From: an uncultured Clostridia bacterium
GTDB taxonomy: Bacteria > Bacillota > Clostridia > Christensenellales > Pumilibacteraceae
Reading direction: 5' to 3'
Assembly (NCBI GenBank): GCA_947178255.1
Contig: CAMWXP010000001.1
Coordinates: 1-64,000 of the forward strand
Length of the DNA: 64,000 bases
Shown here: positions 1 to 64,000 of the stretch, in pieces
Layout: every line of letters starts with the position of its first letter
Position numbering within the stretch: the stretch's first letter is position 1
Translations under genes and position numbers: made by a program
The notes under the pieces: generated by a model
The model's database searches: none
Seen by the model: the letters and a program-made list of their open reading frames with translations, nothing else
What the model was told of the DNA's origin: nothing

Positions 1-964
1 AGACGAAGGTCTTGCCCGATTTTTTGAGCACCTTGATAGCGTCTTTGTAATCGATACGCGCAAAGTCGCTGTTCGCTACGTTTTGCAGTTTGGCTATAAG
101 CCCGGGCTCGAACCGTTCCTCAAAGAACTTCAATTCGGCTGCGCAGTGTTCGAGCAAGTACGAAGTGATATACTTAATCATATCGGTAGCTATGCCGATA
201 ATGTCGTCTATGTCGGCAAAAGCAACCTCGGGCTCGACCTGCCAAAACTCGGCAGCGTGGCGGGGCGTGTTGCTGTTTTCGGCGCGGAAGGTCGGGCCGA
301 AGGTGTAAATCTTGCCGAGCGCGGTTGCCATAACCTCGCCCTCTAATTGTCCCGAAACGGTAAGTCCCGCGCTACGCCCGAAGAAGTCCTTTTTGTTGTA
401 CTCCTCTTCGCTCTTGACGGTGGGGTCGAAGCCGACGGTTGTTACCTTGAACACCTCGCCCGCGCCCTCGCAGTCGCTGCCCGTGATTATGGGCGAATGA
501 ACGTAGTAGTAGCCGTTTTTATGGAAAAACTCATGTATGGCGTATGACAGCTCGCTGCGCACACGGAACACCGCGTTGAACGTGTTGGTGCGAACGCGCA
601 GGTGCGGAATGGTCCGCAAAAATTCCATGGTGTGGCGCTTCTTTTGCAGCGGGTACGTGCCGTCGCTGCCACCGAGAAGCTCGACGCTTTCAGCCTGAAT
701 TTCGTACGTGCCGTCGCGCTGGCCTTTGACAACCTTGCCCTCTACGCGCAGCGCCGCACCCAGCGCAAGCATAGGCGCAAGAAAGTCGTCGTTAAACTTG
801 GCTTTATCGAAAACGACCTGCGTGTGGTTAAGCTCTGTGCCGTCGTTAAGCTCGGCAAACGCTACGTTTTTGCTGTCGCGCGAGGTGCGCACCCAGCCGC
901 AAACCGTAACCTTTTTGCCAAGCAGCGCGCCGCTGCGTATTTCCTTTAAATCAACGTGTTGCAT
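1..964 (-). CDS. asnS: Asparaginyl-tRNA synthetase, C-terminus cut by window edge
   Basis: Minus-strand translation begins MQHVDLKEIRSGALLGKKVTVCGWVRTSRDSKNVAFAELNDGT and continues with class II aaRS motifs (FRVRSELSYAIHEFFHKNGYYYVHSPIITGSDCEGAGEVF; PTFRAENSNTPRHAAEFWQVEPE). Confidence 0.93.
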   Translation of the reverse strand, partial: MQHVDLKEIRSGALLGKKVTVCGWVRTSRDSKNVAFAELNDGTELNHTQVVFDKAKFNDDFLAPMLALGAALRVEGKVVKGQRDGTYEIQAESVELLGGSDGTYPLQKKRHTMEFLRTIPHLRVRTNTFNAVFRVRSELSYAIHEFFHKNGYYYVHSPIITGSDCEGAGEVFKVTTVGFDPTVKSEEEYNKKDFFGRSAGLTVSGQLEGEVMATALGKIYTFGPTFRAENSNTPRHAAEFWQVEPEVAFADIDDIIGIATDMIKYITSYLLEHCAAELKFFEERFEPGLIAKLQNVANSDFARIDYKDAIKVLKKSGKTFV

Positions 965-1068
965 AATCTTATACACCCTTAGTTTGTTGTACTAATTATA
1001 ATCCACAACACGCCTGTTAGTCAAGAGATTTAATCTAATTCAGAATTAAGAATGCAGAATGCAGGGCG

Positions 1069-1100
1069 AATTCGGAAAGCGGAATTCGGAATTCGGAATT
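1069..1100 (+). repeat. 32-bp dispersed repeat, copy 1 (aattcggaaagcggaattcggaattcggaatt)
   Basis: Exact reverse complement of 1893-1924; same architecture as 4359-4390. Confidence 0.9.
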
Positions 1101-1136
1101 GTATGTGTTCGCGTTTAACTTTCTAAAAAATCGGTA

Positions 1137-1382
1137 TTAATAATTATACCTTTCCATTATCTGTGCCCAAAGGGCGCTCTTGTCCTCTTGCTCGAACTTG
1201 ATAAGCAGCTCCGACTTTTGCCACTTTCGGCACTTGTCGTCTTTGTCTACAATCTTTTTTCGCAACTCACAAAAATGCAGCATACCGCGACAATACTCCC
1301 CGTCTTTTTCTAAATGCACACCCATGCAATGGTTGCAGGTCTCGCAGCTTTCCATATCGTTTATCCTATCCCTCATTTTCAA
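1137..1382 (-). CDS. Small Cys-rich hypothetical protein (CxxCxxC)
   Basis: 81-aa ORF with CETCNHCMGVHLEKDGEYC..C..C spacing. Confidence 0.55.
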   Translation of the reverse strand: MKMRDRINDMESCETCNHCMGVHLEKDGEYCRGMLHFCELRKKIVDKDDKCRKWQKSELLIKFEQEDKSALWAQIMERYNY

Positions 1383-1482
1383 CCCCTATATATTTCTATC
1401 GGTTTGCGCATATTAATATTATATTCTGCATATTTGCAGAAGTCAAGCGGCAATCTACATATTTGTAGTAAAGTTAAATTAG

Positions 1483-1707
1483 TTGATTAACAATATGGCA
1501 AATTACGGTGAAGAAATTAAATATCAAAGATTGCTGCGAAATAAAACCCTATTGCAAGTAGAACACGATACGGGTATCAGCAATTCCAATCTTAGTCGCT
1601 GGGAAAGCGGAAAAGTTATACCCAGTATAGATTTTTGTGTAATTTTAGCCGATTATTACGGCATTACTCTTGACGAGCTTATAGGCAGAGAAATAAATAA
1701 AGGATAA
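1483..1707 (+). CDS. XRE-family helix-turn-helix regulator
   Basis: EIKYQRLLRNKTLLQVEHDTGISNSNLSRWESGKVIPSIDFCVILADYYGITLDELIG is a canonical XRE HTH. Confidence 0.85.
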   Translation: MINNMANYGEEIKYQRLLRNKTLLQVEHDTGISNSNLSRWESGKVIPSIDFCVILADYYGITLDELIGREINKG

Positions 1708-1741
1708 ACTGATAACGGCGAATAAGCGCCGTTATTTTATT

Positions 1742-1848
1742 AAGGTTGAGATTCCTCGCGTTGCTCGGAATGACAAAAACAGTCGTTTGGTCGATAGTCA
1801 AGCAAACTACTTTTTGTCATGCTGAGCGCAGCGAAGCATCTCAACCTT
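1742..1848. repeat. REP/BIME-like inverted repeat pair
   Basis: 36-nt arms 1742-1777 (aaggttgagattcctcgcgttgctcggaatgacaaa) and 1813-1848 (reverse complement aaggttgagatgcttcgctgcgctcagcatgacaaa). Confidence 0.85.
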
Positions 1849-1892
1849 ATCTCGGCGACCCGCCGCATACATGTTCGGCTATTACCACCATT

Positions 1893-1924
1893 AATTCCGA
1901 ATTCCGAATTCCGCTTTCCGAATT
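1893..1924 (-). repeat. 32-bp dispersed repeat, copy 2 (inverted)
   Basis: Exact reverse complement of 1069-1100. Confidence 0.9.
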
Positions 1925-1961
1925 GAATAAATTTTCCACTGTGCGACATACTACAATCACT

Positions 1962-2468
1962 ATGGAAAATTCAGTAAGAGTTAACAATCGAAAAGGACTG
2001 TCGAGCATGGCGCTCTTTTGGGTGTGCTTGCTCGCAACCGTGGGAATCGGTCTTACGATTTCCTACTGCTCCGGCATATTCGGTCAGGTTTCGGCGTACG
2101 CCTCCCGCTTGCCGTTTAGGATCCCCAAGTGGCTCGTAATCGCCACGCCGCCTGTGCTGTTTGTGCATATGGGTATAGCGCTGTACCTTGTTCTTAACAA
2201 CAACGTATACGACTATTCCGAACGCACCGTGCGCAACTGGACTTGGGCGTTTTGGATTACGCTGTTCATAGCTACCGCTATCACGCCGTACTTTATCTAC
2301 CACGGCATGCCGATAGCCGCGTATATTATGTCCAGCATTGCCACCGCGCTTGCCATAGGCACGACCATGCTTTGCTACCGCGGCTCGATAGGCGCGGGCG
2401 TGGTTATGACGGTATTCCTTATCGTCGTATCGCTCATAATGGTCTACCTCGGCTTTTGGGCATTCTAA
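1962..2468 (+). CDS. TspO/MBR-like integral membrane protein
   Basis: Five hydrophobic segments; ends NRTVRNWTWAFWITLFIATAI..-like region and VYLGFWAF; internal ATG at 1962 preferred. Confidence 0.5.
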   Translation: MENSVRVNNRKGLSSMALFWVCLLATVGIGLTISYCSGIFGQVSAYASRLPFRIPKWLVIATPPVLFVHMGIALYLVLNNNVYDYSERTVRNWTWAFWITLFIATAITPYFIYHGMPIAAYIMSSIATALAIGTTMLCYRGSIGAGVVMTVFLIVVSLIMVYLGFWAF

Positions 2469-2493
2469 TCCCCGCGCATTAACGCGAACAACA

Positions 2494-2527
2494 AAAAAAT
2501 GCTTTTCCACTCGGAAAGGCATTTTTT
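2494..2527 (+). terminator. Rho-independent terminator
   Basis: aaaaaatgcttttcc-actc-ggaaaggcatttttt hairpin. Confidence 0.8.
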
Positions 2528-2753
2528 GTTTCAAATGCAAAGCGGCTGGCATGCGCCAACCGTCCTGCTATAAAATAAGGGGGAAAATGATGAGCGAATT
2601 TAGGTTGCAATCTGTTTTAGCACAACAGCGTCACGTTGATTGCACGCCTATTATAAGTCTATTGTTACGTGGTTGTCAAGCAAATTAAAGGCGTTTTTCA
2701 AAAAAACTTAAACGTTTTTATACATTACAGTATATGCGCCTATACTCAAAACA

Positions 2754-4283
2754 TTACTGCTTTTGCTCACTTTGTTTATTTTTTTCAGCTTTGGCTCGAG
2801 CCTTGGTTTCCTTGAACACGGCACGCGGCAGCGTAGGATATATGTCCTTGGCAATCGGCGACATTACGGCTGACGAGCGTATATATTCGGCGCCGTTGTA
2901 CTTGTCCTCCATTTCCTTGCCGCAGTCAATATACAGCGTGCCGACTATGCAACGGGCAAACCACTCCCACTTGTCGTTAAAGTCAAGCACCTTTAAAAAA
3001 TGCTCGACGGCGTCGGACGCGAGCCGCTTTTTTATTTCGATAAGCCCGTCTATCATTTTGGCAAACGAGCCTTTGAATTGCCTATCCGTGACCCTGCGGA
3101 AAAACTCGCCGTTTTGCGCCGAGTTTATGTCCTGCGCGGCTATCGCAAACAGGCGCTTTTCCGCCTCGAACGATCCCGCCTCGATGCATTCGCAATAAAT
3201 ATCAAGCGCCTTGTCCATATCGACTTGCACGCCTGTGCCCTTCTCGTAGCATATGGCCATGTTATACTTGGCGCACAAATCGTTTTTATTTTTCGCCCTA
3301 TCCTCGAACAGCTTGAACCCTGCGGCGGCTTCGCCCGATTTGACTTCCAGTATGCCCAACCGAAGCGCCGCGTCCTCGTCGCCCGCTTCCGCCGCGCGCG
3401 AGTAAAAGCTCCTTGCTTTTTTCAAGTCTTTGGGCAAGTACGCGCCGACCTCGTAGTAATAACCGAGGTTGAACAGCGCCGCGGTATGGTTGCCCTCGGC
3501 GGCTTTTTTCATAAACTTAACGGCGGTCTTGCTCTTGTCGGGCGCATACGTTGCCAGCGCCACGGCGTACGCATACTGTCCCTCGGCGGTATCGACATGG
3601 CGCTTCAAATCTTTAAGGTTGTGCTTGGTTTCCTTTTTGTCGAGTTCGCCAAGCTCCTCATCGCCAGCCATGTCTATAAGCGCCGCTTTGTTGGTAGCGC
3701 AAAACTGCCCGAGCGCGGCGTACGTGTAGGCATAGCCCTTGTAAATAAATTGCTTGACCACGGTGTCGCGGCTGACCTTGTACGACAGCACAACGGTGAA
3801 CACCACGCCGATAGGCGGAATAAAATCGAAAATACCCGCAAGTATGCACAGCGTTTTATGTCCGTTGCGAATAAGCATAAAGCTGTACACGCTTGACGTG
3901 ATAAACGCCGCGTATAACAAGCACACACAAAAAGATATCGCATACATTGAGCCGGGATGACCGTAAACGTACATCAACAGCTGAATAACAAACAACACCC
4001 CGCCCATACCGAAAACCATTGTCACCGCAAGCCCGACAACAGACGCGCACAATGTTTTGCGGTACAGCACAATAATCGCCGTCGTTTGTATTACGGCGCA
4101 AAGCAACAGTCCTATGTTTATGCAAAACAATATGAACGTTATTGATTTTGGATTAGCTACGACAACGGCTGACAACCAACTCACTGTCGCGGAACAAAAC
4201 GTAACCACTTTTTCACCCTTTATCATTCGCAATAAATTGGGTATTATACCCAATTTGTCTTCGTCGCATTTTTGCCCTTGCAA
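2754..4283 (-). CDS. Membrane-anchored Sel1/TPR-like repeat protein
   Basis: N-terminal TM helices, then Sel1 repeats (AALFNLGYYYEVGAYLPKDLKKARSFYSRAAEAGDEDAALRLGIL; AKYNMAICYEKGTGVQVDMDKALDIYCECIEAGSFEA). Confidence 0.8.
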   Translation of the reverse strand: MQGQKCDEDKLGIIPNLLRMIKGEKVVTFCSATVSWLSAVVVANPKSITFILFCINIGLLLCAVIQTTAIIVLYRKTLCASVVGLAVTMVFGMGGVLFVIQLLMYVYGHPGSMYAISFCVCLLYAAFITSSVYSFMLIRNGHKTLCILAGIFDFIPPIGVVFTVVLSYKVSRDTVVKQFIYKGYAYTYAALGQFCATNKAALIDMAGDEELGELDKKETKHNLKDLKRHVDTAEGQYAYAVALATYAPDKSKTAVKFMKKAAEGNHTAALFNLGYYYEVGAYLPKDLKKARSFYSRAAEAGDEDAALRLGILEVKSGEAAAGFKLFEDRAKNKNDLCAKYNMAICYEKGTGVQVDMDKALDIYCECIEAGSFEAEKRLFAIAAQDINSAQNGEFFRRVTDRQFKGSFAKMIDGLIEIKKRLASDAVEHFLKVLDFNDKWEWFARCIVGTLYIDCGKEMEDKYNGAEYIRSSAVMSPIAKDIYPTLPRAVFKETKARAKAEKNKQSEQKQ

Positions 4284-4358
4284 GCAAGCAAAAATACTCC
4301 TCGAATAGTGGTACTAAATATTATATCAAAAACATAGCGCTGTGTCAATACGTTTTTT

Positions 4359-4390
4359 AATTCGGAATTATGAATTCGGAATTCGGAATT
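4359..4390 (+). repeat. 32-bp dispersed repeat, copy 3 (central 6 nt differ)
   Basis: aattcgga-attatg-aattcggaattcggaatt versus aattcgga-aagcgg-aattcggaattcggaatt at 1069-1100. Confidence 0.8.
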
Positions 4391-4500
4391 ATTGAAAAAT
4401 TTTTATTTAAATTAAATAAGGGCGCGTAAGCGCAGTCCGACACTATTCACTATTCACTCTTATCTATTAACTATAATCAATTCGGCATACGCCGAATTGA

Positions 4501-5403
4501 TTACAATTCCGCTGCGTCCTGCGGTTTGTAGCCCTCGCCGTAGATTTCCATAGCGGACGACACAATGGTAAATGCGCCGCTGTCGTACTTTTTTACGACG
4601 TCGCGTATACGCGGGTACACGTAGTTTTTGACAGCGCACATAATTATCGTCTTTTCGTTGCCCGAATATGCGCCCTTGCCGTCGATAATGGTCGCGCCCA
4701 CGTCCAAGTCTTTAAGCAGTCCGTCGCAAATAAACTGCGCGCGCTCGGCGGTTGTTATTATGATAACCTTCATTGCGGAATTGCCGCCGTACAGCACGCG
4801 GTTGAATACGATAGAAAACGTGACCAAGGATATCAGCGTAACGAGCATAAGCTCCAAATCTTTATTGACGATAGTCGCCGCCGCAACGATCAGGCAGTCT
4901 ATGGACACCGATATAATGCCCGTTTTAAGATACCTAAACTTTCGGCGCAACAGCTTGACTATTATATCCGTGCCGCCGGTGCTGGCGCCCGTGCGGAACA
5001 CGAGCCCGAGTCCCGCGCCGAACATCGTACCGCCCGCCAGGGCCGCAACGATAATGTTCACTTTGGGCATATACGGCACGATAAAATTAGCGCATATTTC
5101 CATAAGTCCTGACGATAACCCGACCACCGCCAGTGACGACAGCACAAACATTTTTCCGATAAATATCAAGCCTATAATAAACAGCGGGACATTGATTATA
5201 AGTATCAACCAGCCGGTGCCTATCACGTTGCCCGTCGCCGAGTTGATAAGTATGGATATACCGGTAACGCCGCCCGCCGCCATTTTGTACGGATCGAGAA
5301 ACACCCCTATACCCAACGAATATATAGAGCATCCCACTATGACCATTATAAACTTTTTTAAAAGGTTCAGCTTAGCTTCCTTTGTCAATTTTTTTATCTT
5401 CAT
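4501..5403 (-). CDS. YitT-family membrane protein (DUF161/DUF2179)
   Basis: SIYSLGIGVFLDPYKMAAGGVTGISILI... FRTGASTGGTDIIVKLLRRKFRYLKTGIISVSID ... C-terminal DUF2179 IMCAVKNYVYPRIRDVVKKYDSGAFTIVSSAMEIYGEGY. Confidence 0.9.
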   Translation of the reverse strand: MKIKKLTKEAKLNLLKKFIMVIVGCSIYSLGIGVFLDPYKMAAGGVTGISILINSATGNVIGTGWLILIINVPLFIIGLIFIGKMFVLSSLAVVGLSSGLMEICANFIVPYMPKVNIIVAALAGGTMFGAGLGLVFRTGASTGGTDIIVKLLRRKFRYLKTGIISVSIDCLIVAAATIVNKDLELMLVTLISLVTFSIVFNRVLYGGNSAMKVIIITTAERAQFICDGLLKDLDVGATIIDGKGAYSGNEKTIIMCAVKNYVYPRIRDVVKKYDSGAFTIVSSAMEIYGEGYKPQDAAEL

Positions 5404-5405
5404 TA

Positions 5406-6623
5406 CTATTCACCTCCAATATCATCGGTCGAGACGTACGCCTTGGCAAGCCCGCCCTCGGCGGTTTCGCGGTATATGCGCGACATGTCCTTGCCCGTCT
5501 TGTACATCGTGGCAACAACCATGTCATACGAAATCTTGCGCGAGTCGGTAAGGAAGTTGGCAAGGTTGACTGCGTTTATCGCGCGCATTGCGGCAACGGC
5601 GTTGCGCTCTATGCACGGTATTTGCACCAGCCCCTTTATCGGGTCGCAGGTCAGCCCCAAGTGGTGTTCTAGCGCCACCTCAGCCGCGTATTCTATTTGA
5701 TTGATGTTCATGCCGAACAGCTCGCCCAGCGCGGCCGCCGCCATAGAACACGCCGTACCTATCTCCGCTTGGCACCCGCATTCCGCGCCGCTTATAGACC
5801 CGTTGGTCTTGACGACGTTGCCGATTACGCCCGCCGTAAGTAAAGCGTCGATTATCTTGTCGTCGGTGTAGTGGTACTTGTTCTTGTAGTAGTACAGCAC
5901 TGCGGGAAGCACGCCTGCCGCACCGCAAGTAGGCGCCGTCACTATCTTGCCGCACGACGCGTTTTCCTCGCCTACCGCAAACGCGAACGCACACACCAGT
6001 CGGTTTTCGCGCGTCATGCCGTCCTCGAACACGTTGTTTGTTTCGTACAGCGTTTTGGCCTTGCGCTTAACGTTAAGTCCGCCGTCAAGCACACCGTCGG
6101 CGGCAAGCCCGCGCGCAATCGCGTCCTGCATGACCGCCCACACCTCGCGTATGTAATTACGTATGTCGGGCACGTCAAACTTTTCGGCGTACTCGCACAG
6201 ACGGATGTTGTTTTGCTCGCAGTAGTCCGCAATTTCGCGGAAGTTTTTGTGCGGGTACACGTCGGGCGAAGAACTCTTTTTGCCCTTGACCTTGTACGCG
6301 CCGCCGCCGATACTGGACACCCGCCACTTGGCAGCTTCCGCCCCGCCCGAATAACCTATTATGTCAAAAGTGTTGGGGTGCGGCAAATCCTTTTTGTCGG
6401 TGTTAAACTCGACGGCAACGGGAAAATTGCCGAACGTGCGCGCAATAACCTTGTCGGTCATATGTCCCTTGCCCGTTTTGGCAAGCGAGCCGTACAGTAT
6501 AACTTTGTATTCGTCAAGCCCGCCATGCTCGGACAAAAACGCACGAGCTGCGTTTTCGGGCGCGATCGTGTGCGAACTGGACGGACCCATGCCGCATCTG
6601 TATAGCTCGGTCAAAGACTTCAT
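5406..6623 (-). CDS. sdaA: L-serine ammonia-lyase (single-chain, Fe-S type)
   Basis: RCGMGPSSSHTIAPENAA; GKIVTAPTCGAAGVLPAVLYYY; VALEHHLGLTCDPIKGLVQIPCIERNAVAAMRAI; C-terminal YRETAEGGLA. Confidence 0.93.
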   Translation of the reverse strand: MKSLTELYRCGMGPSSSHTIAPENAARAFLSEHGGLDEYKVILYGSLAKTGKGHMTDKVIARTFGNFPVAVEFNTDKKDLPHPNTFDIIGYSGGAEAAKWRVSSIGGGAYKVKGKKSSSPDVYPHKNFREIADYCEQNNIRLCEYAEKFDVPDIRNYIREVWAVMQDAIARGLAADGVLDGGLNVKRKAKTLYETNNVFEDGMTRENRLVCAFAFAVGEENASCGKIVTAPTCGAAGVLPAVLYYYKNKYHYTDDKIIDALLTAGVIGNVVKTNGSISGAECGCQAEIGTACSMAAAALGELFGMNINQIEYAAEVALEHHLGLTCDPIKGLVQIPCIERNAVAAMRAINAVNLANFLTDSRKISYDMVVATMYKTGKDMSRIYRETAEGGLAKAYVSTDDIGGE

Positions 6624-6768
6624 AACTACCTCTACTGCGCAATATCAACTAATATTATATATTATTTTAGAGAAAAATGTCAAGGCGGAAAAGACCGCAC
6701 ACTGCAACACGCCTAATATTATCTATGCCGTATCCGCAAGATATCCGCAATGTTTTTTGCAATAAGTA

Positions 6769-6802
6769 AAAGCCCCGCTTGCAAATGTGCAGGCGGGGCT
6801 TT
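6769..6802 (-). terminator. Rho-independent terminator
   Basis: aaagccccgcttgcaaatgtgcaggcggggcttt. Confidence 0.85.
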
Positions 6803-6825
6803 GGTTTAACCTATAAAACAACGGC

Positions 6826-8061
6826 TTAGGTGTAGCTTTCAAAATCTATATCGCTCGGAACAACCACGTTGGTATTGCCGTAGTCGGAATACTTGACGGT
6901 AATTTTTTCGTTCATCACGTAGTCGTAGTGCATACCTTCCATTTCCATCGAATAGTTGCAGGTAAGCGTTACAACGCTTTCGGTGATTTTGCCGTCGTAC
7001 ACATAGTAGTCGGCGGAAGCGGAAGTCTTGCCGAGTTTAATGCCCATAGTTGCTGCGCCCGATTGCTCGAATGCGTCTTTAAGCGCTATGTTCATATACT
7101 CGGTAAGCTTTTCGCTGTTGATCTTGAACCCTGTTTTGGTCTTGATAAAATACGAGTAGTCGAACGCGGGCATAAACATAGACAGCATGTCGTCATCCTC
7201 GTCGTCATCGGGCATGTCTACGTCGTAGTCGTAGTCGCCGTCGTCGCCAAGCTCTGGCGTTTGAATACCGCCTTCCATTATCCATTCTGTCGTTTCGCCG
7301 TTCAACGTGGTGCGAGCGAATATGCTGCCGCTGAACTTAGAAGTTTTGTCGTTTACGTAAAGCTGCTCCATAACCACTGTTTGCTTCTCGCCAAGTATAT
7401 CACTGGTCATAGTGGACTTTAAGTAGCCGTAAGATTCTTCGTCCCACTTGCCGTCAATCTTAATAGACATACTCGAAGTAAAGCTTATTCCTTTAAAACT
7501 GGCCGTGATGGGTATTTCAAGATTGTAGCTGAGAGTTACGTTTTTAAAGTTTTCCGCCGAAAACACTTTGTCGTAGTACGATTTGGTAAGCGGGTCGCCC
7601 TCGTTGAGCACAGGCGAATAGTACTTAACCGTTTGGTTGTTGTACTTGACAATTATTACGAGGTATGTCTTTTCCTCGTCCGCCGAGGTGCGCACGGTCA
7701 AGTCGGAATCGCCCGCCGCAACGGTGTATTTAACCTCGCCCTTTTCCACCGACGCGATATTTTCCTTTTCGGCGTCCGAAATATCCAATGCGTCCATTTC
7801 ATCTTCGGTCAGATCGGCCGTTTTGGTGTACGACACAAATGTCGCGTCGGTAACGTCGCCGCTTACTTCGACGTCTATAAACGCCTTTGCCGCCAGCTCG
7901 GGCGAAGTGTAGGTTTCGGCCGAAAGCGCACCTTGATACGCTGTGTCCTCGGGATGAGTATCCCCGCCCTTATCGCCGCCGCACGCCACAAAAGCAAACG
8001 CGCACAAAACCGCCGCAAGCGCGGCTATGATTGTTGTAAATAATCTTTTTTTCATGTCCAT
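6826..8061 (-). CDS. Lipoprotein, unknown function
   Basis: MDMKKRLFTTIIAALAAVLCAFAFVACGG signal peptide with lipobox; no recognised domain. Confidence 0.75.
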   Translation of the reverse strand: MDMKKRLFTTIIAALAAVLCAFAFVACGGDKGGDTHPEDTAYQGALSAETYTSPELAAKAFIDVEVSGDVTDATFVSYTKTADLTEDEMDALDISDAEKENIASVEKGEVKYTVAAGDSDLTVRTSADEEKTYLVIIVKYNNQTVKYYSPVLNEGDPLTKSYYDKVFSAENFKNVTLSYNLEIPITASFKGISFTSSMSIKIDGKWDEESYGYLKSTMTSDILGEKQTVVMEQLYVNDKTSKFSGSIFARTTLNGETTEWIMEGGIQTPELGDDGDYDYDVDMPDDDEDDDMLSMFMPAFDYSYFIKTKTGFKINSEKLTEYMNIALKDAFEQSGAATMGIKLGKTSASADYYVYDGKITESVVTLTCNYSMEMEGMHYDYVMNEKITVKYSDYGNTNVVVPSDIDFESYT

Positions 8062-8215
8062 TTCCCTTACCGATATTTTGTGATAACACACAATGTACAT
8101 ATAATATACACCCAAAAAGACCAATCGTCAACCGTTACATGTAAATTTTTGCTGTTTTTAAGCGAAAATAGTATGCAAAAATCCTCGCCCGCAAGACGCA
8201 TGGCGGCGTACAAAC

Positions 8216-8869
8216 TTATACGTTGTCCTTGTACCGTTGTTCCATCAATTCCAAATCGTATTCGAGGAAGTATTTTTGCAAGAGCGGGTAAAATTTGACA
8301 AAATTACTTTTGTCGTAAAACACAACGTCGCAACCCCTGTCGTCGTACACCGTAAATATGCAGTTGTTTGCAAACGACACCAAATGAATTATCGGATTAT
8401 TCTGGTCGTCTATTTGCGCATTGAGCGCTTGTATAGCGTCGAACTTTTCGTCGGGATAACAGCATATACGATTTCTGCGGCAAATGTCGTCGCGGTCGTA
8501 CTCATCGACGGGAAGGTCGCGCACTACTTTATGCTTAAACTTTTTTTGATAGCCTAAGCCGAATTTAAGCAAGCGCCTTACCATAGCGGTAATATTATTG
8601 ATATACACCTTTTCGCCCGCATCGAAATCGAAGTCGTATATGTAGCTGTCGAAAAAGAACATATCGACGCCGTTTTCAAAAAGAATATTGTATATTGCCG
8701 CCGCCCTATCCTTGGCGTTAGCCAAATATTCCTCGTCGGTATCGCCTATGCCCAGCTCGCACCTAAGCGCCAAAGCATTGTTGTAGAAGTGCGGCGGCTC
8801 GTAAACGAAGTCCCTATCCAATATCCTTTTTTCCATGTCCGTCAAAACGGTATCATGCGGAATACTCAT
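8216..8869 (-). CDS. Hypothetical protein (217 aa)
   Basis: Intact ORF, 2 nt upstream-gene spacing to 8872-9657. Confidence 0.65.
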   Translation of the reverse strand: MSIPHDTVLTDMEKRILDRDFVYEPPHFYNNALALRCELGIGDTDEEYLANAKDRAAAIYNILFENGVDMFFFDSYIYDFDFDAGEKVYINNITAMVRRLLKFGLGYQKKFKHKVVRDLPVDEYDRDDICRRNRICCYPDEKFDAIQALNAQIDDQNNPIIHLVSFANNCIFTVYDDRGCDVVFYDKSNFVKFYPLLQKYFLEYDLELMEQRYKDNV

Positions 8870-8871
8870 TA

Positions 8872-9657
8872 TTACTCTCCTTCGTTTTTGGACAACGCTT
8901 CCGCTTGCCCGTCGGCTTGCGGTTCGGGCGGTTCCTGCTCCTCGTCAGTCGGCTCGAACGTTTCCAATATGACGGCGGTGCGGTGGTCGAACTTTATTTT
9001 GAAAGTGCCCATTTTTTCCAATATATCCACCTCATCCCACGAGAACACCCGTCTGCTTGCGGCTTCCGTTTGCTCGCCGTAAGAATCTGTGTATTTAAAG
9101 ATTACGCTTACGCCCTCAAAAGTCGTGCCTCCGCCGCCTCTTGTGCCGCCGTAACGCATGTTAAAAGTTTTGCCGGCTTCTACGTACTCCGCGGTGGTTT
9201 CTTGTCCGTATTTTAAGCAAAGTTTAATTTGCACGTAGGCGATTATTTGATAAATCAACACGCCCAAATCCGCCAAACCCATACTGCCGAATATGCAAAG
9301 GAACACTATACCGATGTCCACCCCTCCCGACAATAATATGTCTATCATACATACCGTGGCGACTGCGCAAAAGAACAAAACTACACTGAGCCAAAAAACC
9401 AAATGCTTGGAAATTGTTTTGGGCTTGTATTTTCTTTTTTGCAACGGAGCAATAAAAAAGTATAAAAGCACAAAGTCAAAAAACAAAATAACCGACAGCG
9501 CGACGTACGACATAATATCTTCGGGACGCGGAACGACAACAAGCCAGACTATAAGCACGTTCATCCCGCCTATAACTACGGCCATGATGACACAAATAAA
9601 AATCAAGTATGCTACATGCAAAATGTTGGTTATTGACGATATCTTATCTTTGAGCAT
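8872..9657 (-). CDS. Hypothetical multi-pass membrane protein
   Basis: Several hydrophobic helices followed by soluble C-terminus (NMRYGGTRGGGGTTFEGVSVIFKYTDSYGEQTEA). Confidence 0.65.
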   Translation of the reverse strand: MLKDKISSITNILHVAYLIFICVIMAVVIGGMNVLIVWLVVVPRPEDIMSYVALSVILFFDFVLLYFFIAPLQKRKYKPKTISKHLVFWLSVVLFFCAVATVCMIDILLSGGVDIGIVFLCIFGSMGLADLGVLIYQIIAYVQIKLCLKYGQETTAEYVEAGKTFNMRYGGTRGGGGTTFEGVSVIFKYTDSYGEQTEAASRRVFSWDEVDILEKMGTFKIKFDHRTAVILETFEPTDEEQEPPEPQADGQAEALSKNEGE

Positions 9658-9714
9658 TTAACCCCATCCTTTTTTCGACGCTTGGTAAATTTTTGTTCAT
9701 AAATACACCTTTAA

Positions 9715-10446
9715 TCAAGCATACCCTATACAAGCAATAACAAGCAACACTATTAATATCACAAAAATAATGCTCGGGCCGGTAAAGAACGCACAAAGCA
9801 CAATTTCGACGATATGCGCCGTAAACAGCTTTCCCGCCTCGTTAAACGCCAAAACCAGCGCGGAGCCGATTATAAACACCGGTACGTACGCAACAGCCAT
9901 TATAACGCCCATACAACGCCAATGCTTTGTCGACATGTATTTGAGTAGCCCGCACGAGCAAATAATGGTATAAATAAAGTCCGCAATGCACAGCAACACA
10001 ATCACCGCCGTGTGAAGAGGTGAAACAAGATAGTACAAGCAAAATGACATGACAGTGAGCGCCGCGCCAATCAGCAACACCGCCGCGGGTATCAAATACT
10101 CTTTTGCGCTCTTTTTTTCTTTCGGTTTTTTCGGCGCAGGCTCGGCTGCCGACAATGCGCTTATTTGCTCCAAAATATTTTTGGCGCAGTCGTAAAACAT
10201 ACTTTCCTCAAAATCCTTGCCAAACATTTCGGTAAATATCGCGCCGATATGTTTTGCCAGCTCCAAATAGTCCATGCCGTCTTTTATTTTGGCAAGCACC
10301 ATTTCCGTTTCGGAATTGTATTCGTCAATCGGGCAAGACTTACCGGGCTCGAGCCCCATCGGGTCGACCTTGTTCAACTCGTTCCGAACTGTATCGAACA
10401 TTCTTATATGTTTTAGTTTGAGTTCCTTGTTGACAGTGATAAGCAT
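9715..10446 (-). CDS. Hypothetical membrane protein (soluble N-terminus, C-terminal TM helices)
   Basis: Intact 243-aa ORF. Confidence 0.65.
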   Translation of the reverse strand: MLITVNKELKLKHIRMFDTVRNELNKVDPMGLEPGKSCPIDEYNSETEMVLAKIKDGMDYLELAKHIGAIFTEMFGKDFEESMFYDCAKNILEQISALSAAEPAPKKPKEKKSAKEYLIPAAVLLIGAALTVMSFCLYYLVSPLHTAVIVLLCIADFIYTIICSCGLLKYMSTKHWRCMGVIMAVAYVPVFIIGSALVLAFNEAGKLFTAHIVEIVLCAFFTGPSIIFVILIVLLVIACIGYA

Positions 10447-10498
10447 ACAAAAATATTATACGGCTGATATAGCAAAATGTCAATATTACAGGCAAAAA

Positions 10499-10531
10499 GA
10501 AAATAGCCTAGGAAGCATCCTTGGCTATTTT
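10499..10531 (-). terminator. Rho-independent terminator
   Basis: aaaatagcc-taggaagcatcctt-ggctatttt. Confidence 0.7.
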
Positions 10532-10550
10532 AATATTTGTCGTTTTACCG

Positions 10551-11075
10551 TTATTGTTTAAAGCGAACTATTTGCACGCTGTCAATTTGTTTAAGCGAAT
10601 TTAAAATATATACAAAGTCGAAGCCTTCGTCTTTTAAGTTCTCTATACTTTTTACCAGCTCGTTGTAATGCTCGCTGACAACGTTGTCGGGGATATCTCT
10701 GTCGGGTCGCGCGTTGTTGCGCTTATGTAAAACTTCTTCGGGAGGATTCAATACGATTGCAGCCGTAGGTGCGTTATGATCCTTGGCAATGTTCAAAAGT
10801 GTTGTCCGTGCGCTTTTTTGCACGCTCGTCGCGTCGACAATGGTTAGCTTATTGTTTTTAAGCCGCTTGTTCAAAGCATTGTAAAGCAAATCGAAGGCGT
10901 CGCTCGATATACTTTGCTCGTTTTCATCGTCGCATATCATCGCCCGAAAAAAATCGGAGGACAGTATTTCGGTCGACCTAAAATGCCTTTTGGCAAAGCT
11001 GCTCTTGCCCGCCGACGTCGCGCCCACCAACGCCACAAGGCAAAACTCGGGTATTTCTATCATAAATTTATCCAT
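10551..11075 (-). CDS. Standalone Pnkp-like polynucleotide kinase (P-loop)
   Basis: LVALVGATSAGKSSFAKRHFRSTEILSSDFFRAMICDDENEQS; LTIVDATSVQKSARTTLLNIAKDH; VLHKRNNARPDRDIP match the kinase module of bacterial Pnkp; internal start at MDKFMIEIPEF. Confidence 0.78.
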   Translation of the reverse strand: MDKFMIEIPEFCLVALVGATSAGKSSFAKRHFRSTEILSSDFFRAMICDDENEQSISSDAFDLLYNALNKRLKNNKLTIVDATSVQKSARTTLLNIAKDHNAPTAAIVLNPPEEVLHKRNNARPDRDIPDNVVSEHYNELVKSIENLKDEGFDFVYILNSLKQIDSVQIVRFKQ

Positions 11076-11583
11076 TGTATTGAACACCTCGTTTGTATTA
11101 TAACATACTTTTACCGCAAACTCAAACAAATATATCATATAAAACCATATAAATAAAATCGGCGCAATCCAATCCTTAATATCCCGCCAAACAAAAACAC
11201 GCCTTTCGGCGTTTTCTGTTTTGGCGTGTGTACGACGAAATCTCGCGTTTGCGAAGTGTATACTACTAAATCTATCGCGTCCATGAAAAAGCTCTTTATC
11301 AGCTACGAAGCTATTATATAATCACCCCCCCCCAAAAAAAAAGTCAAAAATCCAAACGCCACGGGTGTTTTTATTTGTAACCCACTATCCACTTTATAAC
11401 TTCCAATTCGTTATTTTTCCCACTATTACTATCGCTCGAAATATTATGTGGTGAGTCCATTTAATAAATGGATGTATGCGCCCCTCACATAAGACGAACC
11501 TCGTTTTGCATATAAATGCTAAATTGACAATACTTTCATTTTGTACTATAATATTTATAATATTGATTGTGGAGATAATACTA

Positions 11584-12810
11584 ATGAATACACAACTTGT
11601 AATTTTAGGAAATGGATTTGACAGGCATTGCGGATTAAAATCTGATTATGAAAGCTTTTTTAAAAGTGAGATTCTTGATTGCGAAGCGGAAAATAGCAAC
11701 ATATTAAAAATGCAAGATAATTGCACTGGCTTTTGGGAAACTCTTTTATTCAAATATTACAAACAAAACCCACATCATAATAAGAATTGGTGTAATGTAG
11801 AGGCTCTTATTCAAGACACTCTTGAACTATTATATTTTGGTAAAAGTAAATGGTTGGGCGAAACTGTATATAGCATTCGCGATATAGCTCTTCAACGTGC
11901 TAAATCAAAGCAATTTTTTCAAGAGTCAAACGATTTTGCAAGTTTATTAATAGACTATAGTTCTAAGTTTTTCTCTAAATGTTTGCAAGAAAATAGTAGC
12001 TGTAATGAAAAAGAGTTGTTTGCTCAATTATCTGAAGATTTAGTTACAGAACTACATAATTTTGAGAAGAAATTTTGCAAATATATTAAATACCAAATCG
12101 AAACTAATCATTTTGAATATGAGATCAAAGCCGTTAATCTATTATGTAAAATTATAGGAATTGAACAAGTGTTTTCGCATATTAATCAAATTTTAAAAAC
12201 ACTAGTAGGTTATAACAATTTTGAGTTTAACACAGATTATGATGGTAAGCGTATTCTTACAAAGAATTTCCCCAATTTGCGCCCTGTGCATATTCTAAGT
12301 TTTAATTACACTTCTCTTTTTGACATTCTTGGTGTAAGTAGCCCTTGTAAATATACTAATGTTCATGGCAAATTGTGTAGTGAAAATTGTAGTGAAAATT
12401 GCAAGTTGTCCAACATTATCTTTGGTATTGATGATATGTCGATAAAAGCACATAGCAATGAAAATGATTTAAGATTATTTAGTAAAACTTATAGGAAAAT
12501 GGTTACTACAAGTTCACCTACTAAAATTTTACCACCCAATAATAATATAACAGAGATAAAATTTTACGGTCACTCTCTTAGCGAGGCAGATTATTCATAT
12601 TTCCAAAGTATTTTTGATTATTATAACATCTACAATAACTATAATGTAAGTTTATTTTTTTATTATTCAAAAGGATATGAACAGCCCGATGCTATCTATC
12701 GTATGATAAATGAATATGGCAAAACCATTCCAAATCAAGCACAAGGCAAAAATTTAATACACAAGCTCCTTTTGGAAAATCGATTACGAATTCAAGAAGT
12801 TAAGGAATGA
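11584..12810 (+). CDS. AbiH-family abortive infection protein
   Basis: MNTQLVILGNGFDRHCGLKSDYESFF N-terminus typical of AbiH; C-terminal KFYGHSLSEADYSYFQSIFD. Confidence 0.82.
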   Translation: MNTQLVILGNGFDRHCGLKSDYESFFKSEILDCEAENSNILKMQDNCTGFWETLLFKYYKQNPHHNKNWCNVEALIQDTLELLYFGKSKWLGETVYSIRDIALQRAKSKQFFQESNDFASLLIDYSSKFFSKCLQENSSCNEKELFAQLSEDLVTELHNFEKKFCKYIKYQIETNHFEYEIKAVNLLCKIIGIEQVFSHINQILKTLVGYNNFEFNTDYDGKRILTKNFPNLRPVHILSFNYTSLFDILGVSSPCKYTNVHGKLCSENCSENCKLSNIIFGIDDMSIKAHSNENDLRLFSKTYRKMVTTSSPTKILPPNNNITEIKFYGHSLSEADYSYFQSIFDYYNIYNNYNVSLFFYYSKGYEQPDAIYRMINEYGKTIPNQAQGKNLIHKLLLENRLRIQEVKE

Positions 12811-12817
12811 CCGTAAT

Positions 12818-13240
12818 ATGGACTTAAATCATTTTCATTTATTGGTGGGTCAAACCATTATGTACTGTCAAGTTATAGAACATGATGTGAAGAGAATTTA
12901 CGCTGCAATGCACAAGGGTGACTACTATAATAATTTGTCACGCGTAGAAAAGTGGACACTCGGTAAAGCTGTTCAAGAGCTGAAGGCGCTTGATTTTAGC
13001 GACGGCGATTCTTACATATCTGCAAGCGACTATAACTTCTTAAAACAAATGACAGAGAAGCGCAATCATTGGTGTCATGAATCATATCAAGAGTTTCTAT
13101 ATAATAAACAGTTTTTGCAAAGCAAAGAGTATGCCGACGAATGCCGAAAATTGAAACGAGATAACGAAAGACTTTCTTCTGTCTGCAACGCTTTGGAAGA
13201 AGTAAGAATTAAAGCGCAAAAGCAATTTAGAAATATGTAG
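12818..13240 (+). CDS. HEPN-like protein with RNHWCH (RX4H) motif
   Basis: 140-aa all-helical ORF with KRNHWCHESYQEF; 7-nt gap after AbiH gene. Confidence 0.6.
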   Translation: MDLNHFHLLVGQTIMYCQVIEHDVKRIYAAMHKGDYYNNLSRVEKWTLGKAVQELKALDFSDGDSYISASDYNFLKQMTEKRNHWCHESYQEFLYNKQFLQSKEYADECRKLKRDNERLSSVCNALEEVRIKAQKQFRNM

Positions 13241-13278
13241 CGCTTGAATATTGTGCTATAATTTTAATAGGTGCAAGA

Positions 13279-14040
13279 ATGAAAAATTGGTTTACAATCG
13301 ATAAAATAGACGAAATAACTTACATCATAAGTGAGTACCGTCATTGGGAAGAAACACACTGCTACCTGTTAATCGGGGGCGAGCGTTGTCTATTGATTGA
13401 TACGGGACTTGGTATTTGCAACATTTACGATGAAGTTCGTAAGCTTACAAATAAGCCAATTATAGCGGTTGCAACCCACATACATTGGGATCATATAGGT
13501 GGACACAAATATTTTCCCGATTTCTATGCTCATAGAGCCGAGTTGGATTGGTTAAGTGGCAAATTCCCTCTGTCGCTACAAACTGTCCGCAATATGGTTA
13601 TAGACCGATGCGATTTACCCGAAAACTTTGACATAAGCGGTTATGAAATGTTTCAAGGGACACCGACAAAGGTTTTGAACGGTGGTGAGACTATTGACAT
13701 TGGAAATAGGAAAATCAAAGTCTTACATACGCCGGGGCATTCGCCCGGACACATGTGTTTTTGGGAGCAAGAACGAGGTTATATTTTCACAGGCGATTTG
13801 ATTTACAAAGACACCCTTTTTGCATATTATCCGTCAACCGACCCGGACGCATATCTTAACTCACTTGAAGCAATAGCTGCATTGCCGGCAAAAAGATTAT
13901 TCCCCGCCCATCATTCGCTTGATATTCAACCCGAAATTGCGATTGAGATGAGAGATGCTTTCCGTGAACTTAAAACACAAGGTAAACTGCATCATGGTGC
14001 GGGAGTATTCAAATATGCCGATTGGGCAGTATGGTTGTAA
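13279..14040 (+). CDS. MBL-fold metallo-hydrolase
   Basis: ATHIHWDHIGGH, HTPGHSPGHMCF, FTGDLIY, FPAHH motifs. Confidence 0.92.
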   Translation: MKNWFTIDKIDEITYIISEYRHWEETHCYLLIGGERCLLIDTGLGICNIYDEVRKLTNKPIIAVATHIHWDHIGGHKYFPDFYAHRAELDWLSGKFPLSLQTVRNMVIDRCDLPENFDISGYEMFQGTPTKVLNGGETIDIGNRKIKVLHTPGHSPGHMCFWEQERGYIFTGDLIYKDTLFAYYPSTDPDAYLNSLEAIAALPAKRLFPAHHSLDIQPEIAIEMRDAFRELKTQGKLHHGAGVFKYADWAVWL

Positions 14041-14054
14041 AATCCAATATTTAT

Positions 14055-15593
14055 TTAATCACAGATATATAATAAAACCCAGTTAAACCGTAAGTGGTTC
14101 AACTGGGTTCCGTTATGGTGGTGCGCGGTTGTTAAAGAATGAACACCGCCGCCCGCCGCTTCTATGTCGTTTAACAATTCTTCGGTGATTTCGACTGGTT
14201 GATTGCCGGCATTGAATATCATTGTGATTTTATCGTCATATAGGTAGATTTTATTTACAAGCGCCGTGACGAGCGCCTTGCGGTATTTTAGATCATTTGC
14301 ATCGCCGTTGCGTATTTGCGTAAGGAAGAACTTGACTTGCGGCACGGTGATACCTACGAGCATTGTGTTTTCGGCGGCAAGCTGCTTTTGAAGCTCTACA
14401 CGCTCGGCATTCTTCTCTTGAATCCGTGCGGTTATTTGCTCGGCGGCGGCTCCCGTTTCCAATGCTCTCAGTAGATTATCAACTGCCCTTTCATTATCTT
14501 TCAGCAGCTTCTCAAGGCGGCGAGCATTCGAATGCTCTCGATCATGCTCCGATACCTTGACGACCTCTTTGGCAATAATCTCAATATTTTCGTCGGTAAG
14601 CAATTCGCGGCACTTAGCTATGACAAGATTTTCGATATACTCTTTGCCGACAATCTTTTTGTCGCATAGCTTTTTCTTTGCGTTGTTACAAGCATAATAA
14701 CGGTGTACTTTACCGTTGCGCGATGTGCCGCCGTACCCAGTCATCATTTCTTTGCACTTGCCGCAAAACAGCTTTGTAGTCAATATGTACTCGTCGCCTG
14801 TTTTGCTTCGTGCCGGCGCTTTCTTGTTTGCTGCCATAATCTCTTGCACCTTGTAGAATAATTCGTCGGAGAGTATGCGCGGCATTCCGCCCTCAATCTC
14901 CATATCATTGAACGTGTAATAACCAATATACCGTTTGTTTTTCAAAAGCTCATGTAGCGAGTTTTTATTGAACGGCCCGCCGCGAATTGTTTTGATTTGC
15001 TGTTCATTCAGATACTCGTTGATTTGGGCAACTGTCTTGCCGTTAGCGTACATCTCAAATATCTTGCGAACGTAAAATGCGGCGGTTTCGTCTATACTGA
15101 ATGTTTTATCGGGATTTACTTTATATCCAAGCGCAACACTTCCGCCGGTGTAGAGGCATTTTTCGGCGTTTAGCGTCATGCCACGCTTTATCTTTTGCGA
15201 CAGCTCAGCCGAATAATATTCCGCCATGCTTTCAAGCACTCCCTCAATAAGTATGCCGCTTGCATCGTCGGTTATATTTTCCTTTGCCGAGAGAACGCGA
15301 ACGCCATTCTTTTTAAGCCGTGCCTTGTATATTGCGCTGTCATAACGGTTACGCGCAAAACGGTCAAGCTGATAGACAAGCACGAACTTAAACAGCTTTT
15401 TCGAGCTGTCCTCTATCATACGCAAAAATTCGGGACGGTTGTCGCTCGTTCCCGATAACGCACGGTCGATATATGTTTCTATGACCGTGTAATTGTTGCG
15501 CCTGGCATACTCATAACATTCTTTGAGTTGCCCCTCAATGCTTGTTTCGTGCTGATTGTGCGACGAAAAGCGGGCGTATATGACTACGTTCAT
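14055..15593 (-). CDS. Large serine recombinase (resolvase + recombinase + Zn-ribbon)
   Basis: NVVIYARFSSHNQHETSIEGQLKECYEYA; VYQLDRFARNRYDSA; KLFCGKCKEMMTGYGGTSRNGKVHRYYAC. Confidence 0.95.
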   Translation of the reverse strand: MNVVIYARFSSHNQHETSIEGQLKECYEYARRNNYTVIETYIDRALSGTSDNRPEFLRMIEDSSKKLFKFVLVYQLDRFARNRYDSAIYKARLKKNGVRVLSAKENITDDASGILIEGVLESMAEYYSAELSQKIKRGMTLNAEKCLYTGGSVALGYKVNPDKTFSIDETAAFYVRKIFEMYANGKTVAQINEYLNEQQIKTIRGGPFNKNSLHELLKNKRYIGYYTFNDMEIEGGMPRILSDELFYKVQEIMAANKKAPARSKTGDEYILTTKLFCGKCKEMMTGYGGTSRNGKVHRYYACNNAKKKLCDKKIVGKEYIENLVIAKCRELLTDENIEIIAKEVVKVSEHDREHSNARRLEKLLKDNERAVDNLLRALETGAAAEQITARIQEKNAERVELQKQLAAENTMLVGITVPQVKFFLTQIRNGDANDLKYRKALVTALVNKIYLYDDKITMIFNAGNQPVEITEELLNDIEAAGGGVHSLTTAHHHNGTQLNHLRFNWVLLYICD

Positions 15594-16387
15594 TACTTGC
15601 CACCACCGTGCTTATTCGCCCACAACGTAAACGCTTGTTGTAACTTCAATAATTTCAACGCAAATATGTCACTACTATACAAAAAACCGTCATTCAATTC
15701 GCCCGGAATACGCCAATCAACATATTGGCCTGTTTCGGGGTCCACTTTGTCTACAAATTCAGCTATTTCATAAACTCCAGTAGTCGGCTTATATCTAAAT
15801 AAATCATGCAAGGCTTCCATGATAGATAAGGAACTGTCATCGTCGGCATCAAATAAAGCATTGATTACATTACATGTGGGTGAAGCGTGTTCAAGAAAAA
15901 ATAGAGGTAGTGATGTCCCGTCATCTTCAAAACACTCGATGATACCTAATTTTTCGGCATAAGCATATTTTTCTTTATCAGAGCGCTCTTTAAGTTCAAT
16001 ATATCTTTTATATTGTTCGACAGTTTCTATTGCATCGCTCGGTGTGCTTTTATTGGTAAATCCATACAATATACGCATTTCGTACATTAGCGAAGAAATA
16101 ACTCTATCCGATAGCCCCGTTTTACTGTGGATAGCTTGAAGATCAATATCAGGTGTCGGAGCTTTTGATGCGCCTATAAGATAATCTGCCGACACATTGA
16201 GATTTTGTGCAATTTTACATAATATTTCCGCATCCGGCAATCTTTCGTCATTAACATAATACGAAATAGTTTGTGGGGATACGCCAACATCCGCAGATAG
16301 ATCCTTCTGATTTTTGCCGCGTTTCTTCATAATTTCTTCAAGTCTCTGTGCGAATACTCGTTTTTCTTTATTTGTTGGTTTTTTCAT
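15593..16387 (-). CDS. XRE-family repressor-like protein
   Basis: FAQRLEEIMKKRGKNQKDLSADVGVSPQTISYYVNDERLPDAEILCKIAQNLNVSADYLIG HTH; adjacent to recombinase; start at 16387 or 16426. Confidence 0.85.
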   Translation of the reverse strand: MKKPTNKEKRVFAQRLEEIMKKRGKNQKDLSADVGVSPQTISYYVNDERLPDAEILCKIAQNLNVSADYLIGASKAPTPDIDLQAIHSKTGLSDRVISSLMYEMRILYGFTNKSTPSDAIETVEQYKRYIELKERSDKEKYAYAEKLGIIECFEDDGTSLPLFFLEHASPTCNVINALFDADDDSSLSIMEALHDLFRYKPTTGVYEIAEFVDKVDPETGQYVDWRIPGELNDGFLYSSDIFALKLLKLQQAFTLWANKHGGGK

Positions 16388-16403
16388 TTTGAATTGCCCT
16401 ATA

Positions 16404-16497
16404 ATTACATTTTTGTTGATTTGCATATAAGAATAACGACAATCGTTGACTTTTGGTTTCTCTTATGCTAATATTTATTATATCAACAAATGTAATG
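16404..16497. promoter_or_regulatory. Divergent control region with inverted operator-like motifs
   Basis: attacatttttgttgat (16404-16420) and atcaacaaatgtaat (16482-16496) in the gap between repressor and rightward genes. Confidence 0.4.
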
Positions 16498-16541
16498 GTT
16501 GTCAAGTAAAAGTAAACACTTGCAACAAAATGAGGATAAAT

Positions 16542-16733
16542 ATGAAAAAAGACATTATAGAGGCGACAAAAAACGCGCGTCGTGAATATCATAAAGAATG
16601 GCGAGCAAAGAACAAGGACAAGGTACGAGAGTATAATCGGCGCTTTTGGGAAAAGAGAGGCGCTGCCCTTATAGCCACACAAAAGATAGGGAGTAACGAC
16701 GACGAAAGCAGCTATGACGAAAGCGACAATTAA
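16542..16733 (+). CDS. Small basic hypothetical protein of the mobile element
   Basis: MKKDIIEATKNARREYHKEWRAKNKDKVREYNRRFWEKRG. Confidence 0.6.
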   Translation: MKKDIIEATKNARREYHKEWRAKNKDKVREYNRRFWEKRGAALIATQKIGSNDDESSYDESDN

Positions 16734-16905
16734 TACAAAGCAAGCGCATGAATTTGCGCTCGCCTTTGTATCGGATATATCAAACTACATACGCGCACAC
16801 GAGGCTGAATACTTAGCGTATCTCGAAGCAACGGGACAAGCTGATGATAGCTACCAACCGAGCAACAGCGGGGCGGCGGGATTTAACGCGCTTAAAGGAG
16901 AATAG
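16714..16905 (+). CDS. Small hypothetical protein of the mobile element
   Basis: 63-aa ORF overlapping upstream gene; translationally coupled pattern. Confidence 0.5.
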   Translation: MTKATINTKQAHEFALAFVSDISNYIRAHEAEYLAYLEATGQADDSYQPSNSGAAGFNALKGE

Positions 16906-16911
16906 TTTAGC

Positions 16912-17568
16912 ATGAAAGACACATGTGTATTTTATAGAGATTTCCGCAATGCAGCTCGTAATTTTTCGGCGGACAAGCGTGCGGCTTTTTATGAAATGGT
17001 GTTGGACTACGCTATGGACGGCATAAAGCCGCCGCCCGATAGTGAGTTTATCGCGCATTTTGAGCTTATAAGATCGCGGCTTGATGCGGATATTGCAAAG
17101 TACAACGCAAAGAGCGAGAACGGAAAAAAGGGTGGCGCTCCGAAAGGCAACCAAAACGCTAAAAAACAAGCTAAAATAACCAAAAACAACCAAGAACAAG
17201 CTAATTCAAGCAAAACAAGCCATAATGTCAATGTTAATGAATATGACAATGCGACTACTGTCGTAGTCAACGCGCGCGAGGCTTTTTGCAAAGCCTATGG
17301 CGTAACAGTGGACGACACGACGACGGACGGCATAGACTTTGATTCTTTGAGGAAGGCATATTCGGAAAGTGCAAAATTTTTACAAACACGCCCAGCAGCC
17401 AAGCGTATGTCGTGGATTATAAAAAACTACGACAAAATCATTGCAGGAACATATCAAGATTATGCTACACCCAATAGTCGCACAACTGCACCACAAGGCA
17501 TAACACACCACACCCCAGAGGAATTATTGGCGGCGGTAAATTTTATTGAAATCACGGAGGATGACTAA
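16912..17568 (+). CDS. DUF6291-like phage/ICE protein
   Basis: FYRDFRNAARNFSADKRAAFYEMVLDYAMDGIKP...KYNAKSENGKKGGAPKGNQNA. Confidence 0.75.
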   Translation: MKDTCVFYRDFRNAARNFSADKRAAFYEMVLDYAMDGIKPPPDSEFIAHFELIRSRLDADIAKYNAKSENGKKGGAPKGNQNAKKQAKITKNNQEQANSSKTSHNVNVNEYDNATTVVVNAREAFCKAYGVTVDDTTTDGIDFDSLRKAYSESAKFLQTRPAAKRMSWIIKNYDKIIAGTYQDYATPNSRTTAPQGITHHTPEELLAAVNFIEITEDD

Positions 17569-17876
17569 TGAACGATACAAACAACAAGCTTAATATATTA
17601 ACCGATATGTTAAAAGGCGGTGCCTTAACGAAAAACTCCATAATGTTTTCTCTCAACGTTTCGGAACGCACAGCAAGGCATTTACTTAGTGAAATAGCAA
17701 AATCCTACCCTCTTATTGCTCTAAGCGATCAGTGCGGCTACCGCATAGCAACCGGATTAAAGGATCTTGACGATGTTCGGCATGCATACAACGAAAACCG
17801 CAAACGGGCGGCGGAAATCCTTAAACGCAACAAAACGCTCGAAAAATTTATGCAAGATCAGGGAGCTGCAACATGA
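17568..17876 (+). CDS. HTH-containing small protein
   Basis: LKGGALTKNSIMFSLNVSERTARHLLSEIAKSYPLIAL resembles a winged HTH. Confidence 0.5.
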   Translation: MNDTNNKLNILTDMLKGGALTKNSIMFSLNVSERTARHLLSEIAKSYPLIALSDQCGYRIATGLKDLDDVRHAYNENRKRAAEILKRNKTLEKFMQDQGAAT

Positions 17877-18058
17877 CAAACAAACGCAAAGTCCCGCCGC
17901 CTATGCCGTTCTTTGCGGTATCAGAGCAAATAAATGAACCGCGGCGAAGCAAGAGCGAAGCAAGAGAAAACGGCTTTATGGACGTAATCATTAACGATAG
18001 CCAAGCCTTCGAGGAAGTACACATTACCAAGACAAAACCGCTGGGCGGCGGGACATAG
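17873..18058 (+). CDS. Small hypothetical protein
   Basis: 61-aa ORF overlapping previous stop by 4 nt. Confidence 0.45.
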   Translation: MTNKRKVPPPMPFFAVSEQINEPRRSKSEARENGFMDVIINDSQAFEEVHITKTKPLGGGT

Positions 18059-18129
18059 GCGTGTTTAAATCTCTATAAAAGCTTTGAATTCAAGTTCAAA
18101 ATAAAATCTTATTTGTCAAGGAGGATATT

Positions 18130-18408
18130 ATGACAAAAGTAACAATTGACGGCAAAGACTATACAGCGTGTTTATCAGGATCCGTGACAGTCGAATTTTT
18201 CAATAACCATGAGAAGTCGATTTATTTGCGACAAGGCACGCTACATCTCAAAAACACCGACGTCGAGCGCTTCCCTATCGGCGCAATTATAGAAGTAACG
18301 GCGCAAAACACCCCGACATTACAATTTGCAATTGTAACGGACACGAGTACGGAAGCGGCGCCACACACCAAAGATTGGGGTTTCTCTCACACTATTACAT
18401 TTGCTTAA
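18130..18408 (+). CDS. Hypothetical, phage-like small protein
   Basis: RBS aggagg upstream; ordered in a + strand operon. Confidence 0.55.
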   Translation: MTKVTIDGKDYTACLSGSVTVEFFNNHEKSIYLRQGTLHLKNTDVERFPIGAIIEVTAQNTPTLQFAIVTDTSTEAAPHTKDWGFSHTITFA

Positions 18409-18422
18409 CGGAGGGCGTTTTA

Positions 18423-18923
18423 ATGACACACGAGATAATAATCCGCAACGAAACAAGCAACGCAAAAAAGTCGCCCATAGCCGGCAGCGGAACTGCGGCA
18501 ACCGATACTACATCTAACATTGGCGGCGGCATGACGTTACAACAGGGCGCGGCAAAGGGATTGGTGGCGGTCAACAGCTACATAAAGCCGTTTGTCGACC
18601 AAATGATTACGCAGCGCGTGACTACCGTGTCGTTGCGTACAGGCGCACAAGAACTTGAGGAGCGCATGTCGTTTAGCTTAAATGTCGCACAAAAAGTGGT
18701 TGGCTTTGGCTCGTCAGTGGCAATGGGCGCACTCGTCGGCGGTGTGCCTGGTGCTATTGTTGGCGGCGTCATGAGCTTAATGACAATGGGTATCGAATAT
18801 TCAAACAAGCAAGAAAAAATTAATTTGCAACACGGCGTTGAAAATATAGGCTTGCGCTACGTGAACACCCGCGCAGGCGGCTCGGTCGCTTCGTTCAGCG
18901 GTAGACGTCAAAAGCATCAGTAG
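18423..18923 (+). CDS. Hypothetical protein with glycine-rich hydrophobic segment
   Basis: GFGSSVAMGALVGGVPGAIVGGVMSLMTMGIEYS. Confidence 0.55.
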   Translation: MTHEIIIRNETSNAKKSPIAGSGTAATDTTSNIGGGMTLQQGAAKGLVAVNSYIKPFVDQMITQRVTTVSLRTGAQELEERMSFSLNVAQKVVGFGSSVAMGALVGGVPGAIVGGVMSLMTMGIEYSNKQEKINLQHGVENIGLRYVNTRAGGSVASFSGRRQKHQ

Positions 18924-18927
18924 GAGG

Positions 18928-21783
18928 ATGTCTATGCTAACACAAATTACTATCAACAGTCAAAATGTCCGTGTTGCTATGCCCATAAAATGGAATGCGC
19001 TACTCGACGAGCGGCTTGATGAGTGTCGATTATCCGTTCGACAAGTGACGACCGAACTATATCCAATTGGCGCACAAGTCAAGATAACTGTAGGCTATAC
19101 CGATAAAGATTTTATTATATCCGCTGACGAAAGCGTGGAAGTGCCTCCCGGGAGCGGCAAGTACGACCACGAGCTATCGCTCATAGAGCCGACGAAACTG
19201 CTTGAGGGCATAGTAGTTGAAAGTTTGACTTTTGCCAATAGTCTCGGACACATGTATGGCAATTCGGAAGCATCTCCGGCATACGCATCGTCGCAAATAA
19301 AAAATGATTTATTGCCGCTTGCAAATAACTGGTTACGCCGGACATCGCCCGCACGAACATTGTACGTGCCCGAATTGGGAAATCTAATCAAGTTCAAGAA
19401 CTATACAGGTCAATATAAGATACAAATTTATGCTCTCGTCTATCGTTATGATGAAACAGAGTATGATAAGCAATTAAGTGTAATAAATAACGAATACCAA
19501 GACCCATACTATATTGAACCGATACCGATTAAGATTACGGAACCGGGCATTTATCGTATACATATTCAATGGTCTTCGAGCGATGCGACATATAGGTTTT
19601 CAAATTCGTACATCGATTACTATTTCCAATGCGCGGATAATTTAACTCCACTTCCCAAGTGGAATATCTGCTCTGTAATCAACCGTGCCCTAAACCTCGC
19701 CGAGCCGCATTTGCAAAGCGTATCGCCGCGCTTTATGCTCGACCCTGCGCAGGCGGCGGAGTTTGAAAAAATACTCGCGCCCGAATTTGCGTTTACCAAA
19801 TGCACGCTCAAAGAGATACTCGACCAAATAGGCGGCTTTATACACGGCATACCGCGCCTTATACGCGGCGAGAGCGGCGAACTCGACACTATTCACTACG
19901 ACATGCTCAACGGCACCGAGGAAGCGCTGATATCGTCGCAGAACATACATTACATATCCGAAACGCACTCGCAAAACATAGAGGACTATGTGACCGAGCT
20001 CGACAGTACGGTCGATAATCTTGTCAATACGCTCAACAGCGGCGAGGGCGCAGTTACCGAGCCGTACGCGGGCGGGTTTAAGTCGGTACGCAGCGAGGAA
20101 GCGTACGCACGCATCGAAGAGGGCAATATGGTTATTTCCACGTCACTGCCCATATATTCGGTGCAAAAGCTTGAAGTTATAGACACAAAAAATCAAGTCG
20201 GCGACATAACTGCCTATGTATTTGAGGGCGCGGAATACGGGCGACTGTCATCCTTTGACGGTAAATACCCCACCAGTAAGGCGTATGCACTTTATTACAA
20301 TCTCGGCGAAAAGAATATCAAGGGCCTGGGATTTAAATCCCCTACCGTTTTGGGTGGTGCAGGCGCAAAATACTCAATAGCTAATATAATCAAAGCTGCA
20401 ACCGGCGATGACAGTATTACATCGGACTGGTGGAGCGGCGATGATGATACTGCAGGCAATTATCCCAAGCTTGCATTCCGTATAACATATACACCTATAT
20501 TCTCGGCGCGTATTCTGCAGCACAAGCCGTATGTTGAGCCCGGTGCGCTCAAGCTTGCAATGGTATACAATCAAGGTGCTAACCTCGTAGAAACGCGATA
20601 TTACGGCGAAAATATGCGCGGAGCTGTTGCACGCATGGGCAACCCCGAATTTACGCGCAGCTATCGCATGCCCAATCTTACTTACATACCGAAAATCGGC
20701 GAAATATTCAAGCGCCGCGGCGACGAGTACTACATCAGCTCAGTAACGGTTGCCGTCTATTCGACATGCGTAGAATTTACCGTCGGCATGAGTAAAGACT
20801 TTAACCGCTTGTCGCAGTACATAGGCATTAATTCTGAATGGCGTGCGTACGAGGTCAGCGAACGCAAGGCGTACAACAGGGATATAATCTATCGCGATTT
20901 TTGCATTATCGGCGATAGTGTGGATAATGACGGAATGGCATTAGCGCGCGAAAGTGCAATGTATTATATTGCAAACGCATTTTCGCATACTGCATTATTT
21001 TCCGAACCACTTACGGTTGCACAGGTCACAACATACGACAACTCGAATAAACCTTATCCCATGACACTCCCGGTTGTATCTACCGCTTTTGGTAACGCTA
21101 TGGTATTCTCGTTCGGTATGGCGGATAACTACTCCGCTGGGTCAAAAAGTGTGTATGACGGCAATGGAGATATAATAGGCTATTGGCAAACGGATGTGCC
21201 GTATGTGGATTACTACGGTCGCGCCAAAAGCATGAAGTTTGAGCTTGGTCCGTCGGGAACGGCTCTCAACTTCGGCGACGCAGCAACATTTACTCTTCCG
21301 CAAGGTGATGAATATGTCGGATATGGCGCAATAGGCACCCCGGACAACAATCAACTTGAAATCGACAAGAATGGTACGGAGATTCTGCACATAAACTATC
21401 AGCTTGAGTTTGTGAGCAACTGGAACGACCTTATAATCGGTTCCGCATTGGCACGGAACTGCCTCATGGTAAGTAAGCGCGAAACAAACAAAAATGGTGA
21501 CGCCGTGCATGCGGCGGCGGTGTACGTTGTCAATAAGAAAGTCGGAAGATTCGACAGCGAAATCGATTTAACTTCTGCAATGCTCATACAAGACTACCGA
21601 AACAACATGCCGATTGTCGCTGACAGCATTATGCTCGGCGACATCCAATCTACAGCCGTTGGCGTGGCTTGGGCGATTGCCGATCAATCCACAGGAGAGA
21701 TATTGCTTGCTCAAAATATGGAAATATCCGTCGGTGACGTAATCCATTTGCCAAAAATTTCACTTAGACACAAATTATCTTAA
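18928..21783 (+). CDS. Phage tail/baseplate-like structural protein (951 aa)
   Basis: Large beta-rich ORF in the phage-like operon; call is by size, context and composition, no diagnostic motif. Confidence 0.45.
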   Translation: MSMLTQITINSQNVRVAMPIKWNALLDERLDECRLSVRQVTTELYPIGAQVKITVGYTDKDFIISADESVEVPPGSGKYDHELSLIEPTKLLEGIVVESLTFANSLGHMYGNSEASPAYASSQIKNDLLPLANNWLRRTSPARTLYVPELGNLIKFKNYTGQYKIQIYALVYRYDETEYDKQLSVINNEYQDPYYIEPIPIKITEPGIYRIHIQWSSSDATYRFSNSYIDYYFQCADNLTPLPKWNICSVINRALNLAEPHLQSVSPRFMLDPAQAAEFEKILAPEFAFTKCTLKEILDQIGGFIHGIPRLIRGESGELDTIHYDMLNGTEEALISSQNIHYISETHSQNIEDYVTELDSTVDNLVNTLNSGEGAVTEPYAGGFKSVRSEEAYARIEEGNMVISTSLPIYSVQKLEVIDTKNQVGDITAYVFEGAEYGRLSSFDGKYPTSKAYALYYNLGEKNIKGLGFKSPTVLGGAGAKYSIANIIKAATGDDSITSDWWSGDDDTAGNYPKLAFRITYTPIFSARILQHKPYVEPGALKLAMVYNQGANLVETRYYGENMRGAVARMGNPEFTRSYRMPNLTYIPKIGEIFKRRGDEYYISSVTVAVYSTCVEFTVGMSKDFNRLSQYIGINSEWRAYEVSERKAYNRDIIYRDFCIIGDSVDNDGMALARESAMYYIANAFSHTALFSEPLTVAQVTTYDNSNKPYPMTLPVVSTAFGNAMVFSFGMADNYSAGSKSVYDGNGDIIGYWQTDVPYVDYYGRAKSMKFELGPSGTALNFGDAATFTLPQGDEYVGYGAIGTPDNNQLEIDKNGTEILHINYQLEFVSNWNDLIIGSALARNCLMVSKRETNKNGDAVHAAAVYVVNKKVGRFDSEIDLTSAMLIQDYRNNMPIVADSIMLGDIQSTAVGVAWAIADQSTGEILLAQNMEISVGDVIHLPKISLRHKLS

Positions 21784-21793
21784 TTCATTTTTG

Positions 21794-22722
21794 GGGTTTT
21801 CGGCGTTTTCGGCAGTCCTAAAAAACACACAATCATTCCGATTTTTGCGGACACATATAAAAAATATATAAGCACTGCAAAACACGCATTTGCCGCCACC
21901 CTATTTGGGCGGCGGTTTTTGCATTTATAGAATAGGATTTTCGGACACGATAAAAAGCCTAATTCGCAACGAACTCCGAGCGAACTCCGAGAAATGACAT
22001 CATTTAACCCGTGAGGAAGCTGTGAGAAAAAACATGAGAAGTGGGCGATGCTACTCTGTACTGCAAGATTGTTGACATTAATTAACGTTTGATTTTTTGA
22101 TTATCGGGCAAAATCAAACAACAACCGCCGCCAGTTTTTATAACTACGTTATAACCATTGAAATTTGATTATTTTATTTGATTTTTGATTTCGCGCATTT
22201 TTGCGTATAACCGCCGCCCCGCTCTATTGGCATAGAATACAGAGATTAAGACCACCCCACCACAGCAAGGGTTTTCGCAGTTTTTGCAGGTCCTAAAAAA
22301 GGAGTTTTCCGAATTTTCCGAAGCTATAAAAAAGCATGAGTAAGTTTTCGGCTTTTTCGGCTATCCTAAAAAGACGAGGAGTAGTGAGTTTTCGGAGTTT
22401 TCGGACATCCTAAAAACGCGCGCACGCGCACGCGCGAGAGTTACCGCTTATAACAATAAAGCCACCGACCTTGCCCATGAGCTCGGCATTTACATGCTCA
22501 CGCCGCCGCCACGTTGACAAAACCGCCCCTATTTGCCACAAAACACCTTCTGTCGATAAGCTATAGACCGCCGCCAAAAAATGCCGCACAATCAAAATGA
22601 CGGCTTTTCTTGCGACATCGTTGCACGTGTGCATTTATTCTCGGCGATGGGTTTCCCAAAGTTTTCGGAGTATAGAAACCTTGCGCGTGGGAGTTTTCCG
22701 AGTTTTCCGAGGTCCTAAAAAA
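21794..22722 (+). repeat. Non-coding field of ~32-nt repeats built from paired TTTTCxxx half-sites followed by CTAAAAA
   Basis: Copies at ~21794, 22269, 22301, 22341, 22385, 22690, plus degenerate copies near 21840, 21947 and 22648, all in + orientation. Confidence 0.8.
21891..21920 (+). terminator. Rho-independent terminator
   Basis: tgccgccaccctatttgggcggcggttttt downstream of the 951-aa gene. Confidence 0.7.
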
Positions 22723-22769
22723 GATTTTGCACTCAAATTCAAAAACTAAATTAAAACAAAGGGGATTTT

Positions 22770-23036
22770 ATGACGATAGAACAAAGGAAAGAAATATTCG
22801 CAAAGGAAGTCTGGACGATCTCAGATATTGCCATTGTTTTCGAGTATGACAATTTAAGTCCTACGGGCGCATATAATGCGGCAGCGACAAAAATGCGCGA
22901 GATTAAACGAAACGGATTCGACCGACTTCACATTGAGGGGCGATTACACATTCAAGATTATTTTGATTATTATAATCTTCCGCCCTATCGGTATGTTGAC
23001 CACTTATCGAATCAGTTATTAGACAACAAAGACTAA
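22770..23036 (+). CDS. Small hypothetical protein, possibly DNA-binding
   Basis: 88-aa ORF with RBS aaagggg; EVWTISDIAIVFEYDNLSPTGAYNAAATKMREIKR. Confidence 0.55.
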   Translation: MTIEQRKEIFAKEVWTISDIAIVFEYDNLSPTGAYNAAATKMREIKRNGFDRLHIEGRLHIQDYFDYYNLPPYRYVDHLSNQLLDNKD

Positions 23037-23159
23037 AAAAGATTAGTTATTATCATTTAAAATCGTCCACCACCTTATCAAGCGTTTTTGGGGGCGAAAC
23101 TCTAAAAAACGCACCGTTCCCGATGCGCTCTTACTTGATTTATCAAAATATAGGATATT

Positions 23160-23363
23160 TTATCCGTTGCTACTGTCCAGCTTCTTGCGCATGCGTTCCT
23201 TTTCAAAATGGTTAGGGTCGAACACCCGATTGCATTGAACATGGAAATCGTAGTTGTCCTCGGCCACTACAACGTAAGGCTGCGCCATGAACTCTTTGTC
23301 CGACAGAACTTTGCCGTCTGCCATGACATGAGTTATTTGTGGATGAACTTGTTTGCGCTTCAT
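23160..23363 (-). CDS. Small hypothetical protein
   Basis: ORF MKRKQVHPQITHVMADGKVL... Confidence 0.35.
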   Translation of the reverse strand: MKRKQVHPQITHVMADGKVLSDKEFMAQPYVVVAEDNYDFHVQCNRVFDPNHFEKERMRKKLDSSNG

Positions 23364-23501
23364 TTTCAGTGCCAAAACAGTATGCACTTATATTGTATGC
23401 GCTATTACTTAATATATGCCTTATATTTTCCCACATTAACATGACGATTTTAGTTTCAAGTGTCGCGCAATGGCGGCGGTGCAGCCGTATATTTCTTTTT
23501 A

Positions 23502-23813
23502 TCATTGCGACATTGACACATTCGTTATTTTTCCATCTTTTATTGTTGCCGTTATCTCGGAATGCTTTGTTCCGCCGCCCAGTACGCCCTTCCATTCATC
23601 AAGAGTGTAAGAAACAAGCTTGCAATGCTCGTCTATTACTACCGTTTTAGAGGGCGAGCCACATTTTGATAACATTTCAGCTTCGGTCATTCCCACGTAG
23701 AGATTTGCTTGTTTGTCATTGTACGACGATTTTTTCATAAGCGGCTTGATTATGCACAAGTAAATTACTACTGCAACAGCCGCAACTGCCAATAGAATGT
23801 AAAGCACTTCCAT
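23502..23813 (-). CDS. Small membrane-anchored hypothetical protein
   Basis: MEVLYILLAVAAVAVVIYLCII TM helix, then GMTEAEMLSKCGSPSKTVV (BamE/SmpA-like loop pattern). Confidence 0.6.
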   Translation of the reverse strand: MEVLYILLAVAAVAVVIYLCIIKPLMKKSSYNDKQANLYVGMTEAEMLSKCGSPSKTVVIDEHCKLVSYTLDEWKGVLGGGTKHSEITATIKDGKITNVSMSQ

Positions 23814-23823
23814 AATTTTCCTC

Positions 23824-24033
23824 TCAAAGCTTCTCGCCATTCGGCAAAATAAAATTAACCTCAAGCGTTGCCCCGACAGCATGCGCTATACGTTCAAGCT
23901 CGGATAATTTGAAATCGTTACGACCTAATTTGTTATACAAATTGGCACTGCTTTGCCCGCTTTTTTCAGCTATTTGCTGTACGCTTATCTTACTTTTAAC
24001 AGCTAATATGCGTATCTTTTCTGCTATGTCCAT
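23824..24033 (-). CDS. XRE-family HTH regulator
   Basis: IRILAVKSKISVQQIAEKSGQSSANLYNKLGRNDFKLSELERIAHAVGATLEV. Confidence 0.8.
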   Translation of the reverse strand: MDIAEKIRILAVKSKISVQQIAEKSGQSSANLYNKLGRNDFKLSELERIAHAVGATLEVNFILPNGEKL

Positions 24034-24060
24034 AATATAGTACCTCCATATCTCTATAAT

Positions 24061-24175
24061 AACACTAAATAATGTTAAAAAGCAAGTATTTGATTAAAAA
24101 TAATACAAAAAAGTTTTATTTTTCTTGAAAAATGATATAAAATCGTTTGACAATGACACTAAATAGTGTTATAAT
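24061..24175. promoter_or_regulatory. Divergent promoter with two operator palindromes
   Basis: aacactaaataatgtt (24061-24076) and acactaaatagtgt (24156-24169); the latter lies between TTGACA (24147-24152) and TATAAT (24170-24175). Confidence 0.75.
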
Positions 24176-24222
24176 GTACTTACAATCAACGTTGATAAAA
24201 ATTCATTCACGAGGTAGTAACC

Positions 24223-24678
24223 ATGACACTTAACGAAATCTTGGCAAAAAACATCACAAACGGCAGATTTTTTGCAATCGAAGCCGTAACCGAAAAGAAG
24301 CGTGGCGGCATAGCGTACCACAAACACAGCTACTTAACAGCGCAATTTGGCTGCAGCTATGAGAACTTGGCGGCGGTCAAGGCTATGGGCGAACGCGAGA
24401 GCAGCCGTCCGTCGTGGTTTGAACACACCGAACACGACAGCATTGTGCGAAGCAAGAAAGACGCAAGCAAGCTGTATTTGCAAATCATGAATCCCGACAA
24501 TTTCCGCGTATCGTACAGCTTGGCGGACGGAACGCCTACTACGCGCGACGAACTCATTGCAATGGGCGCAATCAAAGACGAGCCGAGCGAAAAGCCCTTG
24601 ACGCTTGTCTACGCGCTCGACAGCATAGTGTCAATCACATACAAAGAAAACAGCAAAAAGGAGGGAATGGCGGCGTAA
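24223..24678 (+). CDS. Hypothetical protein of the mobile element
   Basis: 151-aa ORF downstream of the regulated promoter. Confidence 0.6.
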   Translation: MTLNEILAKNITNGRFFAIEAVTEKKRGGIAYHKHSYLTAQFGCSYENLAAVKAMGERESSRPSWFEHTEHDSIVRSKKDASKLYLQIMNPDNFRVSYSLADGTPTTRDELIAMGAIKDEPSEKPLTLVYALDSIVSITYKENSKKEGMAA

Positions 24679-24752
24679 TGCCGCTCCGGCACAAGGCGGC
24701 GGAACTCAAACGAACAAAGAGATCCGCCGCCCCACTGCTGAGATAATGGACT

Positions 24753-25175
24753 ATGAACAACAAACAGAACACTGACGACATAATGTTAGGTAACTATCGT
24801 CAAGATGAGTGCTTTGCACTCGAAGTAACCGACTACGGATTTTACCCGCGCATATTGCCCGGGGACACCGTAATCGTACATAGACAACCCGACGTCGAGA
24901 ACGGCGAACTTGCAGTGGTTATGATAGACAGCGACACAAACACAGTATTACGACGTATAAAGCGTGACGCGGACGGCGGAATGATTTTGACGGCTGACAA
25001 TCCGATATTAAAGATGACCCAAAACAAACGATATGAGCCGATTGTAATATCCGCCGCCGAACGCTACCGCGTCCATGTATTCGGCAAAGTAATATCGCTT
25101 ATGCGGGATATGCGAAACGACGCGGTCAAGCGCGATTTAGAAAACGCAAGGGCGGCGGATGATGACAATAAATGA
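24753..25175 (+). CDS. S24/LexA-CI C-terminal-like protein lacking HTH
   Basis: FALEVTDYGFYPRILPGDTVIVHRQPDVENGELAVVMIDSDTNTVLRRIKRDADGGMILTADNP matches an S24 peptidase fold. Confidence 0.75.
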   Translation: MNNKQNTDDIMLGNYRQDECFALEVTDYGFYPRILPGDTVIVHRQPDVENGELAVVMIDSDTNTVLRRIKRDADGGMILTADNPILKMTQNKRYEPIVISAAERYRVHVFGKVISLMRDMRNDAVKRDLENARAADDDNK

Positions 25176-25281
25176 ACTTTGCACAGCGCTCCGAGAGATA
25201 GAGCGGGCGGCGGATGATAAAATACGCGATCAGTTAATTGTAGAACTTGTGAAACGGCTGACAACATACAAATCAAAATAA
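25159..25281 (+). CDS. Possible 40-aa ORF overlapping the S24-like gene
   Basis: MMTINELCTALREIERAADDKIRDQLIVELVKRLTTYKSK; overlaps previous stop. Confidence 0.3.
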   Translation: MMTINELCTALREIERAADDKIRDQLIVELVKRLTTYKSK

Positions 25282-25367
25282 TCCGTAATTCTTAAAATTT
25301 TTTTCAAAAAGTATTGACAAGAAAAAAATTCGTGGTATACTGTATAAAATTTTTTGGAGGTGTAACT

Positions 25368-25607
25368 ATGGCTGACAAAAAATATGAACCCGGTATTTCG
25401 GTATATACCAACAGCAGTGGTCTGAATATAACATGGAACCGAGAAGGCGGCGCTCATACTTCAATTCACTCCAATTCGCAAACGACTGGAAAGCCGGTTA
25501 TTAGTGAAAAAATCCCCGATTTGGCTCATTACCAAAGGGTATACGATGAATCGGGAAACGTTGTGAGCGAGACATTAAGAGACGAAAACGGCAATAAAAT
25601 ATGCTAA
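25368..25607 (+). CDS. Small hypothetical protein
   Basis: MADKKYEPGISVYTNSSGLNITWNREGG with ggaggtg RBS and strong terminator after. Confidence 0.65.
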   Translation: MADKKYEPGISVYTNSSGLNITWNREGGAHTSIHSNSQTTGKPVISEKIPDLAHYQRVYDESGNVVSETLRDENGNKIC

Positions 25608-25624
25608 CAATCTAAAAGCATAAT

Positions 25625-25663
25625 AAAGGCGGTAGCTATTCAATTAGAACAGCTACCGCCTTT
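25625..25663 (+). terminator. Rho-independent terminator
   Basis: aaaggcggtagct-attcaattagaac-agctaccgccttt. Confidence 0.85.
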
Positions 25664-25739
25664 ATAATAGATTGATTACAACTCGAACGTGGCGGCAAAA
25701 CCGCCGCCAAAGTAGTAAAGTGTTCGTGTAATCTTGTTG

Positions 25740-26126
25740 TGGTGGAGATGACCGGATTTGAACCGGTTTCCGACGCGGGGTTACGCGGACTTCTACAGGT
25801 TTAGTTTATTGCTTGGTGTCCGGTGCGCCGCCGCAATACACAAAGGCGGTGCGCCGCAAGGTCTTGTTCCGTTCTGGGTTCGACCAATCCCCCGCGCGGG
25901 AGCCCATCTACATTACGCCCGAGCATCTGCCGATAGGATACAGAGTCGAACGTGCAGCTAAACTAAGCTGCGAATGCCATTGCCGGAGCCGCAACGGGAG
26001 CTGCGAACTTCATGACTTTGGCGTTTTCGTTTTTGTTGGCAATTAAAGCCTTTTGCGTTTTTAGATAGCCGACCCTATCACCTGCTTTCCGTCGCTGAGC
26101 CGCGCCGTCGAAGCCAATACATCCCC
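25740..26126 (-). ncRNA. ssrA: tmRNA with 25-codon tag ORF ANKNENAKVMKFAAPVAAPAMAFAA
   Basis: 5' GGGGATGTATTGGCTTCGACGG ... 3' GGTTCAAATCCGGTCATCTCCACCA; GGGGAUG pairs with CAUCUCC; tag codons 26040 to stop at 25963. Confidence 0.95.
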
Positions 26127-26224
26127 ATAATAGTATGGCTTTTGCCGTGCATATTAATATACACGATTTTTGACATAATTGCAACTGTTTAAAGAATATA
26201 TTTATGCGATTATTTTCTTGTTTT

Positions 26225-26788
26225 TTACATTAAAATCCCGCCGAGGAGGCGTGCGGTCATATTCGCCATTACGTCCGCGGGTGTTTGGTATTCGTTTTTC
26301 ATCCACTCGCGCATGAGCGAGGCTATACCCGACGCGGCAAAGCTCAAATAGTAATCGGCGTGCAGCGGGTCGAACGACGCGGCGTTATGCAGTGCCTCCT
26401 CCACCTCGATTTGCACAAACTCCCTAATCTTTTCCACAATGAACAAATACAAATCGGGGTCGAAAAACATAGCCGAAAATTCCTTGGTGCAAAGGATATA
26501 CTCGTACCAATACTTGTATATCTTGCGCGCGCCCGACGTCTTGAAGTCGTACTTTTGCTGGAACTCGAAAAACACCTGGTCGACAAGTCGCTCGACAACC
26601 GCCGTTTTATCCTTGAAATTCCTGTAAAAAGTTTTGCGCGCTACGCCCGCCTTTTTGCAAAGCTCGCTTATGGTTATTTGCGCGAACGGCGTTTTTTCCA
26701 ACAGCTCAAACAAGGCGGTCGTTATCAAGTCCATCGACCGCGCCCGTCCGGCATTCAATTTTTTTTCACCGCCGTCAAAGCCGTTCAT
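26225..26788 (-). CDS. TetR/AcrR-family regulator
   Basis: ITTALFELLEKTPFAQITISELCKKAGVARKTFYRNFKDKTAVVERL. Confidence 0.9.
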   Translation of the reverse strand: MNGFDGGEKKLNAGRARSMDLITTALFELLEKTPFAQITISELCKKAGVARKTFYRNFKDKTAVVERLVDQVFFEFQQKYDFKTSGARKIYKYWYEYILCTKEFSAMFFDPDLYLFIVEKIREFVQIEVEEALHNAASFDPLHADYYLSFAASGIASLMREWMKNEYQTPADVMANMTARLLGGILM

Positions 26789-26799
26789 TTTTTCTCCTT

Positions 26800-27501
26800 T
26801 TAAAGCAGCTCGCCGAGCTTGCCGTTGAGTTGGTTGTCGAACCCGTCTATGCGCGTTTTGTTTATTACTATCAAGTTATCTTTATCGCCGCGGTAATAGC
26901 CGATAAATCCCGCCGCGGGATAGACTGTGAGCGACGTGCCGCCGACAATGAGCATATCCGCATTTGCAATAGCTTCCACCGCGCCGTTTACCGCGTCCTC
27001 GGGTAAGCTTTCGCCGTACAGCACGACATCCGGCTTGATAACGCCGCCGCACTCACACATCGGCACGTTGGGCTTATGTGCGCACACCTCGTTTAGCGTA
27101 TAGCTTTTGCCGCAGCGCACGCAATGATTGCGGTGCACGGTGCCGTGCAGCTCGAACACGTTTTTGCTTCCCGCAGCTTGGTGCAATCCGTCTATGTTTT
27201 GCGTGACGACGGCAAGCAGCTTGCCCGCGCTCTCCCACTCAGCCAGCTTTTTGTGCGCGGCGTTAGGTTGCGCGGAAGTATAAATCATTTTGTCAAAGTA
27301 AAACCTGTAAAACAAGTCGGTATGTAAGCGAAAATAACGGGCGGAAAGTATTTCCTCGGGCGGTGCGTCGTACTTTTGGTGATACAGTCCGTCGACGCTG
27401 CGAAAGTCGGGAATACCGCTTTCCGTCGACACTCCCGCCCCGCCGAAAAACACAATCCGTTTGGCTTTTTCTACGCGCGATTTGTATTCCTCTATCGTCA
27501 T
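26800..27501 (-). CDS. Sir2-family NAD-dependent deacylase
   Basis: GAGVSTESGIPDFRS; TQNIDGLHQAAGSKNVFELHGTV; CxxC zinc pairs; VGGTSLTVYPAAGF. Confidence 0.95.
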   Translation of the reverse strand: MTIEEYKSRVEKAKRIVFFGGAGVSTESGIPDFRSVDGLYHQKYDAPPEEILSARYFRLHTDLFYRFYFDKMIYTSAQPNAAHKKLAEWESAGKLLAVVTQNIDGLHQAAGSKNVFELHGTVHRNHCVRCGKSYTLNEVCAHKPNVPMCECGGVIKPDVVLYGESLPEDAVNGAVEAIANADMLIVGGTSLTVYPAAGFIGYYRGDKDNLIVINKTRIDGFDNQLNGKLGELL

Positions 27502-27509
27502 GTTTGCCT

Positions 27510-28211
27510 CTACTCTATCAGTCCGCCGCCGCGAAGAGCGTCAAACAGCTCAGACGGACTGTCGATAATAAAATTCGGATGGAATTCACGAAGCACGGCC
27601 TCGTCGCGAAACCCCCATGTAACCGCCACCACCGGCATACCGCAGGCCGCGGCTGTTTCCATATCCGTTTCGCCGTCGCCGACATACACCGAACGCGCCG
27701 CCGAGCTACCCAATAGTTCGAGCGCCTTATTCACGCCGTCGGGCGCAGGCTTGGGGCGTATGCCCTTGCGCGTGCCGATAATCAAATCTACCGTCGGGAA
27801 GAAAATATCTTTCAGCTTGCGTGCCGCCGCGTCGTACTTGTTGGTGACGATTGCCGACTTTAATCCCATATCTTTTACCGCCGCAAGCATTTGCGCAACG
27901 CCGGCATACGGCGCAGTGTAATCCTGACTGTGTTTGTCGTAATACTCGGTAAACAGCGCAAGGCAAGCCGATACGAGCGATCTGTCGCAATCGTTGCCGC
28001 CGTCAAGGTCGGGTTCGTTGCCCGTAGTCGCAAAATACACGGCGCGTTCTATCAATTTGGGCACGCCGTTGCCGACGTACCGCCGCGCGGTCGCTTTGGT
28101 GATGGGCGGCAGCGAAAACGATATAAGTGCGCGATTGACCGCCGCCGTCAAATCGTCCAGCGTGTCGAGCAATGTTCCGTCCAAATCGAATATAATCGAA
28201 TTTATATACAT
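27510..28211 (-). CDS. HAD hydrolase (phosphoglycolate phosphatase-like)
   Basis: SIIFDLDGTLLDTLDDL; VTNKYDAAARKLKD; YVGDGETDMETAAACGM. Confidence 0.9.
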   Translation of the reverse strand: MYINSIIFDLDGTLLDTLDDLTAAVNRALISFSLPPITKATARRYVGNGVPKLIERAVYFATTGNEPDLDGGNDCDRSLVSACLALFTEYYDKHSQDYTAPYAGVAQMLAAVKDMGLKSAIVTNKYDAAARKLKDIFFPTVDLIIGTRKGIRPKPAPDGVNKALELLGSSAARSVYVGDGETDMETAAACGMPVVAVTWGFRDEAVLREFHPNFIIDSPSELFDALRGGGLIE

Positions 28212-28218
28212 ATTTATT

Positions 28219-28887
28219 CTACGCCAGCGTGATAATCTCTACGCGGTGCGCGGCCGCGCCGCCGCCGGCGTACACGTATCTCAAACCGTATGCAATCGCG
28301 CCCTTGCCGTCGCTTTCCATATCGTCGCCTATCATTACGGTATCCAGCCGTTTAAGCCCGTACTTTTTGAACAAGCAATCGAAAAATGCCTTGTCGGGCT
28401 TGCGGCAGCCGTAGTCCGAACTGAGCAAGATGCCGTCGAACAAATCCGCAATGCCGAGCGAATTTATTTCGTCAACGGTGAACACGCTTTGCGCGTTGCT
28501 CAAAATATACAGCTTAGCCGTGCGTTTAAGCGTTTTGAGTAGCTCCACCGTGCCGTCGAAAAGACGAAGCTTGCGAATAGAATCCTTGCGCGCAATCTTT
28601 GCACACAAAACGGCTTCCTTATCGGAGAGCGCACCGCCCAGCGTTATCGCCATGCGCTTGTACACCTCGGTGATATTGCCCTCGGGATAGGCGTACTTGG
28701 ACGTTTCTTTAAGGTCAGCCGAATAGCTTGCCCAGCACTCGTCGTACAGCGCAATCAGTTTTTGCGGATCGGATTCTAATCCGCGCTCGGCCAAGAACCG
28801 CACGACGCCATGCCAGCTTTCCGCACTGTGCTCGTCGGTATGAGTGTCGGCGAGCGTGTTATAAAAATCGAATACAAAGTTTTTCAT
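28219..28887 (-). CDS. HAD hydrolase
   Basis: NFVFDFYNTLADTHTDEHS; LSNAQSVFTVDEI; YGCRKPDKAFFD; MIGDDMESDGKGA. Confidence 0.9.
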   Translation of the reverse strand: MKNFVFDFYNTLADTHTDEHSAESWHGVVRFLAERGLESDPQKLIALYDECWASYSADLKETSKYAYPEGNITEVYKRMAITLGGALSDKEAVLCAKIARKDSIRKLRLFDGTVELLKTLKRTAKLYILSNAQSVFTVDEINSLGIADLFDGILLSSDYGCRKPDKAFFDCLFKKYGLKRLDTVMIGDDMESDGKGAIAYGLRYVYAGGGAAAHRVEIITLA

Positions 28888-29006
28888 ATAATAATTATAC
28901 AGTAAAGCGACCGTTATTGCAAGCGGTTTTGAAAAAAACACATGCGCTCCGCTCTCTTACAAATAGGCACACAGTCCGTACAAAATATTCACTGCGTATG
29001 CATATT

Positions 29007-29453
29007 CTACGTCAATCCCAAGGCGGCACCGAACTTTTCTATATATTCATCGGCGGTTATCAACACCTTGCGCGCACCGTAGTCTATAAGGCCGAGCTTG
29101 TCCATTTTTTCGATCAGCCCGTATGCCGAATCGTAGCTTATTGATAGACTGCGCTGAACGCCCGACGCGGAAACATTGTCCGTTAAAATGCAATTCCATA
29201 TCGCCCTAAGCAAAAGCACGTCGGTTACGTCGACGTCGTCAAGCCTGCGGGCGGGCGGCCATGCCAAGACACGCGGCTTGTGCACTTTATAGGAAAACCC
29301 CGACTCGAACTCAACTATACCCTGCTGCTCAAACGCGGCAAAGATTTCCCTGACCTGACCGTACGACAGCGAAAATGCCTCTTGCACCATATGAAAGCTG
29401 ACCGTTTCGAAAGACAATATGTAATGCTTAATTTCGGCAATATCGACATTCAT
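29007..29453 (-). CDS. Winged-helix DNA-binding protein (FtsK-gamma-like repeats)
   Basis: FHMVQEAFSLSYGQVREIFAAFEQQGIVEFE and ASGVQRSLSISYDSAYGLIEKMDKLGLID, two wHTH-like segments. Confidence 0.65.
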   Translation of the reverse strand: MNVDIAEIKHYILSFETVSFHMVQEAFSLSYGQVREIFAAFEQQGIVEFESGFSYKVHKPRVLAWPPARRLDDVDVTDVLLLRAIWNCILTDNVSASGVQRSLSISYDSAYGLIEKMDKLGLIDYGARKVLITADEYIEKFGAALGLT

Positions 29454-29556
29454 GTCACACTTCCTTATTACTACCGTTACCGTTGCCGCGCACACAGTTG
29501 CTCGTTGCGCGGAGTTTGTGTTTATAAGCTTACACTACTCGCTATATATGCATCGC

Positions 29557-31281
29557 TTAAAAATCGAAGTTGAAGTCGTCGAATAGTCCTATCCTGCCGC
29601 TCGACCCTGATGACTTGGGCGTATAAGTGTACTTTTCGTCAAACGGATTTATGGGGCATTTATACTGTTTGCAATCGTCTTGGGGCAAATCCTTGTATTC
29701 GGCGCAAAGGAAGTAACGTTCCAGCCGCGAAAACAGCACGTAGCCGGAGTTAGCCTCGGTTATTATGCACTCGCCCGGCTCAAAATGCGACAGCATGCTC
29801 ACCGGCACATTGGGAATCGTTTCAAGCTGATAACTGCTTATGCTCTCCTTTTCTCCGTTCAGCGCGGACAGCGGCGAGACTCTTGTCATCTTTCCGCACT
29901 CGCGCGAAAAGCTGTCCAGCGTTTCGGTGTTGTTGCTACCGAAAAAAATGTGCATATTCAGGTTGTCGCGTATGATTGCGGCAACGGCCTTGCCGTACAC
30001 GTTGTCCAGCTGCGCATACGACTGCACCACTATAATAAAGAATATGTTTCTGCCGCCGCTGGCGGAAATAACCGTTTCGAAATTGCCCATTTTGGGAAAG
30101 TTGCCGAATTCGTCCAAAATAAAGTACAACGGCACGTCAAGCTTGCCCGACGGCTTATCGTTTGCGTAGCCTATCAAAAATCTGTACGCTTCCTGAACGA
30201 ACATGCTTATAAGCTGGTAATGAGTATTCATCTCGTCGCGGTAGTCTATAAACACGGCGGTCGGACCTTCCACCAGCTCCGATACCTCAAAGGAATTCGC
30301 GCTGGTGATTACCCGCGGCGCAACGTCCTTGAATGCCGCCATTTTAGAATAGAATATCGAAATGATACAGCCCGCCGTCGTGCCGGCATTGTTGAACAAA
30401 AGACCATTTACTATTTTGTACGCCTTGGAGGAATGCGGACGTTTGGAAAAATACCCGCCGTCCTTAAAACACTTATCCTCACCCGCGGACAAATCGGAGG
30501 ACAGTTCCATGATAGTGGAAAAAGAATACGTGTCTTCCGTAATGGGGTTGCTGCTTTTGCGCGAGTCTTCGAGCATGGCAATCAGGTACGCCTTCAACAG
30601 CTCGCGCGCGCTGTCCTCCCAATACGGGTCGTCCGTTTTTTGCGTGGTTATAAAAGTGGTGCCGATTTGATCGATATCGTTGTACACGTCGTCGACCATC
30701 ATTTTTTGAACGCGTTTCAACACCTTGTCCAATGCAGGCTGACTCTTGTAAACAACGCCTTGGAATTCGTAACCGAAACGCCCGTTGCCTATGGCGATTG
30801 TTTTGACGGTATCGGCTATCGACACCGCCTTTTGATACTTTCGGTATATGGGAATGAGCGGGTTCCAGCACTCGCTGTGCTGATAGTCGCGGAAGTTAAT
30901 CAGCTTAACCGTATATCCGGCCTGCCTTAGCGTCGCGGCCGTGTGGCGGTATATCTCGCCCTTGCAATCGGAAATTATCATGCTGCGCTTTGTTTTTTGC
31001 ATAGCAAAGGACAGCACCGTCGGAATAACGTAGGACGACGTCTTACCCAGCCTTGTCGCCGCAATTACTCCGACATGGTTTTCCTGTGTGGAATATAGCT
31101 GCATCAGCTTGCCGTCGACGTAGCGGTTACCCTTTAACACGCCCACCACGTCGTTATTTGCCAAATCCGCATACGCTATATTATTGGGCAAAACGTTCGC
31201 CTCCGCGCTGTCGTAGCGGATGAGCGGCATGTTCTCGTAGCCGTATAATATGTCTCTATTTTTTTGCATGAGTACCTCCAA
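29557..31281 (-). CDS. VirD4/TraG-like coupling ATPase, no N-terminal TM region
   Basis: GVIAATRLGKTSSYVIPTVLSF (Walker A-like), SMIISDCKGEIYRHTA, YFILDEFGNFPKMGNFETVISASGGRNIFFIIVVQSYAQL, NLNMHIFFGSNNTETLDSFSRECG. Confidence 0.88.
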   Translation of the reverse strand: MEVLMQKNRDILYGYENMPLIRYDSAEANVLPNNIAYADLANNDVVGVLKGNRYVDGKLMQLYSTQENHVGVIAATRLGKTSSYVIPTVLSFAMQKTKRSMIISDCKGEIYRHTAATLRQAGYTVKLINFRDYQHSECWNPLIPIYRKYQKAVSIADTVKTIAIGNGRFGYEFQGVVYKSQPALDKVLKRVQKMMVDDVYNDIDQIGTTFITTQKTDDPYWEDSARELLKAYLIAMLEDSRKSSNPITEDTYSFSTIMELSSDLSAGEDKCFKDGGYFSKRPHSSKAYKIVNGLLFNNAGTTAGCIISIFYSKMAAFKDVAPRVITSANSFEVSELVEGPTAVFIDYRDEMNTHYQLISMFVQEAYRFLIGYANDKPSGKLDVPLYFILDEFGNFPKMGNFETVISASGGRNIFFIIVVQSYAQLDNVYGKAVAAIIRDNLNMHIFFGSNNTETLDSFSRECGKMTRVSPLSALNGEKESISSYQLETIPNVPVSMLSHFEPGECIITEANSGYVLFSRLERYFLCAEYKDLPQDDCKQYKCPINPFDEKYTYTPKSSGSSGRIGLFDDFNFDF

Positions 31282-32866
31282 AACCGAATATTTCGCCCGT
31301 CTTTTTATCGCCTATAAATTTCTTGACGATATCGGCCGTCAAGCATATCGGCTCGCCGTCCGTGCGCCGCGACAAAACGGCACTGTCAAGCACGCTGTCC
31401 ATTTTGCTTATAGGTAAGTCGAGTAAAATACTTTTTGCGGCGTCGTCCACGGTAATTACGCCCGTCGAAAACGCTTGTTGTTTTTTGCCGAGAAGATCAT
31501 CCAATACGGACTGCTTTTCGCAATCGGTAACGTCCGCGGCTTTGACAATGCCCACGCTGTCATCAAGTAATTGTGCGTTTTTGCCGTCGCAAACAAATAC
31601 CGGCAGAACGGCGGTCAAGTCTACGCTTATGCCAAATCGGGATACGGCAAACGTCTTTCTACCGCTGCTCGGTGCAAACGACTTTACAAGGCCCACAATA
31701 CGCTCGTCAATCTTGCCGCTAAGCTTTATTATATATATGTTGCTCTGCTTTTCCTGACAGCTACGCACAAACACGTTATTCTCGGTAGCGTCCAAGTCAA
31801 TGGGCAACAGCGACGAAACTTCTATTTGCACAACGTTGCTGTCCGCAAAAATATCCGCTACGTAATCGGCGTACGCGTTGCGAATATACTCCGAATTTGA
31901 GCAAATGCACGGGCAGCGAAAAAACCCGCGGTCGCGCAAATCGTTGTTGTCAAGCATCGAAATTACAGTCGCGCTCTCCTCCGCGCGATCGAGCGGTGCC
32001 GCCACGCCCGCCTTGATCGGAATCTTTTTGTGATCGAGCTGCAACGGCAACGCGCATACCGCGGGAATAAGCTCCTTGTTGCCGCTGAGCAAAACTGCGC
32101 GTTTATCCTTATCCGACAACACATTGCTCCTTAAAACGCGCAAATGCTGCGCCGAGCATGTTTCGCGCTTGGCAGTGCCTATAATAAACGCCTTTTCCAA
32201 TATTTTTGCCGACTCGGACGCCTTGCAATTTTCGATACCGTATTGTATTTGCAGCTGCTCGACAACCGCCGCATAGTCTGTTTTTTGCGTAACGGTGTAC
32301 AGCTTGTCCAAGTATTCATGGCGGTTGTTCTCGTCGTAATAGATAGCCGTCGCCAGCGATTGGGTGTCCAGCCAGTCCGCAGCGTCGCGCAGGTTGTCGC
32401 GCCCCGCATGGTTGTCCTGCGTTATGTACATTCCCTCCATTTGCAGTATTCCGAGAACACGCTTGGCGGAAACATTGCCTTCGGCGGCAAGCCTAACAAG
32501 CTCGTCGTAAGCCCTGCCGCACGATTTTTCGTAGGCACATACCAGCTTGTCGGCCTGCGCCTTTTCAAACACGGCGCCTTTGATTGCGACCAGCTCCTCT
32601 ATCCGTTCGTCCTCGACGACGTAGCCGCCGCGAAAGTTTCGGAAATATTGACGCAGCCGCGCCTCCCGATAATAGTCGCTAAGCGTATGAATGTTATTAA
32701 GCTCACGGCTGTCGAGCAACGTAACAATCTCGCTTTGCTCGCTTTCGGCCACGCAATAAATTTCGCAAAACAAATCGAAAGCGTCATGAGTATCTATCGC
32801 GTCGCCGAGAATGTATTGAAGCAAAAACAACTCTTTAATTGCCAGCTCGGTGTTGTAGTCAAACAT
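31256..32866 (-). CDS. Hypothetical protein (536 aa), partner of the VirD4-like ATPase
   Basis: Overlaps 29557-31281 by 26 nt; N-terminal helical, C-terminal SMDSVLDSAVLSRRTDGEPICLTADIVKKFIG. Confidence 0.7.
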   Translation of the reverse strand: MFDYNTELAIKELFLLQYILGDAIDTHDAFDLFCEIYCVAESEQSEIVTLLDSRELNNIHTLSDYYREARLRQYFRNFRGGYVVEDERIEELVAIKGAVFEKAQADKLVCAYEKSCGRAYDELVRLAAEGNVSAKRVLGILQMEGMYITQDNHAGRDNLRDAADWLDTQSLATAIYYDENNRHEYLDKLYTVTQKTDYAAVVEQLQIQYGIENCKASESAKILEKAFIIGTAKRETCSAQHLRVLRSNVLSDKDKRAVLLSGNKELIPAVCALPLQLDHKKIPIKAGVAAPLDRAEESATVISMLDNNDLRDRGFFRCPCICSNSEYIRNAYADYVADIFADSNVVQIEVSSLLPIDLDATENNVFVRSCQEKQSNIYIIKLSGKIDERIVGLVKSFAPSSGRKTFAVSRFGISVDLTAVLPVFVCDGKNAQLLDDSVGIVKAADVTDCEKQSVLDDLLGKKQQAFSTGVITVDDAAKSILLDLPISKMDSVLDSAVLSRRTDGEPICLTADIVKKFIGDKKTGEIFGFGGTHAKK

Positions 32867-33065
32867 AATGCCCTCCTTGCAAAGCGTAATTCGACGTCTC
32901 TGAATACGGACTATCCTTGTCCTTATCCTTCGAATATATTATAAATCAAGCGTTTTTGCGTTGCAATTTCAATCCGCTTCGATTTATACCATTAATCGGT
33001 ATACAAAAAAACAAACTCGCAATTTTTACAAAATTCGACGTTTTACGCGTTTTCGGCACAAAAAA

Positions 33066-33100
33066 ACCGACGTCTCGGGAGAATGTCCTGCGACGTCGGT
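33066..33100 (-). terminator. Rho-independent terminator
   Basis: accgacgt..acgtcggt stem with A-run on + strand. Confidence 0.8.
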
Positions 33101-33115
33101 GTAAACCTGGTTATT

Positions 33116-33784
33116 CTATTTTGCGAAGCTCATCGCTTTTAACCAAAGATCGGCTATGGTCTTGTGCCCTTCCTTGGTCGGGTGGCAATAATCAAGCGAC
33201 TCGTACTGCTCGTTATATGCCGCTATGTCCGCGACAGAGCAACCCTCCATTTCGGCCGCAAGCTTTATCGCGTCGTTAATATCACGAGCAAAAAACGGCA
33301 GCTTGTCTCGGTGCTTACTCTCGCCCGAGCCCTCGCGGTACGCCATAAGCAACGTCCCGCAAACTATTTTCGCTTGGGGATAATTGTCCTTGACTTGCCT
33401 GAGCATGGTGCGGTACGCGCCGTAAAAGGTGTTAATTCCGCAATCGTCTTCATCGCCGACAGGCACCGCCCAGCCCCTGTCGTTTGTTCCGATATAAATA
33501 AGCACTATGTCGGGAGCGCTTTCATTGGACAGCCTTGCGCAACGTTCTTTGGAGCAGGCTGCCGACTCGCCCGTGCCCGTTACAAGGCTGCCCGAGTACG
33601 AGTTGTTAACGCACAGCTGCCCGCCAATGCCATCCATAACACGCTTCCACCACATATCGTCTACGCTTTCGAGCCCGTTTTCTTTCGCGAGCTCGGCAGT
33701 ATAAAAAACGGGATAGCCGAAATCGGTAAACCCGAAATATGTGGAAATGGAATCTCCTATAATCGAAACATTGTATTTTTTCAT
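33116..33784 (-). CDS. SGNH/GDSL hydrolase
   Basis: VSIIGDSISTYFGF; DIVLIYIGTNDRGWAV; DYCHPTKEGHKTIADLW. Confidence 0.88.
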   Translation of the reverse strand: MKKYNVSIIGDSISTYFGFTDFGYPVFYTAELAKENGLESVDDMWWKRVMDGIGGQLCVNNSYSGSLVTGTGESAACSKERCARLSNESAPDIVLIYIGTNDRGWAVPVGDEDDCGINTFYGAYRTMLRQVKDNYPQAKIVCGTLLMAYREGSGESKHRDKLPFFARDINDAIKLAAEMEGCSVADIAAYNEQYESLDYCHPTKEGHKTIADLWLKAMSFAK

Positions 33785-33789
33785 TTTAT

Positions 33790-34116
33790 TTAATCGGTAA
33801 AAACTACTATATCGTTTAAAGTTACTTGCGCCAGCTGACAGTAAAATAGCAGGTTTTCGTAGTCGACAACAGTCCTGCCGTTTTCCCAGTTGAATATTAC
33901 GCTTTCCGAAACGCCGAAAACCTCGGCCAACTCTTTACGGCTGATGTGGTTATCCATTTCGAATTCGCAGGCAGCGCAATCGCCCATGCAATTGTAATCG
34001 TCATGTTTAAGCGCACCGCAAACCTGCCGCCTAAGCTCGATGTTATCCTCGCGGAGCATTTGCAGCTTGCGCCCCGTCTTTTTACGGTCTATAAATTGTC
34101 TGCGTATCGGTTTCAA
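33790..34116 (-). CDS. HTH regulator with Cys-containing N-terminus
   Basis: ISRKELAEVFGVSESVIFNWENGRTVVDYENLLFYCQLAQVTLNDIV. Confidence 0.75.
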   Translation of the reverse strand: MKPIRRQFIDRKKTGRKLQMLREDNIELRRQVCGALKHDDYNCMGDCAACEFEMDNHISRKELAEVFGVSESVIFNWENGRTVVDYENLLFYCQLAQVTLNDIVVFTD

Positions 34117-34247
34117 TTCGACACCCCTTATATATTAATCATTTTTTCCATAATTGTGATTCATTTAATTATATCATAGGGCATCGATATATGCAAGTAA
34201 TACTTGACTAACTGCTTAAAGTAAGCCTCCGATTTTTCTTTACTATG

Positions 34248-34291
34248 AAAAATGCACCTCCAAAAGTTTGTCTTACTTTTGGGGTGCATTT
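34248..34291 (-). terminator. Rho-independent terminator
   Basis: aaatgcacctccaaaag ... cttttggggtgcattt. Confidence 0.8.
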
Positions 34292-34315
34292 CATATTTTG
34301 CATTTAAACCGAATA

Positions 34316-37300
34316 TCAGTCGTTGCCGGCCGTCGGGGCGGGAACGAGCGTGAACGTTCCTTTTTCCGTGTCGACAGTCAAGTACACTTTGACAACGGTA
34401 TAATTGTCGATATAGCTTATGCACAAAACGCCGTCTTCGTCCTTTGTATATGAACCTGAGTGCACTCTGCCGTAGCTGTCGACATATACCGCGGAATCGA
34501 ACCCGTTGAGGTTAACGACGGTATTCTCGTTGCTCACGAACAAGCCGTAGTAATCCATGTCGCAAGTCTGTGCGAAGTACTCTCGCGTGCCGTCCTGATT
34601 GGTGCGGTACATCAAGCGAACGCGAGCCAACATGTTGCCTTTATTGTCGAGAAGCATGTAGGTGCTCGACGCGACTTGTACATAGAAAGCTTGAATGGTT
34701 TTTTCCTCGCCGTTGTAGGTATAGTACATTTCGGCAATAACGTATCCGGTAAATCTCACCGAGGAAATGCTCGCCGTATGTTCGGGAACTGCGGGGGTTT
34801 CCATAGTGCCGGGCGTGCCTGCGACGGTGAGCTCGATAGGCTCGGGAAGCTCGAACACGCCGTCAATCTCGGGGATATACGTGCCATCGAGATAGAACAG
34901 AACGCCGGCTTCAATACGCTGGAAATAGAGCTTTGAGCCGTTCGACGACACCGTGAACACGTAAATGTCGCTCTCGTCGTTGAACTTTTCAAAATTACCC
35001 GTAGCACTGTTAGTCTGGGAAAGCTGCAATACATAATTGCTGTATCCGCCGCCGCCTATCAGAGCAACCGGCGTGGGGTTGCCGAGATTGGACATCGTCA
35101 TCGTGTAAACGGTATATTGTGCTGTGGGACGATAGGTACGGAAGAACGTAAAGCCTCTCTGTTCACGGTAAAGATTGAACGTAAACGTTACCTGCTCGCC
35201 GCCTACCGTATAGGTAAAGTCGTAGCCTTCTACGCCGTACTGATTTGCTCTGTACGTGCCTTCGTACGGGACGTTGCTTCCCGTCTCTGCGTCGTATACG
35301 TAGTATGTACCGCTGTACACTTTGTCCGTACCTGCGGTATTGCCGGAGAGATACAAATAGTTCCTTGCGTCGTCGTAAGATACCGCATAGCCGACTTCAT
35401 AACCAACCGTCTCAAACGAGGAAATTGCGCCGTCTGTGTAGATAAGTCTAAGCGTAAGCGACAGCGTACCCTTAGTATCGGCAAACTGAATAATGTTGCC
35501 GTTGGAGTAAACGTAATGGCCTTCATATTCGGTGTCGTTTTCGCCTGCCTTACCCTTTTTGACGTACTTAGCCGTTGACGCATTTACGTCAAGAATAAGC
35601 TTGTCGCCTGCGGCGTTAAGTATGTCGTACTTGCCGTCGGTGGGTTGGGTCGTTCCCGCGTAATCGATATAGAGGAGCTTGGTGGTGACGGTTTCGCCTT
35701 TATCGTTCGTATTGGTGGAGGTAACAATCGAGAAGTCGAATTCCTCGTAAGTCACGGCGAGCGAGCTGTAAACATAGCTGAAAACAACTTGTTCGTCGCG
35801 AACGAAAGACCCTGCCGTTTTATCGTCGTCGTTCCACACAACAATGCCGAACGAGACCGGATAGGCTGCAATCAGCATCCCGTCCTGCTGAACGTAAAGC
35901 AAGAGTACGGCAGTTCCATCTGACATGAATCGGACAGCCAACAGATGTTCGGAATTGGCTACAACGATATTGTCTGTCATGTAAGCAAAATCGGAGTCGC
36001 CGTCATAGTCGTAGAACACCGTAGTGGCTTTGGCGTCTTCCGCAGTGGGCGTGTTGACAGTCAACATTCCGTTGCTGTACTTGTAAGTCTTTTTAACGTT
36101 ATCATCGCCTTCACTGACAGCCGTGCCGTAACCATCGAGCGTGTACTTGACGCCGTCGTAGGTGAACGTAGCGCCCTCCAAGGCATCGCTTGCCTGTGTG
36201 ACCGAGATGGAAGTGATTTTGCCGTTGTTGTATACAAACTGGAATTTAAATTTCAAGCACGGCGAAAGGTTTACGCCGCTGTTGGCAAACAAATTGATCC
36301 ACTGTAAAGTATATTCATTAATTTGCGCGGTGAACTCGTAAAGATTGCCGGTAACGTCGCCGTTAGAGCCCGCTTTAATCAACTCGTACTCGCCGGCTAA
36401 CACCATTACGTACTCGTTGCTGACAGTGCCGTAGAACTGATCGGGAAGTGAAAGCCGGAAGTAAAGCGCCGCGGTATTGTTGTTATAAACCGCCATCGTG
36501 TAATAGGCGTTCGACAACAGGTTGGATACGCCGTACGTTCCGCATTCGGCGCCTTGAAGCTCGAACACCGGCACCGCATTGTCGCCTTCGCCGTAAGTAC
36601 CCTGTATCTCGAACACAAGATTATCGCCGGTCGCGGGGATAATCGTAATAGTGCCGTACGTACTGTCGTAAACGTATTTGCCGGTAACGGTCGTACTGCC
36701 CTTTGTATAGGTCGCGCTGCCGTCGAGCATGCCGTAGCCCGAAAGCTCAATCTTGTCGGCGGTTTCGATGTCGAGCGTTTCGCCGTCCGCGGGCGCGCCG
36801 TATAGCGTCGCTTTAAAGCGTTCGGTAAATACGTTTACCTTTTGAACGCCCGAGGTCGTTTGGACCGTAGCCTGAGAAAGCAAATATGTATAAAAGCGAT
36901 AATTGAGCGAGCTGTTAAAAATCTGTACAACTATCTCCACTCCGTCGTCGCCGTCGTACGCACCCTCTCCGGTATTCAGAATGTACCGACCGCCGAAATA
37001 TTTATAACCCGCGCTGCTACTTGAATTATCGTAAACTGCCATTCGGGCAGCGCCGTAGCCGTCGAGCAAAAGCTGTTGCGAGGTTCTCACTACACCGGCT
37101 TGCGACATGGTGTACCACAAACCGTATTCCTCACCGCGCAGCTCATAGCTTGCGATGCCGGTATCGGACATGACCAAACGGAAAGCAAACTTAGTGTCGC
37201 CGTCGACAACAAACAGCAAAGAGCCGTCCGTATCGCCGACGTACTTGCCGGTTTGCGTATCGCCGTCGGCGTTGACGTATTGGGCGTTGCCGTTATCGTT

Positions 37301-38608
37301 AAGAGTAATAGTAGGAACATTATCGCCTTCGGCGTCGAGCAGAGTATAAACGGTAGTATTGTCCGTATTGAGATACGTATACATGCTACGCGTCGTATCG
37401 GCAATGCCGCGCAACAATACGTCGTCACTGTCCTTGTTAAGAACGCTCTTGAACTCGAAAACATGCGTTGCCTTATCGTAAGTACCGAGAATATCCTTTA
37501 AGCCGACGCGTTCGAGATACGCGACGGTAACCGTCGGATCCTCGACCTTGCCCATAATGTAAACGCGGTCGGAAGAGCGTCCGGTAAGATCGACTAAACC
37601 TTTTACCCACTTCGCATAGAAAATGGTCGAGCGTTCGATAGAGAACTCGTCGCCCGGGTAGTACGCTACGTCACCGTCGGCAGTGGTAGCCCAGCCTACG
37701 AAACGGTAGCCGTCGGCGGTGTACTTGCACTCGGGAGCTTCGTTGGGCAGTTGATAACCGCAGGCCATCGTTTGGGCATCGCCTTCGAATGCTACGCCGG
37801 CGGGAAGGTTGACGCTGAAATCGGCGTCGTAAGGTATGTACTCGTAATACACCGACAGCACGTTTTGCGCGCTGTTCTTGCCGAGCGTTTCGGTGAGCGC
37901 CGTGTTGTCATGATCGGTGTCGTAATGGAACCCTGTATATGCGGGCAGACCGGATAATTTTTCGCCGACCACACCCTTGCCGTTAAGCGTCACGGGGGTG
38001 GAGGGATATGCATTCGAATTGAGATCGAGCTCTTTATAAACGTTGACCGTATAAGAGACCTCGTACTTGGCGATGACCTCAACGTTGTTGCCGGGCATTT
38101 TTACGTCAGCGCCCTGCTCGATCTTTACGTTGCCGTTCAAATACCAGCCGACAAAAGTCGCATCACCGTCCGAAATCGTGGGCGTAATATCCGAAAGCTT
38201 AGTATACAAATCGTCGCCGACTTTGACCGACATCGTTTTTTGATCTTCGGGAATAGCGCCCGCTCCGGCGTTAAGCCTCAAAGCAAACTGCGCCGAAAAC
38301 ACAGCATAGTACGTACGGTTCTCGGACGGCATTGTTTCGGGCAAATCCTCGACCGGTCCGTTTTCGGTTCGACTCCAGCCCTCGAAAACGTTATTGACTC
38401 GATAGGGAGCTTCTTCTTTCATTTTATAAGGGCTTCCCTCAGTCGTCGTGACCGAATCGTACAACATAGTCCCGATCATAAAGGTCATGGTGTATTCCGA
38501 TTTAGAGGCATTGTCGTTTGCGTTGGAGCATGCCGCAAAGCCAAACGCGCCAAGCGCGAGCATAACGGCGAACAACGCTGCCAATACCACTCTGTGAAGT
38601 TTTTTCAT
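34316..38608 (-). CDS. Large lipoprotein with InlB-type (Flg_new) repeats
   Basis: MKKLHRVVLAALFAVMLALGAFGFAACS; repeated GWxxxxDG/FVGWATTADGDVAYYPGDEFSIERSTIFYAKW. Confidence 0.85.
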   Translation of the reverse strand: MKKLHRVVLAALFAVMLALGAFGFAACSNANDNASKSEYTMTFMIGTMLYDSVTTTEGSPYKMKEEAPYRVNNVFEGWSRTENGPVEDLPETMPSENRTYYAVFSAQFALRLNAGAGAIPEDQKTMSVKVGDDLYTKLSDITPTISDGDATFVGWYLNGNVKIEQGADVKMPGNNVEVIAKYEVSYTVNVYKELDLNSNAYPSTPVTLNGKGVVGEKLSGLPAYTGFHYDTDHDNTALTETLGKNSAQNVLSVYYEYIPYDADFSVNLPAGVAFEGDAQTMACGYQLPNEAPECKYTADGYRFVGWATTADGDVAYYPGDEFSIERSTIFYAKWVKGLVDLTGRSSDRVYIMGKVEDPTVTVAYLERVGLKDILGTYDKATHVFEFKSVLNKDSDDVLLRGIADTTRSMYTYLNTDNTTVYTLLDAEGDNVPTITLNDNGNAQYVNADGDTQTGKYVGDTDGSLLFVVDGDTKFAFRLVMSDTGIASYELRGEEYGLWYTMSQAGVVRTSQQLLLDGYGAARMAVYDNSSSSAGYKYFGGRYILNTGEGAYDGDDGVEIVVQIFNSSLNYRFYTYLLSQATVQTTSGVQKVNVFTERFKATLYGAPADGETLDIETADKIELSGYGMLDGSATYTKGSTTVTGKYVYDSTYGTITIIPATGDNLVFEIQGTYGEGDNAVPVFELQGAECGTYGVSNLLSNAYYTMAVYNNNTAALYFRLSLPDQFYGTVSNEYVMVLAGEYELIKAGSNGDVTGNLYEFTAQINEYTLQWINLFANSGVNLSPCLKFKFQFVYNNGKITSISVTQASDALEGATFTYDGVKYTLDGYGTAVSEGDDNVKKTYKYSNGMLTVNTPTAEDAKATTVFYDYDGDSDFAYMTDNIVVANSEHLLAVRFMSDGTAVLLLYVQQDGMLIAAYPVSFGIVVWNDDDKTAGSFVRDEQVVFSYVYSSLAVTYEEFDFSIVTSTNTNDKGETVTTKLLYIDYAGTTQPTDGKYDILNAAGDKLILDVNASTAKYVKKGKAGENDTEYEGHYVYSNGNIIQFADTKGTLSLTLRLIYTDGAISSFETVGYEVGYAVSYDDARNYLYLSGNTAGTDKVYSGTYYVYDAETGSNVPYEGTYRANQYGVEGYDFTYTVGGEQVTFTFNLYREQRGFTFFRTYRPTAQYTVYTMTMSNLGNPTPVALIGGGGYSNYVLQLSQTNSATGNFEKFNDESDIYVFTVSSNGSKLYFQRIEAGVLFYLDGTYIPEIDGVFELPEPIELTVAGTPGTMETPAVPEHTASISSVRFTGYVIAEMYYTYNGEEKTIQAFYVQVASSTYMLLDNKGNMLARVRLMYRTNQDGTREYFAQTCDMDYYGLFVSNENTVVNLNGFDSAVYVDSYGRVHSGSYTKDEDGVLCISYIDNYTVVKVYLTVDTEKGTFTLVPAPTAGND

Positions 38609-38704
38609 AAACACCTCTGTAAATTTCCGTGTCCGCTCTGTTTGTGTGTCGAGCACAACCGTCGTCCGCCGAGCGAACGAGATCGAATAATTTTTTTCAA
38701 CACA

Positions 38705-38786
38705 ATATCGGCTTTGGCGGACACCTTTGTAAAACCAAAGCCGATATGGGTTTATTTATTATACTCTAATTTGTACGTTATGTCAA
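38705..38786 (-). promoter_or_regulatory. Sigma-A-like promoter and leader hairpin for the 34316-38608 gene
   Basis: TTGACA(38781-38786)-17-TATAAT(38758-38763); hairpin atatcggctttgg/ccaaagccgatat 38705-38747. Confidence 0.8.
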
Positions 38787-38840
38787 ACAAATAATGGGAG
38801 TTGCGCCGAGTTTAAATAAAAACTTCCGATATCCCCGCAC

Positions 38841-38868
38841 AAAAAAGGGAGCGCACTTACACGCTCCC
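38841..38868 (-). terminator. Rho-independent terminator of the LRR/MoxR operon
   Basis: gggagcg..cgctccc followed by T6 on minus strand. Confidence 0.9.
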
Positions 38869-38946
38869 AATCTGCTTGATTTTAATCTTGCTTAAACAAT
38901 CTATTATTCCTAATATCTTGTCTATTTCTATTAGCTGTCCGCCCCG

Positions 38947-41664
38947 CTATTCCGCTTTCCACACCGCGTACAGCGTGGTACCGTTGGGTGCGGACGATAT
39001 ATTATCGGCAGTGTAGGCTATTTCGTCAGAACCGGCCTGCAACGCCCAACCCTCAAACGTATATCCCGCGCGCGTGGGCGGGGCAACGGTGTTCTTTGTG
39101 TTGTCGTTGCTTACAGAGTTATCGGCTTTTGTGACCGATACGACGTAACTCTTATCGGGACTCAATACGCTGCGCCACACGACGGGACGGTATAACGAGT
39201 TCCAACGCGCTTCCCAGTTTTTATACTGTTCGACGGCTTCACAATAAATCGTCAAATCGAAATTGCCGTAAAATACGTGGCTGCCGATATAGGTCACGCT
39301 GCTGCCGATGCTGACGCTTGTGAGCAACGTGCAGCCGCGGAACGCATATCTACCTATCGACGTGACGCTGTCGGGAATGACAAGGCTTTCAAGCGCGCCG
39401 CAGCCGTAGAATGCGTACTTATCAATAGTATTTACGGAGTCGCCGAGCGTAAGGCTCGCCAAAGCGGCGCAATTATAAAACGCATACGGTCCGATAACGC
39501 TTATATTTTGCGGGATTGCGAGCGATTCGAGTGCGCCGCAGCCGTAGAATGCTTTAAATGGAATTTCGGTAAGTCCGTTGCCTATCGTGAGCGATTTGAG
39601 CGACGCACAGCCGTAAAACGCGCTGTAATCGATAGACGTTACGCGGTCGGGAATAGTAAGCTCGGTAAGCGCGGCACAGTTGTAGAATGCACGATCGCCT
39701 ATGGTCATTGCCTCTGTGCCTTTGCCCAAATCGATTGTTACGAGGTTGTGGCAACCGTAGAACGCGCGCGACGCAATTTCGGTAACACTGTCGGGAATAA
39801 CAATGTTAGGCATTATTCGGCAGCCGTAGAACGCACGGTCGCCTATGCGTTTTATATTGTTGGACAAATTAACAATTCTAAGCATCGAGCATTGGAAGAA
39901 AGTAAAGTCCTTAATCTCGTCCACTTCACTGTCTTCGGGGAACATAATTCCCGCCAGATTGTTGCATTTATAGAACGCTGCCCACCCTAAGGTTTTGAGC
40001 GACGAGGGTAGCGTTACGCCTGCGACCGGCGTGGCGTAAAATGCGTAGTCGCTTATACCTACTGTACCTTCCTCGACGGTAATGAAACTCTGTTGCTCGA
40101 GCTTGCAACCGACCAGCCATTTATCGACGTACACAACACTGCCCGCCGATTCCCAAATCTGCGTCTTGTAAAACGCGTAAGTTCCTACACGGGTGACGCT
40201 CTCCGGAATATTGCATCTTTGCAAACGCGAGCAATAAAGGAACGCATAGTTACCGATTGTCTCGACCTCTTCACCCAAGGCTGCGACCATTAGATACTCG
40301 TCGTAGGCAAACGCGTAGTCACCTATCGTATTAACACCGCTACCGAACGTGACTGACGTTAGGTTGTTGCAGGACGAAAATGCATTGTTGCCGATATATT
40401 TTACGTTGTCGGGTATGCTAACGGACGAGAAACCGCGGGCGTATTGAAACGCTTTGTCGCCTATGCCAACAATATCTTCGGGGATCTCGAGCTGTTCAAT
40501 CGTTCTGTTTTTTACGTCGACTACCCATTTATCTACGATAATTAGATTAGTTTCACTGTCTCTCCAAGCGGACGTACCGTTAAACGCGCCATAGCCTATG
40601 CTTTTGAGCTCGTCGTTCAAATCAATGTCGACGAGCTTAGAGCAGCTGTAAAACGCCTGCGTGCCTATCGAAACGAGACTGGCGGGAAGCTTAATCGCCG
40701 TGAGCTCCGCGCACGAATTAAACGCGTTTACCGAAATAGTCTCCAAGCTGCTGCCGAAATCGATGTCGGCAAGCGCTGCGCACTTGTTAAATGCTTCCTC
40801 GCCTATCGTTTTTACGCCGTTACCAAGCTTTAACTTTGTCAAGTTAGCGCAGTTGTAAAACGCCTGTTTGCCGATAGTCTGCACCGCGTCGGATATATTT
40901 ACCTCTTTCAAAGTGCTGCAGGTTGCGAACATGCTTTCGGGTATATCCTTCAAACCTGTGCCGAAATTAATTGTCGTAAGACTGCGGCAATAGCTGAACG
41001 CTAGCTTGCCGACCGTAGTCAGGCTGTTAGGAAACGTCAGTTCGGTAAGGTTGCGACAGCTTTGGAACGCCTGTTCGCCTATCGACTGCAATCCCTCGGG
41101 AAACGTTATGCTTTCCAAAAACGTGCAGTTGTAGAACGCGAAGCCGCCGATTTCGGTAATACCGTCGCTGACAGTGATGTTTTTTATCGTCGCGTTGTTA
41201 TAAAACGCACGGTCGCCAATCCTAACGACCGGCTTGCCGCGATACGAATTTTCTACCGTCACGTTACCGGACGCGCTTCCGGCACCGGACACCTCGTACG
41301 CACTGTCGCCGTTTATCAGCTTGTAGCGCAAACCGTTTTCGTAATACTTTGTAAACGTGATAACGCTCCAATCAGAGTTATTGGACGTTTCGCCGTCGCC
41401 TATCGCGCAGACTTGGACGGTGTAGTCACCCGGATCCAACTCGGACAGCGACATCGAATTGCGCCGCACGGTGTTATCTTTGCCTGCGACGTTTACGATA
41501 TACCCGCGAGAACCGGCAACAGTATCCCAAGTGAGCACGTAGTTGTCGTTGATCGAAAGGTTTTTCGGGCGTTCAAGTCTAGGCGCGCCCGAACAAGCCG
41601 CCAAGACTCCCATACCTAATATAATAAACAATATCAGTGTTATAATATGCAGTTTCTTTTTCAT
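38947..41664 (-). CDS. BspA-like LRR_5 lipoprotein with C-terminal InlB-type repeat
   Basis: MKKKLHIITLILFIILGMGVLAACSG; repeated IGDRAFYNCAALTELTIPDRVTSI; 41 bp after the VWA gene. Confidence 0.92.
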   Translation of the reverse strand: MKKKLHIITLILFIILGMGVLAACSGAPRLERPKNLSINDNYVLTWDTVAGSRGYIVNVAGKDNTVRRNSMSLSELDPGDYTVQVCAIGDGETSNNSDWSVITFTKYYENGLRYKLINGDSAYEVSGAGSASGNVTVENSYRGKPVVRIGDRAFYNNATIKNITVSDGITEIGGFAFYNCTFLESITFPEGLQSIGEQAFQSCRNLTELTFPNSLTTVGKLAFSYCRSLTTINFGTGLKDIPESMFATCSTLKEVNISDAVQTIGKQAFYNCANLTKLKLGNGVKTIGEEAFNKCAALADIDFGSSLETISVNAFNSCAELTAIKLPASLVSIGTQAFYSCSKLVDIDLNDELKSIGYGAFNGTSAWRDSETNLIIVDKWVVDVKNRTIEQLEIPEDIVGIGDKAFQYARGFSSVSIPDNVKYIGNNAFSSCNNLTSVTFGSGVNTIGDYAFAYDEYLMVAALGEEVETIGNYAFLYCSRLQRCNIPESVTRVGTYAFYKTQIWESAGSVVYVDKWLVGCKLEQQSFITVEEGTVGISDYAFYATPVAGVTLPSSLKTLGWAAFYKCNNLAGIMFPEDSEVDEIKDFTFFQCSMLRIVNLSNNIKRIGDRAFYGCRIMPNIVIPDSVTEIASRAFYGCHNLVTIDLGKGTEAMTIGDRAFYNCAALTELTIPDRVTSIDYSAFYGCASLKSLTIGNGLTEIPFKAFYGCGALESLAIPQNISVIGPYAFYNCAALASLTLGDSVNTIDKYAFYGCGALESLVIPDSVTSIGRYAFRGCTLLTSVSIGSSVTYIGSHVFYGNFDLTIYCEAVEQYKNWEARWNSLYRPVVWRSVLSPDKSYVVSVTKADNSVSNDNTKNTVAPPTRAGYTFEGWALQAGSDEIAYTADNISSAPNGTTLYAVWKAE

Positions 41665-41705
41665 ATTACCTCCGTAACACCGAACATGCGGAACGCACGT
41701 CACGG

Positions 41706-44405
41706 TTAAGAGTCTTTCCTATTCCTAAATTCTCTGATTAACTCGTGCGGCCACTTAAACTTGAACTTGCGTACCGCTATATCGATAAGGAACAGAATGA
41801 GCGCTATGATAATCATCGCAAGACGAGGATCGACCACCCTGTGAATCTTGTCTACAAATTCGAGGAATACCTCGCTGGCAACCTCTATACTGTCGCCCTT
41901 GCCGAGAGTGGCGAGCATTTCCAAAGACTTACGGCCCGCTTCGTAATCGACAAACACGTCGTATTCCGCCGAATACGAGAACGTCTTATATATCGATGCA
42001 TACGAAATTACGTCCGACGCATTCTTCTTTTCCACAAGAATGCGGTACACGCCGGCTTCCGTAGTCAAAATGTTGACACGACTGTAATCCTCGGTCGCAC
42101 CCGCAGTAAAGGTCTGATAAACCTCTTCGTTTTCACCGTCGGCGGATACCTTATATATAGTAACGTCTATACTTTGATCGCTTTCCAACGTGGTAAAAAT
42201 ACTCATCTGGTTGCGGTAGTTTTGTTCGCGAAGCTCCAGCATGATATCTGTCGGGCGCACGCTCTTTGTCGGGAACAGCGAGTTGACGACCTGTAACAAG
42301 AACTTGACTCCCATCGGGTCCGCCATAAAGCCCTGCGACCACGAATCATCCGCGCCTTTCAGATCGCACATAAAGCTGCCTACATTGCCCGCGCCGTACG
42401 TCCATTCTGCGTACAGAGGAACATACTCTGCAAGGACAACCTGCGTGGCATCGCTCTTTAACCGCGTGCCGTAATATCCGCCGAGCATGGGCAAATCGTC
42501 GGGCAAACCTATCGTAGCCGCCGAGCTGTGCGTAACGACCTTCGGGGTAAAATCCTTCGGGATGTACTGGCGAATAGTATCCATAGTTAAATCGTCGCGA
42601 AGAATGTTGCGCAACTCGTTAAGATCGGTTACTCTGTAAAACTTACCGCCGCCCTCGTCCGCAATCTCTTGCATTTTCGTCGCGGCGACTGAGTTTTCGG
42701 TAATGCCGATGCCGACGACCGATATCGTTATACCCGCTTCGTAATTTGACTGAACAAACGGCATATACTTGTCGGCAGACTCACCCGGCTGACCGTCGGT
42801 AATAAACAGAATGTGCTTCTTTTCGACGTCTCTGAGCTGTTTCAAGCCCAGGCCTGCTGCCTCAATCGGGCCGGCGTAGTTTGTGCTATTACCTATCGTA
42901 ATACTATTTAAAGCGTCGAGGAAAACGGTTCTTTGCGTTACACGCGTCATTTCAAGCTCAACCTTGAAATCCGTTTCGAACGATATAATACCGCACCAGT
43001 CACGGTCGTTAAGCACGTCCAAACAATTAAACGCGCTGTCTCGTGCCGCGTCGAGACGGTTAATTCCCGAAGCGTCGTTACCGTTCATACTGCCCGAACG
43101 GTCGATAACAATTTGCAGTCCCAGCGGGGGCGTATAGTCGATAGCTTGAACGGGAAGCATACGCTGATACAGCGTATTGATCATGTCATCGCGGTTATAC
43201 ATATTGGCGGTAACGGTGCCGTCCTCGTCTATCTTGTTCCCGCCGACGGTAAACATGCCGCCGCCTATCGTATAAACATACGAGTTGAGTATTGCGTCAA
43301 ACCCTTCGGGCATATCGGCATTGGCAACGTTCATCATTATCACTTGATCGTACGCGCAAAGCTCGGCAAGAGTGCTCGGAACCGCGGCGGCATCGTGAGA
43401 GTCCACAACGTCGACCTGATATCCCGCTTCCGTCAAAATTTCTTTAAACTTGTCGGACTCGCCCGCATTGCTTTCCAAAATAAGCAACTTATCAAAGGTA
43501 TCGAGATAGATGTACGAAGTGAATACGTTATTTTCATTAAGGTAGTCGCCCTCCGCTTCCATTTGGAATGTAAGAACGTGCATACCCAAACGTTCAAAAG
43601 CGTGCTGCAACGTCAGGGTATTAGCGCCCCGGTTGAGCGTAAAGCTTTTGTTCGCAACACCTTCGCCATTGTCGAACATGGTAATATTGATTGCACTTTC
43701 ATGCGAGCTTTGTACCGTAAGCGTAACGGTAATGGGGTCGTCTACCACTATCGTTTTTTCCGGCAGACTGACGTCAATGATTTCCACGTCGTCAAAAACT
43801 TCGCCGTGCATGTATTTGGTATCGACGTGAACGCCGTCGGCGGCAACCTTTCTGATGGCAGACGTAGCTTTGCCGTCGGTTTCAATGCCGTCGCTGATAA
43901 TGACTATTTTGGACGTTTCGGGATATTTGAGCAGTGTGCGTGCATAGGTAAGCGCGCTCTCGATATCGGTAGCCGACGTGTCGGGAAGATTAGAATCGCG
44001 ATATTGCCTGTACACCTCGTCTCCGTCGTAAGAGAACGGAGCGGCGTATACTTGATCGTACCCGAAAGTTACAACGCCCACTTTATACCGCGAGTCGCTG
44101 TAATCTATGACGTCTTTTACGAATCGGTCTATATTTGCGCCCGCCGTTTCGGTGCTATACGAAGAGTCTACGAGCAAGAGTATCTCGTTTTCGTCGTTTG
44201 GAACGTCGTACTCAAACGTTATGCCCGACAAAACAAGCACGGCCAACACCATTATGACACAATGCAAAACGAGCGACGTTATGCGGTTGCGGGTGCGGCG
44301 ATACTTCTTAGCAACGCGGAAGTGCGGGAACAGCGCGAGAAAGAGAACGGGTATGAGCAGCAGCAGAAGCCATGCGTATGAAAAATTAATAGTAAAATTC
44401 GACAT
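41706..44405 (-). CDS. Membrane protein with two VWA domains
   Basis: EILLLVDSSYSTE and LQIVIDRSGSMNGNDASG (MIDAS DxSxS); N- and C-terminal TM helices. Confidence 0.9.
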   Translation of the reverse strand: MSNFTINFSYAWLLLLLIPVLFLALFPHFRVAKKYRRTRNRITSLVLHCVIMVLAVLVLSGITFEYDVPNDENEILLLVDSSYSTETAGANIDRFVKDVIDYSDSRYKVGVVTFGYDQVYAAPFSYDGDEVYRQYRDSNLPDTSATDIESALTYARTLLKYPETSKIVIISDGIETDGKATSAIRKVAADGVHVDTKYMHGEVFDDVEIIDVSLPEKTIVVDDPITVTLTVQSSHESAINITMFDNGEGVANKSFTLNRGANTLTLQHAFERLGMHVLTFQMEAEGDYLNENNVFTSYIYLDTFDKLLILESNAGESDKFKEILTEAGYQVDVVDSHDAAAVPSTLAELCAYDQVIMMNVANADMPEGFDAILNSYVYTIGGGMFTVGGNKIDEDGTVTANMYNRDDMINTLYQRMLPVQAIDYTPPLGLQIVIDRSGSMNGNDASGINRLDAARDSAFNCLDVLNDRDWCGIISFETDFKVELEMTRVTQRTVFLDALNSITIGNSTNYAGPIEAAGLGLKQLRDVEKKHILFITDGQPGESADKYMPFVQSNYEAGITISVVGIGITENSVAATKMQEIADEGGGKFYRVTDLNELRNILRDDLTMDTIRQYIPKDFTPKVVTHSSAATIGLPDDLPMLGGYYGTRLKSDATQVVLAEYVPLYAEWTYGAGNVGSFMCDLKGADDSWSQGFMADPMGVKFLLQVVNSLFPTKSVRPTDIMLELREQNYRNQMSIFTTLESDQSIDVTIYKVSADGENEEVYQTFTAGATEDYSRVNILTTEAGVYRILVEKKNASDVISYASIYKTFSYSAEYDVFVDYEAGRKSLEMLATLGKGDSIEVASEVFLEFVDKIHRVVDPRLAMIIIALILFLIDIAVRKFKFKWPHELIREFRNRKDS

Positions 44406-44417
44406 GTTTCTACCTCA

Positions 44418-46421
44418 CTACACCCTTAACTCACGCGAATGTAACCACCATTCCGCAACGAGCAACAACAGCATTGTCGCAGCGAAATAGATGATTAAAT
44501 CTTTGTTGAGAACGTCTCTCGTATTCTTTTCGACACGGGTGACGAGAATATCCGCTTCTTTGGTGATATAGCTTTCATTATTGGGGATCTGAACAAAAAA
44601 GCTGTTCGATATAAGCTTTCCGGAAATGACCTCTTGCGTCAAGGTGTACGTACCGCTGCGCGAGATGTTGATCTTTTCGTACTCGCCCACCGGTATTATA
44701 TACGTCTCATCCAAGCCGCCGCCGGTAAGTTTGAGCTCCAATCCGCGCGAACGCAGACGGATGTTCTCGTTTACCGCAAAGACGTTATTGGAATTGAGTA
44801 TTGTCCGCATATCCTCGGTGTCCTCTGTCGCCGCAAGCGGGAAATAATAATTTAATATATTTCTGAACAACGTCGGCAAATGGACAATACCGGGGAACGA
44901 CGAGTTGTTTAAACTGAACGGCATTATCACGACCTTGGAGTCGGGTGTGTTTTTTACCGCGAGCGCAGGATCGCCGCCGCAGTATAGTGCCGGTACGAAC
45001 CCGCTGTCCGCGTCGAAACGCATAGGCGTGTATTCCGAAACGTAAATGGACGCCCAATCGAGATAGTTAATCAGCGGATTGCTATATCCGGGCGCAAGGT
45101 AAAAATCGCCGGAAGTAATGTATTTTGTATCCAAATACACTCCGTTCAAACCACGCGGAATAGCGTTCGGGTCTAAAAGCAAAACCACTCCGTCGGTAGG
45201 CATATCGGACGGCATTGTATGCTCGAAGATGTAAAGATCGAACCCTTCGAGAATGGGCGAACCGTCACGAATGTGCGTCACCGATATGTCAAACTTGTTT
45301 TGATACACCGAACGAACGGCGCTCAAAGCCATAGGAACAAAGCTGTTAGGGCGCGAGCTGTAATACTCTACCCTAATCATTCGCGTGTCGGCATTGCCGT
45401 TGAACAAATAGAAAAAGTTGTCGTATGCAAACGAGTCGATACTGCTTCCCGTCGCACCGGAACCGCTGATTGTAAAATACGCGTCGTCGAACGTGTAGAT
45501 AGGCGTAATCTCGTCGGCAGTTCTGAACGTGATAATACTCACCTCGTCCGATATGAACGTAGCACGCTGCGAAGTGAGCGGCACGTCAAACGTGATGTAA
45601 TCATCGCCTTCTTTTTGACGGTTAGCGCCGTGAACGACACCTTCGATGGCCAGTTCTCTGTCCGCGCCGTAAGAAGCAACTTCGAGCTCAAAGACGTAAT
45701 AGCCGTCCTCGAGCGTAGCCTTGCAATCGAGTATTGCGGCATTCCATTCACCGACTACACCGACGTCGACGATAGTAATCCCGCCTTTTTCTATATATTT
45801 GGTACCGGTAAACAAAACAATCTCGGCGCCGTCGTTGTCCAAAACAATTTCTTCCGCCGTCGAAACCGCACCGTTTACGTCGCCCGTACCAAACGTACAG
45901 CATTCAAAAATGCCGTCTTTGTCGGTGGCGAGCAATTCGTCGAACACCGCATTGATATCGGCGCTCATGTCGGGCGTGGCGCGATGAACAAGAACCTCAT
46001 TTTCCGCACCGGCAAGAACTATCGACACTACGCCGTCTTTATCGGACAATACAGTATCGACCATTTCCTTTGCGCTGTCGACCGCTCTCTTGTAGCGCGT
46101 TGTGCTGTTGCTTTGAGCGAGCATGCTCGCGGACGCGTCTATAATAATGACTTTTTCGTTAGCAACGTCCACCTCGTGCGGTTGAACGGGCGCGCTCATG
46201 ATAAATGCACACAAAATGATTATCAATATCTGACAAATCAAAATGAGAATGTTCCGTATCTTGTTGATAGGAACCTTCTTTCTGCGGTATTTTAAGCTTA
46301 ACTTCCAAACGAAGGTACTCGATACTAATTTTTGTTGGTAGTTGGGCTTTAACAGGTAAATCAAAATGAGTATACCCAAGCCTAACAATCCCAAAAATCC
46401 TAAAGGCGCTAATAAACTCAT
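44418..46421 (-). CDS. BatA-type N-terminal membrane protein with VWA domain
   Basis: MSLLAPLGFLGLLGLGILILIYLLKPNYQQKLVSSTFVWKLSLK; VIIIDASASMLAQS. Confidence 0.9.
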   Translation of the reverse strand: MSLLAPLGFLGLLGLGILILIYLLKPNYQQKLVSSTFVWKLSLKYRRKKVPINKIRNILILICQILIIILCAFIMSAPVQPHEVDVANEKVIIIDASASMLAQSNSTTRYKRAVDSAKEMVDTVLSDKDGVVSIVLAGAENEVLVHRATPDMSADINAVFDELLATDKDGIFECCTFGTGDVNGAVSTAEEIVLDNDGAEIVLFTGTKYIEKGGITIVDVGVVGEWNAAILDCKATLEDGYYVFELEVASYGADRELAIEGVVHGANRQKEGDDYITFDVPLTSQRATFISDEVSIITFRTADEITPIYTFDDAYFTISGSGATGSSIDSFAYDNFFYLFNGNADTRMIRVEYYSSRPNSFVPMALSAVRSVYQNKFDISVTHIRDGSPILEGFDLYIFEHTMPSDMPTDGVVLLLDPNAIPRGLNGVYLDTKYITSGDFYLAPGYSNPLINYLDWASIYVSEYTPMRFDADSGFVPALYCGGDPALAVKNTPDSKVVIMPFSLNNSSFPGIVHLPTLFRNILNYYFPLAATEDTEDMRTILNSNNVFAVNENIRLRSRGLELKLTGGGLDETYIIPVGEYEKINISRSGTYTLTQEVISGKLISNSFFVQIPNNESYITKEADILVTRVEKNTRDVLNKDLIIYFAATMLLLLVAEWWLHSRELRV

Positions 46422-47317
46422 TCCATTATACCTACCTTAAGCAATTCGCCGAACAGCATCCTTTCGATAGGCTTGTCGCACGACACGGATATAAACGCCG
46501 CGTCGCGTGACGCACAAAAAGATTGGATATCGTTTTGAAAATCGCGTAACGCGTCCTGGTACGCCAAAAGCATACTGCGCGTTACGTTAAGCCTCATGTT
46601 TTTCGCGTCTTCCAAATCCATTGCTTCGGCGTCTATAAGATTGACCCTGCCGTCGTAGGTAGGATCTATCTCTTCGGGTGCAAGCACCTGAACCAATAAG
46701 ACCTGACGTTTTTTATAGCAAAGGAAATCGACGGCCTTTTGCCAATCGCCTTCTGTAAAGAAATCGGAAATTATGACCGTTAAACCGTCGTTAGAGCCGA
46801 CGTTCATGTCGTTCTTGATAGCCGCAAGCAGATCGGACTCGCCCTCGAACTCGATATTTTCCAAATCGCTGACCGATTTGTAGAACGTGGACTTTCCGAC
46901 TATCGTTCCGAACGGATCTTCAACCTTGTCTTCTTTTACCAGTCTAAAAGAAAGCTTGTCCATATTGTGTACAGACAAAAATCCCAAAGCCGCCGCGACG
47001 CCGACAGCATAAGCAGCTTTTTGAGGATTTGCTTTGCTCATCGAAGCCGAGCAGTCCAGATATATCTGCGTATGCATTTGTCTTTCGTCGGTAAACAGCT
47101 TTATAAAATGCTTTTCAAACCGGCTGTATAAGTTCCAGTCGATACGTCGAATATCGTCGCCGAGCATATATTCTCGGTAGTCTGCAAACTCGACGGTTTG
47201 ACCGTATGTGCGAACAAGATGTTTTCCGCCGAAAAATCCCGATAAGTCCGTACGCAAATTCAAAGCCAAAGTCTCTAAGCGACTGAAGAAGTCGTCATTT
47301 AAATAAGAGACCTTCAT
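46418..47317 (-). CDS. DUF58 domain protein
   Basis: GKHLVRTYGQTVEFADYREYMLGDDIRRIDWNLYSRFEKHFIKLFTDERQMHTQIYLDCSASMS. Confidence 0.95.
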   Translation of the reverse strand: MKVSYLNDDFFSRLETLALNLRTDLSGFFGGKHLVRTYGQTVEFADYREYMLGDDIRRIDWNLYSRFEKHFIKLFTDERQMHTQIYLDCSASMSKANPQKAAYAVGVAAALGFLSVHNMDKLSFRLVKEDKVEDPFGTIVGKSTFYKSVSDLENIEFEGESDLLAAIKNDMNVGSNDGLTVIISDFFTEGDWQKAVDFLCYKKRQVLLVQVLAPEEIDPTYDGRVNLIDAEAMDLEDAKNMRLNVTRSMLLAYQDALRDFQNDIQSFCASRDAAFISVSCDKPIERMLFGELLKVGIME

Positions 47318-47319
47318 TT

Positions 47320-48459
47320 CTATTTAGCTTTTCTCCGCTTGAATTTTTTCTCTTTGCCGTCGGTATTGACGGTAACATTTACTTCGATGTTGGTATTCGT
47401 CACTGGCTCGGGTGCAGCTTCGGACGTCGGCTGCTCGCTTGCCGTCGCCGTCGCCTTGACCGGCGACGCAATATCGTACTTTTTGCTCGTTTCGTCGATT
47501 ATCATCTTAATGATATCATCGGCGGAAACGCGCTGGGCAATCGCCTCGAAGTTGAGTTTGAGACGGTGGCGCAAAACGGGATATGCAAGCTCGTGCAAAT
47601 CGTTGTACGAAACGTTGAATCTGCCGCTGAGCAATGCTCTGACCTTAGCCGCCGAAATAAGCGCTTGTCCCGCACGCGGGCTGGCGCCGAGACGGACGTA
47701 CTTCTTTGCCGCTTCGGACGCGCACTCGCTGTCGGGGTGCGTTGCCGAGCACAGCGTCATAGCGTAACGCATGACGGGTTCGGCTACGGGGATAGCGTTT
47801 GCGGTAGTGCGCATTTGCAAAAGCCCCTCGCCGTCGCAAGCCGCGTTGGCGACCTCGGCCATGGTCTTTTGCGTCATGTTAACTATGTCCATGAGCTCGT
47901 CAAGGCTGGGGTTTTTGACGATAAGCTTAAACATAAAGCGGTCCATCTGCGCTTCGGGCAGCGGATAGGTACCGTCCTGCTCGATCGGGTTCTGCGTTGC
48001 GAGAACAAAGAACGGCTCGTTAAGCTTGCGCGACACGCCCATAACCGTAACGGTATGCTCCTGCATCGCCTCGAGCAGAGCCGACTGCGTTTTAGGCGTA
48101 GCACGGTTTATCTCGTCGGCGAGAATGATGTTGCTGAAAACCGGACCGGGCTGGAACTGAAAGGTTGAATTCCCCTTTTCGTCCTTGACAACGATATTGG
48201 TGCCGGTAACGTCGGCAGGCATCAGGTCGGGCGTAAACTGAATACGCGAGAAAGGAAGATTGAATACTCGACCCAAGGAGCGAACCAAACGCGTTTTACC
48301 AACGCCGGGAACGCCTTCGAGCAATACGTTGCCGCCGGCAATCATAGCTATAATCGTTCCTTCAACGACCTCTTTTTGTCCGATAACGTCGCGTTCAATC
48401 TGAGCAAAAATTTCCTTACACTGCTCACTGAATTGCGTGACATCTTTTTCAGTAACCAT
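47320..48459 (-). CDS. MoxR-family AAA+ ATPase
   Basis: VLLEGVPGVGKTRLVRSLGRVFNLPFSRIQFTPDLMPADVTGT; ILADEINRATPKTQSALLEAMQE. Confidence 0.97.
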   Translation of the reverse strand: MVTEKDVTQFSEQCKEIFAQIERDVIGQKEVVEGTIIAMIAGGNVLLEGVPGVGKTRLVRSLGRVFNLPFSRIQFTPDLMPADVTGTNIVVKDEKGNSTFQFQPGPVFSNIILADEINRATPKTQSALLEAMQEHTVTVMGVSRKLNEPFFVLATQNPIEQDGTYPLPEAQMDRFMFKLIVKNPSLDELMDIVNMTQKTMAEVANAACDGEGLLQMRTTANAIPVAEPVMRYAMTLCSATHPDSECASEAAKKYVRLGASPRAGQALISAAKVRALLSGRFNVSYNDLHELAYPVLRHRLKLNFEAIAQRVSADDIIKMIIDETSKKYDIASPVKATATASEQPTSEAAPEPVTNTNIEVNVTVNTDGKEKKFKRRKAK

Positions 48460-48524
48460 TATGAATTTACCTCTTTAAAGTTGATATGTGTTGTTGTATG
48501 AGTAGTACGCGTTATGCGCGCTTT

Positions 48525-49766
48525 TTACGGCTTCAAGCCACCGAAGTAGCCTTCGATTATCTCACGGACGTCGGCGGGCAATTCTTTGCCTTCGGCAATC
48601 ATCTGCATGGCCTCTTCCCAGATTTGTTGGTAATAATCTTTAACCGGCGTGTCGCCGTCCATCCATGTATCGTCCTGTTTGGATTGACCGGAGCCCGCAC
48701 CGTCGCCGTAGCTGGGCTGACCGGGGTCGCCGTTGCCTTCACCACCGGGCTGACCGGGGCCGGGCTGACCGGGGCCATCGCCGGGCTGACCGCTGCCGTT
48801 GCCGGGCTCGCCGGGGTCACCTGCGCCGTTGCCGTCGCCGTCGCCGGGCTCGCCGTCGCCGGGCTGACCGGGTTCACCGTCGCCGTCACCGTCGCTCGGA
48901 TCACCTTTGTTGTCGCTCATTTCCACAAACAAAGCGCACATTTCTAAATCTGCGGTAATGTTTTCGTCTAAACGCACAGGTTCGTTGCTTTCGATGTAAT
49001 CGTCAAGCATTCCGAACATCTGAAGGAGACCCAACATGTCGAGATACTGTGCGTCAATCCAACCGTAAAAATACCATCCGTCCTCGGCGACCGCCATGAC
49101 GATTTCCGTAGACTCGCCGTCGGCAATCACCTGATCGGAGTCGCCCTCGATAAATCCATCACCGTAGGTGATATAGCTTACCGTGTGATACTCTATTTCT
49201 TTGTCGACAATTTGCTCGGCTATCGCTTTCGCCTTAGGTATCGTGCCGTTATAGCTCAAAATACCTACCGTCTGAATAGCCGAATACGACATAGCGACGG
49301 AGGCTACCGCAGCAATAATCTTTGTGGGAATACGCATGGCAAGCTTAGTGGCGCCCTTGGCCGCCATGCCCGCCACTTTACCGCCCGCGGTCGTCGCCGC
49401 TTTACTGAGCGAAACAAGCGCCGCCTTCGCGTCCTCGCGCTGGCGCTGTGCGATATACGAATTGTCGCCTTGAAGCTCGTTCATAGTAACGATACGCTCT
49501 TCCAGGCCGAGACCGTCCACGCGGTGTGCCATAGATTTGGCAGTCGGGCGGAACATCCAATGATAAAACATGGGCGTCGCGGCTCCGGCAATCGCAACTC
49601 CGATTATCGGCGCAATCCAAAAATACTCGAAATCGACAAGCCAAAAAATAAACGTAAGCACCGCGGCTACAAATAAGCCGATAGTCAATCCGCAGAGCAA
49701 CGCTTTGATTATTCCCTCTGTTTTCAGACGGGAACAATACTTGTTGTAGATCTGATTGCTGTCCAT
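48525..49766 (-). CDS. Membrane protein with Gly/Pro/Asp-rich collagen-like low-complexity tail
   Basis: MDSNQIYNKYCSRLKTEGIIKALLCGLTIGLFVAAVLTF TM; GDGEPGQPGDGEPGDGDGNGAGDPGEPGNGSGQPGDG. Confidence 0.8.
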   Translation of the reverse strand: MDSNQIYNKYCSRLKTEGIIKALLCGLTIGLFVAAVLTFIFWLVDFEYFWIAPIIGVAIAGAATPMFYHWMFRPTAKSMAHRVDGLGLEERIVTMNELQGDNSYIAQRQREDAKAALVSLSKAATTAGGKVAGMAAKGATKLAMRIPTKIIAAVASVAMSYSAIQTVGILSYNGTIPKAKAIAEQIVDKEIEYHTVSYITYGDGFIEGDSDQVIADGESTEIVMAVAEDGWYFYGWIDAQYLDMLGLLQMFGMLDDYIESNEPVRLDENITADLEMCALFVEMSDNKGDPSDGDGDGEPGQPGDGEPGDGDGNGAGDPGEPGNGSGQPGDGPGQPGPGQPGGEGNGDPGQPSYGDGAGSGQSKQDDTWMDGDTPVKDYYQQIWEEAMQMIAEGKELPADVREIIEGYFGGLKP

Positions 49767-49813
49767 AATAACCTCCTCTTTTTTGCGCCGATACAGATGT
49801 ATAGCGCTAATAA

Positions 49814-49890
49814 AAAGGCACCGCAATATAAATGCGACGCCTTTGTCGAGTAATATTGTAAGTATATCATATAAAAATCATGCTTGTCAA
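49814..49890 (-). promoter_or_regulatory. Promoter and terminator-like leader hairpin of the MoxR/VWA/LRR operon
   Basis: TTGACA(49885-49890)-18-TATACT(49861-49866); RNA AAAGGCGUCGCAUUUAUAUUGCGGUGCCUUUUU (49814-49844). Confidence 0.8.
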
Positions 49891-50008
49891 GCAAAAAAAC
49901 GCATTATTCCACGCAATTACCCCGCTTTATACATTATATTATGCATAAAAAACGCAAATAGTATCGGTAATACTTGTATATTGTTACGCGCTTCGTGTTC
50001 GCTAATAC

Positions 50009-50038
50009 AAAAAGGCCGGTAATTACTACCGACCTTTT
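50009..50038 (-). terminator. Rho-independent terminator of the giant LRR gene
   Basis: aaaaggccggtaattactaccgaccttttg. Confidence 0.75.
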
Positions 50039-50114
50039 GCTTTGCTTAACGCGCTGAGCGCAACCGCAATATTATCTATTACCTGTTATCTATTATATCA
50101 GCGGCTTGCCGCGC

Positions 50115-53100
50115 TTACGGTCTTGTGTAACCCCACACGATATTCGCGGCGATAACTCCGTCGGGACGGGTCTCGTAGACGGGATCGGGAGCGACGGGTT
50201 CCTCGCCCTCTTCGGGTTCTTCGGGTTCGGGTGTAACGTCGACCTGCTTGGAATTATAGTTCCAGTATTCCGACCAATCGTCGGGCGCTTGGGTGCGCGT
50301 TTCGATGTTGATGGTCTGCGACGAAGTCCAGCCGTCAAACGCGTAGTCGCGTATCTCGGTCACCGTTTCTGGTATGACTATCGAGGTAAGCGAGGTGCAG
50401 CCCGCAAACGCAAACTCGCCGATATACCCGACCGACGCGGGAATTTCAATCGACGCGAGCGAGGTGCAGCCGTCAAACGCGTGGCTGCTGATATACTCGA
50501 CGGTACTCGGAAGCGTTATCGAAGCAAGCGAAGTGCAGCCCGCGAACATATAGTTCATAACGTCGTCAAAGCCCTCTTCGAGCGTCACCGAAGTGAGCGC
50601 CGTGCAGTTTTGGAATACGTTCCAACCGAGATTATCGAGCTTCCCCTCTATCGTCACCGATTCGAGCTGTTTGCAATCGGCAAAGACGTCGGAATACACA
50701 CTTACGCCTGCGGGTATCGTTACGCTTTCAAGCGCCGTGTTTTGGAGCGCGTTCGAGCTGAGGTATTCAAGCTTTTCGGGCATATTGATTGTCGTGAGCT
50801 TGACGCAGTTTTGGAACGCGCGGTAGTCGATACCTGTATGACTGTCGGGCAACTCTACCTCGACGAGGTTTTCGCAGTCCGCAAAGCCTCTGACGTACGT
50901 GCATACCAAGTTGGGCTCTACAATAAGCTTGGTAAGATTTTTGTTGCCCGCGAACACGTCGCTGCCCATGCCTGCGAGGTTGGAAGGAAGCGTAAGCGTT
51001 TCGAAGCCGCAGTTTTCAAACGAGCTGTCGCCCAAGCGGAAGTCAACGTCTGTCGGCCATGTTACGTTTTTGAGATTTACGCAGCCGCCGAAGGTCTGGT
51101 CGTCGCGCGTCTTGTCGCCCGAATAACCGCCGCCGAACCACATAACGTTGGACAGTACGACGCTTTCGAGATTGGTGCAGCCGTGGAACATATATTCGGG
51201 CATAGCCGAGTTAATCGTATACGAATAGCCGACATTGTAAGTAGTGTAAGACATTGTATATGTGGTAAACCACATACGTCTGACGTTTATAGGCGAAAGG
51301 TCGACGCTGGTAAGCGACGTGCAGTCGGCAAACACGCCTCTATCCTCGCCCTCGGGGCCTAAACCTTGGGCGAAGCCGAGCGGCGAAGCATTCTCCTCAA
51401 ACGTGATAGTTTCCAGAGCCGAGCAGCCTGCGAAGCACGCGTTGCCGAAGTAGGTTATGCCCGCAGGCACATACAGCGACTGCAAGCTTGTGCAATCCAT
51501 AAATACGTACTTGGGAACAAGCTTGAGCGCGGTGGAAAGATGTACGCTTTCAAGCTTATCGCAGTCTCTGAACGCACCTTGCATAATTCTTGTTACCGTG
51601 TCGGGCAGGTTAAGCTCGACAAGACCGCTGCCACGGAACGCTTCCATATAAATCTCTGTGAGCGACGTGGGAAGATCGATATGTTCGAGCGACTTACAGT
51701 TGTAGAATGCACCCCCGTAAATGTGCGTGATCTCGTCCGGCAGAGTTACATGTTGGAGCGACGTACAGTTGTAGAACAGATATGCGGGAACATACTTGTT
51801 GGTGCCCGTCACGGTGTTATACAAATGAGGACGGTTGCCGAGCTCAATCGATTTGAGCGACGTGCAGTTGTAGAAAGCGCCGAGAGATCCGATCGTGGTA
51901 ATATTGGAGCCGGCCGCAATGCCGAGCTTGGTATCGGACGGGGTAACGGTAACCGTTTCGAGATCGGAGCAGTTGGCAAACGCAGCGTTGCCGATTTGGT
52001 TGACCGTTCCGTCGAGAGTAAAGCTTGTAAGCCCTGTGTTGAAGAACGAGCCCGTACCTATGGATACTATTCCGCTCGGCAGCGTTACCGAAGTAAGGCT
52101 CGTGCAGTCGGAAAACAGGTAGGTAGCAACATAATTGGTATATCCCACCGTCGTCAACGTCGGGCTGTTATATATCTTGCAACGAGTGGACAAGTCTATA
52201 GATTTGAGCGACTCGCAGCCGCCGAATACGCCGCGGCCTGTCAAACTACCCGTCGGAGCAAAGCTCAACGCGGTGGTGCCACCCGCAAAGCCGAGACCGG
52301 TAACGCCGTCGTCCGCCTCGAAGGTTACGGTTTCGAGCAGCTCGCAGCCCGCAAACGCGGCGGAGTTTATAGTCTTGACCGTGCCCGGTATTGTTATGCT
52401 TTCAAGCAGCTTGCAGTCCATAAACGCATAAGTAGCGATGGTAAGCATGCCTTCGGGCAAAGTCATTACGCTCAAAGCGGTGTTGTTAAACGCATAGCTG
52501 TTTATCACCGTTACATTGGACGGTAACGCTACCCTGCCCAAGGAAAGGCAGTTTTGGAACGAGTTACTGCCTATCTCGGCGGTGTTGCTATGGAGCGTAA
52601 CGGTAGAAAGCGCGGTGCAGCCGTTAAACATGTGGTTGGGAACAGTAATCGTCGTGGCGGTCGCGGAGTTATAGATAGGACGCGTCGAAAGGTTTATCGA
52701 TTCGAGCGACGTGCAGAAAGCGAACGTACCACGCGTGTTGCTGTTTGCCGTCGCCGCCGTGCCGCTGATTATAACGAGCTTATCGGAGCTCTGAGCAAAC
52801 GTAACTGTTTCGAGCGACGTGCAGCCGGCAAACGCACCCTTGCCCAACGACTCTACCGTCGCCGGAATGTTGACCGACGTTATTGTTGTGCAATCCATAA
52901 ACGCACCGTCGTTAATCGTCTTAACAGATGCGGGGATCGTGAAGTTGCCGAGTTGTGCGCAAGCGGCAAATGCGTTTATGCCGATAGTTTCGATATCGTT
53001 GGCAAACACTATCGTTTGAAGGCTTGCGTCTTTGTTGAACATGTACTGTCCAATCGTCTTTGCGCCGCCGGTAAAGGTGACCGTTTCAAGGTTTTCGCAC

Positions 53101-56100
53101 TCGGAGAATAGATAATTTCCTACAGCGTCGGGCAAGCCCGCGATAGTGACTTCGGTAACGCCGGAGTTTGCAAACGCATACTGACCTAAAGTTTCGAGGT
53201 CGGGCAACGTAAGCTCGCCGAGCGACGTGCAGTATCTGAACGCGTACTGTCCGATGCTCTTTACCGTATCTGTAAAGGTTATCTTTTCCAAACTCTCGCA
53301 GTTTTGGAACGCATAGTCGCCTATCACCTCAACGCCTTCGGGAATTGTGTACTGCGTGTCGTTGCCGATATACTGAACAAGCGTTTTGCCGTCCTTACTC
53401 AACAGCGACTTCATATCCGAGCTGACGGTGAACGACGCGTTGCCGTCGGCAACCGTCACGTTCAACTGCTTGCAGCCTAAGAATGCCGTAGACGCTATGG
53501 TTTCTATCGTGCTCGACAGCTTGATATTCTTAATTCCGCTGTTAAGGAACGCATTGGCGTTTATCGTTGTAAGACCTTCGGGTAAGATTATATTGGTGAG
53601 TGCGGTGCAACCCTCAAAGGCTTGAGTGCCGATAGTCGTAAGCACGGAGCCGTCACCCGTAAAAGTAACCGTATCTAAACTCGTGCAGTTTTGGAACGTA
53701 CACTTGCCGATAAACGCGGACCCATTAGTCGGAATAGTCACGCTCGTCAAATCCTTGCAGTTCGCAAATATATAATACGTCATAGTATCTGACGTTGAGC
53801 TCGTGATCGTATCGGGAATTACGATCGAGGTCAGACCGGAATATTCAAACGCGTAATCTTTGAGAGAGGTAAAGCCGGTCAAGTCGAACGACTTTAAGCT
53901 CGTGCAGTTGAAGAACGCGCTGCTGGCTATTGTGACAAGCTTGCGCTCTGCATTGACGCCCTTGTCGACAAACGTTACCGTAGAAAGCGACGTGCAGCCG
54001 AAAAATTCATACGTGGGTATTTCCGCAAACGATTTAGTAGGTATAGTGACCGACGTAAGCGCCGTATTAAATCTGAACGCATAGCTGCCTAAAGAAGTAA
54101 CGGACGACGGTATGACAAACGACTTGATCGCCGTGGATTGGAACGCATAAGTACCGATCGTTTTAAGGGCGTCGTCTTTACCCGTGTCGACGATTGTAAA
54201 GCCGTGAGCCGAGTCCCCTGCGCAATTCTCGTCGACGCAGGTTTCGGGGTTATGGCTGCCGAGGTTGGAGCAACCGACAAAAGCATAGCTACCTATCGAA
54301 GTAATCGTATTATCGATAGCTACCTTTTTAAGACCTTGTATGCCGATCTGAACGCTCGCACTCGAAGTGCTGCCGGGGGTAGTGGTGTTGGGATAATAAA
54401 CTGTCGTAGTCGTGCCTGTGCCGCACAAATAACCTTGGATGGATCCGCTGCCATTTATCGTCAGCTCCTCGAGCGCGTTGCACTTGTAGAACATGTGGTA
54501 CGGCAGCACACCGTTGGTCGCTATTATCGCAGTTTTGAGTTTAGGACAGTTCGCGAACGTACCTTTTAAGCCGTTTGTATCGTTTTGCGTGGTAGTGGTA
54601 GTGGTCGTTATAGACAGATTCTTGTTAGTGTTAAGTTTAATCTCGACCGACGTCAATTCCGCGCAGTTGGCAAACGCAGACTCGCCTATCGTAGCGACCG
54701 TAGCGGGCAATATCACCGAGGCTATACCGCTACCGTTAAACGCGTTCTTGTTTATGGTCGTAACGTTAGTCATTACCACCTGCGTAAACAAGCTGCCGGT
54801 AAACGCGTTCTCGCCTATAGTGCTTACCGCTACGGGCAGAGTAAGCGTACCGCCACCCGCATTGGAGAACACGCCTGCGTTTATAGCCTGTAATTGCGCG
54901 TCCTTGTGAATAGTAAGCGCGGTAAGATTGGCGCAGTCGGCAAACGCGTTCAAACCGAGACGGGTCGTGCGCTCGGGCAGGTTGACCGTTTTAAGGCTCG
55001 AACAGCCTTGGAAAACGCCTTGCGTATCCGAAGTGCCGCCCACATCGAGTTTGCCTGCGGCGTTGGCGTTGTCGGGCGTGAAGTACACCGTTTGCAGGTT
55101 GGTGCAGCCGTAGAACGCGCCCGCACCGATAGTCTCCACGGTGTTGGGAACGGTAACGCTCTTTAAGTATGTGTTACCCGCAAACGCTCCGGCATCGATT
55201 GTCGTGACGCCTTCCAAAACCACGTAGCTTTCTGCATTCTTGTTGGCGGGATACAGCATAAGCTCGGTCTTGGCAGCGTTGTAGATAACGCTGTCCTCTA
55301 TATAGTACTTGGTGTTGCCCGTAAGGCTGATTGACTGTATATTGTCGCAGCCGGCAAACGTGGCAACGTCAAGCTCGGACAACGACGACGGCAGAGTTAT
55401 CGTCGTCAGGCTGCTGCCGTCAAACAGTGCGGAGCCGAGAGTTTTGACCGTGTTGGGAATAACTATTTCGGTAAAGTTCGTTTGCGCAAACGCTCTGTCG
55501 CCTATTTTGGTAAGCTGCGAGCCGTCCGCGAACGTGAATTCCGTTATGCGCGTGCAGCCGTCAAACGCACTGGCGCCTATCTCTTTGACGGTGGCGGGCA
55601 CGCGAATTATGTTCAAGCCCGAGCACTTTCCAAACGCATATTTTCCTACATGCGCCAACCTGCTATTTTCGCCGATAGTAAGCGTGTGCAGCATTGAACA
55701 ATCGTAAAATGCGTAATCGCCGATATAGGTAAGTCTGTCGGGCAACGAGAGCATGGTGATACCGATAAACCAGTTGAACGCACCCGATTTTCTGGCTACC
55801 GCATCAGCGTCGTTGCTTGCGTCGTTTATTTTAAGGTCGACTTCGGTCTCACCCTCCGGCGTCGGTTGGAAGGAGAACGACGTAATGTTATAGCACGTTG
55901 TAAACGCGCGGGCGTTAATGCTTGTAACGTTATACGGAATAACAACCGCTTTCGTTCTGGACTGCGGGCAGATTATGACCTCGCGGATTTCATCTGTAAC
56001 CTCGCCGTCCTCGTCTGTAATAACGTCGTGATAGTAGATTATGCCGTCGTCGGTATAGTACTTGCCGCCCTCTTTGATGTTTATGGCATTCAGCGCCGAG

Positions 56101-59100
56101 CAGTATGTAAACGCGTCGGCAGCGAATACGTCATAGTAGTCGGAAATGTCGTTACCGTTATCGTCGAACTTCTTTATATACGTCAAGCCCTTGGGCAGAT
56201 TGACCGTTTGAAGCTTCGAGCACGAATAGAATGCGCTCGGACCAATAGTTATTTCGTTGGTGTTGTCCTCCGCAAACGTGACGGTAACAAGCCCCATACA
56301 GTTGTAGAAGGCGCTGTTCTGAATGGCGTAAACGGTGATCTCACCATTGTCGTTAGTCTTGTTCTTTACCGATTTGGGTATGGTTATCGACGTCAAACCG
56401 CGGCAGTTGTAGAACATGAACTGCGGGATTGTTTCGATACGCTCGGGCAGATTGATAGAGTAAAGCTGCGAGCAGTTGTAAAACGCGCCGGACGACGCCG
56501 TAGGATTGCTCGTAGTGCATGTATCGTAAACGGTAAGCGTGTTTGCAAGGTTGCCGCCTTCGAATATTACGCGTTGAAGCGACGTGCAGCCCGAAAACGC
56601 CTTAGCTCCGATTTTATTGACCGTGTTGGGAATGTTTATCTCTTCCAACAACGTGCAGGACAAAAACATTGCGTGCGGGATCTCGGTCATGCGTGCTGGA
56701 ATATTTATTTCCGTAATGCCGCAGTTTGCAAATATATTTGTGGATTGGTCGTTAGTACTGGAAGTGGTTACGTCGGCGTACCTGCCAAAGTTAAGCGTCG
56801 TCGCGTAATCTATGTCGCTATCCTCATCGACGTTTGCGGGCGGCTCGTCAAAAGTGACCTTATCAAGCGCTTTGCAGTAATAGAATGCGCCGTATCCGAT
56901 GCGATGCACAGTTGCCGGAATCGTGATTTCTTCTATTTTTTCGAGATAGTAAAACGCATAGTCGCCTATTTCGGTGACGTACTGCGGCATAACGATTTCG
57001 GTTATCGCTTTGTCGTTATAGAACATCCTGTCGGGTATTTTTGTTATGTAGTCGTTGAGCGTTACCGTAGTAAGACCGGTGCAGCCCTCAAACACTTTTT
57101 CGCCCAGCTCTATTGCGCTTTCGTTCTCGAACGTGACGGTTGTAAGCGCGGTGCAGTTCATAAACGCTTCGTCGCCTATCGACTTGACGTTTTTGCCTAT
57201 CACTATGGCGGTCAGCGAGGTGTTGCCCTTAAAAAGCTGAGCGCTCAAAACCTTTACCTGATCGGGCAACGTGAACTCGCCCGTTCTGCCAAGCGGGTAG
57301 AACAGCATTTCCTCAAAGCCTTTGGTGAACAAAACGCCGAGGTATGTCTCGAAGTGCTCATTATTCTCGTCTACCGTTATTTCGGCAAGCTTGGTGCAGC
57401 CGCCGAACACGGCTTCGCCTATTTCACAAACATACTCGGGCAGATCGATTTCGATTAGCGCCGTGCAGCCGTTAAAGGCAAAGTCGCCTATTGCGAGCGC
57501 CGCCGTCTTGCCGTCTTTAAGCTCGCCGAATTTTATCGTGTCAAGCTTGGTGCAGCCCGCAAAGGCGTACTGCTCTACCTCTGCAAGGGTCGCGGGAATA
57601 AATATCTCGGTAAGCCCTGTGCATTTGTTGAACGCATACTCGCCCAGTTTGGTGAGTGTTTCGGGGATTTCAAATTTTGTCAAAGCGTTGCAGCCCGCAA
57701 AAGCATACTCGCCTATCTCGACCACGTTGCCGTTGCTCGAGTCGAAAGTGGCAAGCTTGGTGCAGCCCTCGAACGCGTGCGCGCCGATCTTCATGTCGAA
57801 CGGATCGACGACATCGGACTTAAACGATACCGTAGTCAAATTAGTGCATTTATTAAATGCGTAGTCTCGTATTTCGACGGCATAGTACGGCAGCTCGACG
57901 CTTGTAATTTGCGTGTTGGATACAAACGCGCGCTCGCCGATAATAGTAATGCCTGTCGGAAGCTCGAGTTTGCCTACGACAGCTTTTATCGGGCAGTAAA
58001 GAATAGTGGTTTTTGCCGCGTCGGTCAAAAATCCGTCAACCGCGCCGTACTTTTTGCTATTCGCTTCAACTTCGATGGTCTTAAACGAGTTGCACGATAC
58101 AATCATTTCGGGGTTGAACGAACTAAGACGCGCAGGGATCTTTATACGTTCGAGCTTAGATAACGAATAAAACGCTTGGTTTTCAATCACAAGCGCTTTT
58201 ACATTGCTATCCTCGGTAACCTCGCCGCCATCCTCGAACTCTATGTCGGTAAGCGACGAGCAGAGATAAATCGCCTGACCTTCTATTCTGACAACAGATG
58301 TCGGAATGATGATCTTGGTGGCTTTTGCGTAGTACAGCGATCTGTACGGCAGTACGGTCGTTCCGGCTTGAATCTTGTATTCAGCGTCCGCCTTTCCGCG
58401 CGGGTAAATCCACAACGCTTTGGATGTGATATTGCCAAAGTCGTCCAATACGTCGTGGTACAGAACGCCTTCGTGGCTGCTGTACTCGGGAAGAACGGTG
58501 CCCTCTACGTCGTAAACGATGAACTGTTCTATGTTAGTGCTTGAATTGAATCCGTTTGTATCGACGTACTTAATCGAGTTCGGGATGCGCACGGTCTTGA
58601 GCATGGTGCTGCTCGTAAAAGACGCACTGCCGATTTCGGTGACCTTTATGTAGCGCGTAGTGCCGGGCTCTCTGTACGTCGCGGGGATAGTAAGATCTGC
58701 CGGTGCGTGCTGCGTCCAGTATTGAGTGTTTTTGGATATGCGGTATGTGCCGTTGGTCAATTTCTCAAACGAGAATATCGAGTTCCAGCACGCATACACG
58801 GTCATGTTGCGCGATATGCCCCAATCGCTTATGCTTTTGCCGGTCTCGTCGGTGTAGCGCACTTCGAGGCCCTCGGAATCGCTGTACCAACCCGCAAAAA
58901 CAAGCGAGGTGTCGTCGTTAGTCGGAATAGGCCATTGGAAGGGACGTCTGTACGTTACTTTGCCCTTTTCCGAGCCCGCGGGAAGATCGCCGTTTTCAAA
59001 CGTTATATCATAGGTTTTGGGCGACCAGTTTGCATATAATACGAGCCCACCGATATTGCCGAAATACGTATCGGTATAACGCGCGCCAAAGCCATCCGCG

Positions 59101-61334
59101 CCGTACGGCGATGTGTACCAGCCGGCAAAGGTGTAGCCGGTTCTTGCAAACCCGGTGCCGTCGGGAAGCTGCACTCTGTCGCCCAGTGCGTAATACTGAG
59201 TAGGCGCGTCGCCCTCGCCGCCGCGAAGATCGAACGTTACCGCTTCGGCCTTGACCTTAATCTGCGCCCAGCTCGACGCCTTGTTGGCGCCGTCGACAAA
59301 GTTGACGTAAATCGTGTTTTCGCCTGCTTGCGTGAGCGTGACGGGCAAACTGTTGGTGCCGTCAGTCACTTCGACCGCGGTCCCGTCGTTTACGCGAACG
59401 TTGTACTTGACCGCGCCGATAACGCGCCGCCAAGAAACGACGCCGGCGTTATATGTAAGACTGCTGTACAGCGCGTAGTAACGCGCGTCGACGGTGTCGC
59501 TCCACAGCGATGTCTTGTCTGCATTTTTTGCGAGAACGCGAATCTGATAGTCGCCGTTTGCTTCCCAGCTGATACCTTCGACCGTAGAAAGGTCGAGCGA
59601 GTTCGTTGCAGTCGAAACGGTCTGACTGGCGATATACACGTCGTAGCCCGTCGCGGCCGCGTCGCCGTCCCAGCTGAGCACTTCACCGACAATGCGGACG
59701 TTGCTCGGTGCGGCAAGCGAGGTCTTTTGAATAGCAAGCTCTGCGGGCGCAGGCGAATTGTAACCGTTGGTGTAAGGCGTGACCTTGACGGTTATCGTGC
59801 CGTTGCAGCCCTCGTATGTCTTGACCGACATGTGCGTAGTGTTGCCTACGTCGACGGTCACATTGTGCGAGTGTTGGTTATTTTCGCACGAAAGTTCGAC
59901 GGTGTAGCCCGCGGCGCCCTTTACGCTGTTCCACGCCACCGTCTCTTCGGCTTGATTGTAGCGCAAGCCCGTAACGTCGCCAAGCGGACGGGTGTAATAA
60001 TACGTTTCGGAAACCGACGAGGCTTTGCCCGCCGCGACCGCGGTCACGGTGAACTCGATGCCTTCCGATTTCATCATACAGTTGATAAAGTTGTAGCTGG
60101 TCGAATTACCGTTGTCTATCTGCGTGTGTTTGTGGTATTCGTCACCGCATTTTACATCGATAAGATATTTTTCGGCGCCTTCGACTGCATTGTAGATAAG
60201 CGTCGACGGCTCGACGACCGTAAACAGCGAAACGGGCGCAAGCGTTTTGTTGTCGTAATAACGAATAGCCGGATCGGAATTGTTGCTTGCGTCTCCGCTC
60301 GCGGCGACCGCCGTTACCGATATCACGTACTTGCCTTCCGCCAAGGCCGAAAAATCGATATCCATAGACGTAGGACCGTAGGAGTCGTCCTTGCGCACTT
60401 CGCTGCCGTCGGGGCCCGTCACGAGCACCTTGTACGCACTCGCATTGGCGTTACTGCCCCAGCTTATGCCGCCGGCCCTAACATCGACGACGGGCTGTGC
60501 GAGCTTGGCGGTAACTTCGTTGCTCTGCCACAGCGCGTAAAGCGTCGTGCTCGCGCTGAACACCGTGTCGGCTTCGAGCCTGTACGAAAGCGCCTTTGTC
60601 TTGCGGTCGGCGCTGTACGCCTTGACCCACCAGCCCGCAAAATTGTAGCCTTCGCGCGTCGGTGTGACTACGTTGTAGAGCTTTCCGCCGACGGTCTGCT
60701 TTGCCGCAACCGCGGGTGCGCCGTCATAGTCGAGATCGAATTTTATCTCGTATTCGGCACGACCGAATACCGGCTCCACCCAGCGCGCATACAGCGTAAT
60801 GTCGCTCTTGACAGGATTGGCTCCAAACACGAACGGCGAAGTATACTCTCGATCCGTGTACCAACCGATAAATACCATATTCCCGTTGACGGGATCGGCC
60901 GGTCTGGTCACGGTTTTACCGTTTATAACGCGCACCGACGAAACAGCCGTGCCGGCACCGGTATCAAACGACACAGTGTACACTATACGTTTGGTAAAGT
61001 TCCAAACACCCCGCCCGTCGCCCATATCGACGGCAAGGATATCGTCGTTGAGAGTCGCGTTGTACTTACCTATATCGAGATTTAACTCTAATTTAGCGCC
61101 GGATATAGTGTACGACCCAACGTAGTTGTTGTCGGTCATTACAAGCGTAGCAGTCGCACCCTTGCCGAGCGTAACAAGGTACTCCCCGTCGTCGGCGTCA
61201 TAGTAATAAACGCCGATTTCCGGACCTTCCGTGACGACAGGCGCCTCGGTTTTGTTACCGCAAGCAATCAACAGTCCGCTCAACGCGGCGACGACCGCAA
61301 GTAACATACCGTACAGCAATTTGAACCTTTTCAT
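50115..61334 (-). CDS. Giant BspA-like LRR_5 lipoprotein with N-terminal InlB repeats and Fn3-like modules
   Basis: MKRFKLLYGMLLAVVAALSGLLIACGN; InlB repeats (GNMVFIGWYTDREYTSPFVFGANPVKSDITLYARW); dozens of IGxxAFxxCTxLxxIxIPxxVxxI repeats. Confidence 0.93.
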   Translation of the reverse strand: MKRFKLLYGMLLAVVAALSGLLIACGNKTEAPVVTEGPEIGVYYYDADDGEYLVTLGKGATATLVMTDNNYVGSYTISGAKLELNLDIGKYNATLNDDILAVDMGDGRGVWNFTKRIVYTVSFDTGAGTAVSSVRVINGKTVTRPADPVNGNMVFIGWYTDREYTSPFVFGANPVKSDITLYARWVEPVFGRAEYEIKFDLDYDGAPAVAAKQTVGGKLYNVVTPTREGYNFAGWWVKAYSADRKTKALSYRLEADTVFSASTTLYALWQSNEVTAKLAQPVVDVRAGGISWGSNANASAYKVLVTGPDGSEVRKDDSYGPTSMDIDFSALAEGKYVISVTAVAASGDASNNSDPAIRYYDNKTLAPVSLFTVVEPSTLIYNAVEGAEKYLIDVKCGDEYHKHTQIDNGNSTSYNFINCMMKSEGIEFTVTAVAAGKASSVSETYYYTRPLGDVTGLRYNQAEETVAWNSVKGAAGYTVELSCENNQHSHNVTVDVGNTTHMSVKTYEGCNGTITVKVTPYTNGYNSPAPAELAIQKTSLAAPSNVRIVGEVLSWDGDAAATGYDVYIASQTVSTATNSLDLSTVEGISWEANGDYQIRVLAKNADKTSLWSDTVDARYYALYSSLTYNAGVVSWRRVIGAVKYNVRVNDGTAVEVTDGTNSLPVTLTQAGENTIYVNFVDGANKASSWAQIKVKAEAVTFDLRGGEGDAPTQYYALGDRVQLPDGTGFARTGYTFAGWYTSPYGADGFGARYTDTYFGNIGGLVLYANWSPKTYDITFENGDLPAGSEKGKVTYRRPFQWPIPTNDDTSLVFAGWYSDSEGLEVRYTDETGKSISDWGISRNMTVYACWNSIFSFEKLTNGTYRISKNTQYWTQHAPADLTIPATYREPGTTRYIKVTEIGSASFTSSTMLKTVRIPNSIKYVDTNGFNSSTNIEQFIVYDVEGTVLPEYSSHEGVLYHDVLDDFGNITSKALWIYPRGKADAEYKIQAGTTVLPYRSLYYAKATKIIIPTSVVRIEGQAIYLCSSLTDIEFEDGGEVTEDSNVKALVIENQAFYSLSKLERIKIPARLSSFNPEMIVSCNSFKTIEVEANSKKYGAVDGFLTDAAKTTILYCPIKAVVGKLELPTGITIIGERAFVSNTQITSVELPYYAVEIRDYAFNKCTNLTTVSFKSDVVDPFDMKIGAHAFEGCTKLATFDSSNGNVVEIGEYAFAGCNALTKFEIPETLTKLGEYAFNKCTGLTEIFIPATLAEVEQYAFAGCTKLDTIKFGELKDGKTAALAIGDFAFNGCTALIEIDLPEYVCEIGEAVFGGCTKLAEITVDENNEHFETYLGVLFTKGFEEMLFYPLGRTGEFTLPDQVKVLSAQLFKGNTSLTAIVIGKNVKSIGDEAFMNCTALTTVTFENESAIELGEKVFEGCTGLTTVTLNDYITKIPDRMFYNDKAITEIVMPQYVTEIGDYAFYYLEKIEEITIPATVHRIGYGAFYYCKALDKVTFDEPPANVDEDSDIDYATTLNFGRYADVTTSSTNDQSTNIFANCGITEINIPARMTEIPHAMFLSCTLLEEINIPNTVNKIGAKAFSGCTSLQRVIFEGGNLANTLTVYDTCTTSNPTASSGAFYNCSQLYSINLPERIETIPQFMFYNCRGLTSITIPKSVKNKTNDNGEITVYAIQNSAFYNCMGLVTVTFAEDNTNEITIGPSAFYSCSKLQTVNLPKGLTYIKKFDDNGNDISDYYDVFAADAFTYCSALNAINIKEGGKYYTDDGIIYYHDVITDEDGEVTDEIREVIICPQSRTKAVVIPYNVTSINARAFTTCYNITSFSFQPTPEGETEVDLKINDASNDADAVARKSGAFNWFIGITMLSLPDRLTYIGDYAFYDCSMLHTLTIGENSRLAHVGKYAFGKCSGLNIIRVPATVKEIGASAFDGCTRITEFTFADGSQLTKIGDRAFAQTNFTEIVIPNTVKTLGSALFDGSSLTTITLPSSLSELDVATFAGCDNIQSISLTGNTKYYIEDSVIYNAAKTELMLYPANKNAESYVVLEGVTTIDAGAFAGNTYLKSVTVPNTVETIGAGAFYGCTNLQTVYFTPDNANAAGKLDVGGTSDTQGVFQGCSSLKTVNLPERTTRLGLNAFADCANLTALTIHKDAQLQAINAGVFSNAGGGTLTLPVAVSTIGENAFTGSLFTQVVMTNVTTINKNAFNGSGIASVILPATVATIGESAFANCAELTSVEIKLNTNKNLSITTTTTTTQNDTNGLKGTFANCPKLKTAIIATNGVLPYHMFYKCNALEELTINGSGSIQGYLCGTGTTTTVYYPNTTTPGSTSSASVQIGIQGLKKVAIDNTITSIGSYAFVGCSNLGSHNPETCVDENCAGDSAHGFTIVDTGKDDALKTIGTYAFQSTAIKSFVIPSSVTSLGSYAFRFNTALTSVTIPTKSFAEIPTYEFFGCTSLSTVTFVDKGVNAERKLVTIASSAFFNCTSLKSFDLTGFTSLKDYAFEYSGLTSIVIPDTITSSTSDTMTYYIFANCKDLTSVTIPTNGSAFIGKCTFQNCTSLDTVTFTGDGSVLTTIGTQAFEGCTALTNIILPEGLTTINANAFLNSGIKNIKLSSTIETIASTAFLGCKQLNVTVADGNASFTVSSDMKSLLSKDGKTLVQYIGNDTQYTIPEGVEVIGDYAFQNCESLEKITFTDTVKSIGQYAFRYCTSLGELTLPDLETLGQYAFANSGVTEVTIAGLPDAVGNYLFSECENLETVTFTGGAKTIGQYMFNKDASLQTIVFANDIETIGINAFAACAQLGNFTIPASVKTINDGAFMDCTTITSVNIPATVESLGKGAFAGCTSLETVTFAQSSDKLVIISGTAATANSNTRGTFAFCTSLESINLSTRPIYNSATATTITVPNHMFNGCTALSTVTLHSNTAEIGSNSFQNCLSLGRVALPSNVTVINSYAFNNTALSVMTLPEGMLTIATYAFMDCKLLESITIPGTVKTINSAAFAGCELLETVTFEADDGVTGLGFAGGTTALSFAPTGSLTGRGVFGGCESLKSIDLSTRCKIYNSPTLTTVGYTNYVATYLFSDCTSLTSVTLPSGIVSIGTGSFFNTGLTSFTLDGTVNQIGNAAFANCSDLETVTVTPSDTKLGIAAGSNITTIGSLGAFYNCTSLKSIELGNRPHLYNTVTGTNKYVPAYLFYNCTSLQHVTLPDEITHIYGGAFYNCKSLEHIDLPTSLTEIYMEAFRGSGLVELNLPDTVTRIMQGAFRDCDKLESVHLSTALKLVPKYVFMDCTSLQSLYVPAGITYFGNACFAGCSALETITFEENASPLGFAQGLGPEGEDRGVFADCTSLTSVDLSPINVRRMWFTTYTMSYTTYNVGYSYTINSAMPEYMFHGCTNLESVVLSNVMWFGGGYSGDKTRDDQTFGGCVNLKNVTWPTDVDFRLGDSSFENCGFETLTLPSNLAGMGSDVFAGNKNLTKLIVEPNLVCTYVRGFADCENLVEVELPDSHTGIDYRAFQNCVKLTTINMPEKLEYLSSNALQNTALESVTIPAGVSVYSDVFADCKQLESVTIEGKLDNLGWNVFQNCTALTSVTLEEGFDDVMNYMFAGCTSLASITLPSTVEYISSHAFDGCTSLASIEIPASVGYIGEFAFAGCTSLTSIVIPETVTEIRDYAFDGWTSSQTINIETRTQAPDDWSEYWNYNSKQVDVTPEPEEPEEGEEPVAPDPVYETRPDGVIAANIVWGYTRP

Positions 61335-61373
61335 AATATAATCCCCTGAAAGATTGTTACAAATTCGCACAAA

Positions 61374-61446
61374 AAAGGCGTGCAATAATAATTGCGACGC
61401 CTTTGTCGATTACGTAATTATACCACACACATATATTATATGTCAA
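61374..61446 (-). promoter_or_regulatory. Promoter and terminator-like leader hairpin of the giant LRR gene
   Basis: TTGACA(61441-61446)-18-TATAAT(61417-61422); RNA AAAGGCGUCGCAAUUAUUAUUGCACGCCUUUUUU (61374-61404). Confidence 0.85.
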
Positions 61447-61616
61447 CTAATTTTAGAAGCATGCTCATATATTTTCACTCCCAGTTTTTTGACACATTTT
61501 TTGATAGCGAGTTTATAACCAAAAGTAGTTGGCGCAAAGAAGTTTACGAAATAAATTCGCTCAACAACTCAACGGTCATATAAACCTATTATGTACCGAA
61601 AAAGAGATTCGTGAAA

Positions 61617-62531
61617 TCAGTCTATTAGTTTTTCCCAAGATACAATGGAATTTGGCAATATAGTTTTATATTCATTATAAAATTCAGTCAACTCTTGTCG
61701 TGTTATTTGAATAATATTTGCCAGATTTGTGTTGTAGCAATATTCTGCATAAAGATACACTTTATATCCTGCTTCTACGTACTCTTTATAATTTTCCCCG
61801 TCCAAACTAAAATGCCCACTCTTGACTTGAACGACTGCTTTCAACGGGTTGGCTTTATCTCTGGAAAATAAAATGCATTCAATATTAGGAGTCGTTGATT
61901 TTTGAGCAATAGAATTGGAAGATACGTAATAGTTTTTCTTGACTTGCAAATAAGTTATCACAAGTTCTTCCATTTCTTCCGGGGGCAAATTGTCAATTAT
62001 ATCACCTTGTATAGGTTCTAAATTATAATACTGTTTACCGGAACATTTATTAAAAATATACTTGGAATAATTAACTATATCATTGCTGAAATTAGTCTGT
62101 ACTATGCCTCCACGAGCTTTATTAAATGATCTTAATAATTGTCCCGCAATAGAAAAACCGACACAGTAGGCTTCAACAGGAATTTGTGCCCCCAAATCCC
62201 ATGTGGTATTGTAATAATCCACGTTTGCAACATCTAACGCACGGCATATCCAATATTCTCCCGTGCGAGAATCACGAGTCCAAAACAAATCATCTTTTTT
62301 TGCCGACCAAAATACGTTTAACGCCGGATTTATTCTACGAGTTGTTTCTTTTACACAATTCCACAAATCATCAAAATTACGTATTTTATCTTTACAGGCT
62401 TCTCTTATGCGACTCCACCCAATAACAACAAATTGTTTTTGTGCGTTATCTAAACAATATTGCAACAATCCGTTTCTATCGTCACCAGACGGTTTAATAT
62501 GAATTCTTGTTACATTTATAGTGTTGTCCAT
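61617..62531 (-). CDS. Putative PD-(D/E)XK-type restriction-like protein (304 aa)
   Basis: NIECILFSRDKANPLKAVVQVKSGHF (E..QVKSG); N-terminal KDDLFWTRDSRTGEYWICRA sensor-like segment. Confidence 0.5.
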   Translation of the reverse strand: MDNTINVTRIHIKPSGDDRNGLLQYCLDNAQKQFVVIGWSRIREACKDKIRNFDDLWNCVKETTRRINPALNVFWSAKKDDLFWTRDSRTGEYWICRALDVANVDYYNTTWDLGAQIPVEAYCVGFSIAGQLLRSFNKARGGIVQTNFSNDIVNYSKYIFNKCSGKQYYNLEPIQGDIIDNLPPEEMEELVITYLQVKKNYYVSSNSIAQKSTTPNIECILFSRDKANPLKAVVQVKSGHFSLDGENYKEYVEAGYKVYLYAEYCYNTNLANIIQITRQELTEFYNEYKTILPNSIVSWEKLID

Positions 62532-62876
62532 TTATTCTCCTCGTAAAGCAGATATATATTGTTTTGTTTCGTTCGCAGTACTATCTAATCCTTTCGATGT
62601 ACACCAATTCCGCCCGAGCATAAACGTATCGAAGTCAAACAAGTCACCGGAAAGCTCTCGCGTATAGTTTATAATACAAACCTCGTCGGTCGCATCTTTC
62701 ATCCCGCACTCCTGCGCGCAAAATCTTTCAAAATCTTCAAACGCTTTTATCATCAAAAGTCGGTGCGGATGATTGCCGATTTCCGTATGAAATTTCTTTG
62801 TTCTGTCTTCCGATATCGCAGATATTTCGGTAATTTTTCTTTTATCGAGTGATTTCACTAAAACGAATACTCTCAT
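62532..62876 (-). CDS. Hypothetical protein coupled to 61617-62531
   Basis: MRVFVLVKSLDKRKITEISAISEDRTKKFHTEIGNHPHRLLMIKAFEDF; stop adjacent to next gene's start. Confidence 0.6.
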   Translation of the reverse strand: MRVFVLVKSLDKRKITEISAISEDRTKKFHTEIGNHPHRLLMIKAFEDFERFCAQECGMKDATDEVCIINYTRELSGDLFDFDTFMLGRNWCTSKGLDSTANETKQYISALRGE

Positions 62877-63060
62877 GTTTTGACCTCGCAAATAGTATAG
62901 AATAGTTTTTGTACCGAAAATGGTACATACATTATAATGAAATTTGACGCTCTCGTCAACGCTTGTACCTTATAACAGTGCAATTCGGACGGAAAACGGC
63001 TATTCATCCCCAAACCGCAAAAAGTCGGCCGATAAAAAACTACTTATCGACCAACTTAAC

Positions 63061-63079
63061 TGGTACACCCGACAAGATT
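63061..63079 (-). repeat. 19-nt duplication of the tRNA-Arg 3' end
   Basis: tggtacacccgacaagatt identical to 63268-63286 in the intact tRNA. Confidence 0.85.
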
Positions 63080-63267
63080 GTGCGCGGACTGCGCGCACGG
63101 GCTTCGGCTACGCCGAGCGCCTAGCGAACTGCGTGCCGAATGTCTTTACTTTTTGCAATACAAGCTATTCTATTTATTGTTTTCTTTTAACAATATTTCG
63201 CACGGCACGCTACTCATTATGGGAGTATTCCACCAAAACAGCCCCCGCGCTGCGGAGGCTGTTTTGG

Positions 63268-63344
63268 TGGTACACCCGACAAGATTCGAACTTGCGACCC
63301 TCAGAATCGGAATCTGATACTCTATCCAACTGAGCTACGGGTGC
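63268..63344 (-). tRNA. tRNA-Arg (anticodon CCG), CCA encoded
   Basis: GCACCCGTAGCTCAGTTGGATAGAGTATCAGATTCCGATTCTGAGGGTCGCAAGTTCGAATCTTGTCGGGTGTACCA folds as a cloverleaf. Confidence 0.95.
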
Positions 63345-63406
63345 GTATAACTTATTTACTTTTAACTATGGCGTCGGCATAATCGTCATCCGACACTGAC
63401 AACTAT

Positions 63407-63490
63407 GCTACGGGTGCTAACTTATTTAATTATTTGCTGTGGCGGTGTTAGCACAATCGTCCCTGACACAGACAACTATGACTGGTGCGG
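63407..63490 (-). repeat. Degenerate tRNA 5'-end fragments
   Basis: gctacgggtgc-taacttattta at 63407 repeats 63334-63357; a further degraded copy (acaatcgtccctgacacagacaactatgactggtgcgg) follows. Confidence 0.6.
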
Positions 63491-63524
63491 ATGGTTGGTT
63501 GCGTTATAGCGACTTGCGACCTTG

Positions 63525-64000
63525 TTAATCTTCTTTGGAACCAAAATTCGGAATTTGGGGCAAGTAGCTTTCGCTAATGTAAACATTTCTGTACCCGTAC
63601 TGTCCAAGACCCAATAAAACATTCTCCGACACATCTAAAGTGATAACTTCATCTGTTGGTACATTACTCATTTGCATATCGGCCGCATCGAATTCAACCG
63701 AATCGTAAAAACAGGTGACGCGAGTTTTGTGCGCGTCTGAAAATACATACTTTAAATTAAGGGTGTAAGAATAAACATTGTTTGTTCCGGAGTAGTCGAA
63801 CACATAACATACATGATATTTAGCCGTGCCGTTTTCGGCAAAAACCAAATAACTCTGCTGTGCGGCGGGTTTACGCACATCGTCTTGCGGAATATACTTT
63901 GTACCGTACTTTAACGGGGTTTCGACACTGACACTGTTAGCGGTTGTATCACCGCTATTATTCTTGCCCGACGGCGTTGTAGTATTGTTTCCACACCCTA
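63525..64000 (-). CDS. Lipoprotein fragment, N-terminus beyond window
   Basis: Reading frame open to the window edge with GCGNNTTTPSGKNNSGDTTANSVSVETPLKYG, consistent with residues just after a lipobox. Confidence 0.7.
   Translation of the reverse strand, partial: GCGNNTTTPSGKNNSGDTTANSVSVETPLKYGTKYIPQDDVRKPAAQQSYLVFAENGTAKYHVCYVFDYSGTNNVYSYTLNLKYVFSDAHKTRVTCFYDSVEFDAADMQMSNVPTDEVITLDVSENVLLGLGQYGYRNVYISESYLPQIPNFGSKED

Follow-up and report, generated by a model that had tools for sequence, protein, structure and literature searches.

Packaging Sites in Phages and Their Satellites

Few of the sites at which phage DNA packaging begins are known, and they are short and degenerate; the helper phages of satellites are therefore hard to name (PMC11389934). 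In phage P22, the small-terminase gene terS (gene 3) holds an asymmetric 22-bp pac sequence, for which the support is mainly genetic (PMC9611059) and a 12-bp core has been given (PMC11226127); binding of TerS to pac in vitro is weak even in P22 (PMC9611059). The P22 record annotates pac at bases 4-25 within terS, where it reads E-D-L-S-E-V-V. The pac region of the Bacillus phage SPP1/SF6 contains direct repeats at or near the terS start that are candidate small-terminase sites (PMC4737164). Among the phage-inducible islands (PICIs), SaPIbov4, SaPIbov5 and EcCICFT073 are packaged via a short pac or cos site common with the helper, and EcCICFT073 and SaPIbov4 have two cos sites each (PMC6092414). 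The PLE satellites of Vibrio cholerae are moved by a large serine recombinase (PMC6002521).

The locus described here lies in a 64-kb stretch of DNA from an uncultured, gut-type Clostridia bacterium (the window), in which an integrated element carries six repeat units within a gene-free field. We read this field, with a probability of about 0.6, as an array of pac-type (packaging-initiation) sites on a phage satellite, intended for different helper terminases. As in P22, the site in question is asymmetric, about 22 bp long and found at aligned codons of terS, where in P22 genetic evidence points to small-terminase recognition (PMC9611059, PMC11226127). P22, however, has one site per genome and no evident 9-bp direct repeat, whereas the element has six alleles, which lie outside any terS gene. 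It likewise differs from the above PICIs in that its six different alleles are adjacent and come from at least two terS types, and in carrying a large serine integrase together with a virion-type gene. The repeats of SPP1/SF6 are other repeats, placed around the terS promoter and start, and form no multi-allele array; the PLEs differ in host and gene content, and no pac array was found described for them in the literature searched. PICIs with a helper's pac or cos site are thus already known, and what appears to be new is the presence of several different alleles in an array, of which no report was found in the literature searched.

An Element Integrated at the tmRNA Gene

The element is 11,630 bp long (14116-25745); its insertion point is the 3' end of ssrA, the tmRNA gene. 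A genome of the same genus, G004, represents the empty site: the flanks 13251-14121 and 25734-26190 abut there, with 90% and 98% identity and a 12-bp overlap, and the gene left of the integrase adjoins the tmRNA gene. The junction comparison with this empty site places the left attachment core, TGGTGG, at 14116-14121; the right core, also TGGTGG, lies at 25740-25745 and overlaps the CCACCA 3' end of the tmRNA (25740-26126, Rfam). The large serine integrase (512 aa; 14055-15593, minus strand) matches Pfam Resolvase, Recombinase and Zn_ribbon_recom as well as phrog_95 (E 6e-120), and the 3' end of its gene extends past the attachment core into host DNA. The minus strand also encodes a CI-like HTH repressor of 277 aa (15593-16426; HTH_3, E 8e-15; phrog_8), and the plus strand a DUF6291 protein of 218 aa with weak matches to phage primosomal families (16912-17568). 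To the right of the gene-free field, an 88-aa protein without a family match (22770-23036, plus strand) follows directly after the array as an open reading frame, and a small HTH repressor of 69 aa (23824-24033, minus strand; phrog_3, E 8e-5) and an S24 peptidase or LexA-type repressor half (24753-25175, plus strand; Peptidase_S24, E 1.5e-13) are encoded beyond it.

A compact integrated element with an integrase, a repressor and att sites is PICI-like, as is the absence of its own head and terminase genes: the element ORFs scanned gave no match to terminase, portal or capsid families. Phrog_309, the family of the terS genes discussed below, is absent from the element's own genome. The element departs from the PICI pattern in retaining virion-type genes. 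At 18375-21783, this terminase-less element keeps, on the plus strand, the gene of a 182-aa protein (18375-18923) that is 69% identical to a late-region gene of the G005 prophage and that tblastn places at 8639-9178 of L167, followed by the gene of a 951-aa virion-type protein (18928-21783) with homologues among the late genes of the G005 prophage (68%), in L008 (42%) and in L293 (45%). Family searches gave no match for the 951-aa protein. An element that keeps these two homologues of full-prophage late-region genes might alter helper particles. No relatives of the integrase were found among viral contigs, and the relatives it does have share almost no other genes with the element; sibling elements, sought via the integrase and the 951-aa protein, included none with the array.

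Six Units in a Gene-Free Field

Judged from the ORFs of the window, the gene-free field covers 986 bp (21784-22769); the original prediction had put the gap filled by repeats at ~930 bp. It holds six units of ~31 bp, all on the plus strand; the site is made up of a direct repeat with 9-bp spacing and a CCTAAAA tail. Unit 1 (GGGTTTTCGGCGTTTTCGGCAGTCCTAAAAA, 21794-21824) and unit 4 (AAGTTTTCGGCTTTTTCGGCTATCCTAAAAA, 22342-22372) have the variable half-site triplet GGC, unit 2 (GGGTTTTCGCAGTTTTTGCAGGTCCTAAAAA, 22269-22299) has GCA, unit 5 (GAGTTTTCGGAGTTTTCGGACATCCTAAAAA, 22386-22416) has GGA, and unit 3 (GAGTTTTCCGAATTTTCCGAAGCTATAAAAA, 22302-22332) and unit 6 (GAGTTTTCCGAGTTTTCCGAGGTCCTAAAAA, 22691-22721) have CGA. 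The ending of the third unit, first given as TCCTAAAAA, is in fact GCTATAAAAA. The unit starts are separated by 475, 33, 40, 44 and 305 bp, and units 1-6 stand in frames 2, 0, 0, 1, 0 and 2, which agrees with the irregular spacing and lack of a common frame noted at the outset. The same-orientation units that had been predicted are all present at their places, and the claim that the halves are alike within a copy and unlike between copies holds as well: the two 9-bp halves agree at 51 of 54 positions over the six units, where the average of all re-pairings is 41.8, and of the 720 possible pairings the true one alone reaches 51.

Single-half units are also present. The clean one, TTTTCGGACACGATAAAAA, which the prediction had placed near 21947, sits at 21938-21956 (plus strand, repeat family D2) and resembles the second half of the site in terS L050, TTTTCGGACACTATAAAAA. 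The half-unit expected near 21840 exists, though in very degenerate form, and a further degenerate one, AGTTTTCGGAGTATAGAAACC, lies at 22660-22680 (plus strand, repeat family D6), where its 9.8 bits with the terS matrix described below fall within background.

A strict form of the motif matches four times in the window and never in 100 dinucleotide shuffles. Its occurrences in the source genome are confined to the field, as opposed to scattered, and of 396 genomes sampled from the order the source genome alone has it. When a second array was sought across the class, single hits were all that came up, and the array is known from this one genome. Rfam has no match in the field. A CRISPR array, with its regular spacing of identical repeats, was considered for the units and rejected on account of the irregular spacing.

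Matches between the Units and Phage terS Genes

Searched with the motif, viral contigs contain 20 exact matches, of which two fall within phage small-terminase (terS) genes, and a scan with the consensus gave 48 stretches, about half of which lie in frame within terS genes of several types. The in-frame stretches always read x-F-S-x-F-S-x-[VAT]-[IL]-K and directly follow the helix-turn-helix. Loose AT-rich motif scans of viral and genome contigs returned mostly chance matches and were set aside. Against named phages and plasmids, short-query blastn with the units also gave chance matches only, because the named phages carry other alleles, and protein-guided retrieval succeeded in its place. 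Searches with the A-type and Q-type forms, which served as controls, yielded no terS beyond that of L293.

Five terS genes were compared directly with the field. The terS gene of L293 is identical to unit 1 at 28 of 28 nucleotides and to unit 4 at 26 of 29, and that of L008 agrees with unit 2 at 27 of 30, with unit 5 at 29 of 31 and with unit 6 at 30 of 32. Unit 3 matches the terS of L296, which is of a different type, at 34 of 36 positions, and unit 5 also matches the first part of the terS of L298 (21/21). All units are in sense orientation relative to terS, no match extends past the covarying site into the rest of terS, and besides the units the field has no homology to these five genes. 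At the sequence level, the units are homologues of a DNA site inside the phages' own terS genes, and different units match different alleles.

The relationship is also recovered by a weight matrix built from 28 terS sites, with the units of the window excluded, and scored on both strands of the 64 kb. The six units are exactly the top six positions of the window, at 32.6, 27.8, 34.0, 25.0, 37.2 and 37.1 bits for units 1-6 (range 25-37), while the maximum in six shuffled windows is 15.2 bits. A weak match of 17.8 bits is found on the minus strand at 23538-23564, within the ORF 23502-23882.

A Covarying Repeat inside terS

In the phage genes, the site occupies the codons just after the HTH. In a small sample of named phages, those of Terrisporobacter, Anaerostipes, Flavonifractor, Ruminococcus, Clostridioides, Lactococcus and Fusobacterium, terS has a 9-bp-spaced direct repeat at the same codons, with half-site pairs that differ in sequence between phages (TATCCGGAG/ATTTCGGAG, TATAGTAAT/ATTTGTAAT and CATCTGGAG/ATTTTGGAG, for example) and a following tail close to CCCTAAAAAAGGG. 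Over 32 distinct terS genes, covariation at a lag of 9 reaches z values of 5.3-7.2 at codons 48-50 and 4.1 at codon 51, and z does not exceed 2.6 outside codons 48-51. Where residues 50 and 53 are unlike (S/C, G/R, N/Y, P/S), the last two bases are still common to both halves in 10 of 22 terS genes, compared with a permutation mean of 3.0 and a maximum of 8 in 5000. The rare serine codon TCG occurs in both halves in 10 of 13 terS cases, versus 5 of 42 EFSEFS-encoding sequences of other kinds (p 2e-5). Because the terS genes are related, the permutation figures overstate their independence, and the rest of the same genes provides the better control. The covariation of the half-sites is a property of the DNA rather than of the protein, and this rule in terS explains why the halves of each unit change together. 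No description of a 9-bp-spaced covarying repeat in phrog_309 terS was found in the literature searched.

The terS sites of L008, L018, L293, L296 and L298 lie at the mapped pac position of the aligned P22 terS, where E-D-L-S-E-V-V of P22 aligns with E-F-S-E-V-L-K of the terS site. The in-gene site of the L008 terS family may accordingly be pac, the link to P22 being one of position and partial similarity. The 9-bp-spaced covarying repeat with its CCTAAAA tail is a general feature, at codons 48-54 in L008 numbering and at the P22 pac position, of the phrog_309 terS genes of L471-L478 and L540-L563. AYST[LF]REYK is the recognition-helix pattern in both terS proteins with TCGGCA half-sites, those of L293 and L478, and sets them apart from the terS proteins with TCGGAG; these two cases hint at coevolution of terminase and site.

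A Proposed Packaging Array and Alternative Explanations

Six different copies of a phage terS site in a gene-free stretch give the element the look of one built for packaging by several helper phages. An infecting phage would supply a small terminase that binds two half-sites one turn apart; as the terminase changes, both half-sites would change together. A satellite without terminase or head genes that shows several alleles adjacent could have its packaging started by any infecting helper, and the common orientation of the six sites would make all packaging proceed in one direction. The virion-type gene, which is unusual for a satellite, and the fact that a single helper would need just one site speak against such an array. 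The joint proposal, in which a "key ring" satellite holds one site allele per helper terminase class and a large group of phages follows an undescribed rule of a coevolving 9-bp repeat in terS, appears to us evenly balanced between true and false.

The main rival, which we hold to be unlikely, takes the array as a decoy: instead of, or besides, serving the packaging of the element, the sites would bind the small terminase made by infecting phages, titrating it and so blocking helper packaging. Several sites with several alleles would suit such a sponge, to which the matches with terS and the matrix ranking apply equally, and interference with helpers is common among satellites (PMC5052747, PMC6092414). 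Six sites, however, would face many phage genomes per cell, their single orientation matters to packaging and not to a sponge, and an integrated mobile element would still need an exit route. It is more doubtful still that the units are short pieces of terS captured for another nucleic-acid role, such as antisense or spacer-like silencing of the terS mRNA of several phages. The near-exact matches of 28-36 nt to the terS genes of different phages are what capture would leave, but the matches stop where the covarying site stops, the units are in the sense orientation, and the regular spacing of CRISPR-like arrays is absent.

The two readings first offered for the repeats fare worse. An array of iterons or operators, bound by an HTH protein that the element itself encodes, is very improbable, despite the repeated same-orientation sites, the gene-free region and the several HTH proteins encoded by the element. 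Selection by one protein would favour one sequence, but from copy to copy the two halves vary together, and the copies differ at the very bases that iterons conserve; the sequence occurs in phage terS; and in place of near-identical repeats beside a replication initiator gene, the element has no replication protein recognised by family searches. Least credible, and already largely refuted, is homogenisation by slippage between the halves of a dispersed repeat or decayed gene. Tandem 9-mers can indeed slip, but 32 divergent terS genes show half-matching at a single constant position, some of them with halves that encode different amino acids, and slippage is therefore not supported. The units do read E-F-S-x-F-S-x-V-L-K like terS, so that in-frame conservation, named at the outset as the mark of a decayed gene, takes an unexpected form; their three reading frames and the lack of any other terS sequence around them show that they are not a decayed gene, and a dispersed repeat is contradicted by their absence elsewhere in the source genome. 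The more general expectation, that a mobile element carries sites recognised at the level of DNA, is by contrast supported.

If the packaging-array reading is true, many phages of Firmicutes and Fusobacteria would have a terminase site that a sequence rule can locate within terS, and the element would advertise the helper alleles it uses, so that helper-satellite pairs could be read from sequence. A multi-allele pac array would be a new strategy against dependence on a single helper, and natural covariation would offer a test of the long-standing question of DNA recognition by small terminases.

Candidate Helpers and Neighbouring Mobile DNA

Homologues of the 951-aa protein are likewise encoded by two phages whose terS sites match units 1 and 6, L293 and L008. 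The large terminases (terL) of L008 and of the G005 prophage, the latter from the same host genus, share 79% identity, and no terL of the L008 or helper kind was found in the element's own genome. The G005 prophage (L167/L409) lies on contig 54 of G005, as does ssrA; it is a full prophage and belongs to the same virion lineage. Its terS is of a different type, and the site did not turn up in the stretch scanned.

A 444-aa AbiH-like protein is encoded just beyond the left end of the element (11476-12810, plus strand; PADLOC AbiH, E 1.9e-5). The source genome (G000) encodes three more serine integrases on contigs C39, C5 and C31, 41-44% identical to that of the element, suggesting that it harbours further mobile elements.
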